From Acidobacteriota bacterium (lineage in GTDB: Bacteria; Acidobacteriota; Terriglobia; Terriglobales; SCQP01), in the NCBI GenBank assembly GCA_027459505.1, contig DAIDIE010000014.1:186001-250000 (forward strand): 64,000 nucleotides of DNA, in the 5' to 3' direction. The notes below the pieces were generated by a model, which was not told where the DNA came from, made no database searches, and saw only the letters and a program-made list of their open reading frames with translations. Shown piece after piece: positions 1 through 64,000 of this stretch (positions are counted from its first letter, which is position 1; every line of letters starts with the position of its first letter). The translations under genes and the position numbers were made by a program.

Positions 1-11
1 TGCCCAAGCAA

Positions 12-476
12 CTATCCCCGCTTATTGCCAGCGCGTCGAGGAGATGATCCGCTTTCCCGCCGTCCTCCAGCCGCCGTAGCGCGGCGAGATACATTTCGGG
101 CGGCGCTCCCTCGGCGAGTGTTGCGCGACCGTCGAGCCACACGCCTGGGAAGAGACTGCAGACGCTCAATCGTGTCCGGGTATTTAGCAATGAGTTCAAC
201 GAATGTTGCCGCAAGTGGGCTTACCTGCCCACCCTGCTCCCACTTCTCCACGGTACGCGGGCTGACGTGGAGCATATTCGCCCATACGGCGCGCGAAACG
301 TTGAACTTTTTGCGAGCTGCAAGAAAGAATGCGGCCCCGGGTGCTCCTTCCACTTTCTTGTTCCCGTCGACTACGTGCGTGCGGAGAGTCACCTTCCCTT
401 CGCGCCGCGCCCGCATTGCATCCACTCCCTCCATCAGCTCGTGGAATAGATCCCGCGTTGTCGCATCCCTGTTCAT
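12..476 (-). CDS. HTH antitoxin of a HigBA/RelE-type toxin-antitoxin pair
   Basis: This 154-residue protein has an XRE/HigA-like helix-turn-helix in its middle (about residues 50-90), including the stretch VSRAVWANMLHVSPRTVEKWE, read here as the DNA-binding helices. In this family the antitoxin neutralises the toxin by direct binding and represses the shared promoter. It starts at ATG 474-476 and overlaps the toxin stop by 4 nt (ATGA), so the two are translationally coupled, toxin first, as in higBA. The usual antitoxin would end near residue 107 (IERLQSL). Here about 47 further residues, very rich in Arg, Ser and Gly, follow, which looks like loss of the original stop or a frameshift into a GC-rich frame. 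Function is inferred from fold and pairing. Confidence 0.8.
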   Translation of the reverse strand: MNRDATTRDLFHELMEGVDAMRARREGKVTLRTHVVDGNKKVEGAPGAAFFLAARKKFNVSRAVWANMLHVSPRTVEKWEQGGQVSPLAATFVELIAKYPDTIERLQSLPRRVARRSRNTRRGSAARNVSRRATAAGGRRESGSSPRRAGNKRG

Positions 477-847
477 TTCCTGCTCCTGTTTTTTCGAGCG
501 ACGCGCTCCGCTTCCAGTGCCCGCCTCAGTTGTTCCCTTTGGCCTCTTGTCAAATCAGCGGCTTCGTTCTTGTCATAGAGTGTCAGCAGCCATATCTCCC
601 GTTCCGCCAGAAAGCAGTAGTAGATGATCCGCAACCCTCCGCGCCTGCCTTTACCTCGCCGTGGATCTTTCCATCGCAATTTGCGAATGCCGCCCGCTCC
701 GGGTACCAGGTCTCCGGCCTCCCGGTTCTGCGCCAAATATCCCTGCACCTCCGCGAATCCATCATCATCCAGGTACTGGTCCCGGGAGCGCGCGAATGCG
801 GGCGCTTCGACGAAGTGAAAGAGCCCAGCGCTTGCTTCTTCAGCCAC
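473..847 (-). CDS. RelE/HigB-like toxin
   Basis: This 124-residue basic protein carries the features of the RelE/HigB mRNA-interferase-like family: a central KLRWKDPRRGKGRRGGLRII strand-rich block, YYCFLAEREIWLLTLYDKNE, and a C-terminal helix. The family cleaves or blocks ribosome-bound mRNA; which of these applies here is not visible. The start is GTG at 845-847, because an in-frame TAG lies just upstream. AGAAGG directly abuts the GTG, so the ribosome-binding site is unusually close and translation may be weak or near-leaderless. The antitoxin gene overlaps its 3' end. A palindrome at 858-872 sits 10 nt upstream and is the likely autoregulatory operator. Confidence 0.8.
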   Translation of the reverse strand: MAEEASAGLFHFVEAPAFARSRDQYLDDDGFAEVQGYLAQNREAGDLVPGAGGIRKLRWKDPRRGKGRRGGLRIIYYCFLAEREIWLLTLYDKNEAADLTRGQREQLRRALEAERVARKNRSRK

Positions 848-857
848 CTTCTAATTG

Positions 858-872
858 TACCCATTATGGGTA
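858..872. promoter_or_regulatory. Palindromic operator upstream of the toxin-antitoxin pair
   Basis: TACCCAT-T-ATGGGTA is a perfect 7-bp inverted repeat around one central base. It lies immediately upstream of the toxin gene on the minus strand. A -10-like TACAAT (minus strand, 854-859) directly adjoins it, so a protein bound here would cover the promoter. Toxin-antitoxin operons are normally repressed by the antitoxin binding such palindromes. Binding itself is inferred. Confidence 0.65.
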
Positions 873-1245
873 TAGTGGCGACGCGGTGCCGTCTGTTCTG
901 ACGGCGGGCTCAAGCGCCTACGGCTAGTTTGCCTTTGGCAAATCCTTTCGAAGTAACAATTCCGCTACATTTCCGTAACAGAAAAGTGAGCCCCTCTGCA
1001 GCGCGCACCGTCGCTTCACCCGCATCCAACCATGATTGGACTCGCGGGATTAGAGTCGCGGCTAGGGTGTATGGATAGATTCGCGCTGCGCCAGCACGGC
1101 AATGGATTTGCCGCCCCCGCCGTTCCTCATTTTGCGGCGCCATGACACGCGTTCTCGGAAGGTCGTTGGCGCAGTGAAGCCCAATGCTTCCGTCGTCCTC
1201 GTAGACACGCAAACACGCCGGGAATGCGTGAGCGAGATCAACCAA
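873..1245. other. Intergenic region without recognised genes
   Basis: About 370 bp between the toxin-antitoxin promoter and the repeat array. Open frames exist on both strands, but none has a recognisable product or good ribosome-binding site. The last 20 or so bases (GTGAGCGAGATCAACCAA) resemble the sequences that precede units 2-4 of the adjoining array, so the array's flank begins here. Confidence 0.5.
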
Positions 1246-1895
1246 TGAGACACCTGCCACAGCGGCTTTCGACGCCAACACCGCGACAGATTCCCGGCGC
1301 CGCAGGCGAACTCAGCTTCCACAGGAGCGTGTTGAACGAAAACAGGTGTCTCACCTGTCCTGCCTGGCGATTCTTCCCTGAAGCCTCCCCACACCCAATC
1401 CTCAAACGTGATCACCATCAACCAATGAGACACCTGCAAAATCCGCTTTCGCGCCGGCGGCCGAGCCAGATCCCTTGGGCTACAGTCGAAGTCTGTCATC
1501 GTGCAGTCGCCCGGCGCCAAAACACCTGTCTCATCGGTTTGATTACGTGTCTCGCAAAGGGCGATCATCGGCCCGGACAGCCGCTGGCGTGCGAGTCGTC
1601 ACCCAATGAGACACCTGCCGCGGCCGTTTTCAATTCGCCTCTCCCCCCACATTGCCAGCGCCACAAACGGAATCGGGCAGCGCCCTCGCAAATGTTGCGG
1701 ATTCAGTTGTCTCACTGTCCTGGCAAGGATGGCGGCGCCTTGAACCCAGAGGTGGGAAGCGCAACAAAGGTGAGCACGATCAATGAATGAGACACTCGCG
1801 GCCGCATTTTTAAGCCCCGGGGATGGTCCAGTTCCCCCGCGCGGCAAGCGAAGACGAACACACCGCCAGCCCATGCGGCGAATACAGTTGTCTCA
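1246..1895. repeat. Array of four 108-bp inverted-repeat-bounded units, period 180-181 bp
   Basis: Four units occupy 1246-1353, 1426-1533, 1607-1714 and 1788-1895. Each is exactly 108 bp long, begins with TGAGACACCTG (unit 4: TGAGACACTCG) and ends with the inverted form: CAGGTGTCTCA, ACACCTGTCTCA, then CAGTTGTCTCA twice. Gaps between units are 72, 73 and 73 bp. In unit 1 the two ends are perfect 11-bp inverted repeats. Just inside the left end a weak G/C then TTTTC/TTTCG pattern is shared, and just inside the right end CGAAAACAG-like bases. The interiors are otherwise dissimilar. The gaps share a weak GTGAGC..GATCAA..AA pattern before each unit. No transposase, integrase or long ORF accompanies the array. 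What it does is not known. Confidence 0.8.
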
Positions 1896-1898
1896 TCG

Positions 1899-1996
1899 CG
1901 AGCCAGGGCCGAGTCGAACCGCTTTCGAGTTCGAGATCGCAGATCCGTCAGCTTCGGCCGGACGACGAAGCTGTGGAATAAAAGCGGCCGTGCCGC
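1899..1996. repeat. Direct repeat copy 1 flanking the radical SAM gene
   Basis: A block beginning CGAGCCAGGGCCGAGTCGAA, then TTTCGAGTTCGAGATCGCAG, later CTTCGGCCGGA and TGTGGAATAAAAGCGGCCG, recurs in the same order and orientation at 3848-4030. This copy follows the last unit of the 108-bp array by three bases. Copy 2 is longer because about 85 bp are present between its two halves. Confidence 0.8.
1949..1973 (-). terminator. Hairpin downstream of the radical SAM gene
   Basis: CAGCTTCG and CGAAGCTG form a perfect 8-bp stem with a 9-nt loop, inside the repeat and about 60 nt beyond the radical SAM stop codon. It could end transcription from that gene, though no clear U-tract follows it on the minus strand. 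Confidence 0.4.
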
Positions 1997-2034
1997 CTGC
2001 CTCAACCGCGCCGGCGCGATTTCCCAAGACCCGT

Positions 2035-3663
2035 CTATCGCATCTGCGCCTGAATCAGCTCCGCCAAACCGCCACGCTCGGCGTTGGGATCGATCTTGCG
2101 GTCCTTCCACGGCGCCATGTCCAGGTTGTAGCGGTGCTCGCCAATCGTGTGGCGCAACCGCGTCGCGAAATCGTGCTGGTCGATCTGCAGCAGGATCGCC
2201 CCCATCGGGATGCGTCCCGAAAACACGTGCGGTTTGAGCCCCTCCAGAAACCGCAGCGAATCCAGGTCGCCTTGTTTCTTCAGCGTCCAGTGCAGCTTGT
2301 GGTAGAAAAGCTTCTCCACCGTCGGCGCCATTTGCAGCCGCGGCCGGCGCTTGGGGTTCTCCACAAATACGCTGAGCATGCGCTTGGTGATGTTGGAATA
2401 ATCGAACGTGCGGTTCACCAGGCCGACAAAGCCTTCCTGCAACTGCCGCGGTGTCATGTTCATCGGCACAAACACCGTGTGGTGCGCGTCGTAAAGCTTG
2501 TTTTTCACGGTCAGGATCCGGCCCTCGTCAAGGAACCTTTTCCACTGCCGTGCCGTGGGCGTGAGAATGTTGAAATAAGGATAGAGGACGTTCGCCCGGT
2601 CAAAGAACTGGTACGTCAGGTCAAACGTCTCTTCCGTATCTGTGTCGGTGCCGAAGATAAAGCTGGTGATGGGTTCCAGGCCGTACTCACGCAGTGTGGC
2701 CACCGCATCTTCATACTTGAAGGCGATGTTGTGCAGCTTGCGGTAGTTGCGCAGCGTGACCGGATCCAGGCTCTCCATTCCCATGAAGATGTTGTAAAAA
2801 CCAGCCTCTTCCAGCAACTGCAGCGTCTCCTTGTCCTTGTAGACGTTGATCGTCATCTGCGATCCGAAGATGGGGGTGAACTTGGGGTACTTCTTATTCA
2901 GCTTGATGATGCCGCGCAACAGTTCCTTGATCATGCGCGGATTGCCGAAGATGTTGTCGTCCACAAAGAAGATGGGGCGCTGGTAGACGCGTCCCAGGAT
3001 GTCGTTCTTGTAGATGACCTCCAGCTCCGCCGTCAGATTCTCCGGCGTCTTGTAGCGCATGTCATGCCCCAGCATCTGCACGATGGAGCAGAACTCGCAA
3101 TCGAACGGACAGCCCCGGCTGGCCTGCAGCGTGATGCTGACGTGATGCAGCCACTCCCAGCGCCGCACCCGCGGCAAATGGAGTTGCTGGCTCATGTCGG
3201 TCTTGCGCTCCTGCTCGTACACCGGCTTCAGCTTGCCGTCGCGCGCGTCCTTCAGCATGTCTTCCCAGATGTACTCCGCCTCGCTGACGCAGATCGCGTC
3301 CGCATGCGAAAGCGAGTGCTGCGGAATCATGTAGGGCTGGTATCCCCCCATCACCACCTTTACGCCCCGCTTGCGGAAGCGATCGGCGATCTGGTAAGCG
3401 CGTGTCGCGTTCGTGACCATCACCGTGATCGCCACCAGGTCAACGTCGGCGTCGAAGTCGATGTCTTTCAGGTTCTCGTTGACGATCGACAGGTCCACCC
3501 ACTTGGGCGTCAGCGCCGCCAGCGTCTCAATGCCATTGAACATCAGGCCGTAGCTCTTGCCCTTCAACGGCCAGAAGACCAGCTCGTGAATCCGTTCCTG
3601 GCTGAATTGCGTCCGGACCTTCGATTCCGGATCGCGCTTGGGGTAAACCAGCAGTACACGCAT
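2035..3663 (-). CDS. B12-binding-domain radical SAM protein (DUF4070-like)
   Basis: This 542-residue protein has an N-terminal Rossmann-like cobalamin-binding domain (about 1-150; VDLVAITVMVTNATRAYQIA, then a VVMGGYQP strand). It lacks an obvious DxHxxG histidine, as is usual for this class. A radical SAM barrel follows with the 4Fe-4S motif CxxxCxxC at Cys185, Cys189 and Cys192 (GCPFDCEFC). A C-terminal extension after about residue 380 resembles DUF4070. Relatives methylate or cross-link unactivated carbons, for example in hopanoids and membrane lipids, but the substrate here cannot be read from sequence. The ATG at 3661-3663 has AGGA nine bases upstream. The gene stands alone between two copies of a direct repeat (1899-1996 and 3848-4030), suggesting past movement or duplication. 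Confidence 0.88.
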   Translation of the reverse strand: MRVLLVYPKRDPESKVRTQFSQERIHELVFWPLKGKSYGLMFNGIETLAALTPKWVDLSIVNENLKDIDFDADVDLVAITVMVTNATRAYQIADRFRKRGVKVVMGGYQPYMIPQHSLSHADAICVSEAEYIWEDMLKDARDGKLKPVYEQERKTDMSQQLHLPRVRRWEWLHHVSITLQASRGCPFDCEFCSIVQMLGHDMRYKTPENLTAELEVIYKNDILGRVYQRPIFFVDDNIFGNPRMIKELLRGIIKLNKKYPKFTPIFGSQMTINVYKDKETLQLLEEAGFYNIFMGMESLDPVTLRNYRKLHNIAFKYEDAVATLREYGLEPITSFIFGTDTDTEETFDLTYQFFDRANVLYPYFNILTPTARQWKRFLDEGRILTVKNKLYDAHHTVFVPMNMTPRQLQEGFVGLVNRTFDYSNITKRMLSVFVENPKRRPRLQMAPTVEKLFYHKLHWTLKKQGDLDSLRFLEGLKPHVFSGRIPMGAILLQIDQHDFATRLRHTIGEHRYNLDMAPWKDRKIDPNAERGGLAELIQAQMR

Positions 3664-3847
3664 AGGGGAATTCCTGGCCCTTGGGGGGCCGATGGCTAAT
3701 TAAGCCTACATGAAGTGCGGCACGGCGGGTAGTGTTCAAGCAGGGGATTTCCAGAATAGACCCGGCGGCCATCCGCCGGCAATGCCGTTTGACGGCCCAC
3801 TGGCCCGCCCTTTATGCTGGAAACGACCCTCTGCGCGGCTCCCAAAA

Positions 3848-4030
3848 CGAGCCAGGGCCCAGTCGAACTGGTTTCGAGTTCGAAATCGCAGGCCAAAGTA
3901 GAAGCAACGGTCCGGTTGCCTTTTCGCTCCCGCAACGCTGGCGACTAGTTAACGGCCTCGGAGAGCTTCGGCCCGTGAGCTTCGGCCGGATAAACTGATG
4001 TGTGTGGAATAAAAGCGGCCGCGCCGCTTC
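3848..4030. repeat. Direct repeat copy 2, between the radical SAM gene and prfA
   Basis: This copy matches 1899-1996: CGAGCCAGGGCCCAGTCGAA, TTTCGAGTTCGAAATCGCAG, then after about 85 bp of extra sequence TTCGGCCGGA and TGTGGAATAAAAGCGGCCG. The surrounding 3664-4090 stretch holds no gene. At its end ATTCCC-GCC-GGGAAT (4064-4078), a perfect 6-bp inverted repeat, lies just before the prfA ribosome-binding site (AAGGAA) and may form a leader hairpin. Confidence 0.78.
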
Positions 4031-4090
4031 CACCACTAAAGAAAACGGTCGTTGCCACGCGGAATTCCCGCCGGGAATCTATAAGGAACC

Positions 4091-5188
4091 ATGTTCGAAA
4101 AGCTTGACCAACTTGAAGCCCGTTACGAGGACCTGACCCGACAGCTCGGCTCCCTGGAAGTCATCTCCGACGGCTCCCTCTACCAGAAAACCGCCAAGGC
4201 GCATGCCGACCTGCAGGAACTGGTGGACACTTACCGCGACTACAAGGCGGCGCGCCAGGAACTCGCCGGCGCCCGCGCCATGACCAGCGAGACGGATCCG
4301 GACTTGCGCACCATGGCGGAAGAAGAGCTGGCCCGGCTGGAACCCCACGTTCAGGATCTGGAAGCGCGTCTGCGGACCCTGCTGCTGCCCAAAGATCCCA
4401 ACGACGAAAAGAACATCATCCTGGAAATTCGCGCCGGAACCGGCGGCGACGAGGCCAGCCTGTTTGCCGCCGAGATGTTCCGTATGTACACCCGCTACGC
4501 TGAAACCCAGCGCTGGCGGGTCGAGGTCATGTCCACCAGCGAGTCCGGCGTGCACGGCTTGAAGGAAGTGGTCGCCATCATCGAAGGCAAAGGCGCCTAC
4601 AGCCGCCTCAAATACGAGAGCGGTGTGCACCGCGTCCAGCGCGTTCCCGCTACCGAGACCCAGGGCCGGGTGCATACCTCCGCGGTGACCGTGGCGGTGC
4701 TGCCGGAAGCGGAAGAAGTGGATGTGCAGATCGACCCCAAGGACATCCGCATTGACACCTTCTGTTCCAGCGGCCCCGGCGGCCAGTCGGTCAACACCAC
4801 CTATTCGGCGGTGCGCATCACCCACCTGCCCACCAACACGGTGGTCTCCTGTCAGGACGAGAAGTCGCAAATCAAAAATCGCGCCAAAGCCATGCGCGTG
4901 CTGCGCTCGCGCCTGCTGGAAATCGAGCAGGAGAAACAGCACCAGCAGATCGCCGCCGAGCGCCGCGCCCAGGTGGGCAGCGGCGACCGCAGCGAGAAGA
5001 TCCGCACCTACAACTTCCCCCAGAACCGCGTCACCGACCACCGCATCGGGCTGACCATTCACCAGCTTGGCGACGTCGTCGACGGCAAGCTCGACCCCAT
5101 CATCAACGCCCTCAGTTCCCATGTGCAATCCGAGCAGTTGAAGAAGGAGACCGGAAGCGATGGCCAGGGGCTCGGCGCAGTCGTCTGA
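4091..5188 (+). CDS. prfA: Peptide chain release factor 1
   Basis: A 365-residue class-I release factor. It recognises UAA and UAG in the ribosomal A site and triggers peptidyl-tRNA hydrolysis. The tripeptide anticodon PAT is at residues 186-188 ([13 protein letters not shown]), which marks RF1 rather than RF2. The catalytic GGQ is at 230-232 ([12 protein letters not shown]), and the sequence [14 protein letters not shown] is the expected C-terminal signature. Length is normal. AAGGAA lies a few bases before the ATG. In many bacteria prfA sits next to prmC, which methylates the GGQ glutamine; here prmC is about 9 kb away in another operon. Because RF1 is present, UAG is expected to be an ordinary stop in this genome. 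Confidence 0.98.
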
Positions 5189-5248
5189 AACGAATTCGCG
5201 GGCATTCTTTCCTCCTCCCTGTTGAGACCGGGAGCGTACACTGTTCGA

Positions 5249-6304
5249 GTGACTTCAGTGACGCCATCGCGGCCCCATAGCGCCACCACGGGTTTTCGCG
5301 TCGTGGCGATGGGAGGCGGAACCGGTCTTTCCAGCCTGTTGCGCGGCCTCAAGAAATACGTTCCGGCGCCGGGCGCCGATCCCAACCTCTGCTCGCTGCC
5401 CGTTCACATCAGCGATCTCGCCGCGGTGGTCACCGTCACCGACGACGGCGGCTCCAGTGGACGCCTCCGCAAAGACTTCAACATGCTGCCTCCGGGCGAC
5501 CTGCGCAACTGCATGGTCGCGCTCTCGACCGATGAGACGCTGCTGTCGCGCCTCTTCCAGCATCGCTTCCGCGGCACTGGCGCCCTGGAGGGCCACAGCT
5601 TCGGCAATCTCTTCCTGGCCGCGCTGGCCGAAATGACCGGAGATTTCGCCCATGCCGTGCAGTTGGCGGCGGAGGTGCTCGCCACCTGCGGACACATCTT
5701 TCCCGCCACCTCCGCTAATGTCACTTTGACCGCGCGCATGGCCGACGGCTCGCTGGTGCGCGGCGAGACCAACATCACCGCCAGCCGCGAACGCATTGTC
5801 GAACTCATGTTGGAACCAGCCAACGTCGAGCCCCTGCCGGCGACACTCGAGGCCATCCGCCGCGCCGACCTGATTACCCTCGGCCCCGGATCCCTGTTTA
5901 CCAGCGTGATCACCAACCTGCTCGTCTCCGGTATTCCCGAAGCCTTGGCCGCGGCCCACGCCACTCGCGTCTACGTGGTCAACCTGATGACGCAGGCCAA
6001 TGAGAGTCTTGGGTTGACCGCTTCCCAACACATTGAACGCATTTACGAACACGTCCGCCACTCGGTCTTCGATTACGCCCTGGTCAACACCGGTGCGATC
6101 TCCGCGGAGTTGCGCCAGCGCTACGCCGCCGAAGGCGCCGAAGTGATCCTCCCTGATGTGGACAGGATCGAGGCGCTGGGCGTGCGCTGCATTACCGGAA
6201 ACTTCGCCGCTCAGGGCGGGCTGGTGCGCCACGCTTCCGCCCAGGTGGCCGAGGCCCTGCTGCATCTCGCGCTCGAAAATCAGCACCGCCATGCCAATCC
6301 CTAG
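5249..6304 (+). CDS. yvcK: YvcK/CofD-like gluconeogenesis factor
   Basis: About 351 residues. The N-terminal FRVVAMGGGTGLSSLLRGLK and the following DDGGSSGRLRKD and LEGHSFGNLFLAAL blocks identify the YvcK branch of the CofD-like fold. These proteins bind UDP-sugars such as UDP-GlcNAc and support cell shape and growth on gluconeogenic carbon sources. They are cytoplasmic and not true 2-phospho-L-lactate transferases. The start is uncertain: TTG 5222, GTG 5249 and GTG 5258 are in frame, none with an ideal ribosome-binding site. I chose GTG 5249 because GGGAG lies upstream and little sequence precedes the fold. In many bacteria yvcK is beside rapZ and whiA; here it simply follows prfA in the same direction. 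Confidence 0.9.
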   Translation: MTSVTPSRPHSATTGFRVVAMGGGTGLSSLLRGLKKYVPAPGADPNLCSLPVHISDLAAVVTVTDDGGSSGRLRKDFNMLPPGDLRNCMVALSTDETLLSRLFQHRFRGTGALEGHSFGNLFLAALAEMTGDFAHAVQLAAEVLATCGHIFPATSANVTLTARMADGSLVRGETNITASRERIVELMLEPANVEPLPATLEAIRRADLITLGPGSLFTSVITNLLVSGIPEALAAAHATRVYVVNLMTQANESLGLTASQHIERIYEHVRHSVFDYALVNTGAISAELRQRYAAEGAEVILPDVDRIEALGVRCITGNFAAQGGLVRHASAQVAEALLHLALENQHRHANP

Positions 6305-6330
6305 CGAGCGCTGACCTGTTCGACCTCTTA

Positions 6331-8388
6331 TCACTCGCCGGCCCCGCGAAAGTAAGCTCCCACTGCGCTCGACACCTTCCCGCCCTCATGCGCGTCGATG
6401 TTGATCGACCACAACATCAGCCCGCGCAGGCCGGGGTAAGCGCGCGCGGAACGCAAGCGATACCGCCCGCCAAATCCCCGCCCGCTCATGAGGTAACGCA
6501 GTGCCTGCACCACTTGATTGTTGCCGAACGCGGGCATACCGAACATGACCTGCCGCGCTGGCAACGGCGGAAATTCCTGCCCGTTGGCCACCCGGAAGCC
6601 GTGCAGCAGCAGCTCGGTCATGGCAGCTTGAAAATCCGGCGACCAGCCGGGCTCAGCCCCCGCGGTGTATTGCCCGTAAACCCGTCCATCCAGCGCCGTC
6701 AATGGCGCCGAATTGTAGTACTGCACATCCACGAAATCGAGGATGTCGCGGCAGGCCAGAATCAACGGCAGGTAGCTGCCGTCCAGTCCTCCGTACGCGC
6801 TTAGGCCCCCTTGAACGTATTGAGTTTCCGGCACCAGGGTGATGAGAAAGCGCGCACCAAACCGCCGCTTCAACCGGTGCAAGGCGGAAATCAGATGCAG
6901 AATATCGGGCGAATTGGGGTGAAAGATGTCGTTATCGCCCGGCCGCAGCCGCACGGAATCGTTCTCAAAATCCACATCCACCCCGTCAAACCCATAGCGC
7001 CGGACCAGCGCCGAAACCGAGTCAACAAAGCGCTCTTCTTCCGCCGCGGTGTTGAGTTGAAAAAAACTGGCGCCTCCGCCCAGCGTCAAAAGCACCTTCT
7101 GCCCGCGCCGTTGCAGCCGATGCACATCGCCTCTAAAATCCGCATCGCTTTCAATCCGTGGATTGACGCTGAAGGGAATGGTGGCCGTATCGGCGCTCTC
7201 TGGCATTTCCGCGATCACGTCCACGTAATCGAAGTTGCGCGACACCGCGTGCAGCGGTAAGCTCTGCGGGCCGGAAAAATCCCCCCAATAGCCCACCAGA
7301 ATGGGCCGTCCGGGCTGGCCATGGTCAGCCCCTGCGCCGTGAGGCGATGGCGCGGTGGGATGCGGCATCGAATGCACAAGGCGCGCCCCGCTGGCTACGC
7401 GCTCTGTCCGCAGCGCTTCGCCACCAGAAACTGCCAGCCAGGGATCCACCTCAACCAGCGCCAGCCGCCGCGGATTCACCTCATAGCCGGCTAGCGCGAT
7501 CTGCTGTGGACCATGAGAGCCCCCTTCCAGGTTCAGGTCCAGCACCACCCGCCCGAAGCCGTCCACCGGACCGGCCACCCCGCTGACCTCCTCTGCCGCT
7601 GGCGGCTGTGGTCGAGCCGCCCGCAAGGTCCCCGGCAGCGTCCCAAAGTGTCCGGCCACAATCGCTGGAGCGCTGAGACCCAACTGCCCCTGCCATTGGC
7701 TGCTCTCCGGCGGCACTGTTGCCAACTTCCCGCTCGCCGGCAAATACAGCCGCCCCGCCCAGACCACGGGAGCGTGCGCGGGCACTGCGACCGATTGAGT
7801 CGCCGGATGCAACACATACCCTTGCACCGTGGCTTCCGCGAAGCTCTCTCCGCTGAGTCGAACCAGGTATGAACCTGGGATCTGGCGTGCAATAGCGCTT
7901 TGCCGGCGCAAGACACCGCTGCCCACCGCGGAGGGATCCAGCTCGCTGATCAGGTAAGTTCCATCCGGCCGTCTGCGCAGGGTAAAGGTTTCCGTGCCCA
8001 GCGGCGGCTCTCCGGGACCAATGCTGACGCTGGGCAATCCCGTATCGAGCCGTAGCACTCCACCGCGCGCATTGAGACGGCACTCGCCGCCTTGAATAAG
8101 TCCGCGATTGGCCCCATTGGCGAAAAAGTGCGGGCCGAGATAGAAGCCGTGCATGCTGATGTCCTGTTCCCCGGCCACCACTGCACAACGCCCGCGCGCC
8201 AGGCGCAACCGAACCACCCCAGCCAGATAAAACTGCCCCCAGCGATTGCCCCCATGCACCTGAAAGACATAGGAAAGCATCCGTCCAGAATGGCGCCTCA
8301 ATCCGGTTTTGAACGCGGCCAGAGGCAAACTCAACACCAGCAACAGAGCACAATGAGAGAGCAGGCGGAATCGGCTCATGCGCGCCAT
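6331..8388 (-). CDS. Secreted GH18-family (chitinase-like) protein
   Basis: A 685-residue exported protein. A signal peptide occupies about residues 1-25 ([14 protein letters not shown]). Roughly 320 residues of beta-rich, unassigned sequence follow, typical of acidobacterial secreted proteins. The C-terminal half (about 345-685) is a GH18 TIM barrel: LTLGGG corresponds to the SxGG strand and DGVDVDFE is a full DxxDxDxE catalytic motif with Glu475 as the acid. This fits a chitinase-like hydrolase acting on N-acetylglucosamine polymers outside the cytoplasm, though catalytically active GH18 proteins also include endo-glucosaminidases. A second Met (position 4) is an equally possible start. The gene converges on yvcK with only 26 bp between the stops. 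Confidence 0.88.
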
Positions 8389-8505
8389 AATACTCAGCCA
8401 GAAAAAAAGAGCAAATCGCAGCGCTCTCCGGGCCTTCCGGCTCGAACCGAGGCGCGCAAGCCAGGGCCGCCCGCCTCTGTCCTATCCGTGCTAAAAAGAA
8501 AGCAG

Positions 8506-8919
8506 ATGAAGGCGCATACCGAGTACCTCACCTTTAACACCCGCCGCGTGCGGGAGTACATCAACATCACTCCGCAAGTGGCCGCCGCCGTGGAAGCTTC
8601 CGGCGTGCGGGAAGGGATGGCGCTGGTCTCGGCAATGCACATTACCGCCGGCGTGTACGTCAACGACGATGAAAGTGGACTCATTGCCGACCTCGACGAG
8701 TGGCTGGAACACCTCGCCCCGGCGCGCCCCGGCTACCGCCATCACCAGACCGGCGAGGATAACGCCGACGCGCACCTGAAAAGCATGCTGGTGCATCACC
8801 AGGTCATCGTGCCCATTACCAAAGGCGCACTTGACCTGGGACGCTGGCAGCAGATTTTTTACGCCGAATTCGATGGACGCCGTCCCAAACGGGTGATCGT
8901 GAAGGTGATGGGCGAGTGA
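8506..8919 (+). CDS. yjbQ: YjbQ family (UPF0047) protein
   Basis: A 137-residue protein of the widespread YjbQ/UPF0047 family, whose members are reported to have weak thiamine-phosphate synthase activity; the physiological role is unclear. Conserved elements are [39 protein letters not shown] and the C-terminal [19 protein letters not shown], with His and Asp residues likely lining the pocket. The frame is open far upstream, but homology begins at ATG 8506, preceded only by a weak purine-rich AAAGAAAGC. The stop overlaps the next gene's GTG start by 4 nt (GTGA), so the two are probably co-translated. Confidence 0.93.
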
Positions 8920-9950
8920 GCGCGACCTCGCAGCCGCTCGCCGCGTATCGGCGCATTCTGCTGATTCATTTTGGGCAGTTGGGCGACTCCGTGCTGGCGC
9001 TGCCCGCCGCGCACGCTCTGCGCGCGCGCTTTCCGCATAGCGAGCTCGTGGTGCTGTCCTCCGCCAGTGCCGCCAGTGTCTACCGCATGGCGGGCTTCGA
9101 GCAGGTCTGGCCGGTGGACCGCGTGCGCTGGAAGCATCACCCGGGAATCGCCCTGCCGGAAATCGCGGCGCTGGTCTGGAAACTGCGGCGCCACCGGTTT
9201 GATCTGTCGGTGGACCTGCATACGCTCAAGGAAACCAACCTGCTCGCCTGGGCGGCTGGCATTCCCTCGCGGCTTGCCATGTTGCGCCAAACGCGCTCGC
9301 TGCCTCGTTTGATTACGCTCAAGCCGCCTCCCGATAATCCCGATGGCGTACTGCTGGATCGCTACTGCACCGTTCTGCAGCCGCTGGGCATCGTGGTCGA
9401 AGACCGGCGCCCCCGTTTGCAGCCCCCCGCGGCCGCCATTGTGGGCGCACGGCAAAAACTGAACGCGTTGGGCGTCCATGAACCGTTTCTCGGTGTGTGC
9501 CCCGGCGCGGGTCATCCATCCCGACGCTGGCCGGCACAGCGTTTTGTGGAAGTCATTAGCGCGCTGCGCGCCAGTTCCCCGCAGCCCTTTACAACCCTAA
9601 TCTTCGCCGGCCCGGAGGAGCTGCCGGAAACGCTCGCCGCCTTTCACCAGTTGCCGGACTGTGCGGTGGTGCGCGGCTTATCGGTTCCCGAATTGACGGC
9701 GGCGCTGGCTCGTTGCCGCGTGCTCGTTACCAACGCCACTGGCCCCTCGCATTTGGCCGCGGCGGTAGGGACGGTGGTGGTCAGCATTGGCGAAATCCCC
9801 GCCTTTGATCCGGTGGGACGAGTGCGCGTGGTGCGGGCGCGGCACAACGTCTTCGAAATCGCTCCCGCCGCCGTTCTCGATCAGGTGCGGGCCGCGTGGG
9901 CGGAGCCAGCGCCTTTCCACGAATCGCTGGAATCCATGCGGCAGCCGTGA
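8916..9950 (+). CDS. Glycosyltransferase family 9 (heptosyltransferase-like)
   Basis: A 344-residue cytoplasmic GT-B enzyme of the GT9/ADP-heptose transferase family, which adds sugars to the inner core of lipopolysaccharide. The N-terminal [20 protein letters not shown] is the typical acceptor-domain start. The C-terminal half has [16 protein letters not shown] and [15 protein letters not shown], the nucleotide-sugar binding signatures. It starts at GTG 8916, overlapping the yjbQ stop. The donor sugar cannot be told from sequence and no other LPS genes are adjacent. Confidence 0.92.
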
Positions 9951-9969
9951 GCTCCGCCACCAGCCCGCC

Positions 9970-9975
9970 TATAAT
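9970..9975 (+). promoter_or_regulatory. Possible -10 box before the S9 peptidase gene
   Basis: A perfect TATAAT lies 37 bp before ATG 10013, just after the glycosyltransferase stop. No convincing -35 hexamer is seen 16-18 bp upstream. Confidence 0.35.
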
Positions 9976-10012
9976 GGCCGTTGTCGGCCGAGTTGCTTCA
10001 CCCGGAGCCCGC

Positions 10013-12301
10013 ATGAATCGACAACTGTTTTCCGCCTTCCTGGCCAGCATCGTTTTCGCCGCTCTTCTCGTTATCGCCTCTCCCGCTCAAGTGCTGCCCA
10101 CCACCCCAAGCCGTGTGCCGGCGCCGTTTACTATTGCCGGCATTTTCAAGAAGCCGGGCTTGCTGGGTTATCTTCCGGAAAACATCGAGTGGAGCCCGGA
10201 CGGTGGCCGCATTACCTTTCTGGAACGGCATACCGGCAGCGATCTGGCCGACCTCTATGAACTCGATCTGGGCACCGGCAAACGGGCTGTCTTTATTTCC
10301 GGCAAGCAGTTGGCCGGCGCCGCTGAGCCCCTGCGCAAACTGGGCAACTCCCGCGAACAGGAACGCATGGCGCGCTACGGAGTGGCCACCTACCACTGGT
10401 CCCCAAAAGGCGACCTGATCCTGTACACCAGCGGCAACCAGCTCTACGCCTACAACGTGAGCAGTAAACGCGCGCACCGCCTGACGGCAACACCCGGCGC
10501 CAAAGGAGACCCTAAACTCTCCCCTGACGAGCGCTACGTCAGCTACACATCGGGCGGCAATCTGTATCTGGCGCCGGTGGGCAATGCCACCCGTGTGGGC
10601 ACGCCGGAAGCCGCGCAACCTCGCGCGGTTCTCGCTCCTCAACCGGGCGTTCTCAACGGTGCGCTGGATTGGGTTTATCCCGAGGAACTGGGCCTGCGCA
10701 CCGCCTATGAGTGGTCGCCGGACAGCCGCCGCATTTTGTTCCTGCAGTTTGACGAGCGGCCGGTGCATGCTTTTCCGCTGGTGAACTACATCCCTCATTT
10801 CGGCAGCGTCTACATGGAAAAGTACCCCAAAGCTGGCGATCCCAACCCGATTGTCCGCCTGGGTATTTACGACCTCAAAACTGGCGCCGTCAATTGGGTT
10901 CCGGTGGCGGGCACGCCGGACAGTTATCTGCCGCGCTTCGGCTGGATGCCCAGTGGGAAGCGCGCCTATGCCACCGACCTCAACCGGGCACAGACGCTGG
11001 AGCACCTCTTCTCCGTCAATCCCCGGTCGGGCCACACGCGGCTCCTGCTCACTGAGCAGGACCCCTATTGGATCAACGTCACTGACGACTTGAAGTTCCT
11101 CAAAGATGGCGGTTTCATCTGGGGCTCGGACCGCGATGGCTGGCACCACCTGTACCGCTATGACCAGCACGGCAAGCTGCTGGGGCAGTTGACCGCCGGC
11201 GCGTGGAACGTCAACAAACTCGAAGGTGTCGACGAGGCTGACCACGGCGTTTACTTCACGGCTGATAAGGACACGCCTCTGCAGCAGAACCTCTATCGCG
11301 TCCCGTTGAACGTATACAGCACCGGTGGACAATGCGCTTGCACGCGCCTCACCCGGCTGGGTTTTGACCACGTCATCACCATGGCGCCGAAGCTGAAAGG
11401 CGAGGACGCCTATATCGACAGGAGTTCAACCGCTGTCCTGCCTCCGCAGTGGACAGTGCACGATGCCAATGGCGCGCGGCGCGAGCTGTTGCAGGCCCGC
11501 GCCGATATTTCCCGTTATCACCTGGCGGCGCCCACGTTCTTTACCATCCCCTCCGCCGACGGAAAAACCCCACTCAACGCTATGCTGTGGCGGCCTTTGG
11601 ACTTCTCCCCCAACAAGAAGTATCCGGTGATTACTTACCAATATGGCGGTCCGCAGGCGCAGGTGGTGGACGACAGCTGGGGAGCGGCCGGAACCTTGTA
11701 CGATCAGATCCTGTTGCGGCAGGGCTTCCTCGTATTTTCCGTGGACAACCGCGAGGCGCCCAGCTTTGATCGTAAGCATCAGGACATCATCAAGAACCAC
11801 TTTGGGACCATGGAACTGGCCGATCAGCTCGCCGGCGAGAAGTGGCTCAAGGCGCAGCCGTATGTAGACCCCTCTCGTATCGGCATTTGGGGCTGGAGTT
11901 TCGGTGGCTATATGACCACCTACGAGATGACCCACGCCCCCGGCGCCTGGAAGACCGGCATCGCCGTGGCCCCGGTAACCGACTGGCACGACTACGACAG
12001 CATTTACACTGAGCGCTACATGGGCATGCCGCGGGAGAATCCCCAAGGCTACCGGGAGAGCTCGTCGGTCGCTTACGCCAGGAACTTGCAGGGTTCGCTG
12101 CTGATTCTGCACGGCACCGAAGACGACAACGTGCACTTCCAGAACACCATTCAATTCATAGAGGCGCTGATCGAAGCCGGCAAGCAATTCGACCTGATGC
12201 TCTACCCCGATAAAACACACAGCATCCACGGCAGCGCGGCGCGCACCCACCTGTTTACGACGATGGACAGGTTCTGGCTCTCCCACCTGGCGCCGCGCTA
12301 G
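10013..12301 (+). CDS. Secreted S9B dipeptidyl peptidase IV-like serine peptidase
   Basis: A 762-residue protein. An N-terminal signal peptide (FLASIVFAALLVIASPAQ) is followed by a DPP-IV beta-propeller (about 50-500) and an alpha/beta-hydrolase domain. The nucleophile Ser629 lies in GWSFGGY. The Asp follows in TEDDNVHFQN and the His in KTHSIHG, giving the catalytic triad in the family's order. DPP-IV enzymes release X-Pro or X-Ala dipeptides from peptide N-termini, here in the periplasm or outside. Although the frame is open upstream to 9896, the signal peptide fixes the start at ATG 10013. Confidence 0.95.
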   Translation: MNRQLFSAFLASIVFAALLVIASPAQVLPTTPSRVPAPFTIAGIFKKPGLLGYLPENIEWSPDGGRITFLERHTGSDLADLYELDLGTGKRAVFISGKQLAGAAEPLRKLGNSREQERMARYGVATYHWSPKGDLILYTSGNQLYAYNVSSKRAHRLTATPGAKGDPKLSPDERYVSYTSGGNLYLAPVGNATRVGTPEAAQPRAVLAPQPGVLNGALDWVYPEELGLRTAYEWSPDSRRILFLQFDERPVHAFPLVNYIPHFGSVYMEKYPKAGDPNPIVRLGIYDLKTGAVNWVPVAGTPDSYLPRFGWMPSGKRAYATDLNRAQTLEHLFSVNPRSGHTRLLLTEQDPYWINVTDDLKFLKDGGFIWGSDRDGWHHLYRYDQHGKLLGQLTAGAWNVNKLEGVDEADHGVYFTADKDTPLQQNLYRVPLNVYSTGGQCACTRLTRLGFDHVITMAPKLKGEDAYIDRSSTAVLPPQWTVHDANGARRELLQARADISRYHLAAPTFFTIPSADGKTPLNAMLWRPLDFSPNKKYPVITYQYGGPQAQVVDDSWGAAGTLYDQILLRQGFLVFSVDNREAPSFDRKHQDIIKNHFGTMELADQLAGEKWLKAQPYVDPSRIGIWGWSFGGYMTTYEMTHAPGAWKTGIAVAPVTDWHDYDSIYTERYMGMPRENPQGYRESSSVAYARNLQGSLLILHGTEDDNVHFQNTIQFIEALIEAGKQFDLMLYPDKTHSIHGSAARTHLFTTMDRFWLSHLAPR

Positions 12302-12348
12302 CGCGGCGCGCAACCCGCTTTTTCAGGGCGAACGCTTCTGAACCACAC

Positions 12349-12374
12349 GCGGCGCGGGCCGGAACCCGCGCCGC
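12349..12374. terminator. Hairpin between convergent genes
   Basis: GCGGCGCGGG and CCCGCGCCGC form a perfect 10-bp stem with a CCGGAA loop, midway between the S9 peptidase stop and the convergent gene at 12394. It lacks a U-tract on either side, so it may slow polymerase or protect mRNA ends rather than act as a classical intrinsic terminator. Confidence 0.5.
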
Positions 12375-12393
12375 CTCGCTTGGCTGCGCAATT

Positions 12394-12936
12394 TTAGAAA
12401 CCCGGGTCGGATTGACCCTCATTGAGGGCTTCAAACCGGCTCACCAAATGGCGCATGGCCCGGTCAAAGTTCCTGTCGCGGTTTCTCTGCAGCAAGGCGG
12501 GCGCAATGAACTCCGTCAGTGTCCAGACAGGCAGCCGCGTCTTTACGTCCCAAATCCGCAATTCCAGGCGGACCCGGGAATCAATTGTTTGCGCGAGGCC
12601 GATCATTTTGCCTGTTGATCCCGGAGGCGGGACCGGACACTTGAGGGTGATCTCCGCGTCCAAATCCGCCTGCGCCGGAGAGGCGGCCAGCCTGAGCTTG
12701 TTCCATCTCAAAAGCGCCGCACGGAAACTATCGTAGGCACGGTTACCATCGTCGGTGAAGCTGAACTGCGAGAAGGCTGGACAACCGCCACCACCGCTGC
12801 CCAGGTAAACACTCTTTGCTGTGGCGATGGGAGCGACAGCGGCTTGCACCGCTGCTCCTGTTTGCGCATACAGCGGAAGGATGGAAGAAAGGAGAAGACC
12901 AAGAACCGGAAGAAAACAAAATTGTCCCCGTAGCAT
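12394..12936 (-). CDS. Exported protein of unknown function
   Basis: I do not recognise a named family. The 180-residue product has a signal peptide (LPVLGLLLSSILPLYAQ). The mature part contains SVYLGSGGGGCPAFSQFSF, a second Cys in EITLKCPVPPPGS (possible disulfide) and RLELRIWDVKTRLPVWTLTE, a beta-strand pattern seen in small periplasmic proteins. The start ATG 12936 is preferred over ATG 12969 because AGGAGG lies nine bases before it. It is not obviously in an operon; the next leftward gene is 200 bp upstream. Confidence 0.75.
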   Translation of the reverse strand: MLRGQFCFLPVLGLLLSSILPLYAQTGAAVQAAVAPIATAKSVYLGSGGGGCPAFSQFSFTDDGNRAYDSFRAALLRWNKLRLAASPAQADLDAEITLKCPVPPPGSTGKMIGLAQTIDSRVRLELRIWDVKTRLPVWTLTEFIAPALLQRNRDRNFDRAMRHLVSRFEALNEGQSDPGF

Positions 12937-13130
12937 CACGGCTAACCTCCTCACCAGGGGTCCATTCATCGCGCCTCAATCCGCGGCGGCCAACGGCCGG
13001 ATCAGCGGCTGCGCTCAATGAGTCACTTCGCGCCCGTGCTGGTGAAGACGTATGCGGCGTTATGCGCGTTTCCAGATACTTAAACCTCCCTCGCACCCGC
13101 ACCCGAGCCAACAGAAGCAGTCAAACGATG

Positions 13131-13487
13131 TTACTTTTCCTTCGCCCATTTTCCGTACTCGTCCGGCTTCCAGCCAAACAGCACGTCTTTGCCGCGAATC
13201 CATAACGGGCGGCGCAACAAGTTCGGGTGCTGCGCGATCAGGCGGATGGCCTCGGCGCGGCTGGGCGGATGTTCCGCCATATTGCGTTCGCGATAGAGTT
13301 CGTTGCGGGTGCTCAGGAATTCCTTGTAGTCGCGATCCCCAATCAGCTCGTCGAGCTCCCGCGCGCTGAGCGGCGCCTGGTTAATCTCGCGCATCTCCGG
13401 CGAAAGCTGCTTCTCGGCCAGGAAACTCCTGGCGTTCCTGCAGCCGGTTCAAGTGGCCTTGTAAACAAATTTCCCGGCTTTCTGCAT
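13131..13487 (-). CDS. Probable selenoprotein: ArsC/Spx-like oxidoreductase with UGA-encoded Sec13
   Basis: Read straight from ATG 13485-13487, this frame has one UGA (13449-13451, codon 13) and then stays open to a TAA at 13131, giving 118 residues, the normal ArsC/Spx length. Around the UGA it reads KFVYKAT-U-TGCRNARSFL, so the UGA replaces the first Cys of the CxxC active site (UxxC). Downstream NLLRRPLWIRG and FGWKPDEY match the family's anion-binding RRP region and C-terminus. GGAGGAG sits five bases before the ATG, an ideal ribosome-binding site, so the upstream codons are meant to be translated. A SECIS-like hairpin follows the UGA (13405-13445), and selA lies at 40790. The gene is 12 bp downstream of a rhodanese gene. 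Arsenate reduction is possible, but no ars genes are nearby; a thiol/selenol redox role fits equally. Confidence 0.8.
13405..13445 (-). promoter_or_regulatory. Bacterial SECIS-like element after the UGA codon
   Basis: On the coding strand, three bases after UGA, GGCUGC pairs with GCAGCU (one G-U pair) to form a lower stem. A symmetric 6x6 internal loop (AGGAAC/CGAGAA) follows, then GCCAGGAGUUUCCUGGC, a 6-bp perfect upper stem closed by a five-base loop AGUUU that contains the GU dinucleotide expected for SelB recognition. The upper stem begins 15 nt after the UGA, close to the spacing in the Escherichia coli fdhF SECIS. Pairing was done by eye. Confidence 0.75.
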
Positions 13488-13499
13488 GCTCTCCTCCAA

Positions 13500-13838
13500 T
13501 CAGTAGGACTCCATTTCAGGATCGATGTCGCGGGCCCAACCGTCAATCCCCCCACGCAGCGAAACGGTGTTGGCAATACCCTGGCTGCGCAACCAGGAAA
13601 CGACCTGCAGGCTGCGGATACCGTGATGGCAATAGAAGATCAGCGGGCGGCTCGAATCCTCGGCTGCCATCGTCCGCAAGCTGTCCAACTGCATAGGGAT
13701 ATACGCCATCGGGATCAGTTGATCGTTGGGCAGCCGCACCAGTTGATGTTCCCAGGGCTCCCGAACGTCAATGAGTACGTGCGGGCCCCCAGCTTCCATG
13801 AGAATTCGTAGTTGTGCGCCGCTGAGCTCCAGATCCAT
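13500..13838 (-). CDS. Rhodanese-like sulfurtransferase domain protein
   Basis: A single-domain, 112-residue cytoplasmic rhodanese. VLIDVREPWEHQLVRLP is the N-terminal CH2A-like motif. The active-site loop is CHHGIRS with Cys70 as the persulfide-carrying residue; the six-residue loop is typical of sulfurtransferases rather than phosphatases. It ends with LRGGIDGWARDIDPEM. It lies 48 bp after prmC and 12 bp before the Sec-containing ArsC-like gene, so the two redox proteins are probably co-transcribed and may act on related sulfur or selenium chemistry (inference). Confidence 0.92.
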   Translation of the reverse strand: MDLELSGAQLRILMEAGGPHVLIDVREPWEHQLVRLPNDQLIPMAYIPMQLDSLRTMAAEDSSRPLIFYCHHGIRSLQVVSWLRSQGIANTVSLRGGIDGWARDIDPEMESY

Positions 13839-13886
13839 AGATTGAGCATAGCGCGGGACCTGCGAAATCAGCGTCGCCTCTGCAAC

Positions 13887-14771
13887 TCACTTCGTTGCCC
13901 GCGCCGCGGTCTCACCGGAGGTCTTGCGAGCCTTGATAACGCGATCCCATCCCTGCCAGTCGGCAATCACCTCCACGCCTTCCCAGTCCGTCAGCAGGGA
14001 ACGCAGGCGCGCAGCGGAGCGGTAACCGATCTCCAGAACCAGCCATCCGCCCGGTTTGAGGAACTCAGCCGCCTGCGCGATCAGCCGTTGGTAGATTTCC
14101 GTGCCGTGCGGACCGCCAATCAGGGCCGTGCGTGGCTCAAAGTCACGCACCTCGCGCTGCAGGTGAGGGAACTCGTCTTCCCCGACGTAAGGAGGATTGG
14201 CGACAATCAAGTCGAAGCCGCCGGCGAGATCGCGCCAGGGTTCAAGCAGATCGCCCTCCCGGAACTCCACCGGCGCCTGCAGTTCGGAAGCGTTCCTCGC
14301 CGCGATCGTGAGCGCCGGTCCCGAAATGTCCGCGGCGACCACACGGGCGCGGGGCAGCTCCAGCGCCAGAGTAATCGCAATGCAACCCGAGCCGGTGCAA
14401 ATGTCGGCAATCAGGGGACTGGGCACGGGCAGGGGAGAGGCCAGCTCCAGCACCGTTTGGACGGAAAGCTCCGTCTCTGGACGCGGAATCAGCACCGACG
14501 GCGAGACCAGGAAGTTTCGTCCGTAGAACTGCTCGAAGCCCAAAATGTACTGCACCGGCTCGCCTTCGGCGCGGCGGCGCAACAGCTCTTCAAAACGGGC
14601 GTGCCCCGGCGGCGTAAAGTAATCCAGCCCGTGGCCATAAAGAAACGAACGCGGCCGTTGCAGAACATGCAGCAGCAACGCCTCGGCCGCAAGGCGCGCC
14701 TCGGCTACGCCGGCGGCTTCCAGCATTTGTGTAGCCCAGCGCAACTCTTCGTCCAAGGTCACTGGCTGCAT
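13887..14771 (-). CDS. prmC: Release factor glutamine methyltransferase
   Basis: A 294-residue SAM-dependent methyltransferase that methylates the GGQ glutamine of release factors. It has the N-terminal PrmC helical domain (RLAAEALLLHVL), the RPETELSVQTVL linker, the SAM-binding IADICTGSGCIAITLA and the catalytic NPPY (IVANPPYVGEDEF). Length is normal. It sits nine bp downstream of mtnA in the leftward run. Its substrate gene prfA is at 4091, outside this operon. Confidence 0.96.
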   Translation of the reverse strand: MQPVTLDEELRWATQMLEAAGVAEARLAAEALLLHVLQRPRSFLYGHGLDYFTPPGHARFEELLRRRAEGEPVQYILGFEQFYGRNFLVSPSVLIPRPETELSVQTVLELASPLPVPSPLIADICTGSGCIAITLALELPRARVVAADISGPALTIAARNASELQAPVEFREGDLLEPWRDLAGGFDLIVANPPYVGEDEFPHLQREVRDFEPRTALIGGPHGTEIYQRLIAQAAEFLKPGGWLVLEIGYRSAARLRSLLTDWEGVEVIADWQGWDRVIKARKTSGETAARATK

Positions 14772-14780
14772 TGTACGAAC

Positions 14781-15848
14781 TCAATCCGCTCCGCCAGCGC
14801 CACCCACCCCTTTGGGGGCACCCGCTAAACGAGGAAGCGACTCCTCGTAGGGTGCGCGTGCCACGCCATGTTCGGTAATGATGGCCGTGACGTAGCGGTT
14901 AGGCGTCACGTCAAAGGCCGGGTTGGCGACGCCAATCGCCTCGGGTGTGATCTGCACATCCTTGATGTGCGTGACCTCGCGGGGCGAGCGCTGCTCAATG
15001 GGAATCAGCTCGCCGGTGGCGAGCGTCAAGTCCAGCGTGGAGATCGGCGCGGCAACGTAAAAAGGAACGTTGTTCTCCTTCGCCAGCACCGCGACCGAAT
15101 AGGTTCCCACTTTGTTGGCCACGTCGCCGTTGCGCGCGATGCGGTCAGCGCCCACGACAACGGCGCGGATCCCGCCATTGCGCAGGAAATGTCCCGCCAT
15201 GTTGTCGGTAATGACGGTGGTTGGGATGCCATCCTGCTGCAGCTCCCAGGCGGTGAGCCGCGCGCCCTGCAGGTAGGGACGCGTTTCATCGGCAAACACC
15301 TCGATGCGTTTGCCCATTTCGACGGCGGCGCGGATCACCCCCAGCGCCGTGCCATAACCGGCCGTGGCCAGCGCGCCCGCATTGCAGTGGGTGAGGACAC
15401 GCCCCTCACTGGGCATCAGCAGAGCTCCATGCCGTCCCATGGCCTGATTAATGGCGATATCTTCCGCGTAGACCTGCTTCGCCTCCCGCTCCAGCCGTTC
15501 CTTGATCTGCGCCATGTCGTCGCCCGCCGCAAGGTAGGCGCGCCGCATGCGCTCCACCGCCCAGAACAGGTTCACGGCGGTGGGGCGTGTGCCGGCAATG
15601 GTGGCGCAAATGCGGTCGAACTCGGGATCCAGCTCGGTGCGGGTTTTCGCCTGCGAGCGCTTCACGCCCAGCGCCACACCCATGGCCGCGGCCACCCCGA
15701 TCGCCGGCGCGCCGCGGATGATCATGTCTTTAATCCCGCGCGCCACATCCTGGTAATCGCGGCAGAGCATGTACTCCACGTTTGCGGGTAGCCGCAGCTG
15801 GTCCAGCAGCTTGACTCCCTCTTCGGTCCATTCGAGTGTCGGTATCAT
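14781..15848 (-). CDS. mtnA: S-methyl-5-thioribose-1-phosphate isomerase
   Basis: A 355-residue methionine-salvage enzyme that converts methylthioribose-1-phosphate to methylthioribulose-1-phosphate. The family signatures are all present: [18 protein letters not shown], the catalytic Cys in [26 protein letters not shown], and the catalytic Asp in [18 protein letters not shown]. The ATG overlaps the pyrE stop by 4 nt (ATGA). No other mtn genes are in the window. Confidence 0.97.
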
Positions 15849-16471
15849 GATTGTGGATTTCCCAAAGACAGGTGGGCGGCGCGCACCTCCTGTGCGGTAA
15901 ACAGCGATTGAAAGGGGCAGGCGCCGGGTTGGCGCGCGGCCCAGAACTCCTGCAGTCTCTGGCGGCCACCGGCCTCCTCGCGCTCGACCAGGCAGTAAAT
16001 GGCGGCAATGTCCAACTGCGCCTGCCAGGCCGCCTCCATGGCTTCCATAGTGGAACCCCCCGTGGTGCAGACGTCATCGACGATGGCGACGCGCATGCCC
16101 GCGCTGACCTCGCCCTCAATGCGCCGGCCGGTGCCGTGCGTCTTTTCGCTCTTGCGCACCAGGAAGGCGCTGACCGGTGCGCCGCCATCCAGCACGCTGC
16201 TGATGGCCACGCTGACCGCAATCGGGTCGGCGCCCATGGTGAGACCGCCTACCGCTACAACCGGAAGCGTCAGCTTTCTCAGTTCGCTCAGCAGCACACG
16301 GCCGGTGAAATAGCCGCCACGCGCATCCAGCGTCGTCGTGCGGCAGTCGATGTAATAGTCGCTGGTGGCGCCGGAGGCGAGACGGAATTGTCCCAGGCGG
16401 AACGACTTGGTGGCAAGCAGGTTGAGAAGTTGCTGTCTTTCGCTCATGCCGGTTGCGGTGGTCCTCATCAA
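15845..16471 (-). CDS. pyrE: Orotate phosphoribosyltransferase
   Basis: A 208-residue pyrimidine-biosynthesis enzyme that couples orotate to PRPP to give OMP. The 13-residue PRPP motif is [29 protein letters not shown] forms the second signature, and [13 protein letters not shown] the orotate-binding region. ATG 16471 overlaps the upstream CPBP stop by 4 nt; a second Met at 16447 is possible. It is part of the uvrA-to-arsC-like leftward run. Confidence 0.96.
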
Positions 16472-17490
16472 TGCGGAAGCTGGCTGAAATCGTGGAAACC
16501 TTTGGTGAAGTGAAACAACAGCACAAACAAAATCCCGTTATAGCAGGAGTGCATGATCCAACTGGGGACGATGCTGCCGGTGCGCTCGCGCGCGTAAGTG
16601 AAAATAAAGCCTACCACCCCAATCAGCAGCATGGGCGCCCAGGAAAACCCCAACTGATCGCCGTGGGCGACGCCAAAAGCAAGGCCGGTAAGCACCATTG
16701 CAGGGTACTCCGGACGAATCCAATCCCGGAGCCCGGAAGCTACCGCCGACCACAGGCGCAACAGAGGATCGGCTAGCAGTCCTGCCAGCAAAGCCAGCAG
16801 GCAGGCGGTCAGCGGGTAGCGCCAGGGCTCCGCGCGCAAGTACCGGTAGAGCGCCAGAATGCCGGTCAGCGGAACGAAGGCCGCCGCCGCGATCCAGAAA
16901 AAACGGCGCCAGTCCCGCAGTTCCGCCGCGGAAAAGCCTTCACGAAAAAAGCGGCGCAGACTCGGATACAGCAGACCGCGGAAATAGCACTCCTCAAAAA
17001 AGGGCGCCAGGATGGTACCGTAGATGGCCAGCGCCCAGGTGTCGTGCGGATTGAATACGCGATCGATGGGTAAGGTCTTGGGAATGGGCAGATACTTCTG
17101 CGCCGCTTGCACAAAAATCGACAGCACCGCCCCCGCCATGCCCAACGCAATCAGCAACCCAAAAGGGAAACGGCGCAGCCCGAGCGCCTTCCAGAACGAG
17201 GCGCCGTACATGCTGGAGATCCAAAGGCCGGCAAAGGCCAGTCCGCCGATAAAGCCCGCCGTCTGCACCAACAGCAGGAAGCGCACATCGCCAAACGGCT
17301 GCCACTGATCCAGCGAGCCCCGTTGCAGCAACGCGGTCAGCAACACCCCGCCGATCAGCGTCAGCAGGAAGATCAGTCCTGTAAACAGCGTGATAAAGAC
17401 GATATCCATGCCGCGCCAGGGCGGATCGGCAACGGCGGGCGTGCGTGGCTCAGGCGAGCCGGCGTTCGGGTTGGGAGGCTCTGGGTTCAA
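16468..17490 (-). CDS. CPBP-family membrane endopeptidase-like protein
   Basis: A multi-span membrane protein of about 340 residues. The C-terminal CPBP/Abi (CAAX protease-like) domain carries the EE motif in LAPFFEECYFRGLLYPSL (glutamates of the first motif), and later FGVAHGDQLGFSWAPMLLIG with the His of the second and third motifs, plus WIMHSCYN. Family members cleave membrane or prenylated peptides or act in bacteriocin self-immunity; the substrate is unknown. The start is uncertain: TTG 17490 gives a Pro-rich cytoplasmic tail (NPEPPNPNAGSPEP) before the first membrane span, while ATG 17409 starts at the span. The frame is also open into uvrA, which is unlikely to be used. Confidence 0.82.
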   Translation of the reverse strand: MNPEPPNPNAGSPEPRTPAVADPPWRGMDIVFITLFTGLIFLLTLIGGVLLTALLQRGSLDQWQPFGDVRFLLLVQTAGFIGGLAFAGLWISSMYGASFWKALGLRRFPFGLLIALGMAGAVLSIFVQAAQKYLPIPKTLPIDRVFNPHDTWALAIYGTILAPFFEECYFRGLLYPSLRRFFREGFSAAELRDWRRFFWIAAAAFVPLTGILALYRYLRAEPWRYPLTACLLALLAGLLADPLLRLWSAVASGLRDWIRPEYPAMVLTGLAFGVAHGDQLGFSWAPMLLIGVVGFIFTYARERTGSIVPSWIMHSCYNGILFVLLFHFTKGFHDFSQLPH

Positions 17491-17614
17491 AGCGCTAGTA
17501 TAAAACGCTCGACGGGAGCGGAACTCGTGGTGAACAGCACAGCCCAGCGTACTTGCGCCGCAAATACCCGCTGACAAGAGGGGGAGGAGCGGCAGGGGAG
17601 CAGAGCATGAGGCG

Positions 17615-20419
17615 TTACCTGCCGAGAACCGCCCGCAGGGCTTGGCCGGTATAGCTTGCTTCCATGCCGGCCACGTGTTCCGGCGTTCCCTGCGCCACAA
17701 CGCGCCCGCCGTTTTCCCCGCCTTCCGGACCCATGTCAATAATCCAGTCCGCGCATTTCATGACATCGAGGTTGTGCTCGATAATCAGCACGGTGTTGCC
17801 GAGCGCCACCAACTGGTCCAGAACCTGGAGCAGCTTACGGACATCTTCGAAGTGCAGCCCGGTGGTGGGCTCGTCGAGCAGGTAAAGCGTGCGGCCGGTC
17901 TGCCGCTTGCTGAGTTCCTTCGCCAGCTTGATGCGTTGCGCTTCGCCGCCGGAGAGCGTGGTGGCGGATTGGCCGAGATGCAGATAGCCCAGGCCGACAT
18001 CGACCAGGGTCTGGAGTTTTTGCCGCACCGGCGGCACATTGCCGAGAATCTCCAGGGCGTCCTGCACGGTCGATTCCAACAGGTCGGCAATGGAATGGTT
18101 CCGGTAGCGGACGTTGAGCGTCTCCTGGTTATAGCGCCGGCCGCGGCAGACGTCGCAGAGCACGAAGACGTCCGGCAGGAAGTTCATCTCGATGCGGCGC
18201 TCACCATCCCCCTGGCAGGCTTCACAGCGCCCTCCCCGCACATTAAAGCTGAAGCGCCCCGGCTTGTAACCCCGCTCGCGCGCTTCGGGAAGCATCGCAA
18301 ACAGGTCACGAATGGGCGAAAAGACTCCCGTATAGGTTGCCGGGTTGGAACGCGGCGTGCGCCCGATCGGGGTCTGATCGATGCGGATGACCTTATCGAA
18401 CAATTCCGTTCCCTGCAGTTGCTTATAGGCGCCCGGCTGCGCCGACGAGCGATACAACTTGCGCGCCATGGCGGGGTACAGGATGTCGTTGATCACCGTG
18501 CTCTTGCCGGCGCCCGACACCCCGGTCACGACGGTGAGCAGTCCGGCGGGAATGCTGACATCCACCCCCTTAAGGTTGTGTTCGGTGGCGCCACGCAGCA
18601 CCAGCATGGCGTCGCGACGAGCCGGACGGCGTTGCGCCGGCACTTCGATCTTGCGCTCACCGCTGAGATATTGCCCGGTAAGCGATGCGCTGGCGGCAAC
18701 CTCTTGCGGGCTTCCGGCGGCGGCGAGTTCTCCCCCATGGCGCCCCGCTCCCGGGCCCAGGTCAAGCACATAGTCGGCGCGTTCAATGGTCTCCCGGTCG
18801 TGCTCCACCACCAGAACGGTATTGCCCAGATCGCGCAAGGTGGTGAGAGTCCGCAGCAGGCGGTCGTTGTCGCGGGGATGCAGGCCAATCGAGGGCTCGT
18901 CGAGCACGTACAGCACTCCGCGCAGCCGGGAGCCAATCTGGCTGGCCAGGCGGATGCGTTGCGCTTCACCTCCCGAAAGGGTTCCGGCGGGCCGGCTCAG
19001 GCTCAGGTAGCTGAGGCCCACGTTCAAAAGGAAGCGCAGGCGATCGATTATTTCCTGCACGATTCGCCCGGCAATGGCTGTTTCGCGGCTATTCAGGCGC
19101 AACCCGCTGGCATGCGCCAGCGCTTTATCCAATGGCAGATCGACATAGTCGGCAATAGACAGGCCGCCGACGCGCACCGCCAGGCTCTCCGGACGCAGGC
19201 GGCGCCCCTTGCAGGCCGAGCAGGGCACTGGCGAGGTGTAGCCCATCAGCCACTCGCGGTATTTGTCGGTCCCCGCATCGTTCATGAGGTCCTGCAGATA
19301 AGGCAGCAGTCCGCGGAAGGGCGTACGGCGCGAACGCCGCCCGTCGCCCTCCGGCCCGTAAAGCAATAACTTCTGCTCGGAGGCGGAGAGCTGACTGAAG
19401 GGCAGATCCAGGTCGATGCCCCTCTCCTGGGCAAACAAAGCCAGCAGACGCTGCAAATGGCCCGACGAGGAGCCCGGTCCTAATCCTCCGTCCAGAAGCG
19501 GACGTGTCCAATCGACGATGACTTTGGCGGGGTCGAATTCAAACCGGCTCCCCAGGCCGGAGCAAGTCTCACAAGCGCCATAACGGCTGTTGAAGGAGAA
19601 CGATCGCGGTTCCAGACGGGGCACGTTGACGCCGCAATCGGGACACGAAAGGCTCTCGGAATAAAGGCGCTCTTCCGTGCCGCTCCCGACCAGAACGAGC
19701 CCGTTGGCGAGCTTCATCGCCGTCTGCACGGAACCCTCCAGCCGGCTCTCCAATCCCGGCCGGATCAGAAGCCGGTCTATGACCACCTCGATAGTGTGGT
19801 TCTGGCGCTTGTTGAGACGGATCTCCTGATCCACCTCCTCCTCGTCCAGGGAATGCATTTCGCCGTCGATGCGGACGCGGGGAAAACCCTTGGCGGCGAA
19901 GCCCTGCAGTTCTTTGCGGAATTCGCCCTTGCGGCCGCGCACCACCGGCGCCATGATCGTGACCCGCTGGCCATCTTTGCCCCCCGCGTCGGCCAGAATG
20001 CTCTCGGCGATCTGGGCGGCGCTTTGGCTGACAATCTCGCGGTCACAATGCGGACAATGCGGCGTGCCGATCGAGGACCACAGCAGCCGCAGATAATCGT
20101 AGATTTCGGTAATCGTGCCAACCGTGGAACGTGGGCTGCGGCTGGTGGTCTTTTGCTCAATGGCGATCGCCGGACTGAGGCCCTCAATGGAGTCCACGTC
20201 GGGCCGCTCCATCTGATCGAGGAACTGCCGCGCATAGGCGGAAAGCGTCTCCACATACCGGCGCTGGCCTTCGGCGTAGATGGTGTCGAAGGCGAGACTG
20301 CTCTTGCCGGAACCGCTCAGTCCGGTAATCACCGTAAGACTGTTGCGCGGAATGCTTACGGAGATGTTTTTGAGGTTGTGTTGGCGCGCGCCGCGCACAC
20401 TAATGCGATCAATAGCCAT
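17615..20419 (-). CDS. uvrA: UvrABC excinuclease subunit A
   Basis: A 934-residue DNA-damage recognition ATPase of nucleotide excision repair. It has two ABC modules: Walker [10 protein letters not shown] near the N-terminus and GVSGAGKST in the second half. The signatures [12 protein letters not shown] and [12 protein letters not shown] are followed by [10 protein letters not shown] and [10 protein letters not shown]. Zinc-binding Cys pairs are visible in CPHC, CPDC, CETC, CEAC and CDVC. The start ATG 20419 ([18 protein letters not shown]) matches family N-termini; the frame remains open 35 codons further upstream. It appears to lead the leftward run ending at the ArsC-like gene. Confidence 0.98.
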
Positions 20420-20526
20420 GTACTCTGTTACCTGGGCTCCCGGACATGGGAGCCGCCGCATCCAAACCCAGTAGTCCGGATAGCCTATTCCAAGCGGTAC
20501 TGCCGGGAGCGGCAGGAGACACACCT

Positions 20527-21135
20527 TTGTTCAGCGGCTGGTTTCACCAATTCCAGACGTTCTTCGCGCACTACGGATTGTGGGCGGTCTTCTTTATTTT
20601 ATTACTGGAGAACGCCGGGCTGCCGTTGCCGGGCGAATTCACCCTGCTGTACGCCAGCTACGTGGCGCACCAGGAGCGGGCGCTGTCGCTGCCAACGGTT
20701 ATGCTGACCGGATTTTGCGCCTGCGTGCTGGGCGACAACACCGGCTTCTGGCTGGCTCGGGAGGCTGGCGCCTGGCTGAAGCGGGTCTTGCGCTTGACCC
20801 CTGCGCGGCTCGAATACGCCCACCACTACTTCCGCAAATTCGGCAAAATGACCATCTTTTTCGCCCGCTTCATCGCCGGTCTGCGCATTATTGCGGGACC
20901 GGCGGCCGGGCTGGAAGGGTTTTCCTGGGAGAGCTTCCTGCTCTTCAACGCACTCGGAGCCGCGGCCTGGGTGACCGCCATTAGCAGCGCCGGCTATTTG
21001 CTGGGGCATCATTGGCAGCATCTGCTGCTGCTCATCAAGCGCGTGGATTATGGCATTCTGGCGTTGGCGATCGTGGCCGCCATCCTGATCGTGCGTCACA
21101 TCCGGCACGAGCGGACGCGCGGTGCGAGTTCCTGA
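20527..21135 (+). CDS. DedA-family membrane protein
   Basis: A polytopic inner-membrane protein of about 202 residues. The DedA/SNARE-associated signatures are [28 protein letters not shown] and [17 protein letters not shown]; the last holds the FARF-R-RxxxG motif. Members include undecaprenyl-phosphate and phosphatidylethanolamine flippases. I prefer TTG 20527, which has AGGAG eight bases upstream; ATG 20446 is also in frame but lies 26 bp from the divergent uvrA start and lacks a ribosome-binding site. Confidence 0.88.
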
Positions 21136-21145
21136 AGGCACGACT

Positions 21146-22015
21146 ATGGCAGCTTCCGGCGATTGGACCGGCCCCCTGCGGCGCCGTCTGGGCGATTTCG
21201 AACTGACCTTCATTACCGACCGTACCTACACCCTGGACGGCGGAGCCTTGTTTGGGGTGGTCCCCAAAGTGCTCTGGTCGCGTCATGTGCCCTGCGACGA
21301 GCGCAACCTGGTGCGCTGCGGCCTGAACTCATTGGCGATCCGCACCCGCGAGCAGCTTGTGCTGGTGGAAACGGGTTGCGGCAATAAGCTGCCGCAAAAG
21401 CAGTTGGAGCTTTGGGGTATCGACCCCAGACGCGATTTCCCGCAACGCCTCGCATCCGCCGGGCTCGCGCCGGAAACCTTCGATCTGGTCATCAACACCC
21501 ATCTGCATTACGACCACTGCGGATGGAATACCGTGCGCCGCGAAGATGGCAGCATTGCCGCCACTTTTCCCAAAGCGCGTTACTTCGTCCAGCGTACCGA
21601 GTGGGAGCACGCCCGTGAACAGCACGTCCGCGACCGGGTCAGTTATCTGACGGAAAACTACGATCCCCTGGTGGAGAGCGGACAGATGCAGTTGCTGGAA
21701 GGGGACCGCGAACTGGCGCCGGGCGTTTCCGTGCGCGTTTTGCCGGGCCACACCCGCGGGTTGCAGGCTGTCCTGGTGCGTTCGCGCGGCGAAACCGCCT
21801 GCTATATCTCCGACCTCATGCCCACCGCCTGGCACATCAAGCCCACCTGGGTGATGGGATTTGACCTGTTTCCACTGGAGTGCATTGACAACAAAGAGCG
21901 CATTCTGGAGGAGGCGGTGCGGGAGAACTGGCTGCTGGTTTTTACCCACGATCCGCGGCAGGCGTGGGGGTATGTGAAGCGGGGAGCCAAGGGCTATGAA
22001 TTTGTACCCGCCTGA
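21146..22015 (+). CDS. Metallo-beta-lactamase-fold hydrolase
   Basis: A 289-residue MBL-fold protein. The zinc motif HxHxDH is in NTHLHYDHCGWN, further ligands in LPGHTRGLQAVL and SDLMPTAWHI, and a C-terminal His in FTHDPRQAWG. Members are lactonases, glyoxalase II-like hydrolases or quorum quenchers; the substrate is not evident. GAAGG lies eight bases before ATG 21146. It follows the DedA gene by 10 bp and overlaps the convergent SDR gene by 22 bp at the 3' ends. Confidence 0.9.
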   Translation: MAASGDWTGPLRRRLGDFELTFITDRTYTLDGGALFGVVPKVLWSRHVPCDERNLVRCGLNSLAIRTREQLVLVETGCGNKLPQKQLELWGIDPRRDFPQRLASAGLAPETFDLVINTHLHYDHCGWNTVRREDGSIAATFPKARYFVQRTEWEHAREQHVRDRVSYLTENYDPLVESGQMQLLEGDRELAPGVSVRVLPGHTRGLQAVLVRSRGETACYISDLMPTAWHIKPTWVMGFDLFPLECIDNKERILEEAVRENWLLVFTHDPRQAWGYVKRGAKGYEFVPA

Positions 22016-22815
22016 CCGGCATCCGTGTGCGCTCCCGGCAGCGACAAGCCGCCATCCACAACCAGAATCTGTCCGGTGAGCGCGGCATCGCAGGTGGCCA
22101 GGAAGCGCACGGCCGAGGCCACGTCTTCCGGAGTGCCGGCGCGGCGCAACGGCGTCTTCTCCACCATACGGGCCTCCCAGGGGGAGGGCTCAGGCTTGAA
22201 GATAATCAATCCAGGCGCCACAGCGTTGACCGCAATTTCGGGAGCCAGCGCGCGCGCCATGGCGCGGGTGAGATGCGCCAGCCCGGCTTTGGAAGCACAG
22301 TAATGCGCGTGCGTGGGGAAAGGCAAAATGCCCCCTACCGAGCCGAGGTGGATGATGCGGCCGCGCTGGCCCCGCAACGCTGGAATCGCCTCCCGGCTGA
22401 CCAGAAAGGGAGCGCGCAGGTTGGTCTCCATCATCTCGTCCCACTGCCGGTCGGTAATCTCCTCGAAACGGACATCTTCATAGCGCCCCACGTTGTTGAC
22501 CACTACGTCGAGTTGCCCGAAACGCTCCAGGGTTTCACCGATCACCTGGCGCACCGCCTCACTATGCCGCACATCGGCATTGATGCGGTGTACGTCGCCG
22601 CCAAAGGCGGTCGCTTCACGTTCGGTCTCCGCCGCGTCGGCGGCGGAATGACGATAGGTGAAGACCACGTGCGCGCCAGCACGAGCCAGTTCCAGTACAA
22701 TTGCTCGGCCAATTCGTTTCGCGCCCCCAGTCACCAACGCAACTTTGCCCCGCAACGGGTTGCAGACCGCGGCGCTCTCCCAATAATTTTCTGCTGGCTG
22801 AGCCATTCCCTTCAT
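21994..22815 (-). CDS. Short-chain dehydrogenase/reductase
   Basis: A 273-residue classical SDR with a Rossmann fold. The nucleotide-binding GxxxGxG is in VTGGAKRIGRAIVLELARAG, followed by the NNVGRYEDV strand (NNxG). The catalytic YxxxK lies in HYCASKAGLAHLTRAMA, and VNAVAPGLI is the C-terminal signature. The TGGAKRIG form is common in pteridine reductase-like and 3-oxoacyl reductase-like members, but substrate cannot be fixed. The start may be ATG 22815 or 22806. Confidence 0.9.
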   Translation of the reverse strand: MKGMAQPAENYWESAAVCNPLRGKVALVTGGAKRIGRAIVLELARAGAHVVFTYRHSAADAAETEREATAFGGDVHRINADVRHSEAVRQVIGETLERFGQLDVVVNNVGRYEDVRFEEITDRQWDEMMETNLRAPFLVSREAIPALRGQRGRIIHLGSVGGILPFPTHAHYCASKAGLAHLTRAMARALAPEIAVNAVAPGLIIFKPEPSPWEARMVEKTPLRRAGTPEDVASAVRFLATCDAALTGQILVVDGGLSLPGAHTDAGQAGTNS

Positions 22816-22880
22816 CGTATCAGGCAGGGAGTCGCCGTAGACGCGGGGCGGATTGGGCGGAAGCTCGCTAGACTAGGTTC

Positions 22881-23654
22881 ATGCCGATCTCTTTAACGCC
22901 CCCGCCCTCCGCACTCGACGTTCTGGCCATCGCGGCGCATCGCGATGACGTGGAGCAGACCTGCGGAGGAACGCTGCTGCGGCTGGCCGGAGCAGGCGCC
23001 GTCACCGGTATTTTGGACCTGACCGCCGGAGAAACAGGAACCCGCGGCAGCGCGGTGGAACGCGGGCTGGAAGCGGAACACGCGGCGGCGATCCTGAAGG
23101 TAGCCTGGCGCGGCAACCTGGGGCTGCCGGACGGAGCCCTGGTGAACTCATTGGAGTATAAGCACCGCCTGGCGGCGGCGATCCGCCAGACCCGTCCGCG
23201 CATCGTGATTGTCCCTTACCCGCACGGCCGTCATCCGGATCACTACACCGCGGGCACGCTGGGTTACGAAGCGGCCTTTTTGGCTGGGCTGAGCAAACTG
23301 GACCTGCCGGAGTGCGAGGCGCCAGCCTTTCGTCCTGCCACGGTAATCTACGCCTCGCTCTACAGCAACGAGCGGCCCAGCTTTATTGTCGATATCTCCG
23401 AACAGTTCGAGGCGCGGCTGCAATCGCTGCTGGCCTATCGCTCACAGTATCGCGATCAGCAGGCCGGAGGGGGCATTTTCCCCGCCGAGGGCGACATCCC
23501 GGCGCGCGTGGAAGCCATAGCGCGCAACTACGGCATGATGATCGGGGTCCGCTACGGCGAACCCTATATCTCCCCCACTCCGCTGCGTGTCGGCGATTTG
23601 CGCACCCTGGAGATAGATACCTTTACCAAGGGCGGCATCATCACGCCATTCTGA
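22881..23654 (+). CDS. bshB1: Bacillithiol biosynthesis deacetylase (BshB1-like)
   Basis: A 257-residue PIG-L-type zinc deacetylase. It removes acetate from N-acetylglucosaminyl-malate in bacillithiol synthesis. Zinc ligands are in IAAHRDDVEQTCGG (the usual AHPDD, with Arg for Pro) and in GRHPDHYTAG. TAGETGTRGS and SLYSNERPSFIVDIS, YRSQY and the C-terminal ARNYGMMIGVRYGEPY match BshB1. Bacillithiol is the low-molecular thiol of Firmicutes, Deinococcus and several Acidobacteriota/Bacteroidetes groups, so this suggests a bacillithiol redox system. bshA and bshC are not in the window. Confidence 0.9.
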   Translation: MPISLTPPPSALDVLAIAAHRDDVEQTCGGTLLRLAGAGAVTGILDLTAGETGTRGSAVERGLEAEHAAAILKVAWRGNLGLPDGALVNSLEYKHRLAAAIRQTRPRIVIVPYPHGRHPDHYTAGTLGYEAAFLAGLSKLDLPECEAPAFRPATVIYASLYSNERPSFIVDISEQFEARLQSLLAYRSQYRDQQAGGGIFPAEGDIPARVEAIARNYGMMIGVRYGEPYISPTPLRVGDLRTLEIDTFTKGGIITPF

Positions 23655-23673
23655 ACAGCGGCTGCCATCTCCC

Positions 23674-24945
23674 TTACGCCTGCCGCACCAGCCGTACCAG
23701 TTCGGGCAAGTTCGGACGCTTGCCGGTCAGCAAAATGGTGGCCCGGAACACGCGCGCGGTAATGAAGGTCAGCAGCACGGTCGTGACCGCGCACAGCACC
23801 AGGCTCAAAGCGATCTGCCATACCGGGGGCGGAGCGACGATCATACGCATCATCATGACAACCGGGGAAAAGAACGGTATCTCCGACATCAGCACGGCAT
23901 GCGCGCTGGAAGGGTCGGGCATGATGGTGCTGGAGACCACGAAGGAAAGCGCCAGCAGCAACGTGATGGGAAGCTGCATCTGCTGGCCCTCCTGCTCACT
24001 GCCGACCATGGAGCCGCAGGCCGCATAAAGGCTGCCGTAAAGAAAAAATCCCAACACAAAAAAGAGCACGAAGCAGATATAAACCCCGGCGCCCAGCGGC
24101 GGCAGCTTGAAATGCGCCGCAAAGCCGCTGGCGAAAGCGCTATAGGTGATCACCGCCGCCAGGCAGACTGCCCAAATTGCGCTCTGGGTGAGGGCGGCGG
24201 CGGCAACGCCAATGATTTTGCCCAGCATGAGCTCGAAGGCGGTAATCGAGGAAAGGATGACTTCCACCACCCGGTTCATCTTTTCCGCGATGACGCTGCG
24301 CATGAAGGTCACCCCGTAGGCAATTAGCGAACCGTAAAGAAGGCCGCCCAGAACATACGCCAGGATGAACGTTTGGCCCTGGTCGGAAATCTCACCCTTG
24401 TCGGTGATCTTGAAGGTGGAGACCTTGAGCTTGGCAAAGACGGCGCTCAACTGATCCGGGGCAACGCCAGAGGCCTGCAGACGCGCCCGGCCAATCGCCT
24501 CCTGCAATCTGGTCTGCAGATTGTAGGAGGACTGCGGGTCGCTGACATTGCGGCCATGAATGGCCACCTTGCGGGAGGTGAGCACATCCGCGGGAATATG
24601 AATAAAGCCTTCGTAGCGGCGCTGTTGCACGTCTTTGATCAGCTGCGAGCGAAGCGTGGGCCACTGCGCCGGCGCTACTGGAGTCACCCCGGTAAAGACG
24701 AACCGAGGCTGACCGTCCGGAAGCTTGTCGCCCTTGCTGCTGGCCAAAAGCTGCGCGAAGGTAACCTGCGAATCGTCGACCACCGCCAGGTGCTGGGGAT
24801 GACTGCCGGTCATCTTGGCCAGGTAGAAGACCAGGGCAATGTAGCCGGCCAGCAGCGCGGGCACCAGCAGCGTGGACACCACAAAACCCTTCGAACGTAC
24901 GCGCTGTACATACTCGCGCAAAGAAACAATCATCATCTTTGACAT
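23674..24945 (-). CDS. ABC-2 type exporter permease (NatB-like)
   Basis: A 423-residue membrane protein. A first membrane span (FVVSTLLVPALLAGYIALVF) is followed by a large extracytoplasmic domain of about 150 residues and then five to six C-terminal spans. The block VIAEKMNRVVEVILSSITAF is the classic NatB/ABC-2 signature. GGAGG lies just before ATG 24945, 15 bp after its ATPase partner. Family members export Na+ or hydrophobic compounds; the substrate is unknown. Confidence 0.92.
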   Translation of the reverse strand: MSKMMIVSLREYVQRVRSKGFVVSTLLVPALLAGYIALVFYLAKMTGSHPQHLAVVDDSQVTFAQLLASSKGDKLPDGQPRFVFTGVTPVAPAQWPTLRSQLIKDVQQRRYEGFIHIPADVLTSRKVAIHGRNVSDPQSSYNLQTRLQEAIGRARLQASGVAPDQLSAVFAKLKVSTFKITDKGEISDQGQTFILAYVLGGLLYGSLIAYGVTFMRSVIAEKMNRVVEVILSSITAFELMLGKIIGVAAAALTQSAIWAVCLAAVITYSAFASGFAAHFKLPPLGAGVYICFVLFFVLGFFLYGSLYAACGSMVGSEQEGQQMQLPITLLLALSFVVSSTIMPDPSSAHAVLMSEIPFFSPVVMMMRMIVAPPPVWQIALSLVLCAVTTVLLTFITARVFRATILLTGKRPNLPELVRLVRQA

Positions 24946-24960
24946 TTTTTCCTCCGCGCT

Positions 24961-25893
24961 TCAAAGGGCGGACGCGCCCCGCGCCGGTTGGGGCGCGCTG
25001 AATCCCGTCTTTTCCAAAAAGATTTCCGTCAGGCTGGGCTCCATAAGTTCGAAACGGGTGAGGTCCAGCCGCTGGCTGAGGTAGCGCACCAACTCCGGCG
25101 CGGACGTGCCCGGCGCAATGCGCAATTCGGCGTAGTTGCCGTAGTCCTCAACGCGCGTGACGCCGGGAGCGGCGCGCAGTATCTGGGTATCGCCCTTGTA
25201 ATCCACCCGTGCCGCGCTCTTTCCCTGTGCGGCGCGCACCTCGGCGAGTTTGCCGTCCAGCACCTTGACGCCCTCGTGAATGAGGCACACATAATCACAC
25301 AGCCGCTCTGCCTCTTCCATGCGGTGCGTGGAGAAGAGAACGGTTTTTCCCGCCGCGCGCAGTTCCAGCAGGATCTCCTTAAGCAGGTTGGCATTACCGG
25401 GATCGAGTCCCGAAGATGGCTCGTCAAGAATCAGCACCGGCGGGTCGGCGATCACGGCAGCTACAAACTGGATTTTCTGCTGCATGCCCTTGGAGAGCTC
25501 GTCCACCTTCTTTTCGCCAACACTTTCCAGCTCAATGCGCTTAAGCCAGAACTGCACCCGGCGCTTCACCTCGTCGCTCGGAACGCCGCGCAGCCGGCCA
25601 AAAAACTCCAGCACCTCGCGCACTTTCATGCGCGGATAAAGTCCGCGTTCTTCCGGCAAATAGCCGATATAGTCGCGCGTTTCGGCGCCCGCTTTCTTGC
25701 CCAGCACCTGCACACTGCCGTCGTCCGGAAAAAGTATGTTGACGATCATACGGATGGTCGTCGTCTTTCCCGAACCGTTGGGTCCAAGAAAACCGTACAC
25801 GCTGCCTTGCGGAACGGTAAGGTCCAGCGCCTGGACGGCGCGCTTGCGCCCATAACTTTTGGATACAGCGGAAAGTACGATCGCCTCGGCCAT
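24961..25893 (-). CDS. ABC transporter ATP-binding protein (NatA-like)
   Basis: A 310-residue ATPase that powers the adjacent permease. Walker A is GPNGSGKTTTIRMI, the signature is LSKGMQQKIQF, Walker B is LILDEPSSGLDP, and the switch His follows in FSTHRME. A C-terminal domain after about residue 220 matches the DUF4162 extension of NatA-type ATPases. AAGGAA precedes ATG 25893. A TATAGT hexamer (minus strand, 25921-25926) is a possible -10 box. Confidence 0.94.
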   Translation of the reverse strand: MAEAIVLSAVSKSYGRKRAVQALDLTVPQGSVYGFLGPNGSGKTTTIRMIVNILFPDDGSVQVLGKKAGAETRDYIGYLPEERGLYPRMKVREVLEFFGRLRGVPSDEVKRRVQFWLKRIELESVGEKKVDELSKGMQQKIQFVAAVIADPPVLILDEPSSGLDPGNANLLKEILLELRAAGKTVLFSTHRMEEAERLCDYVCLIHEGVKVLDGKLAEVRAAQGKSAARVDYKGDTQILRAAPGVTRVEDYGNYAELRIAPGTSAPELVRYLSQRLDLTRFELMEPSLTEIFLEKTGFSAPQPARGASAL

Positions 25894-25962
25894 AAAAGTT
25901 CCTTAACCTTACTTCTATCCACTATACGAAGGCGGCGGCAAAAAGTTGTCGTTCCAACAGAA

Positions 25963-28821
25963 TCAATTTTTCGCTTCTCGGGTGCGCTCGTCCCCTACTT
26001 TGCCCTGTTTTTGAAGAGGGCGGGGATCCCATCGTCGAACCTCGGGACGGCCGGCCGCGATGCGCCGCATTCGGCGCTGTTGCCAGTCGGAGCGCAAGAT
26101 GCCATCCAGCACCCAGGGATCGGCGGCGTCAGCGTGGCTAAAGTCCAGATGCGCGGAAATCTGAGCGCCCGCGCTATGCCGGCTGCTGACTCGGTAAATC
26201 AGCCCGGATCGGCGAGCCGATTCATCGGCGACAAACGGCGGTTGCGTGCCGGGCCCGGAAAACAGCTCTCGCATCACCCGGGCAGTGGCATCGTTGTGGT
26301 TCATCGGGGGCAGGCCCAGAATCGCCTCCATCGTTCGCAGCAGGTTCACCGTCGTATAGAAGTGGTGATCCACAAACGGCGCTGCGGTACGGGGAGAATA
26401 TTTGCTGATCACGAAAGCAACGCTGCGATGCGCGTCAACGTGATCAGCCCCGCTCTGGGCATCGTCTTCCAGGACAAAAATGGCGGTGTTATTCCAATAA
26501 GGACTGTGCGAGACCGCCTCCACCACCCGCCCCAGCGCAAGGTCGTTATCCGCCACGGAAGCGGCCGGCGTGGGCATACCCGGCTTGGTTCCAAAGGTGT
26601 GGTCATTGGGAAGGCGCAGCAGCACGAAGCGCGGCAGGCGTTGGCCCGAACCCCTCCGCCGGGCGGCGACGAAACCGCGAAACTCGTTGAGAAACTCGTC
26701 CGCCCGCAACTGATCAGGGTAGTCGAGGCGGAAGTCGGCATAGCGCGGATCGAAGTGCCCACGCAACTCCGGCATGGTCGCAACGTTGCCGGCAATCACC
26801 GGGATCTTCCAGGGCCACGGACTGGCGGAGCCGCGCGGATCGCCCACGTTTGACGGTAAAGGGGCGCCCGGCTTAATCCAACGCCGGTCGCAAGCCTGGG
26901 ATGCCTGCACCTGAATGGGCGTTCCCTGCTTGGGGTTGTGCCGCTTTTTCATCGCCGCCGGAGCGTCGCACCAGCGCGTGGTGATGAACTCGCCATAGTG
27001 GCGATAGCTCAGCCCATGCTGGGCGAGATCGGTCCAGATGTATCCGGTTCCGGGCTCATCGACATCGGGAAGCTTTTGCAGCAGGGGCGTTCCGCCTTCC
27101 ACATCGCCCTCGCTATCGTAATCGCGCTGACCATTGCGGTAGCCAATCTGCCAGGTCTGTTCGGTGTAGTCACTACTGGTGGCGGCGGTGGACCAGACGT
27201 GTCCCCCGGCGGAGACTTCAGCGCTCACTTCGAAGTTGTCAAGAACACCAAACTGCAGCGCCAGTTTATGCGCGTTGGGAGTGACTCGCTTGCCGAACCA
27301 GGTAAGCCGCGGATCACCATCCCCTACCGGTTGTCCATGCCAGCTCAGGTCCCCAAGGATTTGATCGTAGGTGCGGTTCTCGCGAATGATGTAAATGATG
27401 TGGCGGATGGGCGTCTGCCAACCCGCCCCCGCTTCAGCGGGCGTAACCTGAGCGCGATTATCCTCGGCCACTTCGGCTGTCCAGCGAACGGCATGCGGCG
27501 CAATCGCGCTGATGGGGAGAGCCGCAACGGAACCGCGCAGCAGCCAGGCAATGTAGGGATGGCGGCGATGTGATCCCCGCGGACGCACTGTGGCGGGTCC
27601 ACTATTGGGACCAGTTCCCTTTCCTTTCCCAGTGGCAATCAGAAGCTGATCGCCGCGAGCGGCAAGCGCGGTGGGATACCACTCCGTGGGAATAAAGGCA
27701 TTCGGACTGATCAGCGGCGTGTGCGTTCGCGCTTCGGCAAGTTGCGCTTTGCGAAAGACCGCGACCGCGTTCAATCCGGCATCGGCGGCAAACAGGTCAC
27801 CACCCGCGTCCTGCGCCAGGGCCATGGGAATGCTGCCCCCAAACGGAAGGTCACGAAGACGCGTGGAAAGCCATTGCCGGATTCTGCCGCTACGGGTGTC
27901 GACCACCGCGACGCGGTCCCGGTTGGCCAGCGCCACAAACAGGCGGTGCTGATGGAGGCTGAGCAACAGGGCGCCAGGATGGCTGCCCGGCGCCGAAGGT
28001 TGGACGGGCCGCTGCAACCGGATGTGCTGCAGCACTCTACCCCGTTGCAAGTCGAGCTTCACGACCGTCGAGGCATTCCACAGTGAGCAGTAACCATAGT
28101 GGCCATCATGGGTGACAGCGACGGCGTAGGGAAAGCTGCCCGGAATGTAGGCGTTATCGCTGACATCGAAGCGGTGCAGAAGGCGGCCGGAGCGTGCGCC
28201 CAGCAGGTAGACGGCATCAGAGAGGTCGCCGGCAACCAGGATGCGTTCGTGGCCATTGCGCCGGAACACGGCCAGCCCAGCCGGGAAGGGGACGGCGCGA
28301 CCCGGAATGACGTCCTGCGCCAGGCCACTCCAGTGTGCTGAAGGGAGAGGCGGCGGAGCGATTTTTAGAAAGCGCCGGGGGGCAAGCCTCCCGGCACGAA
28401 AACGATACACGGCAATGCCGTTCCCCAAATCCCGGGGCTTGGCGCCGGCGGGATCGGTCAGTGATGCAATCGAGGCAAAAAGCTCCCGTCCGCCGGGTGA
28501 AAACGCCAGGCCCAGGAAATAGCTCTGGTTGGAATGCAGGCCCAGCCGGGGATCGGGAAAGTCGCGTACCGCGTGGGTGCGGAGGTCAATGACGGCCAAC
28601 GATTGCCGGAACCCGGATTCGGCAGTCCCGTACCCGTCGTTGAGCAATACCGCGTAGCGGCCGCCGGGGCTGACGGCAATGGCGGCAGGAAAACTGTTGG
28701 TCCGGGCGGGGTTGCCCGGAACCGTGGTCAAAAGCTGGTTGGTCGGCAGAGGCCGGTGCACCGGCCCTTGGGCCAGGCCGGAAATGATTAACAGAAAAAG
28801 AAGACTGACGGTTTTCGGCAT
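25963..28821 (-). CDS. Secreted YncE-like propeller fused to a phosphoesterase (alkaline phosphatase superfamily)
   Basis: A 952-residue exported protein. A signal peptide (TVSLLFLLIISGLAQ) precedes a seven-bladed YncE/lactonase-like propeller (about 40-430; FPAAIAVSPGGRYAVLLNDG and similar blades). A phosphoesterase domain (about 500-900) follows, with IIRENRTYDQILGDLSWHG, FEVSAEVSAGGHVWSTAAT and FVLEDDAQSGADHVDAHR carrying metal-binding Asp/His. Acidobacteria encode several such fusions; related phosphoesterases act on phospholipids or phosphate monoesters, but the substrate is unproven. The signal peptide sets the start at ATG 28821, divergent from the AKR gene. Confidence 0.9.
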   Translation of the reverse strand: MPKTVSLLFLLIISGLAQGPVHRPLPTNQLLTTVPGNPARTNSFPAAIAVSPGGRYAVLLNDGYGTAESGFRQSLAVIDLRTHAVRDFPDPRLGLHSNQSYFLGLAFSPGGRELFASIASLTDPAGAKPRDLGNGIAVYRFRAGRLAPRRFLKIAPPPLPSAHWSGLAQDVIPGRAVPFPAGLAVFRRNGHERILVAGDLSDAVYLLGARSGRLLHRFDVSDNAYIPGSFPYAVAVTHDGHYGYCSLWNASTVVKLDLQRGRVLQHIRLQRPVQPSAPGSHPGALLLSLHQHRLFVALANRDRVAVVDTRSGRIRQWLSTRLRDLPFGGSIPMALAQDAGGDLFAADAGLNAVAVFRKAQLAEARTHTPLISPNAFIPTEWYPTALAARGDQLLIATGKGKGTGPNSGPATVRPRGSHRRHPYIAWLLRGSVAALPISAIAPHAVRWTAEVAEDNRAQVTPAEAGAGWQTPIRHIIYIIRENRTYDQILGDLSWHGQPVGDGDPRLTWFGKRVTPNAHKLALQFGVLDNFEVSAEVSAGGHVWSTAATSSDYTEQTWQIGYRNGQRDYDSEGDVEGGTPLLQKLPDVDEPGTGYIWTDLAQHGLSYRHYGEFITTRWCDAPAAMKKRHNPKQGTPIQVQASQACDRRWIKPGAPLPSNVGDPRGSASPWPWKIPVIAGNVATMPELRGHFDPRYADFRLDYPDQLRADEFLNEFRGFVAARRRGSGQRLPRFVLLRLPNDHTFGTKPGMPTPAASVADNDLALGRVVEAVSHSPYWNNTAIFVLEDDAQSGADHVDAHRSVAFVISKYSPRTAAPFVDHHFYTTVNLLRTMEAILGLPPMNHNDATARVMRELFSGPGTQPPFVADESARRSGLIYRVSSRHSAGAQISAHLDFSHADAADPWVLDGILRSDWQQRRMRRIAAGRPEVRRWDPRPLQKQGKVGDERTREAKN

Positions 28822-28922
28822 TCGGGCGGCCCCTTGCCTGAGTCTAGCCAACTCCTCACGGTGATGACCAGCGGCGCGCCTCGCCGGACACTTTCCGCGT
28901 GATAATCGTAAACGAGGGACGT

Positions 28923-29894
28923 ATGCGCTATCGAACACTGGGCAGAACCGGATTGCGGGTGAGCGAGGTCGGTTACGGCGCTTGGGGCATTGGGGGAACG
29001 CAATGGGTCGGCGCCGACGATCAAACTTCCTTGCAGTCATTGCGCGCCGCGCGCGAACTGGGCGTCAACTTCTTCGATACCGCGCTGGCATACAACGAAG
29101 GCCACAGCGAGGAACTGATCGCCGAAGCCTTTGCCGATGACCCGGACGTGATCATCGCAACCAAAGTTCCGCCCAAAAACCGTATCTGGCCGGCGGTCAG
29201 GGGCAGTAGCTTGCGCGATGTGTTCCCACGGGACTACGTCTTGGATTCACTCGAAAAGTCGCGCCGCAACTTGCGGCGCAAAACCGTGGACCTGTTTCAG
29301 TTCCATGTCTGGGACGACGCCTGGGCTGGAGAATCGGAATGGCTGGAAACCATACGCCTTTTGCGCCACTCCGGACATGTGCGGTTCATCGGGATTTCTA
29401 TCAATGACCACCAGCCGGCAAATGTGATCAAGGCGCTCGGCACAGGACTGATCGACGTGGTGCAGGTGATCTTCAATGTTTTTGATCAGTCGCCCCTCGA
29501 TCAATTGCTGCCCTACTGCGCCGAACATGAAATTGGCGTGATCGCGCGCTGCCCCTTTGATGAAGGCGGACTGACCGGCAAGATCCGCCCTGAGACGCAG
29601 TTTCCGCAGGGCGATTTCCGCGAAGTTTATTTCGGCGGGGAACGCAAGCAACAGGTCTGGGAACGGGTACAGCGCATCAGCGAGGCCCTGGACATGAGCG
29701 TCGAGGCCTTGCCTGAAGTTGCGTTGCGCTTTATTTTGAGTTTTCCGGCGGTCTCGACCGTCATTCCCGGCATGCGCAATCCGGCGCACGCCCGGGCCAA
29801 CGTGGAGAGCGCGGACAAGGGCGGCCTGTCTTCAAGTCAACTGCGAATCCTAGCGCAGCACCGCTGGATTCGCAATTTTTACGCCGCTGCCTGA
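28923..29894 (+). CDS. Aldo/keto reductase
   Basis: A 323-residue NADPH-dependent (beta/alpha)8-barrel oxidoreductase of the YghZ/auxin-induced-like AKR group. Of the catalytic tetrad, Asp and Tyr lie in NFFDTALAYNEGHSEELIA, Lys in IIATKVPPKN and His in FQFHVWDD. Near the C-terminus VSTVIPGMRNPAHARANVES is the cofactor-phosphate binding region. GAGGGA precedes ATG 28923 (MRYRTLGRTGLRVSEVG), which fits family N-termini better than GTG 28899. Confidence 0.93.
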   Translation: MRYRTLGRTGLRVSEVGYGAWGIGGTQWVGADDQTSLQSLRAARELGVNFFDTALAYNEGHSEELIAEAFADDPDVIIATKVPPKNRIWPAVRGSSLRDVFPRDYVLDSLEKSRRNLRRKTVDLFQFHVWDDAWAGESEWLETIRLLRHSGHVRFIGISINDHQPANVIKALGTGLIDVVQVIFNVFDQSPLDQLLPYCAEHEIGVIARCPFDEGGLTGKIRPETQFPQGDFREVYFGGERKQQVWERVQRISEALDMSVEALPEVALRFILSFPAVSTVIPGMRNPAHARANVESADKGGLSSSQLRILAQHRWIRNFYAAA

Positions 29895-30002
29895 AGCGGC
29901 GACAGCCGAGCGGCGCAAGCCGGTTCAGGCCGGCCGCTCCTGCCTGAGCGATTCACCAACCCCGGGCGCGGCAAACAACACCAGCCGCGCCGTCCTTTCA
30001 TC

Positions 30003-32150
30003 ATGAACCTGTCTGCTTGCCCCAGTCCGCGCCTTACAAAGCTTGCGATCCTGTTCTCCATTTTGCTGGCCTTCCGCTTCAGTGGCTTCGGCCAGCGGCC
30101 GGTGGCGCTGCGCGGGTTCAACTCAACCGCTGTACCGGCGGAACTGCGTTGGGAGACAATGCTGTCCTCCGCCACCTCCCCTGCCTCGCTCGCGGCTTCG
30201 CTGCGGACGTTGACGCGCTTGCCTCACGTAGCCAGCACACCGGCGGACCAGCAGACCGCCAGCTACGTTGCCTCTGTCTTCCGCCAGGCGGGGCTGCGCA
30301 CCGAGGTCATTCCCTATAGCGCGCGACTGTCGTTTCCGCGGCTGGTCCACGTTACCCTGCTGCCGGCTCAGGGCGCCGCGCAACGGCTCCCCAATTATGA
30401 GACGCCGGTCCCCGGCGATCCGTACTCCGGCGATCGCACCGCGCTGGTAGGCTTCAACGCCTATTCCGCCTCCGGAACGGTGACCGCGCCAGTGGTTTAT
30501 GCAAATTATGGTCTGGGCCGGGACTACGCCACATTGCAGCGGGCCGGCATCCAGGTGCGCGGCAAGATCGTGTTGGTGCGCTACGGAGAATCCTATCGCG
30601 GCAACAAGGCCGCTTTGGCGCAGCGGATGGGCGCGGCTGGTGTGCTGCTGTACTCCGATCCCAACGACGATGGCTACCACGCCGGCGATACTTATCCCAA
30701 GGGATCGTATCGCCCACCCTACGGAATCCAACGCGGTTCGATTCTCAACAACTCCTACCCGGGGGCTCCTCTGCACCCTGGGGAGAGGCCGGCAGCGGCG
30801 GAAATCAGCGCCTGGAACCAGCAGTTACCCCGCATTCCCGTGGCGCCCATTGCCTACGCCGCGGCCAGCCCCATCCTGCAGGCCTTGCAAGGGGCGGCGG
30901 CGCCCGCGGATTGGCAGGGCGGCCTCCCCTTTACCTATCATTTCGGGGGCGGCGCAGCGCCGCGCCTGCGGCTGCATGTGGAGATGACCGCCCCTTACGC
31001 GACCATTTGGGACGTCATCGGAACGATTCCCGGCACCTCAAGCAGCACGATTATCATGGGCAATCACCGCGATGCCTGGACGTTTGGCGCCGTGGATCCG
31101 GGCAGCGGTACGGCAGTATTGCTGCAAACTGCCCGCAATCTGGGCAAGCTGCTGCAGGCCGGCTGGCGGCCCCGGCGCACCATTGAGCTGGCCTCCTGGG
31201 ATGGCGAAGAGTTTGGGCTGATCGGCTCGACCGATTACGCCAATCAATTTCGCCAGGCCCTGCGGGACTCCGCCGCGGTTTACCTTAATGTCGATGAAGG
31301 GGTGGGGGGAACTGCCTTTACTCCCGCCAGTGTGCCCTCGCTGCGGGCGGAGCTGCGCGAGGTGGCGCGCGACGTCCAGGCGCCCTCCCGCGCTGGCCGC
31401 ACCAGCTTTCTTTCCGCCGCCTGGCTGCAGGATGCTCAGGATGACGCCCGGCGCCAGCACCACCCGCTTCCTCTGCGTGCGCCGGTCGATGACCTGGGCG
31501 GAGGCAGCGATTTCGAATCACTGCTTTGTCACGACGGCATCGCCAGCGCCGATATTTCTTTTAGCGGCAGCTACGGCGTTTACCACTCCCTGTACGACGA
31601 TTTCCACTATTACGACACCGTGATCGACCCCGGCTTTCTCTACAGCCAGACGGAAACCAACTACATGGGGCGGCTGCTGCTGCGCCTGGCGGATGCTCCC
31701 CTGCTGCCGCTGGACCTGCCCACCTATGCGGCGCGCATTTCACAGTACGTCAGTCAGCTCCGCGCCGCTTCCCCCCAGGCGCCTGCGCGACAGCTGCCCT
31801 GGGCGGCTACCTTACGCGCCGCCATTGATCTGCAAAATGCGGCCGGCGAATTCAACACGCGTGCGCAGAACGCTCTTCAAACCGCGTCAATCAACCCCCA
31901 GCGCCTGCGCACCTATAACCGTGCGCTGCGTGAATTTGAAGGCAATCTTCTGGGCGAGGGGCTGCCTCAGCGGCCTTACTTCCTGCATATGATTTACGCG
32001 CCGGAGTTGACCCGTGGCTATGATCCGTCGCGCTTGCCGGGACTTAGCGAAGCCTTGAAAGCACACGACTGGGCAAGCGCCAGCGGACAACTCCAGCAAT
32101 TGACGGCCTTGCTACAGGACGCCACCGCCGCCTTGCAGGCGGCCCGCTAA
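30003..32150 (+). CDS. Secreted M28 peptidase, glutamate carboxypeptidase II-like
   Basis: A 715-residue exported metallopeptidase. After the signal peptide (AILFSILLAFRFSGFGQ), a PA domain (about 110-260, with VVYANYGLGRDYATLQ and GKIVLVRYG) is inserted before the catalytic M28 domain. Zinc ligands are visible in GNHRDAWTFGAVDPGSG (His, Asp), WDGEEFGLIGSTD (Glu-Glu) and DDFHYYDTVIDP (His). The C-terminal 130 residues form the transferrin-receptor-like dimerisation domain. Human relatives hydrolyse acidic dipeptides; a scavenging role is likely here. It stands alone, 108 bp after the AKR gene. Confidence 0.94.
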   Translation: MNLSACPSPRLTKLAILFSILLAFRFSGFGQRPVALRGFNSTAVPAELRWETMLSSATSPASLAASLRTLTRLPHVASTPADQQTASYVASVFRQAGLRTEVIPYSARLSFPRLVHVTLLPAQGAAQRLPNYETPVPGDPYSGDRTALVGFNAYSASGTVTAPVVYANYGLGRDYATLQRAGIQVRGKIVLVRYGESYRGNKAALAQRMGAAGVLLYSDPNDDGYHAGDTYPKGSYRPPYGIQRGSILNNSYPGAPLHPGERPAAAEISAWNQQLPRIPVAPIAYAAASPILQALQGAAAPADWQGGLPFTYHFGGGAAPRLRLHVEMTAPYATIWDVIGTIPGTSSSTIIMGNHRDAWTFGAVDPGSGTAVLLQTARNLGKLLQAGWRPRRTIELASWDGEEFGLIGSTDYANQFRQALRDSAAVYLNVDEGVGGTAFTPASVPSLRAELREVARDVQAPSRAGRTSFLSAAWLQDAQDDARRQHHPLPLRAPVDDLGGGSDFESLLCHDGIASADISFSGSYGVYHSLYDDFHYYDTVIDPGFLYSQTETNYMGRLLLRLADAPLLPLDLPTYAARISQYVSQLRAASPQAPARQLPWAATLRAAIDLQNAAGEFNTRAQNALQTASINPQRLRTYNRALREFEGNLLGEGLPQRPYFLHMIYAPELTRGYDPSRLPGLSEALKAHDWASASGQLQQLTALLQDATAALQAAR

Positions 32151-32366
32151 CTGGCGCTTTCCCAGAACCGGACCCCCGGTTTCGTGATCCCACAGTTCCG
32201 GCCTGAACGCGTCTAACGGCCTGTTAAACGGCGGCAGCTTTCGCCGGTTGCAGAGCGGGTTATGATGGCGACGGCAACATGCCGGGCGGGACCCGCGGCG
32301 GAACCAGCGGCAGTTGGGCCGCCTTGGCCGCGCACCTGCGCTCTCTGATGGACCGGCGGAGGACTC

Positions 32367-34235
32367 ATGGAAGCCGATGAGCTCGCGGAATTACACCGGA
32401 AACTGGCTGCGCTGACGCAGCGGGTTTATCTTCTGGAACAACAGTTGCGTGTTGCCGCGGCTCCAGCGGTTGACACCACGATACCGATGCCGGCGCCCGT
32501 CGCAGCGCCCGTCGCTGAAGCAGCGCACAAGTTGTCCCCTCCGCGCCCTGCACAAATAGTCGAACCGCCGGGTTTTACTCAGCTTGAGGCCCCAACGCCT
32601 TCCCTGGAAACACGTATTGGCTCCCAGTGGTTGAACCGGGTTGGCGTTATCGCGCTGCTTTTTTCAGCCGCCTGGTTTCTGAAATACGCGTTCGAAAACC
32701 AATGGGTCGGGCCTCTGGGACGGGTGGCAATTGGGCTGCTGTGCGGCGCCGGCCTGATGGTCTGGTCCGAAACCTTCCGGACGCGTGGACACCGCCTGTT
32801 TTCCCATTCGCTGAAGGCCATCGGAACCGGCGTTCTCTATTTGTCGTTGTGGGCGGCGAGTTCGCTGTTTCATCTTGTTTCCCACCCCGTTGCGTTTGCC
32901 GGAATGGTCCTGGTGACAGCCGCCAATTCCTACATGGCCTGCGTCCAGAACTCGGAGATTCTGGCGGCCTATGCGCTGCTTGGCGGGCTGATCACGCCGG
33001 CGCTCCTTTCCAGCCACACGAACCAGGAAACCGCGCTTTTCACTTACCTGCTGCTGCTCGACACGGCGACGCTTGGCCTCGCCGTGAAACGCGGCTGGCT
33101 CGGCCTGGTCGCCGGAGCGCTCGCGGGAACGGCGCTGCTGGGTATGGACTGGTCATGGACGTTTTACCAGCCTCAGGAACTGCTTCGTACCAGCATATTT
33201 GTCGCGCTGTTCGTTTTTCTGTTCGCGATCGCACCGGCCTGGCCGCGGCCGGTTGCAATGCCTGAGCAAACGCCGGAGGATACTTCGGAGCGGCGGCGAA
33301 GCGCCTTGCAGTTGCTGATTTCCGCGGCCGCGGCCGCGGGTGGCTTCCTTTGTTTCTACACGATGCTGGATGGGACTCCCCACGCGTGGCTGGAGCCCTG
33401 GGTAGCGCTTGCCTTTGCCGTGTTCTACGTGGCCCTGGCGCGTATTACGGTTTGCTTCGGCCGGCGGGCCGCGTTTCCGGTGCTGCTGTTCTGTATTTAT
33501 GCCACCGGGTTTTTGACCCTCGCCATCACACTCAAGGCCCACGGCGCCTGGCTCGCTGTCGGGTGGCTGGTGGAAGGCTGTGGCTTACTGTATGTCGCCA
33601 CGCGCTTCAGGCAGATGGTAACGCCGGCGGTGCTGGCCGGAATTTCTCTTTCTATGGGCTGGATCGCGTCATGGCTGAACAACCCGTATTGGGGCCCTCA
33701 CGCGTTCTGGAACCGGCGCTTCGCAACCAATCTGGTCGCCATCGCCGCGGCCGCACTGGCGGCCTTTCTTGCCTCGCGAGTGCGTTCCGGAGAGGAGACC
33801 AGCGGCACTGTGCCGGACGAGCCGGTCAATTGGCTGGCTGGAGCCGCGATCGCCAGTGTCGTCTTCAACATCCTGGTTTTGTTCTCAATCTTGCGGGAGA
33901 TACACACCTACTGGTGGGGCAGCTTCGTGTGGAGCGCCGGAAACTGGATGCCAATCCATATCGCATCGCAGTTTACCTATTCGGCCTGGATGATTCTGTA
34001 CGGCGCAGTACTGCTGGGAATTGGCTTCGCACGGCGGATCGGATTCTTGCGCTGGCAGGCGCTGCTGTTGCTGGGCGCCAGTATCGTCAAGGTGTTTCTC
34101 TATGATATGCGTGAGCTAAGCCAAGGCTATCGCATCTTGAGCTTTTTTGCCCTCGGCCTGGTGCTGATGGTGATCAGCTTTGCTTATCAGCGCGACTGGC
34201 TAAAGCTCCGGCACCCGCTGGAAAGAGAATCATGA
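32367..34235 (+). CDS. DUF2339 polytopic membrane protein
   Basis: A 622-residue protein with an N-terminal coiled coil (about 1-30, ELAELHRKLAALTQRVYLLE), a Pro/Ala-rich linker, and then some 15 membrane spans. SLETRIGSQWLNRVGVIALL, followed by AWFLKYAFEN, is the DUF2339 signature. The family's function is unknown. GGAGG precedes ATG 32367. The stop overlaps the DUF3999 start by 4 nt (ATGA); the two families regularly travel together, which points to one membrane complex (inference). Confidence 0.9.
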   Translation: MEADELAELHRKLAALTQRVYLLEQQLRVAAAPAVDTTIPMPAPVAAPVAEAAHKLSPPRPAQIVEPPGFTQLEAPTPSLETRIGSQWLNRVGVIALLFSAAWFLKYAFENQWVGPLGRVAIGLLCGAGLMVWSETFRTRGHRLFSHSLKAIGTGVLYLSLWAASSLFHLVSHPVAFAGMVLVTAANSYMACVQNSEILAAYALLGGLITPALLSSHTNQETALFTYLLLLDTATLGLAVKRGWLGLVAGALAGTALLGMDWSWTFYQPQELLRTSIFVALFVFLFAIAPAWPRPVAMPEQTPEDTSERRRSALQLLISAAAAAGGFLCFYTMLDGTPHAWLEPWVALAFAVFYVALARITVCFGRRAAFPVLLFCIYATGFLTLAITLKAHGAWLAVGWLVEGCGLLYVATRFRQMVTPAVLAGISLSMGWIASWLNNPYWGPHAFWNRRFATNLVAIAAAALAAFLASRVRSGEETSGTVPDEPVNWLAGAAIASVVFNILVLFSILREIHTYWWGSFVWSAGNWMPIHIASQFTYSAWMILYGAVLLGIGFARRIGFLRWQALLLLGASIVKVFLYDMRELSQGYRILSFFALGLVLMVISFAYQRDWLKLRHPLERES

Positions 34236-35473
34236 GAGTTTTGACCTGTCTCCTCCTGCTGCTGTTGAGCTCGCCCGGCGCCACGCTGAAACATTTCCGC
34301 TACGTGCGGAGGCTTTCCATACCGCCCGGAAATGGCCAGGCCTGCACGACGCTGGACGCCGGAGTGTTTTTGCACTCCGCGCCGGATCAGGCCGATCTGC
34401 GCCTCGTGGTCGACGGCCACCAACAACCGTACGTCCTGGAGCCGGTTGGCGGGGCAACGCCCGCCCCGCGCACGCTGCCCGTGTTGAACCTTGGCAGGAG
34501 CGCTGCTGGAAGCGGGCCGATCAGCTTCGATGTGCACATGCCCAGGGGAACCTACTCCTCGGTCAAGCTGCTCCTGAACGCGCAAAATTTTGTAGGGCGC
34601 GTCCGGGTGGTGGGGGAGCGCCAGGGCCGGTCAACGTTGTTGGGCACGTACACCATTTTCGACCTGAGCCGCGAAGAACTGGGACGCGGCACGACGCTGC
34701 ATTTGCCCCTGAGTAATTTTTCCCGCTTGCATTTTGAGCTTTCCGGCGCGGTCCGGCCCGCTCAGGTGACTGGCGTTGAGGTGAGTGGAGGTCCGGCAAC
34801 GGTAACGGGCACTCCGCTGGTCGTTGCGACTCATGCGCGGCGGACGGGACGGCAGACCGTGTTCGAGCTGAACGTGCCTGCCGGCGTCAGCATCGACTCG
34901 ATTGAATTTCAAGCACCAGCAGCGGCAAGCAATTTCGCCCGCAATGTGGATGCTGAGGTTACGCCTTTGGACCGGAAGGTTGAACCGCAACCCCTGGGGC
35001 AGGTCAGCGGAATGATCGAGCGCATCCATCTCGTGCGGCAGGGGCGGCCGGTGGAAGCCGAACAGCTCTCCATTCCCGTCAACTTAGGGACGCTCCCCAC
35101 TCCGAGCCGCTGGAGAGTGGTCATTCACAACGGAGATGACCGGCCGCTGGTCCCGGCTAGCGTAGCCCTCACCACCTATAGCCAGGAACTATGTTTCAGC
35201 GGTGTGAGTGGCTCCGCGAAGGGACACCTCTACTACGGCAACTCAAGGGCGCGCGCACCGGTGTACGACCTGGTGCACTGGTGGCAGCGTGATGCCCATG
35301 TGCGCGAAGCTCTGCTTGGACCCGAGCAGCGCAACCCTGGCTACGTCGCGCCCGCGGATCGGCGCCAGTGGAGCGAACGGCATCCAGCCTTGCTCTGGTT
35401 GGGCATGCTGGTGGCAGCGCTGGGTTTGGGGTGGGTAGTCTTCCGGACCGCCCGCAGGGCAACCACGAACTAA
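34232..35473 (+). CDS. DUF3999 family exported protein
   Basis: A 413-residue protein with a signal peptide (VLTCLLLLLLSSPGA), a largely beta-sheet exterior part and one C-terminal membrane span (ALLWLGMLVAALGLGWVVF) ending in a basic tail, giving a periplasmic domain anchored at the C-terminus. The arrangement, and coupling to a DUF2339 gene by a 4-nt overlap, identify DUF3999. Its molecular role is not known. Confidence 0.85.
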   Translation: MRVLTCLLLLLLSSPGATLKHFRYVRRLSIPPGNGQACTTLDAGVFLHSAPDQADLRLVVDGHQQPYVLEPVGGATPAPRTLPVLNLGRSAAGSGPISFDVHMPRGTYSSVKLLLNAQNFVGRVRVVGERQGRSTLLGTYTIFDLSREELGRGTTLHLPLSNFSRLHFELSGAVRPAQVTGVEVSGGPATVTGTPLVVATHARRTGRQTVFELNVPAGVSIDSIEFQAPAAASNFARNVDAEVTPLDRKVEPQPLGQVSGMIERIHLVRQGRPVEAEQLSIPVNLGTLPTPSRWRVVIHNGDDRPLVPASVALTTYSQELCFSGVSGSAKGHLYYGNSRARAPVYDLVHWWQRDAHVREALLGPEQRNPGYVAPADRRQWSERHPALLWLGMLVAALGLGWVVFRTARRATTN

Positions 35474-35523
35474 AAAGTGCTTCGGCGGGCCAGTGCGGCC
35501 TTCTCGCGTTAGGATCAGAGGTG

Positions 35524-36420
35524 ATGAACCTTCATCGGCCTGCCCTTACCTGCTGGACGCTTTTGCTGGCCTGGGCCGCGATCACCGCCGCACAGCAGCC
35601 GACCCGTCCCAAGATCTATGGCATTTCCCATGTGGCCGTATACGCCAGTAACCCAGCCGCCACCGATCATTTTCTGACCGGCCTGCTCGGCATGCGGCAG
35701 AATACCCACTGGAAGGCGCAGTATCGCATCAACCGCACACAAGGGGTGGAGGTGGAAACCATGCCCAACCCCGCGCCTGCGAACCTGATTGCGCACATCG
35801 CTTTCCTCACCAACGATTGCGAAGCGATGCGCAAGTACTTGGCGGCCCACGGGGTAAAGGTGCCCGATCATGTGGACTCGTCCGGCAGCACGCACTGGTT
35901 CGGGTTTCACGACCCCAGCGGCAATCCCTTTGAGTTCGTGCAGGCGGCGCCGTTTCATCTCATCCCCGCGCACCCGGTGAGCCACCACATGATCCACGCC
36001 GGCTTCGCCGTCACGGACCGCGCGGCCGAAGATCACCTGTTCAAAGACATCCTGGGCTTTCACCTCTATTGGTATGGCGGCATGAAGACGGGCCACACGG
36101 ACTGGGTCGATATGCAGGTTCCCGATGGCACCGACTGGTTTGAATACATGCTGGTGCCGAAGGGCAAGCCTCTTTCCAAGCGCGTTCGCGGCATTTTGAA
36201 CCATTACGCGCTGGGAGTTTCCAACCTTCACAACGCAGTCCGGCAGTTGGAAGCGCATGGCTGGAAGCCTCAGCCTGGGGAAAAACCCCAGATCGGCCGT
36301 GATGGCAAATGGCAGCTCAATCTCTATGACCCGGATGGCACGCGTGTCGAGCTGATGGAGTTCCGTCCCACGCGGAAGCCCTGCTGCTCCCCCTACGTGG
36401 GCAAACATCCTCATCCCTAG
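35524..36420 (+). CDS. Exported VOC (glyoxalase/bleomycin-resistance-like) protein
   Basis: A 298-residue protein with a signal peptide (LTCWTLLLAWAAITAAQQ) and two VOC modules. The first starts at KIYGISHVAVYASNPAATDH and the second at SHHMIHAGFAVTDRAAEDH. Metal-binding His/Glu candidates are HVAVY, HWFGFHDPSGNPFEFVQ, HAGF and VELMEF. VOC enzymes include dioxygenases and glyoxalases; an exported version is less usual and its substrate is unknown. The signal peptide sets the start at ATG 35524, although the frame is open upstream. Confidence 0.87.
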   Translation: MNLHRPALTCWTLLLAWAAITAAQQPTRPKIYGISHVAVYASNPAATDHFLTGLLGMRQNTHWKAQYRINRTQGVEVETMPNPAPANLIAHIAFLTNDCEAMRKYLAAHGVKVPDHVDSSGSTHWFGFHDPSGNPFEFVQAAPFHLIPAHPVSHHMIHAGFAVTDRAAEDHLFKDILGFHLYWYGGMKTGHTDWVDMQVPDGTDWFEYMLVPKGKPLSKRVRGILNHYALGVSNLHNAVRQLEAHGWKPQPGEKPQIGRDGKWQLNLYDPDGTRVELMEFRPTRKPCCSPYVGKHPHP

Positions 36421-36542
36421 CCCGGGAGCGCTTTCCAACGTCTTGCGTGCCGGGCCTGCGGTGGAGCCTTCGCCTGTATCGAGGCCCCGCGTAGGCCCGC
36501 TCCATTTGGGAGCCCAGCGGCAAAGACGTTAAAATGGAAGGG

Positions 36543-36582
36543 CTTAGCTCGAGTCCACCGGAAACGGCGGACCCGAGCTAAG
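36543..36582 (+). ncRNA. 40-nt hairpin with GAAA tetraloop in the mnmG leader
   Basis: CTTAGCTCG and CGAGCTAAG form a perfect 9-bp outer stem. GTCC/GGAC and CCG/CGG continue it inward, separated only by single A-C mismatches, and the loop is GAAA, a stable GNRA tetraloop. It ends 26 nt before the mnmG ATG. No U-tract follows directly, so it looks more like a 5'-leader structure than an intrinsic terminator for the VOC gene. Its role is unknown. Confidence 0.55.
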
Positions 36583-36608
36583 GGCTTTCCGCATCTATTT
36601 TCCGATCC

Positions 36609-38552
36609 ATGTCTGCCGCTCAATTCAAATTTGCCGAAACCTACGACGTGCTGGTGGTGGGCGCTGGCCACGCTGGCTGCGAAGCCGCTATGGCGGCGGC
36701 GCGCATGGGCCTGAAGACCGCGCTCTATACGCTTAATCTGGACCTGATTGCTCAGATGTCATGCAATCCCGCGATTGGCGGCATTGCCAAGGGACACCTG
36801 GTCCGCGAAATTGACGCGCTCGGCGGCATCATGGGCGAGGTCGCCGACGCTACCGGCATCCAATTCCGGCTCCTCAACACCAGTCGTGGCCCCGCCGTCT
36901 GGTCGCCTCGCGCTCAGGCCGACAAAAAGCAGTACCGCATTCGCATGCGGCAAGTCCTGGAACAGCAGACGGGGCTGCGCATTCGCCAGGCGGAGGTGGT
37001 CGACCTCCTCTTGACGGAGGAAAAGGCCGGCCAACAGCGTGCCGCCGGCGTTCGTCTGCGCGATGGCCGCCACATCGGCGCTGCAACCGTCGTCATCACT
37101 ACGGGAACGTTTTTAAACGGGCTGGTGCACGTAGGGGAAGCGACCTACCCGGCGGGCCGCAGTGGCGAACCGGCGGCCGAGTTGCTGGGCGAGTCCCTGA
37201 AGCGCCTCGGGCTTGATTGTGGGCGCTTAAAAACCGGGACACCCCCGCGCCTGGACGGCCGCACCATCGACTGGAGTCAGTTCGAGCCGCAACCCGGCGA
37301 CGCCGAACCCACGCCCTTCTCCTTTAAGACACGGCGCATCGATCGGGAACAGATCCTTTGCCACATCGGCTACTCCAACCAACGCACCGAACAAGCGGTG
37401 CGGGAGAACCTGAAGCGCAGCCCCCTCTACTCCGGACAGATCCAGGGAGTTGGCCCCCGTTACTGCCCCAGCTTTGAAGACAAAATCGTCAAGTTCCCGG
37501 ACAAAGATCGTCATCAGCTCTTCCTCGAACCCGAGGGGTTGGACACGCATGAGGTTTATCTGAATGGCATGTCCACATCGATGCCCATCGATGTGCAGGC
37601 CGCTATGGTGGCTTCCATTCCCGGCTTGGAAAATGCGGAAATGCTGCGTCCCGGCTACGCTATCGAATACGACTTCGTGCAGCCAACCAGCTTGCGGCCG
37701 ACGCTGGAGACCAAGGCAATTAGCGGGCTGTTTCTCGCTGGCCAGATCAACGGCACCACTGGTTACGAGGAAGCCGGTTGCCAAGGACTAATGGCGGGCA
37801 TCAATGCCGGGCTGCAGGTGAAAGGCGAAGCGCCGCTGATTTTGAGCCGCACGGAAGCCTATATCGGCATCCTGATCGACGACCTGATCAGTCGCGGCGC
37901 GGATGAGCCCTATCGCATGTTTACTTCCCGTGCGGAGTTCCGCCTCCACCTGCGCATCGATAATGCCGATGAGCGGCTGACCCCGCATGGCCGCCGCGTG
38001 GGTCTGGTGGATGAGGAGCGTTGGACAGGCTTCCAGCACAAGCAGCAGCGCAAGCATGCCGTCGCAGAGTTCCTGCAACAACACCGCCCTGATCCAGCCA
38101 CCCCTTGGGGCGCAGCCCTCTATGGCAGAGCCAACAGCGAAATCCTGGACCGGCCGACGGCCGCGCAACTGCTCAAGCGTCCGGAACTGACTTTTAACGA
38201 CCTGCTGCCCGTTTTGCAACAGTTCTTGCCCGCTGTGTTGCGCGAACAGCGCCAACACGACCCGGCGGGATGGGAATGGAAAACGATTGAGACTGCGATC
38301 AAGTACGAGGGTTACCTCGCGCAGCAAGAGAAGCAGATGGAACAGCTTCGCCGCGCGGAAGGGCGCCATATTCCCCTCGAGTTTGACTACAGCGGTTTAC
38401 CTGGCCTGTCGCGAGAAATGCGGGAAAAGCTGGGGCGCGTACGTCCGCTGACGTTGGGACAGGCGGCGCGCATTCCTGGCGTCACCCCCGCGGCGATTTC
38501 CATTCTGCATGTGGAGTTGGAATTGCGGCGCCGCCGCCTGGAGGCGGTCTGA
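36609..38552 (+). CDS. mnmG: tRNA uridine-5-carboxymethylaminomethyl modification enzyme MnmG (GidA)
   Basis: A 647-residue FAD protein that, with MnmE, installs the cmnm5 group on the wobble uridine of certain tRNAs. The FAD-binding [20 protein letters not shown] is at the N-terminus; [45 protein letters not shown] and [13 protein letters not shown] are family signatures. The C-terminal helical MnmE-binding domain is complete. A single base is shared with the mtaB start (TGATG), so the two tRNA-modification genes are coupled. Confidence 0.97.
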
Positions 38553-40033
38553 TGGCGGACGGCGGCACAGTGGGCAAGCCGGACCAGTTCCTTCCGTCCA
38601 CGGGAAGCTACTTTGTCCACAACTTCGGCTGCCGCTCCAACCAGGCCGATGGAGCGGCGCTGGAGGCACAACTGCGCAATGCCGGCCTGCGGGCCAGCGA
38701 TTGCGCCGAACAGGCGCAAGTCGTGGTCGTCAATACCTGCACCGTTACCGCCGCCGCCGATTCCGATGCGCGCCGCGCCATCCGCGTCCTGCACAAGAAA
38801 AATCCTGCTTGCCGGATCGTGGTGACCGGCTGTTACGCCCAACGGGCGCCTGAGGAACTGGCCGCGCTGGAGGGCGTCGCTTTAATTCTGGGCAACTCGC
38901 ATAAAGGGCAACTGGAACGGCTGCTGCGTTCGGGAGCCGATGCTCAGCAACCAGCCCAGAGCTTCTGCCAGCAGGCACTCACCGCCGGGACCTTTGCCCC
39001 GCTCACCCCGGCAACTTCCAGCAACGGACTGCTGGATATTGGCGCTTTGGCGCATGCAGGCGACATGGCCCGCATTCTGCGCGGCGATGTGTTTGCTGAA
39101 CGCGATGTCCTTACCGCCCCCAGCTTTGCCGGCAACGATCGCGCACGCCCCGCCTTGAAAGTTCAGGACGGGTGCGACAACCGTTGCTCGTTTTGCGTAA
39201 TTCCGCTTGTGCGTGGCGATAGCCGCTCCCAACCACTGGGGCTGGTGTTGCACCAGATGCAGACGCTGGTGGCCGCCGGATATCCGGAGATCGTGCTCAC
39301 TGGGATCAATCTGGGCCGCTGGGGCCGTGACCTCGACTCGGGGCTGTCGTTCATGCATTTGCTGCGCGCATTGCTGGACCAGACTGGCGTGCGGCGGCTT
39401 CGGCTCAGCTCGGTCGAGCCCATGGATTGGGACGACGAACTCATCGCCCTCCTGGCTCATGAACCACGTCTGGCGCAGCACGCCCACATCCCCCTGCAAT
39501 CGGCCAGCGACGCGGTCCTGCGCCGCATGCACCGCCGCTATCGCCCCTGGCATTACGAGCAACGGGTAGAGCGCATCCATCGCCTCGCGCCCGAGGCCGC
39601 CATTGGCGCCGACGTCATGGTCGGATTTCCCGGCGAGACCGATGCCGAGTTCGAAGAGACTCGCAGCTTTGTGGAGCGCCTCCCCTTCACCTACCTGCAT
39701 GTGTTTCCTTACTCGGAGCGGCCGGGAACGGAAACCGCGCGGCGAGCCGATTGGAAACCGGTCGAAGCTGCAGTCACCGCTGAACGAAGCCGTATCCTGC
39801 GCACGCTGATCGCCAGAAAAAACCGGTCTTTCGCGGAAAGCTTTATCGGCAAGCGGCTTTCGGTGGTGACCTTGGGCGCCGCCGACGGCGCACCGGGTCA
39901 GGCGGAGAGCGATGCACTCAGCAGCCAATTCCTGCGGGTGCGAATTGGCAGCCTTCAGGCCGCCTCAAAGCTCGTGACCGTCCGTGCGGAAGCGCTCACC
40001 GCGGACGGGCAACTCGTGGCACAGCTGGTCTAA
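38552..40033 (+). CDS. mtaB: tRNA t6A37 methylthiotransferase MtaB
   Basis: A 493-residue radical SAM methylthiotransferase that converts t6A37 to ms2t6A37 in tRNAs reading ANN codons. Three N-terminal cysteines (FGCRSNQ, VNTCTV, TGCYAQ) bind the auxiliary cluster, and QDGCDNRCSFCVIP carries the radical SAM CxxxCxxC. An insertion of roughly 40 residues (about 130-175) between the N-terminal domain and the barrel is longer than usual. A short C-terminal TRAM-like segment is present. Coupled to mnmG. Confidence 0.95.
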   Translation: MADGGTVGKPDQFLPSTGSYFVHNFGCRSNQADGAALEAQLRNAGLRASDCAEQAQVVVVNTCTVTAAADSDARRAIRVLHKKNPACRIVVTGCYAQRAPEELAALEGVALILGNSHKGQLERLLRSGADAQQPAQSFCQQALTAGTFAPLTPATSSNGLLDIGALAHAGDMARILRGDVFAERDVLTAPSFAGNDRARPALKVQDGCDNRCSFCVIPLVRGDSRSQPLGLVLHQMQTLVAAGYPEIVLTGINLGRWGRDLDSGLSFMHLLRALLDQTGVRRLRLSSVEPMDWDDELIALLAHEPRLAQHAHIPLQSASDAVLRRMHRRYRPWHYEQRVERIHRLAPEAAIGADVMVGFPGETDAEFEETRSFVERLPFTYLHVFPYSERPGTETARRADWKPVEAAVTAERSRILRTLIARKNRSFAESFIGKRLSVVTLGAADGAPGQAESDALSSQFLRVRIGSLQAASKLVTVRAEALTADGQLVAQLV

Positions 40034-40050
40034 AGCTGGCCCCGCTCTCT

Positions 40051-40629
40051 TTATGCGATATGCCGCCCGCGACGCGGTTCCGAGCGCTGCCGGTGAACCC
40101 GCAGCACCTCACCCAGAAGATGAATGCGGTGTTGGCCGCTGTCTCCCACCGAATCAGCCGGGGTTGCCAGTTGCGCACCCAAACGCCCACCGCACTGCAG
40201 CAGGACCGTCTCCGCCACTGTCCCGCGGAACAAACTGGTATGCACAGTGATGAGAACGTCTCCATCCAGCAAACCTTGCTCAATGCTCGGCAAATAAGGC
40301 CGGGGCACGTTCAAAGCTTGCAGCGTAGCGCTTAAATCGTCTGGCCCGGAGGGGGGCTGCTCGCGGCCATCCCCAAAAACGCCGCCAAAGACATGGCTGA
40401 CGCGCTCTAAAAACGGTTGCGCCTCTCCAGAGCCATCGCGGTGGGCCTCAGCGGCAACTTCGTGCTGCTCTTGTACGTCGCGGGCTGCCACCCCTATCTC
40501 ATCGCCGGAGAAGCCGGCGCCGCGCAAACACTGCACGGCTCGCATGGCACTCTCCCGTAGTCGAAACAACGCAGTGATCGTCTGATAGGAGCTTCCGGAA
40601 TTTTCCGGTGTACGTATTGGCACGGTCAT
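40051..40629 (-). CDS. Stress-protein domain protein (YflT/GSP17M-like)
   Basis: A 192-residue cytoplasmic protein. The N-terminal TITALFRLRESAMRAVQCLR followed by GAGFSGDEIGVAARD matches the beta-alpha start of the general stress protein 17M/YflT domain, which folds like an ACT or ferredoxin domain. The C-terminal part (DVLITVHTSLFRGTVAETVL) is a second strand-helix repeat of the same kind. Function is unknown. It converges on mtaB with 17 bp between them and is divergent from selA. Confidence 0.7.
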   Translation of the reverse strand: MTVPIRTPENSGSSYQTITALFRLRESAMRAVQCLRGAGFSGDEIGVAARDVQEQHEVAAEAHRDGSGEAQPFLERVSHVFGGVFGDGREQPPSGPDDLSATLQALNVPRPYLPSIEQGLLDGDVLITVHTSLFRGTVAETVLLQCGGRLGAQLATPADSVGDSGQHRIHLLGEVLRVHRQRSEPRRGRHIA

Positions 40630-40744
40630 AACGGCACCATCTCTGTTGGCTTCGCCCGCCGGACATGACCATCACGGTGGCCAACCGGGGCCGCCAGAGG
40701 TTCCGGTTTCGAAGCTCAACAGTGAGCCAGATGCTAGCGCCATT

Positions 40745-40761
40745 GCCGGGGATATCCCGGC
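40745..40761 (+). promoter_or_regulatory. Hairpin in the selA leader
   Basis: GCCGGG-GATAT-CCCGGC is a perfect 6-bp stem with a five-base loop, ending 28 nt before the selA ATG. It has the same 6+5+6 geometry as the upper SECIS stem at 13417-13433. In E. coli a SECIS-like leader hairpin lets SelB repress selAB. Here the loop lacks the GU step, so any such role is speculative. Confidence 0.4.
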
Positions 40762-40789
40762 GGCGGCGCCGTCGCGGTAGCATTGGCTC

Positions 40790-42205
40790 ATGGACCAGCA
40801 ACGCAGGACGGCACTTCTTCAGGCGCTCCCCTCGGTTGAGGAACTGCTTCAGGACGCCAGCCTGGCAGCCGACCTCAAACCCCTTGGACCACGTTTGGCC
40901 CGCGATGTGGTGCGCACCGTGCTGCAGCGGCGGCGCGACTGCATTCTCGCCCTCAATGCGGAAAACGCCTCCAGCAGTGTGGATGGGAACGGTTCTGATC
41001 TGGCTGGCCAGATCAGAACCGCCGCGCGGCAGGAGCTCCGCTTTTCGTTGCGTCCCGTGCTGAATGCCACGGGCGTCATCCTGCACACCAATCTCGGTCG
41101 CGCCCCTTTGGCGGCGGAGGCCGCACAACGCCTCATGGAACTGGCGCAAAGCTATTCAAACCTGGAACTCGATCTCGAAAGCGGCAGGCGCGGCAAGCGC
41201 GATGTGCATGTGGAAACGCTGGCCTGCCGTCTCACCGGGGCGGAACGCACCGTCGTGGTGAACAACAACGCCGCGGCTGTCTTACTGCTTTTGAATACGC
41301 TCTGCGTTGGAGAGCGCAACGAGGTCTTGGTGTCTCGCGGTGAGCTGGTCGAAATCGGTGGCTCGTTCCGGGTTCCCGATATCATGACGCGCAGTGGCGC
41401 CCGGCTGGTCGAAGTGGGCACAACCAATCGCACCCGGATTGCCGATTACCGGGCTGCTCTGTCGCCCCGTAGTGCGTTGATCCTGCGGGTTCATCGCAGC
41501 AATTTTCAAATGTCTGGGTTTGTTGAGCAGCCCCCGCTCAGCGAATTGGTGAAGCTGGCCGGGGAAGCCCGCGTTCCGCTTGCGGAAGACCTGGGCAGCG
41601 GCTGTCTGGTGGATCTGCGCCAGGCCGGCTTGCGGCGCGAACCGCTGGTGGCGGAAAGCGTGGCGGCTGGAGTTGACGCCGTGACCTACAGCGGCGACAA
41701 GTTGCTGGGAGGGCCTCAGGCGGGGTTGATCTCCGGACGCAAGACGCTGGTCGATCAGTTGCGATCCAACCCTATGTTTCGCGCGCTCCGCGTTGACCGG
41801 CTTACCTACGCCGCCCTGGAGGTGACGCTCCGGATGTATTTGGAGGAACGCGCCCAGGCCGAACTCCCCGCTCTACGGATGATTTTTGCCGGTGACGGCC
41901 GGGATCGTGCCGCAGCCTTCATCACCCGGCTGGATGCCTGGTGGAACCCTGGGCTTGTGCAGGGTTACAGCGTCATTGGCGGAGGCAGTACCCCGGGCGA
42001 GCAAATCCCTTCTGTTTTGGTTCAGCTTTGCCCGCAAGGCGTTTCCGCCTCATCTCTGCATGAAAAATTGCGTGCGGCGGACCCGCCAGTGCTCGCGCGG
42101 ATCGAGGAGGACAAGCTGCTCCTGGATCTGCGTACGATTCTGCCCTCTCAGGAAGAGCTCCTAATTCGAACGCTGGGCACGCTCCGCTCGCTTCTCTCCA
42201 GCTGA
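40790..42205 (+). CDS. selA: L-seryl-tRNA(Sec) selenium transferase
   Basis: A 471-residue PLP enzyme that turns seryl-tRNA(Sec) into selenocysteyl-tRNA(Sec) using selenophosphate. RPVLNATGVILHTNLGRAPL, NNNAAAVLLLLNTL, SRGELVEIGGSFRVPDIM and HRSNFQMSGF are diagnostic. The PLP lysine is Lys304 in TYSGDKLLGGPQAG. Length is normal and the gene looks intact, so the organism should make selenoproteins. selB, selD and tRNA-Sec are not in this window; selB often follows selA but here a convergent membrane-protein gene does. Candidate client: the UGA-containing gene at 13131. Confidence 0.97.
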   Translation: MDQQRRTALLQALPSVEELLQDASLAADLKPLGPRLARDVVRTVLQRRRDCILALNAENASSSVDGNGSDLAGQIRTAARQELRFSLRPVLNATGVILHTNLGRAPLAAEAAQRLMELAQSYSNLELDLESGRRGKRDVHVETLACRLTGAERTVVVNNNAAAVLLLLNTLCVGERNEVLVSRGELVEIGGSFRVPDIMTRSGARLVEVGTTNRTRIADYRAALSPRSALILRVHRSNFQMSGFVEQPPLSELVKLAGEARVPLAEDLGSGCLVDLRQAGLRREPLVAESVAAGVDAVTYSGDKLLGGPQAGLISGRKTLVDQLRSNPMFRALRVDRLTYAALEVTLRMYLEERAQAELPALRMIFAGDGRDRAAAFITRLDAWWNPGLVQGYSVIGGGSTPGEQIPSVLVQLCPQGVSASSLHEKLRAADPPVLARIEEDKLLLDLRTILPSQEELLIRTLGTLRSLLSS

Positions 42206-42213
42206 AAAAGCGC

Positions 42214-42234
42214 CCGGCCGACTAAACTGGCCGG
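42214..42234. terminator. Bidirectional terminator-like hairpin
   Basis: CCGGCC and GGCCGG pair around a nine-base loop between the selA stop and the convergent gene; the stem includes that gene's stop codon. AAAAA precedes it (42204-42209 region) and CTCGTTTT follows, so both directions have a short U-run option. Confidence 0.55.
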
Positions 42235-42824
42235 CCCTCGTTTTGTCTTGCGATCAACAGCCATGCGCCGAACAGGGCGAGCGGAAGCAGCAGAAACGGC
42301 TCCACGGCGTACCAGACGTTGGCAGGCGGCACCCAGTCGAGCGGCAGCCCCTGCAGCGGGCTTCCCCCGTAGTACACAATGAGCTCCGCTACTCCAAAGT
42401 AGGTCCCCGCCACCCCAGGGATGAGCAACATGAAACCCAGCATGACGCGTGCGGAATAGCTGTGCCGCACAGCCCAGATGCAGCACAGGATCAGGGCCGG
42501 CAGCAAGTAGATCGTCCCTCCCTTGATCCCGGTCACCACGGAAACCATGGTCAGGAATAATCCAAGCCCCGGCTGCTTTTCCAGAATCAATACCCCCACT
42601 GCGGCGGCAACCGAGCACAGCGGAACAATCACGTGGTGGTAGCTGCTGGCTGGAATGCGCCCAATCTCGTCAGAGGGACCGAAGCTGGCCAGAAAACGCG
42701 AATAGACAAGACTCAGCACCGTGCCCAGCGCGCCGCTAAAGAGAATCATCCGCAGCAGCCAGTCCCGGCCGGCGGCAGCCGGCGGAGCCGTGCTCTTGTT
42801 TTCCGTCTGGTTTGTACTGCTCAT
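42222..42824 (-). CDS. Membrane protein of unknown function
   Basis: A 200-residue protein with about five predicted membrane spans (LLRMILFSGALGTVLSLVYS, HHVIVPLCSVAAAVGVLIL, GLFLTMVSVVTGIKGG, ARVMLGFMLLIPGVAGTYFG, PFLLLPLALFGAWLLI) and a short polar N-terminus. I do not recognise a family. ATG 42824 is preferred over TTG 42833. It converges on selA and is probably monocistronic. Confidence 0.72.
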   Translation of the reverse strand: MSSTNQTENKSTAPPAAAGRDWLLRMILFSGALGTVLSLVYSRFLASFGPSDEIGRIPASSYHHVIVPLCSVAAAVGVLILEKQPGLGLFLTMVSVVTGIKGGTIYLLPALILCCIWAVRHSYSARVMLGFMLLIPGVAGTYFGVAELIVYYGGSPLQGLPLDWVPPANVWYAVEPFLLLPLALFGAWLLIARQNEGRPV

Positions 42825-43142
42825 CAGTTCCAATGAGAACTCCCGCTGCTGAACGAATTGTAGGATACCTGTTTTCGATTCCCTCTAGATGCTACCCCAG
42901 GCAAGGCAGCGGAACACTGGAACGGAAGGAAGGCGCCGCCGCCACAAGCGAGGCGTGCTCCCGCGCCGCCGCCCCGAGTGCCAACCGGCCGGTTACTCAA
43001 TACCGGGCACTTGAGATCGCACGCGCGACGGCGCTGCCGCGGCGCAGGTCTATAATCAGCTCAACCGTACTTTGGCGGCGGCTCACTCCGCCCGCCGGGC
43101 GCCCAATCCGGCAGCCGCGCTCGCTTCTCCAGGGGTATCCGT
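42825..43142. other. Intergenic region with a possible -10 box
   Basis: About 320 bp between divergent genes. The only clear signal is TATAAT at 43051-43056, about 87 bp before the aminotransferase ATG, without a matching -35. Nothing else recognisable was seen. Confidence 0.4.
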
Positions 43143-44333
43143 ATGCAGATCTCTCCCGCTCCCGCCCTTGCCGCCCGCATGCATCGACTGGGGACCGAAA
43201 CCGCATTTGAGGTATTACAAAAGGCGCGCGAGCTGGAGGCCCGCGGACGCAGCATTATTCACCTGGAAATTGGCGAACCCGATTTCCCCACACCGGAAAA
43301 CGTCCGCGAAGCAGGAATACGCGCTATCCGCGATGGACACACCCATTACGTGCCGTCGCAAGGAATCCTCCCGCTGCGCGAGGCGATTGCCGAGCGCGTC
43401 AGTCAGACCCATGGCCTGGCTGTTCATCCCGATGAAGTCGTGGTCCTGCCCGGCGCGAAGGCACTGCTGTTTTTCGCCATGAGTGCCTTGCTGGAGGAAG
43501 GCGATGAAGTCATCCTGCCCGATCCGGGATTTCCAATTTACGAATCGGTGGCGCGCTACCTGCATGCCCGCCCGGTGCCCATCCGGCTGGAGGAGGAGCG
43601 TGGCTTCCGCATGGACCCGCGCGCCGTTCAGCAGGCATTGTCTCCGCGCACACGTCTGGTCATCATCAATTCGCCCCACAATCCAACCGGAGGAGCGCTC
43701 TCCATTGATGACGTCCGCTCGATGGCAGCCGTTCTGCAAAACCATCGGACCCTGGTGCTTTCCGACGAAATCTACAGCCGCCTCTTATTCGATGGCCGCC
43801 ACTTTTCCATCGCTTCGATTCCGGGCATGAAGGAACGAACCATCATCCTGGACGGTTTCTCCAAGGCATACGCCATGACCGGGTGGCGCTTGGGCTATGG
43901 CGTCATGCCACGGCTTCTGGCGCGCGCGGTGACGCAGCTTATGATCAATTGCACCTCGTGCACTGCGGCCTTCACGCAGTACGCGGGCATTGAAGCGATC
44001 CGTGGTGACCAGAGCGCCGTCCAGGAGATGGTGCGCGAGTTTCAGACCCGCCGGGACCTGATCGTAAATGGACTGCAAGAACTGCCCGGCTTTCGCTGTG
44101 CCCGTCCCGCGGGCGCTTTCTACGCCTTCCCCAACATCACCGCCACCGGCTTCAGCTCGCGTGAACTGCAGAACCGCCTCATGGAAGAAGCCGGGGTTGC
44201 CGTGCTGGCCGGCACCGCTTTCGGCGCGGCCGGCGAAGGTTATCTGCGCTTTTCCTACGCCAACTCGCGGGAAAACATCCGCCGGGCATTACAGCTCATG
44301 ACGGGCTGGCTGGAACAACACCGCGCCGCTTAG
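43143..44333 (+). CDS. Class I/II pyridoxal-phosphate aminotransferase
   Basis: A 396-residue fold-type I aminotransferase. It has LEIGEPDFPTPENV near the N-terminus (substrate-binding GxPDF-like), NSPHNPTGGALSIDD (Asn that contacts PLP), LSDEIYSRL (Asp) and the PLP lysine in LDGFSKAYAMTGWRLGYG. A C-terminal Arg in YLRFSYANSREN binds the substrate carboxylate. It is close to aspartate/aromatic aminotransferases, but the amino donor cannot be assigned. It converges on argH, 12 bp apart. Confidence 0.93.
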   Translation: MQISPAPALAARMHRLGTETAFEVLQKARELEARGRSIIHLEIGEPDFPTPENVREAGIRAIRDGHTHYVPSQGILPLREAIAERVSQTHGLAVHPDEVVVLPGAKALLFFAMSALLEEGDEVILPDPGFPIYESVARYLHARPVPIRLEEERGFRMDPRAVQQALSPRTRLVIINSPHNPTGGALSIDDVRSMAAVLQNHRTLVLSDEIYSRLLFDGRHFSIASIPGMKERTIILDGFSKAYAMTGWRLGYGVMPRLLARAVTQLMINCTSCTAAFTQYAGIEAIRGDQSAVQEMVREFQTRRDLIVNGLQELPGFRCARPAGAFYAFPNITATGFSSRELQNRLMEEAGVAVLAGTAFGAAGEGYLRFSYANSRENIRRALQLMTGWLEQHRAA

Positions 44334-44345
44334 GCGCCCGCCTCG

Positions 44346-45746
44346 CTACAGCCGCGTGGCAACTTCGACAATACGGCGCGCCTGCGCGCGTACCTGCTCA
44401 ATGCTGGTTCCGCCCAGCGAGTTGCGGCGGCCAACGCTGATCGCGGCGGTCAGCGCCGCGGCCCGTTCCGGGCTCAGAAAACCGGGCGCGATCTCCGCCC
44501 ACTCCGCCGTGCTAAAGGCGCGGAAGTCACGCTCCTCGGCCACACATTTCGAGATCACATGGCCAACGATCTCGTGCGCGTCACGAAAGGCCACCCCGTT
44601 TTCAACCAGCAGGTCGGCCAGATCAGTAGCGAGCAGGGCGGGATCATCCGCGGCCCGGGCGGCGCGATCCGCCCGCACCTGAGTGGTTTCCACCACCCCG
44701 GCGGCGATGCGCAGCACCCCCAGCACGGTCTGCAAGGCGTCGAACATAGCCTCTTTGTCTTCCTGCAGGTCGCGGTTATAGGCCATGGGAAGCCCCTTGA
44801 GCAGGGTCAGCAGACGTGTGAGGTTGCCCACCTGACGCGCGCTCTTGCCGCGAATCAGCTCCAGGGCATCCGCGTTTTTCTTTTGTGGCATCAAGCTGCT
44901 CCCCGTCGCGTATTCGTCGCCCATCAGCAGGAAGTTGAACTCGGCGCTGGAGTAAAGAATCCAGTCCTCGGCAAAACGCGACAGGTGCACGCCAAGCAGC
45001 GCGAAGACAAAGGTGAGCTCGCAGGCAAAGTCGCGGTCACTGACCGCGTCCAGACTGTTCTGGGAGAGCTTGGTGAAACCCAGTTCCTTGGCCAGCAATT
45101 CGCGATCCAGGTTCAGCGTGGAACCGGCCAGCGCCCCGCTGCCCAGCGGAAGCACCTCCACCCTGCTATAGGCATCGCGGAGCCGCGCCGTATCGCGCAG
45201 CAACATCTCCGCGTAGGCCAGAGCGTGATGCCCCAGCGAGACCGGCTGCGCCCGTTGCAGGTGGGTGTAGCCGGGAATAAGAACCTCGGCATAAGTTTCG
45301 GCAAAGCGGCCCAGGTTGCCAAGCAGCCGCGCTAGCAGCGCAAAGAGCTGCTCTTTGTGATCGATCAGGTAGAGACGCAGATCCAGTGCGACCTGCTCGT
45401 TCCGGCTGCGTCCAGTCTGCAGCTTCCGGGCGGCCGGACCGGCAAGTTGCTCCAGCCGCTGCGCCACCCAGGTGTGAACGTCTTCCAGTTCCGGAAGCGG
45501 TCCGTTGCCGTTCAGCGGCGACGCGGGTCCGCGCAGTTCGGCCTCCAGCCGCTGCAGCCCCTCTCGCAGTGCCCCCGCCTCTTGTTCACTGACGATCCCC
45601 GCCCGCTGCAGCGCGCCCACATGAGCCCGCGACCCTCGCACCTCCGCTAGGGCCAGACGGTGATCGTAGGAAAAAGACTCGGAGAAGCGCTCAAATTCCG
45701 GCGCAATCGCTTTCGTAAAACGTCCGCCCCACAGCTTTTCGGCCAC
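44346..45746 (-). CDS. argH: Argininosuccinate lyase
   Basis: A 466-residue enzyme for the last arginine step, splitting argininosuccinate to arginine and fumarate. The fumarase-superfamily signature GSSLMPQKKNADALELIRGK is intact, with TGRSRNEQVALDLRLYL and HLQRAQPVSLGHH upstream. GTG 45746 is chosen (VAEKLWGGRF) because GGGAG lies six bases before it; TTG 45764 is the only earlier option. Last gene of the argR-F-G-H operon. Confidence 0.97.
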   Translation of the reverse strand: MAEKLWGGRFTKAIAPEFERFSESFSYDHRLALAEVRGSRAHVGALQRAGIVSEQEAGALREGLQRLEAELRGPASPLNGNGPLPELEDVHTWVAQRLEQLAGPAARKLQTGRSRNEQVALDLRLYLIDHKEQLFALLARLLGNLGRFAETYAEVLIPGYTHLQRAQPVSLGHHALAYAEMLLRDTARLRDAYSRVEVLPLGSGALAGSTLNLDRELLAKELGFTKLSQNSLDAVSDRDFACELTFVFALLGVHLSRFAEDWILYSSAEFNFLLMGDEYATGSSLMPQKKNADALELIRGKSARQVGNLTRLLTLLKGLPMAYNRDLQEDKEAMFDALQTVLGVLRIAAGVVETTQVRADRAARAADDPALLATDLADLLVENGVAFRDAHEIVGHVISKCVAEERDFRAFSTAEWAEIAPGFLSPERAAALTAAISVGRRNSLGGTSIEQVRAQARRIVEVATRL

Positions 45747-45818
45747 TGGTGTCTCCCGAAACAAAAGGCGCGACGGGACTCCGCCGCGCCCCTCTGATTG
45801 TAATCACGCGCGGATCTT

Positions 45819-47066
45819 CTAACCGCGCACCGGCTCCGGTTTGCTCTGCTGTTCGCGCTCGGCGTCCAGCAGCGCCTTCATCTTGATGGGCAGACCAATG
45901 CAGTTGATGAAGCCTTCCGCATCTTTCTGGTCGTAAAGCTCGCCCATGGTGAACGAGGCCAGCTTGGTGGAGTACAGCGAAAATGGCGAGGTGCGGCCTG
46001 CCACCAGGGCATGCCCCTTCCACAACTTCAGGCGAACTTCGCCGGTGGTGTTTTCCAGCGCCTTGTTGATAAAGGCGTCCATTGCCTCGCGCACGGGCGT
46101 GAACCACAAGCCGTTGTAAACCAAACGAGCGTAGTCAATGCCCATGTGCTGCTTCATCAGCGCGGTTTCCCGATCCACGGTGAGCGCCTCCAACTCGCGG
46201 ATCGCCGTCACCAGCAGTGTTCCACCCGGAGTCTCGTAGGCGCCCCGCGACTTCATACCCACGAAACGGTTCTCCACCAGGTCAATGCGGCCAATGCCGT
46301 GCCGCGAAGCCAGCTCATTGAGCTTGCGCAGCAAGCCGCCGGGAGACAGCTCCTGACCATTGACACTGACGGGGACTCCGGCTTCAAAGCCGATGCTGAC
46401 GTATTCGGGTTCGTTGGGTGTTTCGGCCAACCCGCGGGTCAGCACCCACATATCCTCGGGCGGCTCCTGCGCGGGATCTTCCAGCGCGCCACCCTCATGA
46501 CTGATGTGCCAGATGTTCTGGTCGCGGCTATAGATCTTCGCCTCTGTCTGCTCGATGGGCACGTTGTGCTGGCGCGCGTAGGCGATTGCGGACTCGCGCG
46601 AGTTGATGTCCCATTCGCGCCAGGGGGCAATCACATGCAGGTGGGGCGCGAGCGCCTTGTAGGTCAGCTCAAAGCGAACCTGATCGTTGCCTTTGCCCGT
46701 GCAGCCGTGGGAAAGCGCGTCACAGCCCGTTTCCAGAGCGACCTCGACCTGCTTTTTGGCAATGATGGGCCGCGCAAACGAGGTGCCCAGCAGGTACTTC
46801 TGGTCGTATATTGGGCCCCCTTTGAGCGTCGGCCAGATGTATTCGGTGATGAATTCATCGACCAGGTCGGCCACCACCACCTCGTCGGCGCCGGTCTTGA
46901 TGGCCTTGTCGCGTACTTTGTCAAAGTCGTCGTCCTGGCCGACATTGGCAATCACCGCGACGATTTTGCCGCCATAGTTTTCCTTCAGCCAGGGAATGAT
47001 GATCGAGGTGTCCAGCCCGCCGGAGTAGGCCAGGCAGATCTTCTTGAATTGTTTCTTTTGATTCAT
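45819..47066 (-). CDS. argG: Argininosuccinate synthase
   Basis: A 415-residue enzyme joining citrulline and aspartate with ATP. The PP-loop is LAYSGGLDTSIIIPWL; SHGCTGKGNDQVRFEL and APWREWDINSRESAI are family signatures. Length is typical. It lies 28 bp after argF and 72 bp before argH in the arginine operon. Confidence 0.97.
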   Translation of the reverse strand: MNQKKQFKKICLAYSGGLDTSIIIPWLKENYGGKIVAVIANVGQDDDFDKVRDKAIKTGADEVVVADLVDEFITEYIWPTLKGGPIYDQKYLLGTSFARPIIAKKQVEVALETGCDALSHGCTGKGNDQVRFELTYKALAPHLHVIAPWREWDINSRESAIAYARQHNVPIEQTEAKIYSRDQNIWHISHEGGALEDPAQEPPEDMWVLTRGLAETPNEPEYVSIGFEAGVPVSVNGQELSPGGLLRKLNELASRHGIGRIDLVENRFVGMKSRGAYETPGGTLLVTAIRELEALTVDRETALMKQHMGIDYARLVYNGLWFTPVREAMDAFINKALENTTGEVRLKLWKGHALVAGRTSPFSLYSTKLASFTMGELYDQKDAEGFINCIGLPIKMKALLDAEREQQSKPEPVRG

Positions 47067-47094
47067 AGCTGCGATGATGCCCCCGCGGACGCCT

Positions 47095-48147
47095 TCAGGC
47101 GCCGAGAATTAGACTGGCCAGGATGGCCTTTTGCGCGTGCAAACGGTTTTCCGCCTGCCGATAAACCGCTGAACTGGAAGAGTCGATCACGTCAACCGAG
47201 ACTTCCTGGCCGCGGTGCGCCGGAAGACAGTGCATAAACCGCGCCCCCGGCTCGGCGATCGCCATGACGTTCTGGTTCACCTGATACCCGCCGAAATCGC
47301 GGGCACGCTGCGTGGCCTCGGCCTCTTGCCCCATGCTGGCCCAGGTGTCGGTGTAGACGGCATGCGCCCCGCGTACCGCTTTGTCGATTTCGGAAGAGAC
47401 TTCAATCTCCGCTCCCGTGCGCTCGGCCATCTCCTGCGCCCACTTCACCACGTTGGCGTCGGGCTCATATCCGGCAGGTGTGGCGATGCCCAGCCGGATT
47501 CCGCTGAGCGCCGCCGCCTCGATCAGGGAATGCAGCGTATTGTTGCCGTCGCCTACGTAGGCCAGCTTGATACGCGCCTTGCGTTCGCCGGGAACCCGGA
47601 ATCCGGGGTACAACTCCCGCAGCACCAGGTAATCCGCCAGCGCCTGGCAGGGGTGGCTGTGGTCGCTCAAGCCGTTGACCACTGGAATGCCGGCCGATTC
47701 CGCCAGCATCTTGATCGACTCGTGCTGAAACGTGCGCGCCACAATGGCGTTCATCCACAGGTCCAGATTGCGCGCCACATCGAAAATGTCCTCGCGCTCG
47801 CCCAACGGCGAATCGGTGAAGTCGAGAAAAACCGCGTATCCGCCCATGCTCTGCATGGCCACGTCAAACGTGACGCGGGTGCGCAAAGAGGGCTTCTCGA
47901 AGATCATTGCCAGACCCTTTTGGTCGAGCAGGGCGCGATAACGGCCCGGTTGGGCTTTCATCGCGGCGGCGGTGTCAAGCAGAGCCGTGAATTCCGCGGG
48001 ACGCAGGTTCGCCAGGTCAATCAGGTCTCCGGTCTCGAGACGCGGGATTCCGCCGCTCAAAGCATGCCGTGAGACTTTCACTTTGCGAACCGGACGGTGG
48101 CCGTTCAGCGACAGCCGCTTTTTCTTCTTCTTCAGCACTTTCGGCAT
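47095..48147 (-). CDS. argF: Ornithine carbamoyltransferase
   Basis: A 350-residue enzyme that makes citrulline from ornithine and carbamoyl phosphate. The carbamoyl-phosphate motif is FEKPSLRTRVTFD, the ornithine-binding motifs are HPCQALAD and FMHCLPAHRGQEVS. About 45 residues of very basic sequence (KVLKKKKKRLSLNG and following) precede the conserved core, longer than usual. ATG 48147 is preferred; an earlier GTG 48159 overlaps its own AGGAG. Confidence 0.96.
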   Translation of the reverse strand: MPKVLKKKKKRLSLNGHRPVRKVKVSRHALSGGIPRLETGDLIDLANLRPAEFTALLDTAAAMKAQPGRYRALLDQKGLAMIFEKPSLRTRVTFDVAMQSMGGYAVFLDFTDSPLGEREDIFDVARNLDLWMNAIVARTFQHESIKMLAESAGIPVVNGLSDHSHPCQALADYLVLRELYPGFRVPGERKARIKLAYVGDGNNTLHSLIEAAALSGIRLGIATPAGYEPDANVVKWAQEMAERTGAEIEVSSEIDKAVRGAHAVYTDTWASMGQEAEATQRARDFGGYQVNQNVMAIAEPGARFMHCLPAHRGQEVSVDVIDSSSSAVYRQAENRLHAQKAILASLILGA

Positions 48148-48228
48148 TGGACAATGCACTCCTCGGAAACGTTTGTGCCGAGCCGCGGCCGGCGATTAAC
48201 TCGCGCCCATGCGCAACGGCGCGCCCCA

Positions 48229-48678
48229 TCAGGCTTCAATGATCTCGTGTAAACGCTTTTCCAGCTGCTGACAGCCGCGGTTGCTCTCGCAAATCAGGAG
48301 CAGGGTGTCGTCTCCGGCCAGCGAACCCACCATCTCCCGCCACTCTTCCGCATCGACGGCGGCCCCCACGCTGGAGGCGGCGCCCGGGTCGGTCTTGATG
48401 ACCAGCAGGTTCTGCGCCACCCGGATGTCGCGGACGAAACTGCGGATCACCCGGCTCAGCTCCGCGGGAAACGCGGCCCCATCGCCGGCCTCGCTCTCCA
48501 TCTCGGCGTAGCCGGAAGGCGTCTTGACCAGACCCAGTTCCCTCAGGTCCCGTGACAGTGTCACCTGGGTAGCGTCAATGCCCGCCCGGCGCAAGGCCGC
48601 CACCAGATCCGCCTGCGAATGAATGGCCTGGCTGCGGATCAGCTTGAGAATTTGTTCCTGACGGTACGATTTGCTCAA
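48229..48678 (-). CDS. argR: Arginine repressor
   Basis: A 149-residue ArgR/AhrC. The N-terminal winged helix (YRQEQILKLIRSQAIHSQAD, then DATQVTLSRDLRELGLVK) binds ARG boxes. The C-terminal domain hexamerises and binds arginine (VIKTDPGAASSVGAAVD, GSLAGDDTLLLICES). It is the first gene of the operon it controls, directly behind two ARG boxes at 48729-48763, so it should repress itself together with argF, argG and argH. Confidence 0.96.
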   Translation of the reverse strand: MSKSYRQEQILKLIRSQAIHSQADLVAALRRAGIDATQVTLSRDLRELGLVKTPSGYAEMESEAGDGAAFPAELSRVIRSFVRDIRVAQNLLVIKTDPGAASSVGAAVDAEEWREMVGSLAGDDTLLLICESNRGCQQLEKRLHEIIEA

Positions 48679-48728
48679 GACACTCCGCGGTGTCCCGCGG
48701 GCCTCGTGCGCTCAGGCCGGAGGACAAA

Positions 48729-48763
48729 ATGAATAATTATTCGTCTCAATGAATATTTAAACG
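48729..48763. promoter_or_regulatory. Two ARG boxes upstream of argR-argFGH
   Basis: ATGAATAATTATTCG (48729-48743) and ATGAATATTTAAACG (48749-48763) match the ARG-box pattern TGAATnnnnATTCA, the first almost perfectly palindromic. Their starts are 20 bp apart, so an ArgR hexamer could hold both on one face of the helix. They are AT-rich islands in a GC-rich region, 50 bp before argR. A TTGAGA between them could serve as -35. Confidence 0.85.
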
Positions 48764-48887
48764 CTGGAGTGGCCGCGCTGTCAAGCCAGCTCTCCTGACC
48801 TGCCGCTCGTAGCCCCGCGGAGGCGAGGCAGGTTTTTAAAAGAAGTGGCCGAACGCCGCTCCAGATCCGCCGTCTGTGTGCCCGCTT

Positions 48888-49268
48888 TCAGCCGATCTTG
48901 TAGTGAAAGCGCTGCGAGAGCCGCTGCCCGCCAATCGACACGGTGGCGTGACAGTCCCAATCGCCATTCATGGAGAATTGCCCTTTGCCGGTGTAATTAC
49001 CCTGTCCTTGATCGGTGAGCGGCACCGTGATATCAGGCATATCCATGAAACTCATATGCAGAGTCAGTTGCGCGGCGCCGCCCGCGGCGGGCTGCCCATT
49101 GGGCCGCAAAACATGCAGCGTAAAAACGGTGTCATGCATGGCCTGCGGAACGGCGGGAGAGGTGGTTAGCCCCAGCTTCCACTGCGGAGGGGCGGGCGGC
49201 TGGCGATGGCATCCGCTCACAGCGATTAAGGCGGCAAACAGGGAGAGACAGACCAGGAGCCGTTTCAT
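48888..49268 (-). CDS. YtkA/FixH-like lipoprotein
   Basis: A 126-residue predicted lipoprotein. The signal peptide LLVCLSLFAALIAVSGC ends in a lipobox with Cys20 or so as the lipid site. The mature part TVFTLHVLRPNGQPAAGGA, LHMSFMDMPDITVPLTD and GKGQFSMNGDWDCHATV has the immunoglobulin-like pattern of YtkA proteins, with several Met residues as in copper-handling or cytochrome-assembly relatives. The metal role is inference. Confidence 0.75.
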   Translation of the reverse strand: MKRLLVCLSLFAALIAVSGCHRQPPAPPQWKLGLTTSPAVPQAMHDTVFTLHVLRPNGQPAAGGAAQLTLHMSFMDMPDITVPLTDQGQGNYTGKGQFSMNGDWDCHATVSIGGQRLSQRFHYKIG

Positions 49269-49496
49269 TTGGTTCAGCGCCCAACAGGAGATCTTCGTCA
49301 TTGATGCTAACAGAGGAGGCAGGGCCGCGTCTCCTGCGCCGCCCAAGCCTTTTCAGTGGTTGATGCCGCACTGTTTCCTCGCCTGGGAGCGGCGGCATTC
49401 CCGGGCCAGCACCGCCAATCCACCTCACGGCAACACTATCCCCACCCGTTTGGGGGATTTTTACTCCCCCGCGCTCCTGCTAGGCTCGCTCAAGCT

Positions 49497-50318
49497 ATGC
49501 CTGTCTTGGCGCTTGAACACATCCGGCCCATGCGTGGGGGTGCGCAATCCCAGTTGCTGCGCGCCAATGATAGCTACTACTACGTGGTGAAGTTCACCAA
49601 CAACGCCCAGCACCTGCGCGTGCTGGCCAATGAATTTCTTGCCTCCAGGCTCGCCAGGCTGCTTCACCTCCCGGTTCCCGAAGTGGAGATCGTCAACGTG
49701 CCCCGCATCCTGGTGGAACGCTGCCCGGAAATGGTGGTGCGCCTTTCCGGCCGCGAGCAGCCCTGCGCTCACGGCTTGCAGTTCGGCTCCCGTCTGGTTG
49801 CACGCGATCCGGAGTCGGCCATGTACGACTATCTTCCCGAAGCCGTTCTGGGCATGGTGCGCAATATCGCTGACTTCGCCGGCATGCTGGCCTTCGATAA
49901 ATGGACCTGCAACTGCAATGGCCGGCAGGTGGTTTTTTGCCGCCCCAATCCACGCCGCCGTTTGGAGGTCCACATGATTGACCAGGGCTTTTGTTTCAAT
50001 GGCGGCGAGTGGGATTTTCCCGATAGCCCTCTGCGGGGAGTGTATTCTCGCAATTCCGTTTATCGCGACATCACCGGCTGGGAGGACTTCGAACCCTGGC
50101 TCAGCCGGCTGGAGGCATTGGACCCGGACCTGATCTTTCAACCCTCTGCCGAGATTCCGCCCGCCTGGTATGGCGACCCCGGTGAGTTGGAGCGCCTTTT
50201 GCAGCAGCTTGTCAAACGCCGCAGCCGCGTTCGCGATCTGATTGTTCAAGTCCGAGACTCCCCGCGGGCACCCTTCCCGCTTTGGGCTCAACGGACAGCT
50301 ATCGCCCTGGGAGCGTGA
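49497..50318 (+). CDS. HipA-like kinase-fold protein
   Basis: A 273-residue cytoplasmic protein related to HipA-family Ser/Thr kinases. GGAQSQLLRANDSYYYVVKF is the glycine-rich and lysine region, LANEFLASRLARLLHLPVPE the helix that follows, FDKWTCNCNGRQVVF the catalytic-loop-like segment, and MIDQGFCFNGGEWDF the metal-binding Asp region. It lacks the N-terminal HipA extension and no HipB is nearby. A DUF3037 gene follows by 16 bp; this pairing recurs in other bacteria, but its biology is unknown. Confidence 0.78.
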   Translation: MPVLALEHIRPMRGGAQSQLLRANDSYYYVVKFTNNAQHLRVLANEFLASRLARLLHLPVPEVEIVNVPRILVERCPEMVVRLSGREQPCAHGLQFGSRLVARDPESAMYDYLPEAVLGMVRNIADFAGMLAFDKWTCNCNGRQVVFCRPNPRRRLEVHMIDQGFCFNGGEWDFPDSPLRGVYSRNSVYRDITGWEDFEPWLSRLEALDPDLIFQPSAEIPPAWYGDPGELERLLQQLVKRRSRVRDLIVQVRDSPRAPFPLWAQRTAIALGA

Positions 50319-50334
50319 AATTTCCGGAGCCTCT

Positions 50335-51153
50335 ATGCAACCTCCATCAGTGCCGGAATGTTACGAATACTTCCTGATACGCGTCGCCCCCGACCCGGTC
50401 CGCAATGAAGCCGTCAATATTGGGGTGGCTCTCATTCATCCCAATGGCGGCTACGCTGGCGTGCGCTTTGTCTCCGATTACCGCCGGATTCACTGCCTGT
50501 TTCCCCAATTCAACCTCTCCGACCTGGATGGACTGGATCGTGAAGTCGAGGCGTTGCTGGCCAATACTTGCGAGGACCCCTCCGCCCCATTGAACCGCAA
50601 CTATTTCCTCAGCCTGGCGCGCGAGACATTTGCCAATGGGCTGCAGTTTACCGGTCCCAAGCCGGTTTTAACCGCCGATCCGGAGCAGGAGTTGCAGACA
50701 CTCTATGAGCGTTTTGCTGAACCCTACCGCGATGCCTCGGGCCGGCAGCAGGCGAACGGGCGTAAAGCCCTGGTGCAACATCTTCAAAACGTCTTTACTG
50801 AACATGGGTTGTCGCCCTATCTGCGCCGCAATGCGCGTGTTAGTGAATGGGGGCTGCACCACGATCCCTTCCGCTTCGACTTCGCCACCACCATGGGCCG
50901 GCTGACGGCCGTGCAGGCGGTAATGCTTGGCGGCACGACCGCCCCCGTCAAAGAACTGAGCTTTACCACGGCGCGGCTGCGGCAAGCCGGCATGGCCGTG
51001 AATGTGCGCGCGGTCGTGGAGGAAGCCGCTCCGGAATCGGCCCTGGCCGCCTTTCATCAGGAGCTCCTGACAGAGGCGGAGATCGAGGTCTTTGCACTGT
51101 CCCGCTCCGCGCAGTTGGCCGAACAACTGCGCGCCAGCCTCCGCGCCCAGTAG
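50335..51153 (+). CDS. DUF3037 protein
   Basis: A 272-residue protein. The N-terminal YFLIRVAPDPVRNEAVNIGV followed by ALIHPNGGYAGVRFVSDYRR is the DUF3037 signature. The rest is helical and unassigned. GGAG precedes ATG 50335. It follows the HipA-like gene in the same direction and the two probably form one operon and one functional unit of unknown role. Confidence 0.82.
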   Translation: MQPPSVPECYEYFLIRVAPDPVRNEAVNIGVALIHPNGGYAGVRFVSDYRRIHCLFPQFNLSDLDGLDREVEALLANTCEDPSAPLNRNYFLSLARETFANGLQFTGPKPVLTADPEQELQTLYERFAEPYRDASGRQQANGRKALVQHLQNVFTEHGLSPYLRRNARVSEWGLHHDPFRFDFATTMGRLTAVQAVMLGGTTAPVKELSFTTARLRQAGMAVNVRAVVEEAAPESALAAFHQELLTEAEIEVFALSRSAQLAEQLRASLRAQ

Positions 51154-51192
51154 AAGTCTGCTCCGCCCTGCATGCTAGAATGGAGCTTTGCT

Positions 51193-51269
<77 letters not shown>

Positions 51270-51300
51270 ACTTTCTTTCTCCCCTCGCATTCATCCCGTT

Positions 51301-51627
51301 ATGCCCCGACTGCGCGACTCCGCCCGGACCTCGGTAGCCATGCTGGGGCTCGTGCTGGCTTCGCTGGGAACGTCTCTTCTGCTGTTCCCCAAACTGCCTG
51401 CCTTCACTGACAACGGCGTGCACCGGGTGCCCAGCCCTTCCTTTTCGTTTCTGCTGACCTGGGGCGGCATTGTAGTGGGCATTTTGCTCATGCTGTGGTC
51501 ACGCGTGACGGAACCGACGCCAACGCCCAACTTTGGAGCTGCTCGCGACTATCCATTAAAGGGGTCGGCGATCCGGCCGGCGGCAAAGCGCACGGCACAT
51601 CCGGCGCCCCGGCGTCCGGAGCGCTAA
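51301..51627 (+). CDS. Small membrane protein of unknown function
   Basis: A 108-residue protein with two membrane spans (SVAMLGLVLASLGTSLLLF and FLLTWGGIVVGILLMLW) and a basic, Pro-rich C-terminal tail. I know no family. It starts at ATG 51301, 31 bp after the tRNA, and lies 42 bp before deoB. Confidence 0.65.
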   Translation: MPRLRDSARTSVAMLGLVLASLGTSLLLFPKLPAFTDNGVHRVPSPSFSFLLTWGGIVVGILLMLWSRVTEPTPTPNFGAARDYPLKGSAIRPAAKRTAHPAPRRPER

Positions 51628-51669
51628 TCCGCTCTACGCCCGCGGTCCTACTGGACTGGGGAAATCGTC

Positions 51670-52887
51670 ATGAACGCAGCTTCGAGTCCTGATAGCCCCC
51701 ATTCACCCCAAGCTGGCCCCGCCTTCGCGCGCGTCATTCTTATCGTGCTGGATAGTGTCGGGATTGGCGAAATGCCCGATGCGGCTCTTTATGGGGACGC
51801 CGGCAGCAATACGCTGGGCAACTTGCAGCGCGTCCGGCCCATGCGGCTCCCCAATCTGCTTTCCCTGGGCTTGGGCAATATCCATCCCATGCCGGGATTG
51901 CCACCCACTCCCCTGCCGCGCGCCTCCTATGGGAAATGTGCTCTGCTTTCCGACGGCAAAGACACCACGACGGGCCATTGGGAAATGGCCGGCATCATTT
52001 TGGAAAAAGGCTTCCCCGTCTACCCACATGGCTTTCCGCCAGAATTGATGCGGGAATTTGAAACTCGCATCGGCCGCAAGACGCTGGGCAATATCGCCGC
52101 CAGCGGCACCGAGATCATTGAACGGCTGGGCGCGGAGCATATGCGCACCGGCGCCCCGATCGTCTACACCTCGGCGGATAGCGTGTTCCAGATCGCCGCC
52201 CATGAAGAGATCATCCCATTGGGAGAGCTGTATCGGATTTGCGAAACCGCACGTGACCTGCTGCAGGGCCCGCACCGCGTGGGTAGAGTCATTGCGCGTC
52301 CCTTCACCGGCAGCGGCCCTGGTCATTTCCAGCGCACCCGCAACCGCCATGACTACGCCATCGAACCGCCGCCGGGCATGCTGCTGGACCGGCTCTCCGA
52401 GCATGGCATCCCGGTCTTCGCGGTGGGCAAGATTTTCGACATCTTCCTTGGGCGAGGCATCCGTCACCACGTCAGGATGGAAAGCAATGCCGATGGCCTG
52501 CAGCGAACCTTGCAGGCCATGCACTCGTTCGAGGCCGGGCTGCTCTTCGTCAATCTGGTTGATTTCGACATGCTGTACGGGCACCGCAATGATGTCGCTG
52601 GTTACGCGGCCGCCCTGGAGGAGTTTGACCGTTATCTGGGCCAGATCTTAGGCGCCTTGCGCCCCGATGATCTGCTGATTCTTACTGCCGATCACGGCTG
52701 CGACCCCACCACCCCCTCCACGGATCATTCGCGGGAATATACGCCTCTGCTGGTCCACGGCCCGCGTGCGCGCAGCGCGCCCTTGGGCACGCGGCGCACG
52801 CTGGCCGATATCGGTGAAACCATTGCGGAGAATTTCGGCGTGCCACTGCACCGCGGCGAGTCATTTCTGAAGACCCTTGCGCACTAA
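51670..52887 (+). CDS. deoB: Phosphopentomutase
   Basis: A 405-residue alkaline-phosphatase-superfamily mutase that interconverts ribose- or deoxyribose-1-phosphate and the 5-phosphates in nucleoside salvage. [17 protein letters not shown] holds the first metal Asp, [13 protein letters not shown] the phosphorylated-Thr region, and [20 protein letters not shown] the second metal site. Length is typical. No other deo genes are adjacent. Confidence 0.96.
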
Positions 52888-52946
52888 CCGCTCCTGGGGG
52901 CCGGTCAGCCCGGTCCGCCTTCGCCAGTTCCCTGTCCGCGTGCCGC

Positions 52947-53738
52947 TTAGCGCGGGGGCAGCGCCAGCGCCTCATCAATGCAATGCTGCGCCACCGGCGC
53001 CAGGCGGGCGAAACCCTGGGCATCAGGGTGCAGTCCGTCGCCGGAAAGGCCCGCCGTAAACATCCCTTTCGCGTCCACAACCGCGGCGTAATAATCACAG
53101 TAAATCTCGTGCTGCGCCCGGGCGTAGGAACGCAACCATTGGTTTAAGGCCAGAATGTCCGCCGGTGGCCGGTTGCTGGTCTGAGGAGTCCGCGTATAGT
53201 CGCTGACCGGCAGGAGCGAACAAAAGATCACGTGGATATGGTGACGGTGGGCCAGCTCGGTCATCGCTTCCACATTCTCGGCAATCATCCTGAGCGTGAC
53301 CGGTCCGGTATTTTGTGCAATGTCGTTGGTCCCCGCCAACAGGACAACCGCTCGCGGATGCAGATCGATGACGTCGGGGAACATCCGCAACACCATTTGC
53401 GCGGTGGTTTGCCCGCTGATCCCTCGGTTGATGTAGGGCTTGCCGGGGAAGTATCGGGGAAGGTTCCAAATGTCGGTAATCGAGTCGCCCAGAAACACGA
53501 CGCGGCCAACCTGAGCGGGGAGCTGCTCCACCCGCACGTCGTCAGCGTGGTAGCGGCCCAGTTGCGGCCAATCCCCCAAATCCCGCGCCAGGCGCTGGGC
53601 GGAAAAAATAATGCAGCAGTCGTTGGCGGGTGGCAGGGGAAACCGGCGTGCCAGTTGCGCGCTGGCGGCGGACGCCAGGACAATGGCCACCAGAGTGGCA
53701 AAAACTGGGCGTGGAAAACAATGGCGGATATTGCGCAT
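52947..53738 (-). CDS. Secreted SGNH/GDSL hydrolase
   Basis: A 263-residue exported esterase-like protein. After the signal peptide (VFATLVAIVLASAASAQ), block I is VVFLGDSITDIWN (catalytic Ser), block II NRGISGQTT (Gly), block III LLAGTNDIAQN (Asn) and block V SGDGLHPDAQGF (Asp and His). All catalytic residues are present. It resembles platelet-activating-factor acetylhydrolase-type lipases; substrate unknown. The signal peptide favours ATG 53738 over upstream starts. Confidence 0.92.
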   Translation of the reverse strand: MRNIRHCFPRPVFATLVAIVLASAASAQLARRFPLPPANDCCIIFSAQRLARDLGDWPQLGRYHADDVRVEQLPAQVGRVVFLGDSITDIWNLPRYFPGKPYINRGISGQTTAQMVLRMFPDVIDLHPRAVVLLAGTNDIAQNTGPVTLRMIAENVEAMTELAHRHHIHVIFCSLLPVSDYTRTPQTSNRPPADILALNQWLRSYARAQHEIYCDYYAAVVDAKGMFTAGLSGDGLHPDAQGFARLAPVAQHCIDEALALPPR

Positions 53739-53985
53739 AGGGCTCCTCGGCGGCCCAGGAGGCACTCGGGTCGATAACCTGCCGCCCACCGAGCGTGCCC
53801 GGGGCACTCATCGTCATTATGGGGGAGAATCTCTCCATCCTTGCTGCCTTGGAGCGCCAGCCATAATGGAGGAGAACAATCGTAACGATGGCGGCGGCTA
53901 GGGCGTCCATCTAAAGGGTTTCAACCATCACGCAACGAGGCTGCTCTGCTTGCTCGCGCCTGGGCGGGCTTGCCGGCGAGGTTTT

Positions 53986-55014
53986 ATGGCGACAGGACAA
54001 TTTGCTTTCAAACGGACGTGGCGTGCCGCTTGCGGCCAGTTCCCGCGGCTTGCGGGAGGAATGCTGTCTTTGGCGCTGCTGCTGCAGGCTGCGCAGGGAC
54101 AACAGCAAGATCCGTTGTGGAAAAACGCCAAGCTCAAACCCGAAGATAACGTCTACCTGATCGGCAAGCGCCCTGTGGGCAAAGGGCTCGACTTCTACTC
54201 GATGCAGAAGGAAATTGCCATGGGCCGCAGCCTGGCCGACCAGATCATGAAGACCGCCGTCATCGTTAAGGACCCGGTGGTGAACGAATACATCAACCGG
54301 ATGGCGCAGAACCTGGTGCGCAATTCCGACGCCAAGGTCGCCTTTACGGTCCATGTGATAAAAGACCCCAGCATTAATGCCTTTGCCTTGCCGGGCGGCT
54401 TTTTCTTTGTCAACACCGGTTTGATTCTGCAGGCCAAGGAAGAAGACGAAGTAGCGGCCGCCATGGCGCACGAGATTGGGCACGTCGCGGCGCGCCACGC
54501 CACGCGCAACGCCACCAAAGGGGAGCTGTTACAACTGGCCACCATTCCGCTCATTATTGGCGCCGGACCATCGCTGGGAGGCTTAGCCGTTCAGAACGCC
54601 ACCGACTTGATTGTGCCCTTGCAGTTTGAGCGCTTTTCCCGCGGCGCGGAACGGGAGGCCGATTGGCTCGGTACCCAGTACCTCTGGAAAGCCGGTTACG
54701 ATCCGGAGGGCATGGTGCGCGAGTTTGGCAGCCTCGAAGAGTTAGAAAAGGAAAAACCGGGTATGATAAGCCGAGCGTTTGCCAGCCACCCCCAGACGCC
54801 CGACCGGGTGGCGGCCACGGAGCGGGAGATTGCGACCATCTTGCCGCCCCGCCCGCAATACATCGTGACCACCTCGGAATTTGCGCAGGTGCAGGCGCGG
54901 CTGCGGAAATTACTGAAACATGAGGCCGTGACCACCGCACCAGGCCAGACCGCGCCTCGCCCACATTCAGGGCCGGTGGACCAGAGTGATCGCCCCCCGG
55001 TTTTGCAGCGTTGA
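53986..55014 (+). CDS. Exported M48 metallopeptidase (BepA/LoiP-like)
   Basis: A 342-residue periplasmic zinc peptidase. An N-terminal signal (GGMLSLALLLQAAQGQ) precedes the catalytic domain. The zinc motif HEIGH is at residues 162-166 and a Glu ligand is in FSRGAEREADWLGTQYL. INAFALPGGFFFVNTGLI is the family's active-site strand. Relatives degrade misassembled outer-membrane proteins. No TPR region follows, only a disordered Pro-rich tail. GAGG lies before ATG 53986. Confidence 0.9.
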   Translation: MATGQFAFKRTWRAACGQFPRLAGGMLSLALLLQAAQGQQQDPLWKNAKLKPEDNVYLIGKRPVGKGLDFYSMQKEIAMGRSLADQIMKTAVIVKDPVVNEYINRMAQNLVRNSDAKVAFTVHVIKDPSINAFALPGGFFFVNTGLILQAKEEDEVAAAMAHEIGHVAARHATRNATKGELLQLATIPLIIGAGPSLGGLAVQNATDLIVPLQFERFSRGAEREADWLGTQYLWKAGYDPEGMVREFGSLEELEKEKPGMISRAFASHPQTPDRVAATEREIATILPPRPQYIVTTSEFAQVQARLRKLLKHEAVTTAPGQTAPRPHSGPVDQSDRPPVLQR

Positions 55015-55173
55015 ACGGGAGACCGAGCCAGTAACTAGGATCACAGGCGGGGAGACACTGGACCGGGAGTAGGAATTTGTGGAGCCGCCACAATCCTTTT
55101 GGGAATGTTTCTCGTCTAAGAGAGAGTCCTGACCCCAGGCGGGCCCAGGGCAGGACATCATCGGGGGGATACT

Positions 55174-55383
55174 GTGAACACATCGCAACTGCAGAAATCA
55201 CTCGACGAGCTGCGCCAGGAACAAGCGCGCCTCAGTGAGGCCATTCGCACCCTGGAAGAGCTGATTACCGGAACCAAAAGCAGCCGCTTGAGCGCCGAGG
55301 GTCGAGCCCGCATCTCCGAGGCGGCACGCCGCCGCTGGGAAGAACACCGCCGCCTCGCCGCCCGCAAGCACCGCGCGGCTTAG
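55174..55383 (+). CDS. Small coiled-coil protein with an Arg-rich helix
   Basis: A 69-residue protein starting at GTG 55174 with GGGGGGA upstream. Residues 5-32 form a heptad coiled coil (LQKSLDELRQEQARLSEAI). The second half (SAEGRARISEAARRRWEEH) resembles the short DNA-binding helix of NUMOD-type and AT-hook-like proteins that occur alone in acidobacteria. A nucleoid or DNA-binding role is only a guess. Confidence 0.68.
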   Translation: MNTSQLQKSLDELRQEQARLSEAIRTLEELITGTKSSRLSAEGRARISEAARRRWEEHRRLAARKHRAA

Positions 55384-55396
55384 GCTCAACACTACT

Positions 55397-55885
55397 TCAG
55401 CGGCGCACTCTAGCCGGCCCACCTGCAGCCTTGGCCACCTGCCGCGCCCGGCCCCCACTTCGCCGCGCCCGGCGGCGCCGGCGATGCACCACTAACCAGT
55501 CTTTCAGACGGGCATACTGCGCCGCCGTTACAATCCCTTGCGTGAGCAGGCTCCGCTTCAAACGGTAGGGACGGCCGCCCGCAAGCAATCCCGCCCACCG
55601 CCACTCACTGCCTGGCAACCCCGCCCGCTGCGCGACGCTGGCCAGCTGCTTCAAGCTGGCATGATTGAGATCCAGTGGCCGGCGCTTCTGCTCCGGTTCT
55701 CCCCCGCGCCACCTTTGCTGACCCTGCCGCGTAACGTCAATCGGCGTGGTTGACACCGGCAACGGACGCAGCGGCACCGCAAATACCTCCTGCGCTTGGC
55801 GGCGGCAGCTCGCTAACACCCCCACCACACAGCAGCACAGCACTGGCACTGCCCACCAGCTCCCCTTTGTTCTGGCGCTGTTCAT
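55397..55885 (-). CDS. ComEA-like helix-hairpin-helix lipoprotein
   Basis: A 162-residue predicted lipoprotein (VLCCCVVGVLASC lipobox). Residues 70-130 (LDLNHASLKQLASVAQRAGL, then GRPYRLKRSLLTQGIVTAAQ) read as a pair of helix-hairpin-helix motifs like ComEA, the DNA receptor of natural transformation. A strongly basic tail (HRRRRRARRSGGRAR) could bind DNA or peptidoglycan. No com genes are nearby. Confidence 0.72.
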   Translation of the reverse strand: MNSARTKGSWWAVPVLCCCVVGVLASCRRQAQEVFAVPLRPLPVSTTPIDVTRQGQQRWRGGEPEQKRRPLDLNHASLKQLASVAQRAGLPGSEWRWAGLLAGGRPYRLKRSLLTQGIVTAAQYARLKDWLVVHRRRRRARRSGGRARQVAKAAGGPARVRR

Positions 55886-56099
55886 ACCCTCGCTGCTCCC
55901 ATTCCCATCTCAACGCGAGGATTCGCAATTGGCTATCCCCCTAAATGGGTGGGACGCTGCCAGGCTGCGACTCGAGCTTGAGTCGCGGCACGACCCTAGT
56001 AACGCAGAGACTCCATAGCTCACCGGCTTTGCCCGAAAGTCTGAGCTTGATGGGTGTCGCCCCTTCATCGCCACCAGCCCGCGTCGCATAGCTCAACAC

Positions 56100-58043
56100 A
56101 TGTCTTCCCCTATTTCGTACCTCTTGGCTTTTCGCGCCGCCGCGGGCCAAGCGCTCCGCGTCGTGTTGCTGTTGGGCAGTTCCGCTTGCCTGTTCTGTCC
56201 GCTGACAAGGGGCCCCGCACAACCCGCCACCATTCAACTCCCTTACCACGCACCTTTGCCTGAGTTGTTCCTGGAGAGCTATCCCTTTGTCTGGGTTTTG
56301 CGCACTCGTAGCTCGGGCCGCGCACTCAACTCGCTCTGCGTGCCCTTGCAACTGAACGAACGCTGGCGCATGTTTTGGAATTTCAGATTGCCGGCCCGGA
56401 GCCGCACACTGTACGCCGGCTACAGTCAGGTCCAAACCGTTACAAGCGGTTTTATCGGAATCGGCCACCTTTGGACTGGCCGCCAGGATATCTCCTTCCA
56501 GGACACCTGGCGCGCTGGCAAATCTTCATTGCACCTTGCCCGCATCATCGAGGTGACCGGAACGGCAACTGACCACTGGCATCGTTTTTTCACCACCATC
56601 GGCTTTGCGCCGCTACCCGGGTTGGGCGGAGTGCCCTACCTCTACGCTCCAGGACGAGCCAGAAGATTACAGCGAATCACCGGCATCCGCGAGGACAGCC
56701 TGCCCGAACCTGTTTTAGGCCTCTTACTGCGGGACGCGAGTTCACTGGCTCTTGCCGATGAGCAACCTATTCCGTTGAGTATGCGCGGCCGCGCTGCAAT
56801 GGGGCTGCGCTCTGGATGGAGAGATAACCAGGAGCTGGCTTATTCCTTTCCCATTGCCTCGGGCGGGCACGGCCAGAGAGGACACCGCGGATTCGTTGTG
56901 ACCTACGCACTTGCCTTTCGCTGGACCCGGCCGTCGCCCTCCTACGGTCAAGCCGCCGGACTGAGGGGGGCAACTCGAAACTTTGCCCGTCAGACTTGGA
57001 TTTGGGGTCTCTCCGAGCTGAAATTCATACCCGCCAGCGTCGACGCAAAACGCATGCTCAAACGGATCGTGGTGCAATTGGAGAACCCGTGCGCCGCTCC
57101 CGTCGCTGGCGACGCTCTTCATACCGGCATGCTGGGTGCGATGCTGGTACAAGCCTCCGATCTGTGGCGTGCGCCTGCTTTGTCCACCCGGGCTTCGTGC
57201 GGAAAGAACGCGCTGGATCATCTCAGCCGCCTGGCGCTCACACCGAATCAGCTTGACGGCGGCACGCGCGCCTTCGGCAGCGCACTCTCGTTGCCGGCCG
57301 TAAGCCGAGCCTTGGCGGAGGAACTCAATGCCTTTCACCTGGAACTCGACAACAGTGGTCTCGACCATGCGCTGTGGCTTTCACAACCCACGTTAGTCGC
57401 ACAGTAGCTGATAACCCACCAGGGCCGGGACGGGAGTTTTCCTACCTTGTGGACTCCGGCGGGTACCATTGTCCGGCGGGACCGTGTTTTCGCCGGTGCC
57501 GCGGTTCCATTTCTGGTGACGTTGTACTTTCAGCGGCACAAAAAGGCGGTGCTACGGTCAGCGGCCTTGGCTGCGGAAAGATCCTGGCTAACCTGGCAAT
57601 TGGAACGGTCCAACGGCGCCGCAAGTTCGCCGGAGAGCGCAATTGCCTTTACCGCCTGCCTGGCCATGTTCCGCGCTACGCGTCAGAGGAGTTGGTTAAT
57701 CCGTGCACATGAGGCGGCGCTGGCCACCGCTCGCCAGACGTACCTGTGGCCCGCTGCCGTTGAGACCGCCAGCGGACATCGCGGCGCAACCGCGTTAATC
57801 GGCAACTATGCGCTGCTCTACAGCCTTACCCGCCAGAAAGCGCTCAAGAAGGTCGCAGCGGCGCTGTTGCAGTTGAACAAGAAAACCTGTCGTTCACAGC
57901 TGCGCACTTTCCGGAACCGGAAATGGCTGCCCACCGAATGCAGTCGTTCCCAAACAGCAGCTTTGGCCGGTCTGCTCGACCTGCGTGAAATGACGCCGCC
58001 CCTGTACTTCGCTTTACGCGGCGACTTGCCTGCACCGGAGTAA
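56100..58043 (+). pseudogene. Unknown exported protein interrupted by an in-frame TAG
   Basis: ATG 56100 opens a frame of 435 codons to TAG 57405-57407, then the same frame continues open for another 211 codons to 58043. Around the TAG it reads LWLSQPTLVAQ-stop-LITHQGRDGSFPTLWTPAG, and HQGRDGSFPT is the kind of sequence found inside alpha/alpha-toroid proteins, so the two parts look like one protein of about 647 residues. CAG to TAG would be a single change. The N-terminus has a signal or anchor (VVLLLGSSACLFCPL). TTG 57447 could instead start a separate 198-residue gene. I do not recognise a family. prfA is present, so UAG should terminate; a recent nonsense mutation is the simplest reading. 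Confidence 0.6.
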
Positions 58044-58154
58044 GCGCGCCATTTTTTAAAAGGCCGAGGTAGAACCCGAAACTAATACCCTTCGGGCACG
58101 CGTTCCCCGTCGTTTGCGAAACCTCCCGGCCCGGGGAACGCATGCAACACGAAC

Positions 58155-58535
58155 CTACTTGCGGCGGCCGGCGTGGTGCTCACGCCTGTTTTCCCGGCGG
58201 TTTTCTCGCCGCTCGAAATGCCGCTCGCGCCGCGCAAAGCGGTACGGATGCCGCGCCAACCCCTGCTTGACGTGCGGGTGATGCGCCAGGAAGTTGGCAA
58301 AATGCGGATGCTTCTGCAGGAAGGCGGGATCGTTCGCCAGTCTCGGGTTGTGGTTCAGCTCCTTGCGCACCTGCGGATGGTGATCCAGAAAGTGATCGAG
58401 ATTGCGGAACGGATGCGCATGATCGGTATCGCTGGCGCTGGTGGTGGCGCCGGAACTGGTGCTTTGCGCTATTGCTCCCATCGAAAGTCCGCAGGCCACC
58501 AGCAACGTTGCAAAGGAAAAGGCAATCTTTTTCAT
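58155..58535 (-). CDS. Exported His/Pro-rich repeat protein
   Basis: A 126-residue secreted protein: signal peptide (IAFSFATLLVACGLSMGAIA), then a set of short repeats of the form FLxxHPxVxxxL/NPxLxxDPxFLxxHP (HFLDHHPQVRKELNHNP and following), ending in an Arg/Glu/His-rich tail (RRERHFERRENRRENRR). Such repeats are seen in acidobacterial hypothetical proteins. The regular His spacing hints at metal binding, unproven. Start ATG 58535 from the signal peptide. Confidence 0.75.
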   Translation of the reverse strand: MKKIAFSFATLLVACGLSMGAIAQSTSSGATTSASDTDHAHPFRNLDHFLDHHPQVRKELNHNPRLANDPAFLQKHPHFANFLAHHPHVKQGLARHPYRFARRERHFERRENRRENRREHHAGRRK

Positions 58536-58669
58536 AGGGCGTTTCTCCTCAAACTTCATCAGCCTGGAGGCGCTGCCTTTCGGCGGGCGGTCAATTCTTC
58601 CATCCGGGCTCACGTCTACAAACCCGGCTGCGCGGAGGAAGTTGCTGCCTGGCCGTGAAAAAACATTCG

Positions 58670-59422
58670 TCAAACCTCAAACAGTTTCCAGCCAGCATCC
58701 TGAGCGAGTTGCACGCCCGCCACTCCGGCCGGAACCCATTGAAAACCCGGAAGTAGGTGCGCCTTGAAATCGGCCAGCACTTGCGCTGCGGTGCTGCCGT
58801 GCCGTTTGGCAACTCCAGCCGCGGTGCCGGAGAGGGCGTTGTGGCAGACCCAAAAACGGGCCCCCCGCCGCGTCAGTGCCTCCCCGGTCGCCTGTTGATA
58901 CAAACCGTTGGGTGCGTCCGCACCGGCGTTGCCCTCCAGCGGACCGCTGGCGTGGTAGTAAGGATTGCCCTGTTCATGGCAGATGGGGTGCAGGTTCAGG
59001 TTCTTGGCCAGCTCGTACTTGCTCCACATCGCGTCGTCAACCGCCAATAGGACACCCCGCCCCATCAACACGGCCAGCACTCCCAGGCCCTTCGGCCCCA
59101 GATTGAACGAGAACTGAAAGGCGTTCAGCGAAGCCTGCATGTGGAAGTACAACGAGCTTTTCCCGGGCATGAGCTCGCTCAGTTCGCTGGTCTGAAAGAC
59201 CTGCTTGTGCGGCCACGTGGCGGATAAAGTGGCTTGCATCGCGGACTGGTCAAACTGACCGGGTTTAAGAACTGGCGGATGAAAGCCGGGCCCGGCGGAA
59301 GCGCATTTCCGCTCCGCAGCACCGTTCTTGACCGGCGATGATGACTCGGTTGTTGCGGCGGCCAGGCTCGCCGCCGAAGAAATGGCGGCCGCCGCCAGAA
59401 ATTGCTTTCTGCTGATTTTCAT
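58670..59422 (-). CDS. Tat-exported DsrE-like protein
   Basis: A 250-residue protein with a twin-arginine-like signal (SRKQFLAAAAISSAASLAAA; Arg-Lys rather than Arg-Arg). The mature part (SSLYFHMQASLNAFQFSFN, LGVLAVLMGRGVLLAVDDAMW, FWVCHNALSGTA, VPAGVAGVQLAQDAGWKLFE) fits the DsrE/F-like fold; the Cys in FWVCHNAL is at the usual sulfur-relay position. Members are often annotated only as Tat proteins. Sulfur handling is inference. The start is ATG 59422. Confidence 0.75.
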   Translation of the reverse strand: MKISRKQFLAAAAISSAASLAAATTESSSPVKNGAAERKCASAGPGFHPPVLKPGQFDQSAMQATLSATWPHKQVFQTSELSELMPGKSSLYFHMQASLNAFQFSFNLGPKGLGVLAVLMGRGVLLAVDDAMWSKYELAKNLNLHPICHEQGNPYYHASGPLEGNAGADAPNGLYQQATGEALTRRGARFWVCHNALSGTAAGVAKRHGSTAAQVLADFKAHLLPGFQWVPAGVAGVQLAQDAGWKLFEV

Positions 59423-59597
59423 AAGGGAACACGCCGGCCCAGATGGGGCGCGACCGTGGCCACTGTATCGCGGACGGCTGCGACAGGGCAAGCGGCTGCT
59501 CTTACCGTGGGTGCGGAGAATGACGCTGACTGGGGCGGATGGGGGGGGCAGCGGGCTGGAGGTTCGGGTTGCGGCGCCAGCACCGCAACCTGTGCAA

Positions 59598-59852
59598 TTA
59601 GGCGCGCTGCGTTGCGCGCCGGCGCTCGCGTACCACGATGCCGGCTGCGGCCAAGCCCGCCAGGACGGCCAGCACGCCCGTCGGATTCTCGGGCGAAACG
59701 TGCGGATTACCCACACCGCCCGTGCCACCGTTTCCGCACTGCTGTCCCGCGCCACCGCTGGCAGCCAACACTGGTAGGGTCAGCAGCGCCACAATACTAA
59801 CGCCACGCAACAGCCGGTATAAAGATTGGCAATAAGACCTGTGCGACACCAC
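59598..59852 (-). CDS. Small exported protein with C-terminal anchor
   Basis: An 84-residue product from GTG 59852, with AGGAG five bases upstream. A signal peptide (GVSIVALLTLPVLAASG) is followed by a Gly/Asn-rich linker and a C-terminal NPTGVLAVLAGLAAAGIVV span ending in RERRR. Pro-rich motif, membrane span and basic end together resemble PEP-CTERM-like sorting signals, though the exact motif differs. Confidence 0.6.
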   Translation of the reverse strand: MVSHRSYCQSLYRLLRGVSIVALLTLPVLAASGGAGQQCGNGGTGGVGNPHVSPENPTGVLAVLAGLAAAGIVVRERRRATQRA

Positions 59853-59932
59853 TCGTGCTCCTGATAGTTCCTGCAAAAATCCTACGTTGGCTTTATCGGT
59901 CTTTTCAAGAAGAAGCTTAGTAGTGCCGAGTG

Positions 59933-59947
59933 TGACACAAGGTGTCA
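59933..59947. promoter_or_regulatory. Palindrome upstream of the small exported protein
   Basis: TGACAC-AAG-GTGTCA is a perfect 6-bp inverted repeat about 80 bp before GTG 59852, in an AT-rich stretch. It looks like a regulator-binding site; no regulator is identified. Confidence 0.4.
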
Positions 59948-60092
59948 TGCCAAAAATTCGTTAGAGCGGCAGGAGAATTCTAGAGCTTAAAATTTTTGCA
60001 ATTCGTGCATTGATCGCACTGGGACACTCCTGGTTAGTCCAAGTCCGCGCCCAGCCCTCTACGCGTTCTCCCCGCCCCCTGAATGGCCCTGG

Positions 60093-60845
60093 CTAGTGAT
60101 GCCGTCGTGCCGCCAGGAAGCGCAGCAAGTAAAGGAAGAAGTTGATGAAATCCAGATAGATGGCGATGGCCATGTTGGCCGCCGCGCTCCAGGTGTTCTG
60201 CGGGCTCTGCTTGAGGCGCGCAAAGTCAAACAAGAAAAAGCCCGTAAAGAGCGCCATCCCCAGCAGCGCGTAGGCCTTCGACACTTGCGCAGAAAAAGAG
60301 CGGAACAGGTTCACCAGGCCAACCACGATCAACGCCAGCAGACCAAAGAAAAGGTAGGGGCCAAGTTTAGCCGTATTGATCTGGGAGTAGCTGGCCGTCA
60401 CAGCGCAACCGCCCATCACGCAGGCGGTAATGGCAAACGCGCCCGAGACGGTCTCCGCCCCCAGCGCCTCCACATACATGCTCAGCACGGGCCCCAGCAT
60501 CAGGCCTTCCAGCCAACCCCAAGCCAGCATCGCTGCCACGAGCACGGGCAAGCTCATGCGAGGCGCCAGAAATCCGATCGCCAGCATACCGACAAAGCCG
60601 GCAATCACCGCACCCCAGAACATGCCCCGCGAAAGCTTGCGGCCATGCCAGGCCCCGACCAAAGCTCCCGCCATGGTCAGCCCCAATAAGGTGAAGGTCT
60701 TGCCCGCCAGCGTGGAGGGATAGCTCAACCCCAGGGCCACGACAAACGCGATGACGCCATAGACTGTCAGCAGCGGGCCCGAAGTGAGCGAGAAGGCAGG
60801 CCGCTCCACCAGCGCCGGAGAGCGTTGCTCAATCAATTCCGTCAT
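60093..60845 (-). CDS. BAX inhibitor-1/YccA family membrane protein
   Basis: A 250-residue protein with seven membrane spans. The family signature is present near the C-terminus (IAIYLDFINFFLYLLRFLA), with the short Asp-containing stretch that forms the pH/Ca2+ sensor in relatives. YccA in E. coli modulates FtsH, and BI-1 proteins leak Ca2+. Length matches the family. It appears monocistronic. Confidence 0.93.
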   Translation of the reverse strand: MTELIEQRSPALVERPAFSLTSGPLLTVYGVIAFVVALGLSYPSTLAGKTFTLLGLTMAGALVGAWHGRKLSRGMFWGAVIAGFVGMLAIGFLAPRMSLPVLVAAMLAWGWLEGLMLGPVLSMYVEALGAETVSGAFAITACVMGGCAVTASYSQINTAKLGPYLFFGLLALIVVGLVNLFRSFSAQVSKAYALLGMALFTGFFLFDFARLKQSPQNTWSAAANMAIAIYLDFINFFLYLLRFLAARRHH

Positions 60846-60880
60846 GCACGCAGGGTAGCACAGAAAGCGCAGTGGTTACC

Positions 60881-60907
60881 GTAAGCGCTCTCAAATCAGC
60901 GGCTTGC
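60881..60907. repeat. Imperfect 27-bp direct repeat, copy 1
   Basis: GTAAGCGC, then AAATCA and CTTGC at fixed distances; 19 of 27 bases match copy 2 at 61148-61174. The two copies bracket the zinc-ribbon gene. Confidence 0.4.
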
Positions 60908-60910
60908 GGC

Positions 60911-61117
60911 TCAGGCGGCGCGGTTGCCGGGAGGGGCGCTGACCGTCAGGCGGCGTTGACAGACTTCGCAGCGATAAGCGCGGGTCGCCCCCAAGGCGCG
61001 CTCCACCCAGCGGCGGTGGGTGCGGTGCAGCATGTTGGCTTTACAGTGGGGGCATTGGGGCAGGCTCACCGTGGAGGTGGTGGGAAGCGCAACCAGTCGC
61101 GACAGAAGCGATTGCAT
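60911..61117 (-). CDS. Small zinc-ribbon protein
   Basis: A 68-residue protein with two CxxC pairs: LPQCPHCKANML and AYRCEVCQRRLTV. Between them HRTHRRWVERALG is basic. This is a four-Cys zinc ribbon as in small transcription or RNA-associated proteins. GTG 61138 is an alternative start. Function unknown. Confidence 0.68.
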   Translation of the reverse strand: MQSLLSRLVALPTTSTVSLPQCPHCKANMLHRTHRRWVERALGATRAYRCEVCQRRLTVSAPPGNRAA

Positions 61118-61147
61118 GCTCGCAGTGGTGCATTCCACTGACCAACA

Positions 61148-61174
61148 GTAAGCGCCTTAAAATCAATAACTTAC
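61148..61174. repeat. Imperfect 27-bp direct repeat, copy 2
   Basis: GTAAGCGC, AAATCA and CTTAC align with copy 1 at 60881-60907. This copy is bounded by GTAAG and its inverse CTTAC. Confidence 0.4.
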
Positions 61175-61299
61175 ATCAGAGCAAGGGGTTGGAATGGGCA
61201 AGACTTACCATGCACTACGTAACGGATTCCTACCTTGGTACTAGTCCAAAAGCGGAGCCAAAGCCGGCAAATTGTTGACTCAACCAGACGAATAAAAAC

Positions 61300-61328
61300 T
61301 TGACACTAACTGCATCAGATTGTACGCT
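61300..61328 (+). promoter_or_regulatory. Sigma70-like promoter of hsp20
   Basis: A perfect TTGACA (61300-61305), a 17-bp spacer and TACGCT (61323-61328) fit a sigma70 promoter 34 bp before the hsp20 ATG. No CIRCE element is visible. Confidence 0.65.
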
Positions 61329-61361
61329 TCAAGCATCTCAGCTTATGGAGGTTTTTCAACC

Positions 61362-61802
61362 ATGGCTACTCTTGTAAAGTGGGCTGCTTTCCCCGAACTC
61401 AATTCCTTGCACAACCAAGTCAACCACCTCTTTGAACAGGCCGTCCGCAACAATCCAGCCAACCACCTGACGGAATGGGTGCCGCGTGCCGACATCTATG
61501 AGACCGACCAGGCCTTGGTGATGGAATTCGATCTGCCCGGCGTGCAGCTGGCGGATGTCGACATTCGCATCGAAAAGGACACGCTGACCATTCGTGGTGA
61601 ACGCCACCTCAGCGCCCAGCCGGAGAGCTATCGCCGCGTGGAACGCAACGCGGGCAGCTTTACCCGCGTCTTCTCGCTGCCGGAGTTTGTCGACCAGGAG
61701 AAGATTGCGGCCAACCTGTCCAACGGCGTGCTCTCTCTGACCTTACCGAAGCGCGAAGAGACCAAGCCGAAGCAGATCCAGGTGCAGGTCAAAACCGCCT
61801 GA
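61362..61802 (+). CDS. Hsp20/alpha-crystallin small heat-shock protein
   Basis: A 146-residue holdase chaperone. The alpha-crystallin domain runs from about 42 to 135 (WVPRADIYETDQALVMEFDL; IRIEKDTLTIRGER; GSFTRVFSLPEFVDQEKIAA; the conserved NGVLSLTLPK). GGAGG lies 11 bases before ATG 61362. A sigma70-like promoter precedes it and clpB follows by 115 bp, so the two form a protein-rescue cluster. Confidence 0.95.
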   Translation: MATLVKWAAFPELNSLHNQVNHLFEQAVRNNPANHLTEWVPRADIYETDQALVMEFDLPGVQLADVDIRIEKDTLTIRGERHLSAQPESYRRVERNAGSFTRVFSLPEFVDQEKIAANLSNGVLSLTLPKREETKPKQIQVQVKTA

Positions 61803-61839
61803 CGGCTGCCGCCCTGAGCACAGCCCGGCTTCATTGACT

Positions 61840-61880
61840 CAAGGCGGGGAGGACCAACGCGTCACCCCGCCTTGGCTTTT
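61840..61880 (+). terminator. Terminator or attenuator between hsp20 and clpB
   Basis: CAAGGCGGGG and CCCCGCCTTG form a perfect 10-bp stem with a 15-nt loop, followed by GCTTTT. It could end hsp20 transcripts and allow partial read-through into clpB. Confidence 0.65.
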
Positions 61881-61917
61881 CTACAAACGTTTCTTATAAG
61901 CCCGCGGAGGTACACCT

Positions 61918-64000
61918 ATGGCAATTCGTTTTGACAAGTTGACGGTGAAGGCGCAGGAGGCGCTGCAAGCGGCCGGCGGGCTGGCGGAGGAATACGGACA
62001 GGCCAGCATCGAGCCAATGCACCTGCTCGCCGCCCTCCTCGCGGACACGGAGGGTGTGGTGGCGCCGGTGCTGCAACGGTTGGGTGTGCAGCCCGCGGCA
62101 CTGTTACAGCAAGCGCAACAGACGCTGCAAAATATGCCCAGTGTGCAAGGCGGCGGCGTGGAGCGCGGCATCGGCCCGGCGCTCCGCAAGGTCCTGGAAG
62201 CCGCCTTCCGCCAGGCCGGCAAGTTCAAAGACGAATACGTCAGCGCGGAACACCTGCTGCTCGGCATTCTCGACCAGAAGGATGAGCCGGCGCAGGCGCT
62301 CCTGACTCGCGCCGGCATCAGCAGCGATCGCGTGCTGCAGGCGCTCATGCAGGTGCGCGGCAGCCAGCGCGTCACCGATCCCAACCCGGAGGCCAAGTAC
62401 CAGGCGCTGCAGCGCTACGCGCGCGACCTCACCGAGTTGGCCACGCAAGGCAAGCTCGATCCGGTCATTGGCCGCGATGAAGAGATCCGGCGGGTGATTC
62501 AGGTCCTTTCCCGCCGCACGAAGAATAACCCCGTGCTCATTGGCGAGCCCGGCGTCGGCAAAACCGCCATTGTGGAAGGACTCGCGCAACGCATCATTGC
62601 CGGCGATGTCCCCGACGCGCTCAAGTCCAAGCGGGTCATTGTCCTTGATTTGGGTGCTCTGGTGGCTGGGGCCAAGTACCGCGGCGAATTCGAGGACCGC
62701 CTCAAGGCCGTGCTGAAGGAAATCGAGGATGCGGGTGGCCAGATCATCCTCTTTATCGACGAATTGCACACGCTCGTCGGAGCGGGCGCCGCGGAAGGGT
62801 CCATGGACGCCTCCAACATGCTCAAACCCGCTCTGGCCCGCGGTGAACTGCGCGCCATTGGCGCCACCACCCTCAATGAGTACAAAAAATACATCGAAAA
62901 GGATCCTGCCCTGGAGCGCCGCTTCCAGCCCGTCTACGTGGGCGAACCGGCCTTGGAGGATACGGTGGCGATCCTGCGTGGCTTGAAGGAGCGCTACGAG
63001 GTGCACCATGGCGTGCGCATCAAAGACGCCGCTCTGCTGGCGGCCGCGCGCCTGTCCCATCGCTACATTGCCGATCGCTTTCTGCCGGATAAGGCCATCG
63101 ACCTCGTCGACGAGGCGGCGGCGGCTTTGCGCATGCAACTCGACTCGCGCCCAGCCGAAATCGAACACGTCGAACGCCGCATCACTCACCTGGAAATCGA
63201 GCGCACCGCTCTGACCAAGGAAAAGGATCCTCAGTCCAAGGACCGTATGCGGGCCATCGAGGCCGAAATCGCCAATTTGAAAGAACAGGCCTCCGCTTTG
63301 CGCACCCGCTGGACGCGCGAAAAGGAGCAGATCGAACGCGTGCAGAATCTCAAAACGCAAATGGAGCAGCTCCAGATTGAGGAGCAGCAGGCCGAGCGCG
63401 CCGCCGATTTGCAAAAGCTGGCGGAAATCCGCTACGGCCGCCGCCTGCAACTCGAACGGGAATTGGCCGCGGCCAATCGCGCCCTCGAGGAACAGGAGAA
63501 AGAGCATCGTCTTCTGCAGGAAGAAGTTGGGGAGGAGGACATTGCCAAGGTCGTCTCCAAATGGACGGGAGTTCCGGTAAGCAAAATGGTCGAGAGCGAA
63601 ACCGAAAAGCTCGTTCACATGGAGGAACGTCTGCACCAGCGCGTGGTGGGTCAGGACCTGGCGGTCGAGGCGGTAGCCGACGCGCTGCGCCGCTCGCGCG
63701 CCGGTCTCAGCGATCCCAAACGGCCGATCGGCTCATTCATGTTTCTCGGGCCAACCGGTGTGGGCAAAACGGAATTGGCACGGGCGTTGGCCGAGTTCCT
63801 TTTTGATGACGAACACGCCATGGTCCGCCTGGACATGAGTGAGTACATGGAAAAGCATTCCGTCGCCCGCCTCATCGGTGCGCCTCCCGGCTACGTCGGC
63901 TATGAGGAGGGCGGGCAGCTCACCGAACGGGTTCGGCGCCGTCCCTATGCGGTCGTCCTGCTCGACGAGGTCGAGAAGGCGCATCCCGATGTCTTCAACC
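61918..64000 (+). CDS. clpB: ATP-dependent disaggregase ClpB (3' end beyond window)
   Basis: The first 694 codons of ClpB, still open at the window end; about 170 more are expected. The protein resolves aggregates with DnaK. Present are the Clp N-domain (1-145; [15 protein letters not shown]), AAA1 with Walker A GEPGVGKT and Walker B ILFIDELH, the long coiled-coil middle domain that separates ClpB from ClpA (about 395-520; [16 protein letters not shown]), and AAA2 with [14 protein letters not shown] and [21 protein letters not shown] precedes ATG 61918. Confidence 0.97.

Follow-up and report, generated by a model that had tools for sequence, protein, structure and literature searches.

Reports of ArsC-like proteins containing selenocysteine (Sec) go back to 2005 (with UxxS; PMC1088965), and ArsC-like selenoproteins have been described in deltaproteobacteria (PMC1794560). 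The Sargasso Sea arsenate reductase selenoprotein (COG1393; PMC1088965) resembles the protein encoded in the window (the whole 64-kb stretch of DNA analyzed) in having Sec in place of the catalytic Cys, but its resolving residue is a Ser, where the family described below has Cys in all 95 UGA-containing genes. "Arsenate reductase 2" of the 2008 Global Ocean Sampling survey is given, in the part of that report dealing with it, as a cd03032 protein with UxxC and known Cys homologues (PMC2398784). It is like the window protein in having an ArsC-type domain with Sec first in UxxC; these are marine metagenome sequences, likened to the window protein by description only, and the same part of the report (PMC2398784) mentions no rhodanese neighbor, unlike the window locus. 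NF041106 (ArsC_rel_Se_1), listed as "Arsenate reductase-like protein" (UxxC; PMC13188914), is a further ArsC-like UxxC selenoprotein family. The window protein scores 24.2 bits against its model, well below the cut-off of 85. The closest solved folds are YffB (PA3664, 1rw1) and Bacillus Spx (1z3e), at 20–27% identity; to our knowledge, neither is a selenoprotein. The cd03032 group is the Spx-like ArsC group.

ArsC/Spx-type UxxC selenoproteins are already known, and the window protein adds one more. The earlier note on this DNA found the correct frame, but mentioned neither this prior knowledge, nor the minus-strand location, nor the rhodanese partner. Added here are the sub-cut-off scores against existing models, the absence of a key arsenate-binding Arg and of the Spx alpha-CTD Gly, and a rhodanese link in 63 of 140 loci. 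No description of the Acidobacteriota family or of the rhodanese link was found in the literature searched, coverage of which was incomplete.

Reading frame and homologues

The features discussed are listed in Table 1. As had been noted from the sequence, a strong ribosome-binding site and an ATG (13487) begin a frame of 118 residues, closed by a TAA at 13133-13131, in which the UGA at codon 13 is the sole internal stop. The translation around it is MQKAGKFVYKAT-U-TGCRNAR, with K-A-T-U-T-G-C-R at the codon itself, i.e., a UTGC active site. Such a frame is by itself unremarkable: 112 frames in the window start with ATG, run to 118 codons or more and are broken by a single TGA. The significance of this one comes from homology before and after the UGA and from the recurrence of UGA at this codon, found in 95 of 140 loci (window locus counted). 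The ArsC/Spx-like character claimed for the flanking sequence is borne out by a match of residues 12–113 to Pfam ArsC (PF03960; E 9.4e-15), whose score of 55.1 bits against a gathering cut-off of 24 places the protein in the ArsC superfamily, and by matches to Spx structures (E 8e-13). No other PF03960 protein was found in the source genome. Rfam had no match at the gene, its sole match in the window being one tRNA. Read on the plus strand, 13131-13487 yielded no sensible gene, and this option was rejected.

Table 1. Coordinates of the features discussed, in positions of the window
Feature	Position	Strand	Details and basis
Predicted ArsC/Spx-like selenoprotein gene	13131..13487	minus	118 codons + TAA; Sec13-x-x-Cys16 active site
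In-frame UGA, codon 13, probably read as Sec	13449..13451	minus	UGA/Cys exchange across 140 homologues
Ribosome-binding site GGAGGAG, 3 nt 5' of ATG	13491..13497	minus	Sequence
SECIS-like hairpin GCCAGGA-GUU-UCCUGGC, 7 bp	13417..13433	minus	Comparative; fits published bacterial SECIS limits
Single-domain rhodanese, active loop CHHGIRS	13500..13838	minus	PF00581, E 1.2e-12
selA, L-seryl-tRNA(Sec) selenium transferase	41057..42139	plus	PF03841, E 2e-136

Under the standard code an annotatable remainder of 87 residues is left, starting at 13394; the earlier note gave 88 residues from the same start. The active site is missing from this fragment, and many Acidobacteriota genomes probably contain the same error.

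Homologues were sought across the phylum (396 genomes) and the class (399), and also in named genome contigs; the comparison set consists of the 140 Acidobacteriota loci where the position of the active-site codon could be assigned. This codon is TGA in 95, TGC in 34 and TGT in 11, with no other codon found, so that the placement of the UGA at the first Cys of a CxxC holds across the set, with Cys in 45 loci and UGA in the remainder. A second Cys follows at +3 in 139 of the 140, including all 95 UGA genes. In an alignment of 50 members K10, directly before the UGA region, is invariant, as are U/C13, C16, L90, R93, and G105. An in-frame UGA aligned with the Cys of homologues is a criterion for bacterial selenoproteins, and by this criterion the window gene qualifies as one. 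A sequencing error in a TGT or TGC codon is very unlikely, as many other genomes have loci with UGA in this position.

The nearest homologue among those found is at most 58% identical to the window protein, and the window gene forms a long branch. On a tree of the 140 proteins there are 14 Sec/Cys changes at best, at least five of them on supported branches, making the family a good natural data set for Sec/Cys replacement in both directions. A search of the 13 other genomes of the same family did not find the gene, although SelB is present in most of them, so it is dispensable; this distribution could reflect either transfer or repeated loss.

The downstream hairpin and Sec decoding

The hairpin lies at nt 19–35 counted from the UGA, with its apical loop GUU (13426-13424) after a spacing of 22 nt, and has an energy of -11.8 kcal/mol. 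With these values it falls within the limits published for bacterial SECIS elements (PMC13188914), which were applied here in simplified form. The same was true of 94 of the 95 UGA genes and 12 of the 45 Cys genes (Fisher p 7e-21, a value inflated by relatedness), the latter mostly by way of stems elsewhere. In the majority of Cys genes the hairpin is absent or no better than expected by chance. In most UGA genes the hairpin is at the same position, with a GUU or GGUC apex. Stems of at least 6 bp are found in 89 of 95 UGA genes vs. 8 of 45 Cys genes, and the mean energy of nt 13–42 is -9.5 kcal/mol in the former vs. -5.5 in the latter. Folding the whole 51 nt gave mixed z-scores, because the flanking pairs vary; the informative test was that of the fixed apical hairpin.

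The arms covary, with C-G, G-C, T-G, and T-A found at one pair and G-C and A-T at another. The number of pairs observed (6.4) exceeds that expected under synonymous recoding (4.25, s.d. 0.08); in the window gene by itself, a fraction of 0.015 of synonymous recodings pair equally well. In a phylogeny-aware test, for which the trait and hairpin columns were masked in building the tree, there were only five independent Sec/Cys pairs on supported branches, and the hairpin difference reached only a median p of 0.06 (sign test). Residues +7 to +10 are R-G/S-L/F-L in Sec forms vs. K/R-A/K-F/K/Y-L/M in Cys forms, as would be expected were the protein sequence constrained by the RNA. In Sec forms the residues after the active site (R-G-L-L or R-S-F-L) appear to be set by the hairpin. 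Taken from sequence comparison, a role as SECIS for the hairpin just 3' of the UGA is strongly supported.

Four UGA genes (L047, L162, L067, and L140) are off register. In three the hairpin is retained in a shifted or rebuilt position, while L067 is the one UGA gene outside the simplified limits. L140 is a UGA gene that the tree places among Cys genes; its hairpin differs in sequence and is shifted in register, and Sec may have been regained here. Two Cys-form genes beside Sec genes (L138 and L139) have an apparently decayed hairpin, consistent with recent Sec-to-Cys replacement.

The source genome (4.06 Mb, 97% complete) encodes a tRNA-Sec with anticodon UCA, SelB, and SelD, and SelA is in the window, where the earlier note had placed it; together these constitute selenoprotein machinery. 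There are two other UGA-containing selenoprotein genes, both outside the window. One is selD itself (G000:C24:313736-314662; L019), with an in-frame UGA in AGUAGK followed by an 8-bp SECIS-like hairpin with loop GGU, and the other is a formate dehydrogenase alpha-like gene (G000:C24:122179-122922; L168) with UGA in the classical ARIUHS context. Across the comparison set, SelB scored above its family cut-off in 39 of 42 genomes with UGA forms vs. 24 of 38 with Cys forms, or 41 of 42 vs. 25 of 38 if split genes are counted (p 2e-4). The exception is G583, a fragmented UGA assembly without SelB. From this distribution, UGA forms go with Sec decoding, and Cys is used by genomes that lack SelB, G583 excepted.

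The earlier note had named as fatal to its reading homologues lacking Cys or Sec at this position, a genome without selB, selD, and tRNA-Sec, or a resequenced TGT or TGC codon, and had proposed a search for a bacterial SECIS. All of the refuting outcomes were checked directly or approximately and none was found; given the homologues, the covarying hairpin and the decoding machinery, its inference of a Sec-dependent redox enzyme was sound and is supported.

Function, competing readings and the rhodanese neighbor

The gene product is very probably a redox protein of the ArsC/Spx/YffB fold in which the codon-13 UGA has been decoded as Sec (probability about 0.93, a figure that applies to the Sec-decoded redox protein and not to any role of the rhodanese). 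The predicted structure, built from only four sequences (mean pLDDT 73.5), matches YffB (Z 14.1) and Spx (13.4), and then arsenate reductases (about 10.6). The window protein falls short of the NCBIfam cut-offs for Spx and the Spx/MgsR subfamily, for arsenate reductase, and for the ArsC selenoprotein model.

These values bear on two more specific readings. A classical glutaredoxin-dependent arsenate reductase, with Sec replacing the catalytic Cys, would account for the Pfam ArsC match, the arsenate reductase fold matches, and the alignment of Arg93 with the conserved Arg94 of E. coli ArsC. It is nonetheless quite improbable: TIGR00014 reaches 38.4 bits against a cut-off of 106, His8 is not conserved, the U/CxxC of this family corresponds to CGTS in E. 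coli ArsC, and the immediate neighbors of the gene are the rhodanese and prmC rather than arsenic genes. The loop carrying Arg107 of E. coli ArsC, the third arsenate-binding Arg, is also missing in the alignment. A regulator of the Spx/MgsR type, in which a Sec-x-x-Cys switch would sense oxidants through RNA polymerase, is improbable as well, even though the best sequence matches are Spx structures, TIGR01617 matches at 61.5 bits, and the fold match to Spx is close. All Spx model cut-offs are missed (NF002459, 54.1 vs. 123; TIGR01617, 61.5 vs. 75), and YffB, which is not known as a regulator, matches the fold equally well, the Z values being tied. Asp53 of the window protein aligns with Spx Gly52, the interface residue needed for alpha-CTD binding.

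Under the standard code the UGA would be a true stop, and what remains would be a decayed gene or else a protein of 87 residues; such an ORF does exist. This reading is highly improbable, since 95 loci have UGA here and the frame is conserved before and after it, and the start of the shorter ORF lies beyond both the active site and the hairpin.

A UxxC redox enzyme is the best-supported reading. By analogy with the chemistry of the family, the Sec13 selenolate would attack an oxidized sulfur substrate, Cys16 would then resolve the intermediate as a selenenylsulfide, and re-reduction would be by a cellular thiol system, either thioredoxin or a low-mass thiol. A candidate for the other participant is the rhodanese, which is directly upstream on the same strand with a gap of 12 nt and is probably an operon partner. 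A rhodanese is upstream and co-oriented in 63 of the 140 loci, the window included (47 Sec, 16 Cys), mostly within about 120 nt, with no rhodanese match in the stretch read at the other 77; it is the one neighbor found common to the window and distant relatives. Gene order suggests, with considerable doubt and with adjacency as the sole tie, that the rhodanese could be the usual partner or substrate, its active-site Cys being persulfidated or oxidized; the pair might then reduce sulfane sulfur or release it, or serve to maintain rhodanese activity. The best guess is a selenol/thiol reductase acting with the rhodanese on persulfides or oxidized thiols. More tentatively, rhodanese and Sec-ArsC might form a two-gene redox module widespread in Acidobacteriota, in which a selenium-dependent persulfide reductase acts on rhodanese persulfides, distinct from both arsenate reduction and Spx regulation. 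The link provides a testable function for a group labeled "arsenate reductase" by default.

A role for the rhodanese as selenium supplier was considered and rejected: the same rhodanese is kept beside 16 Cys-form genes, and so is not specifically a selenium-delivery device. In other lineages, at many Acidobacteriota loci (e.g., L078, L118, and L110), genes for enoyl-CoA hydratase, 3-hydroxyacyl-CoA dehydrogenase, and macro-domain proteins are found nearby. These fatty-acid-oxidation and macro-domain neighbors are recurrent there, but are not immediate neighbors of the window gene and were set aside.
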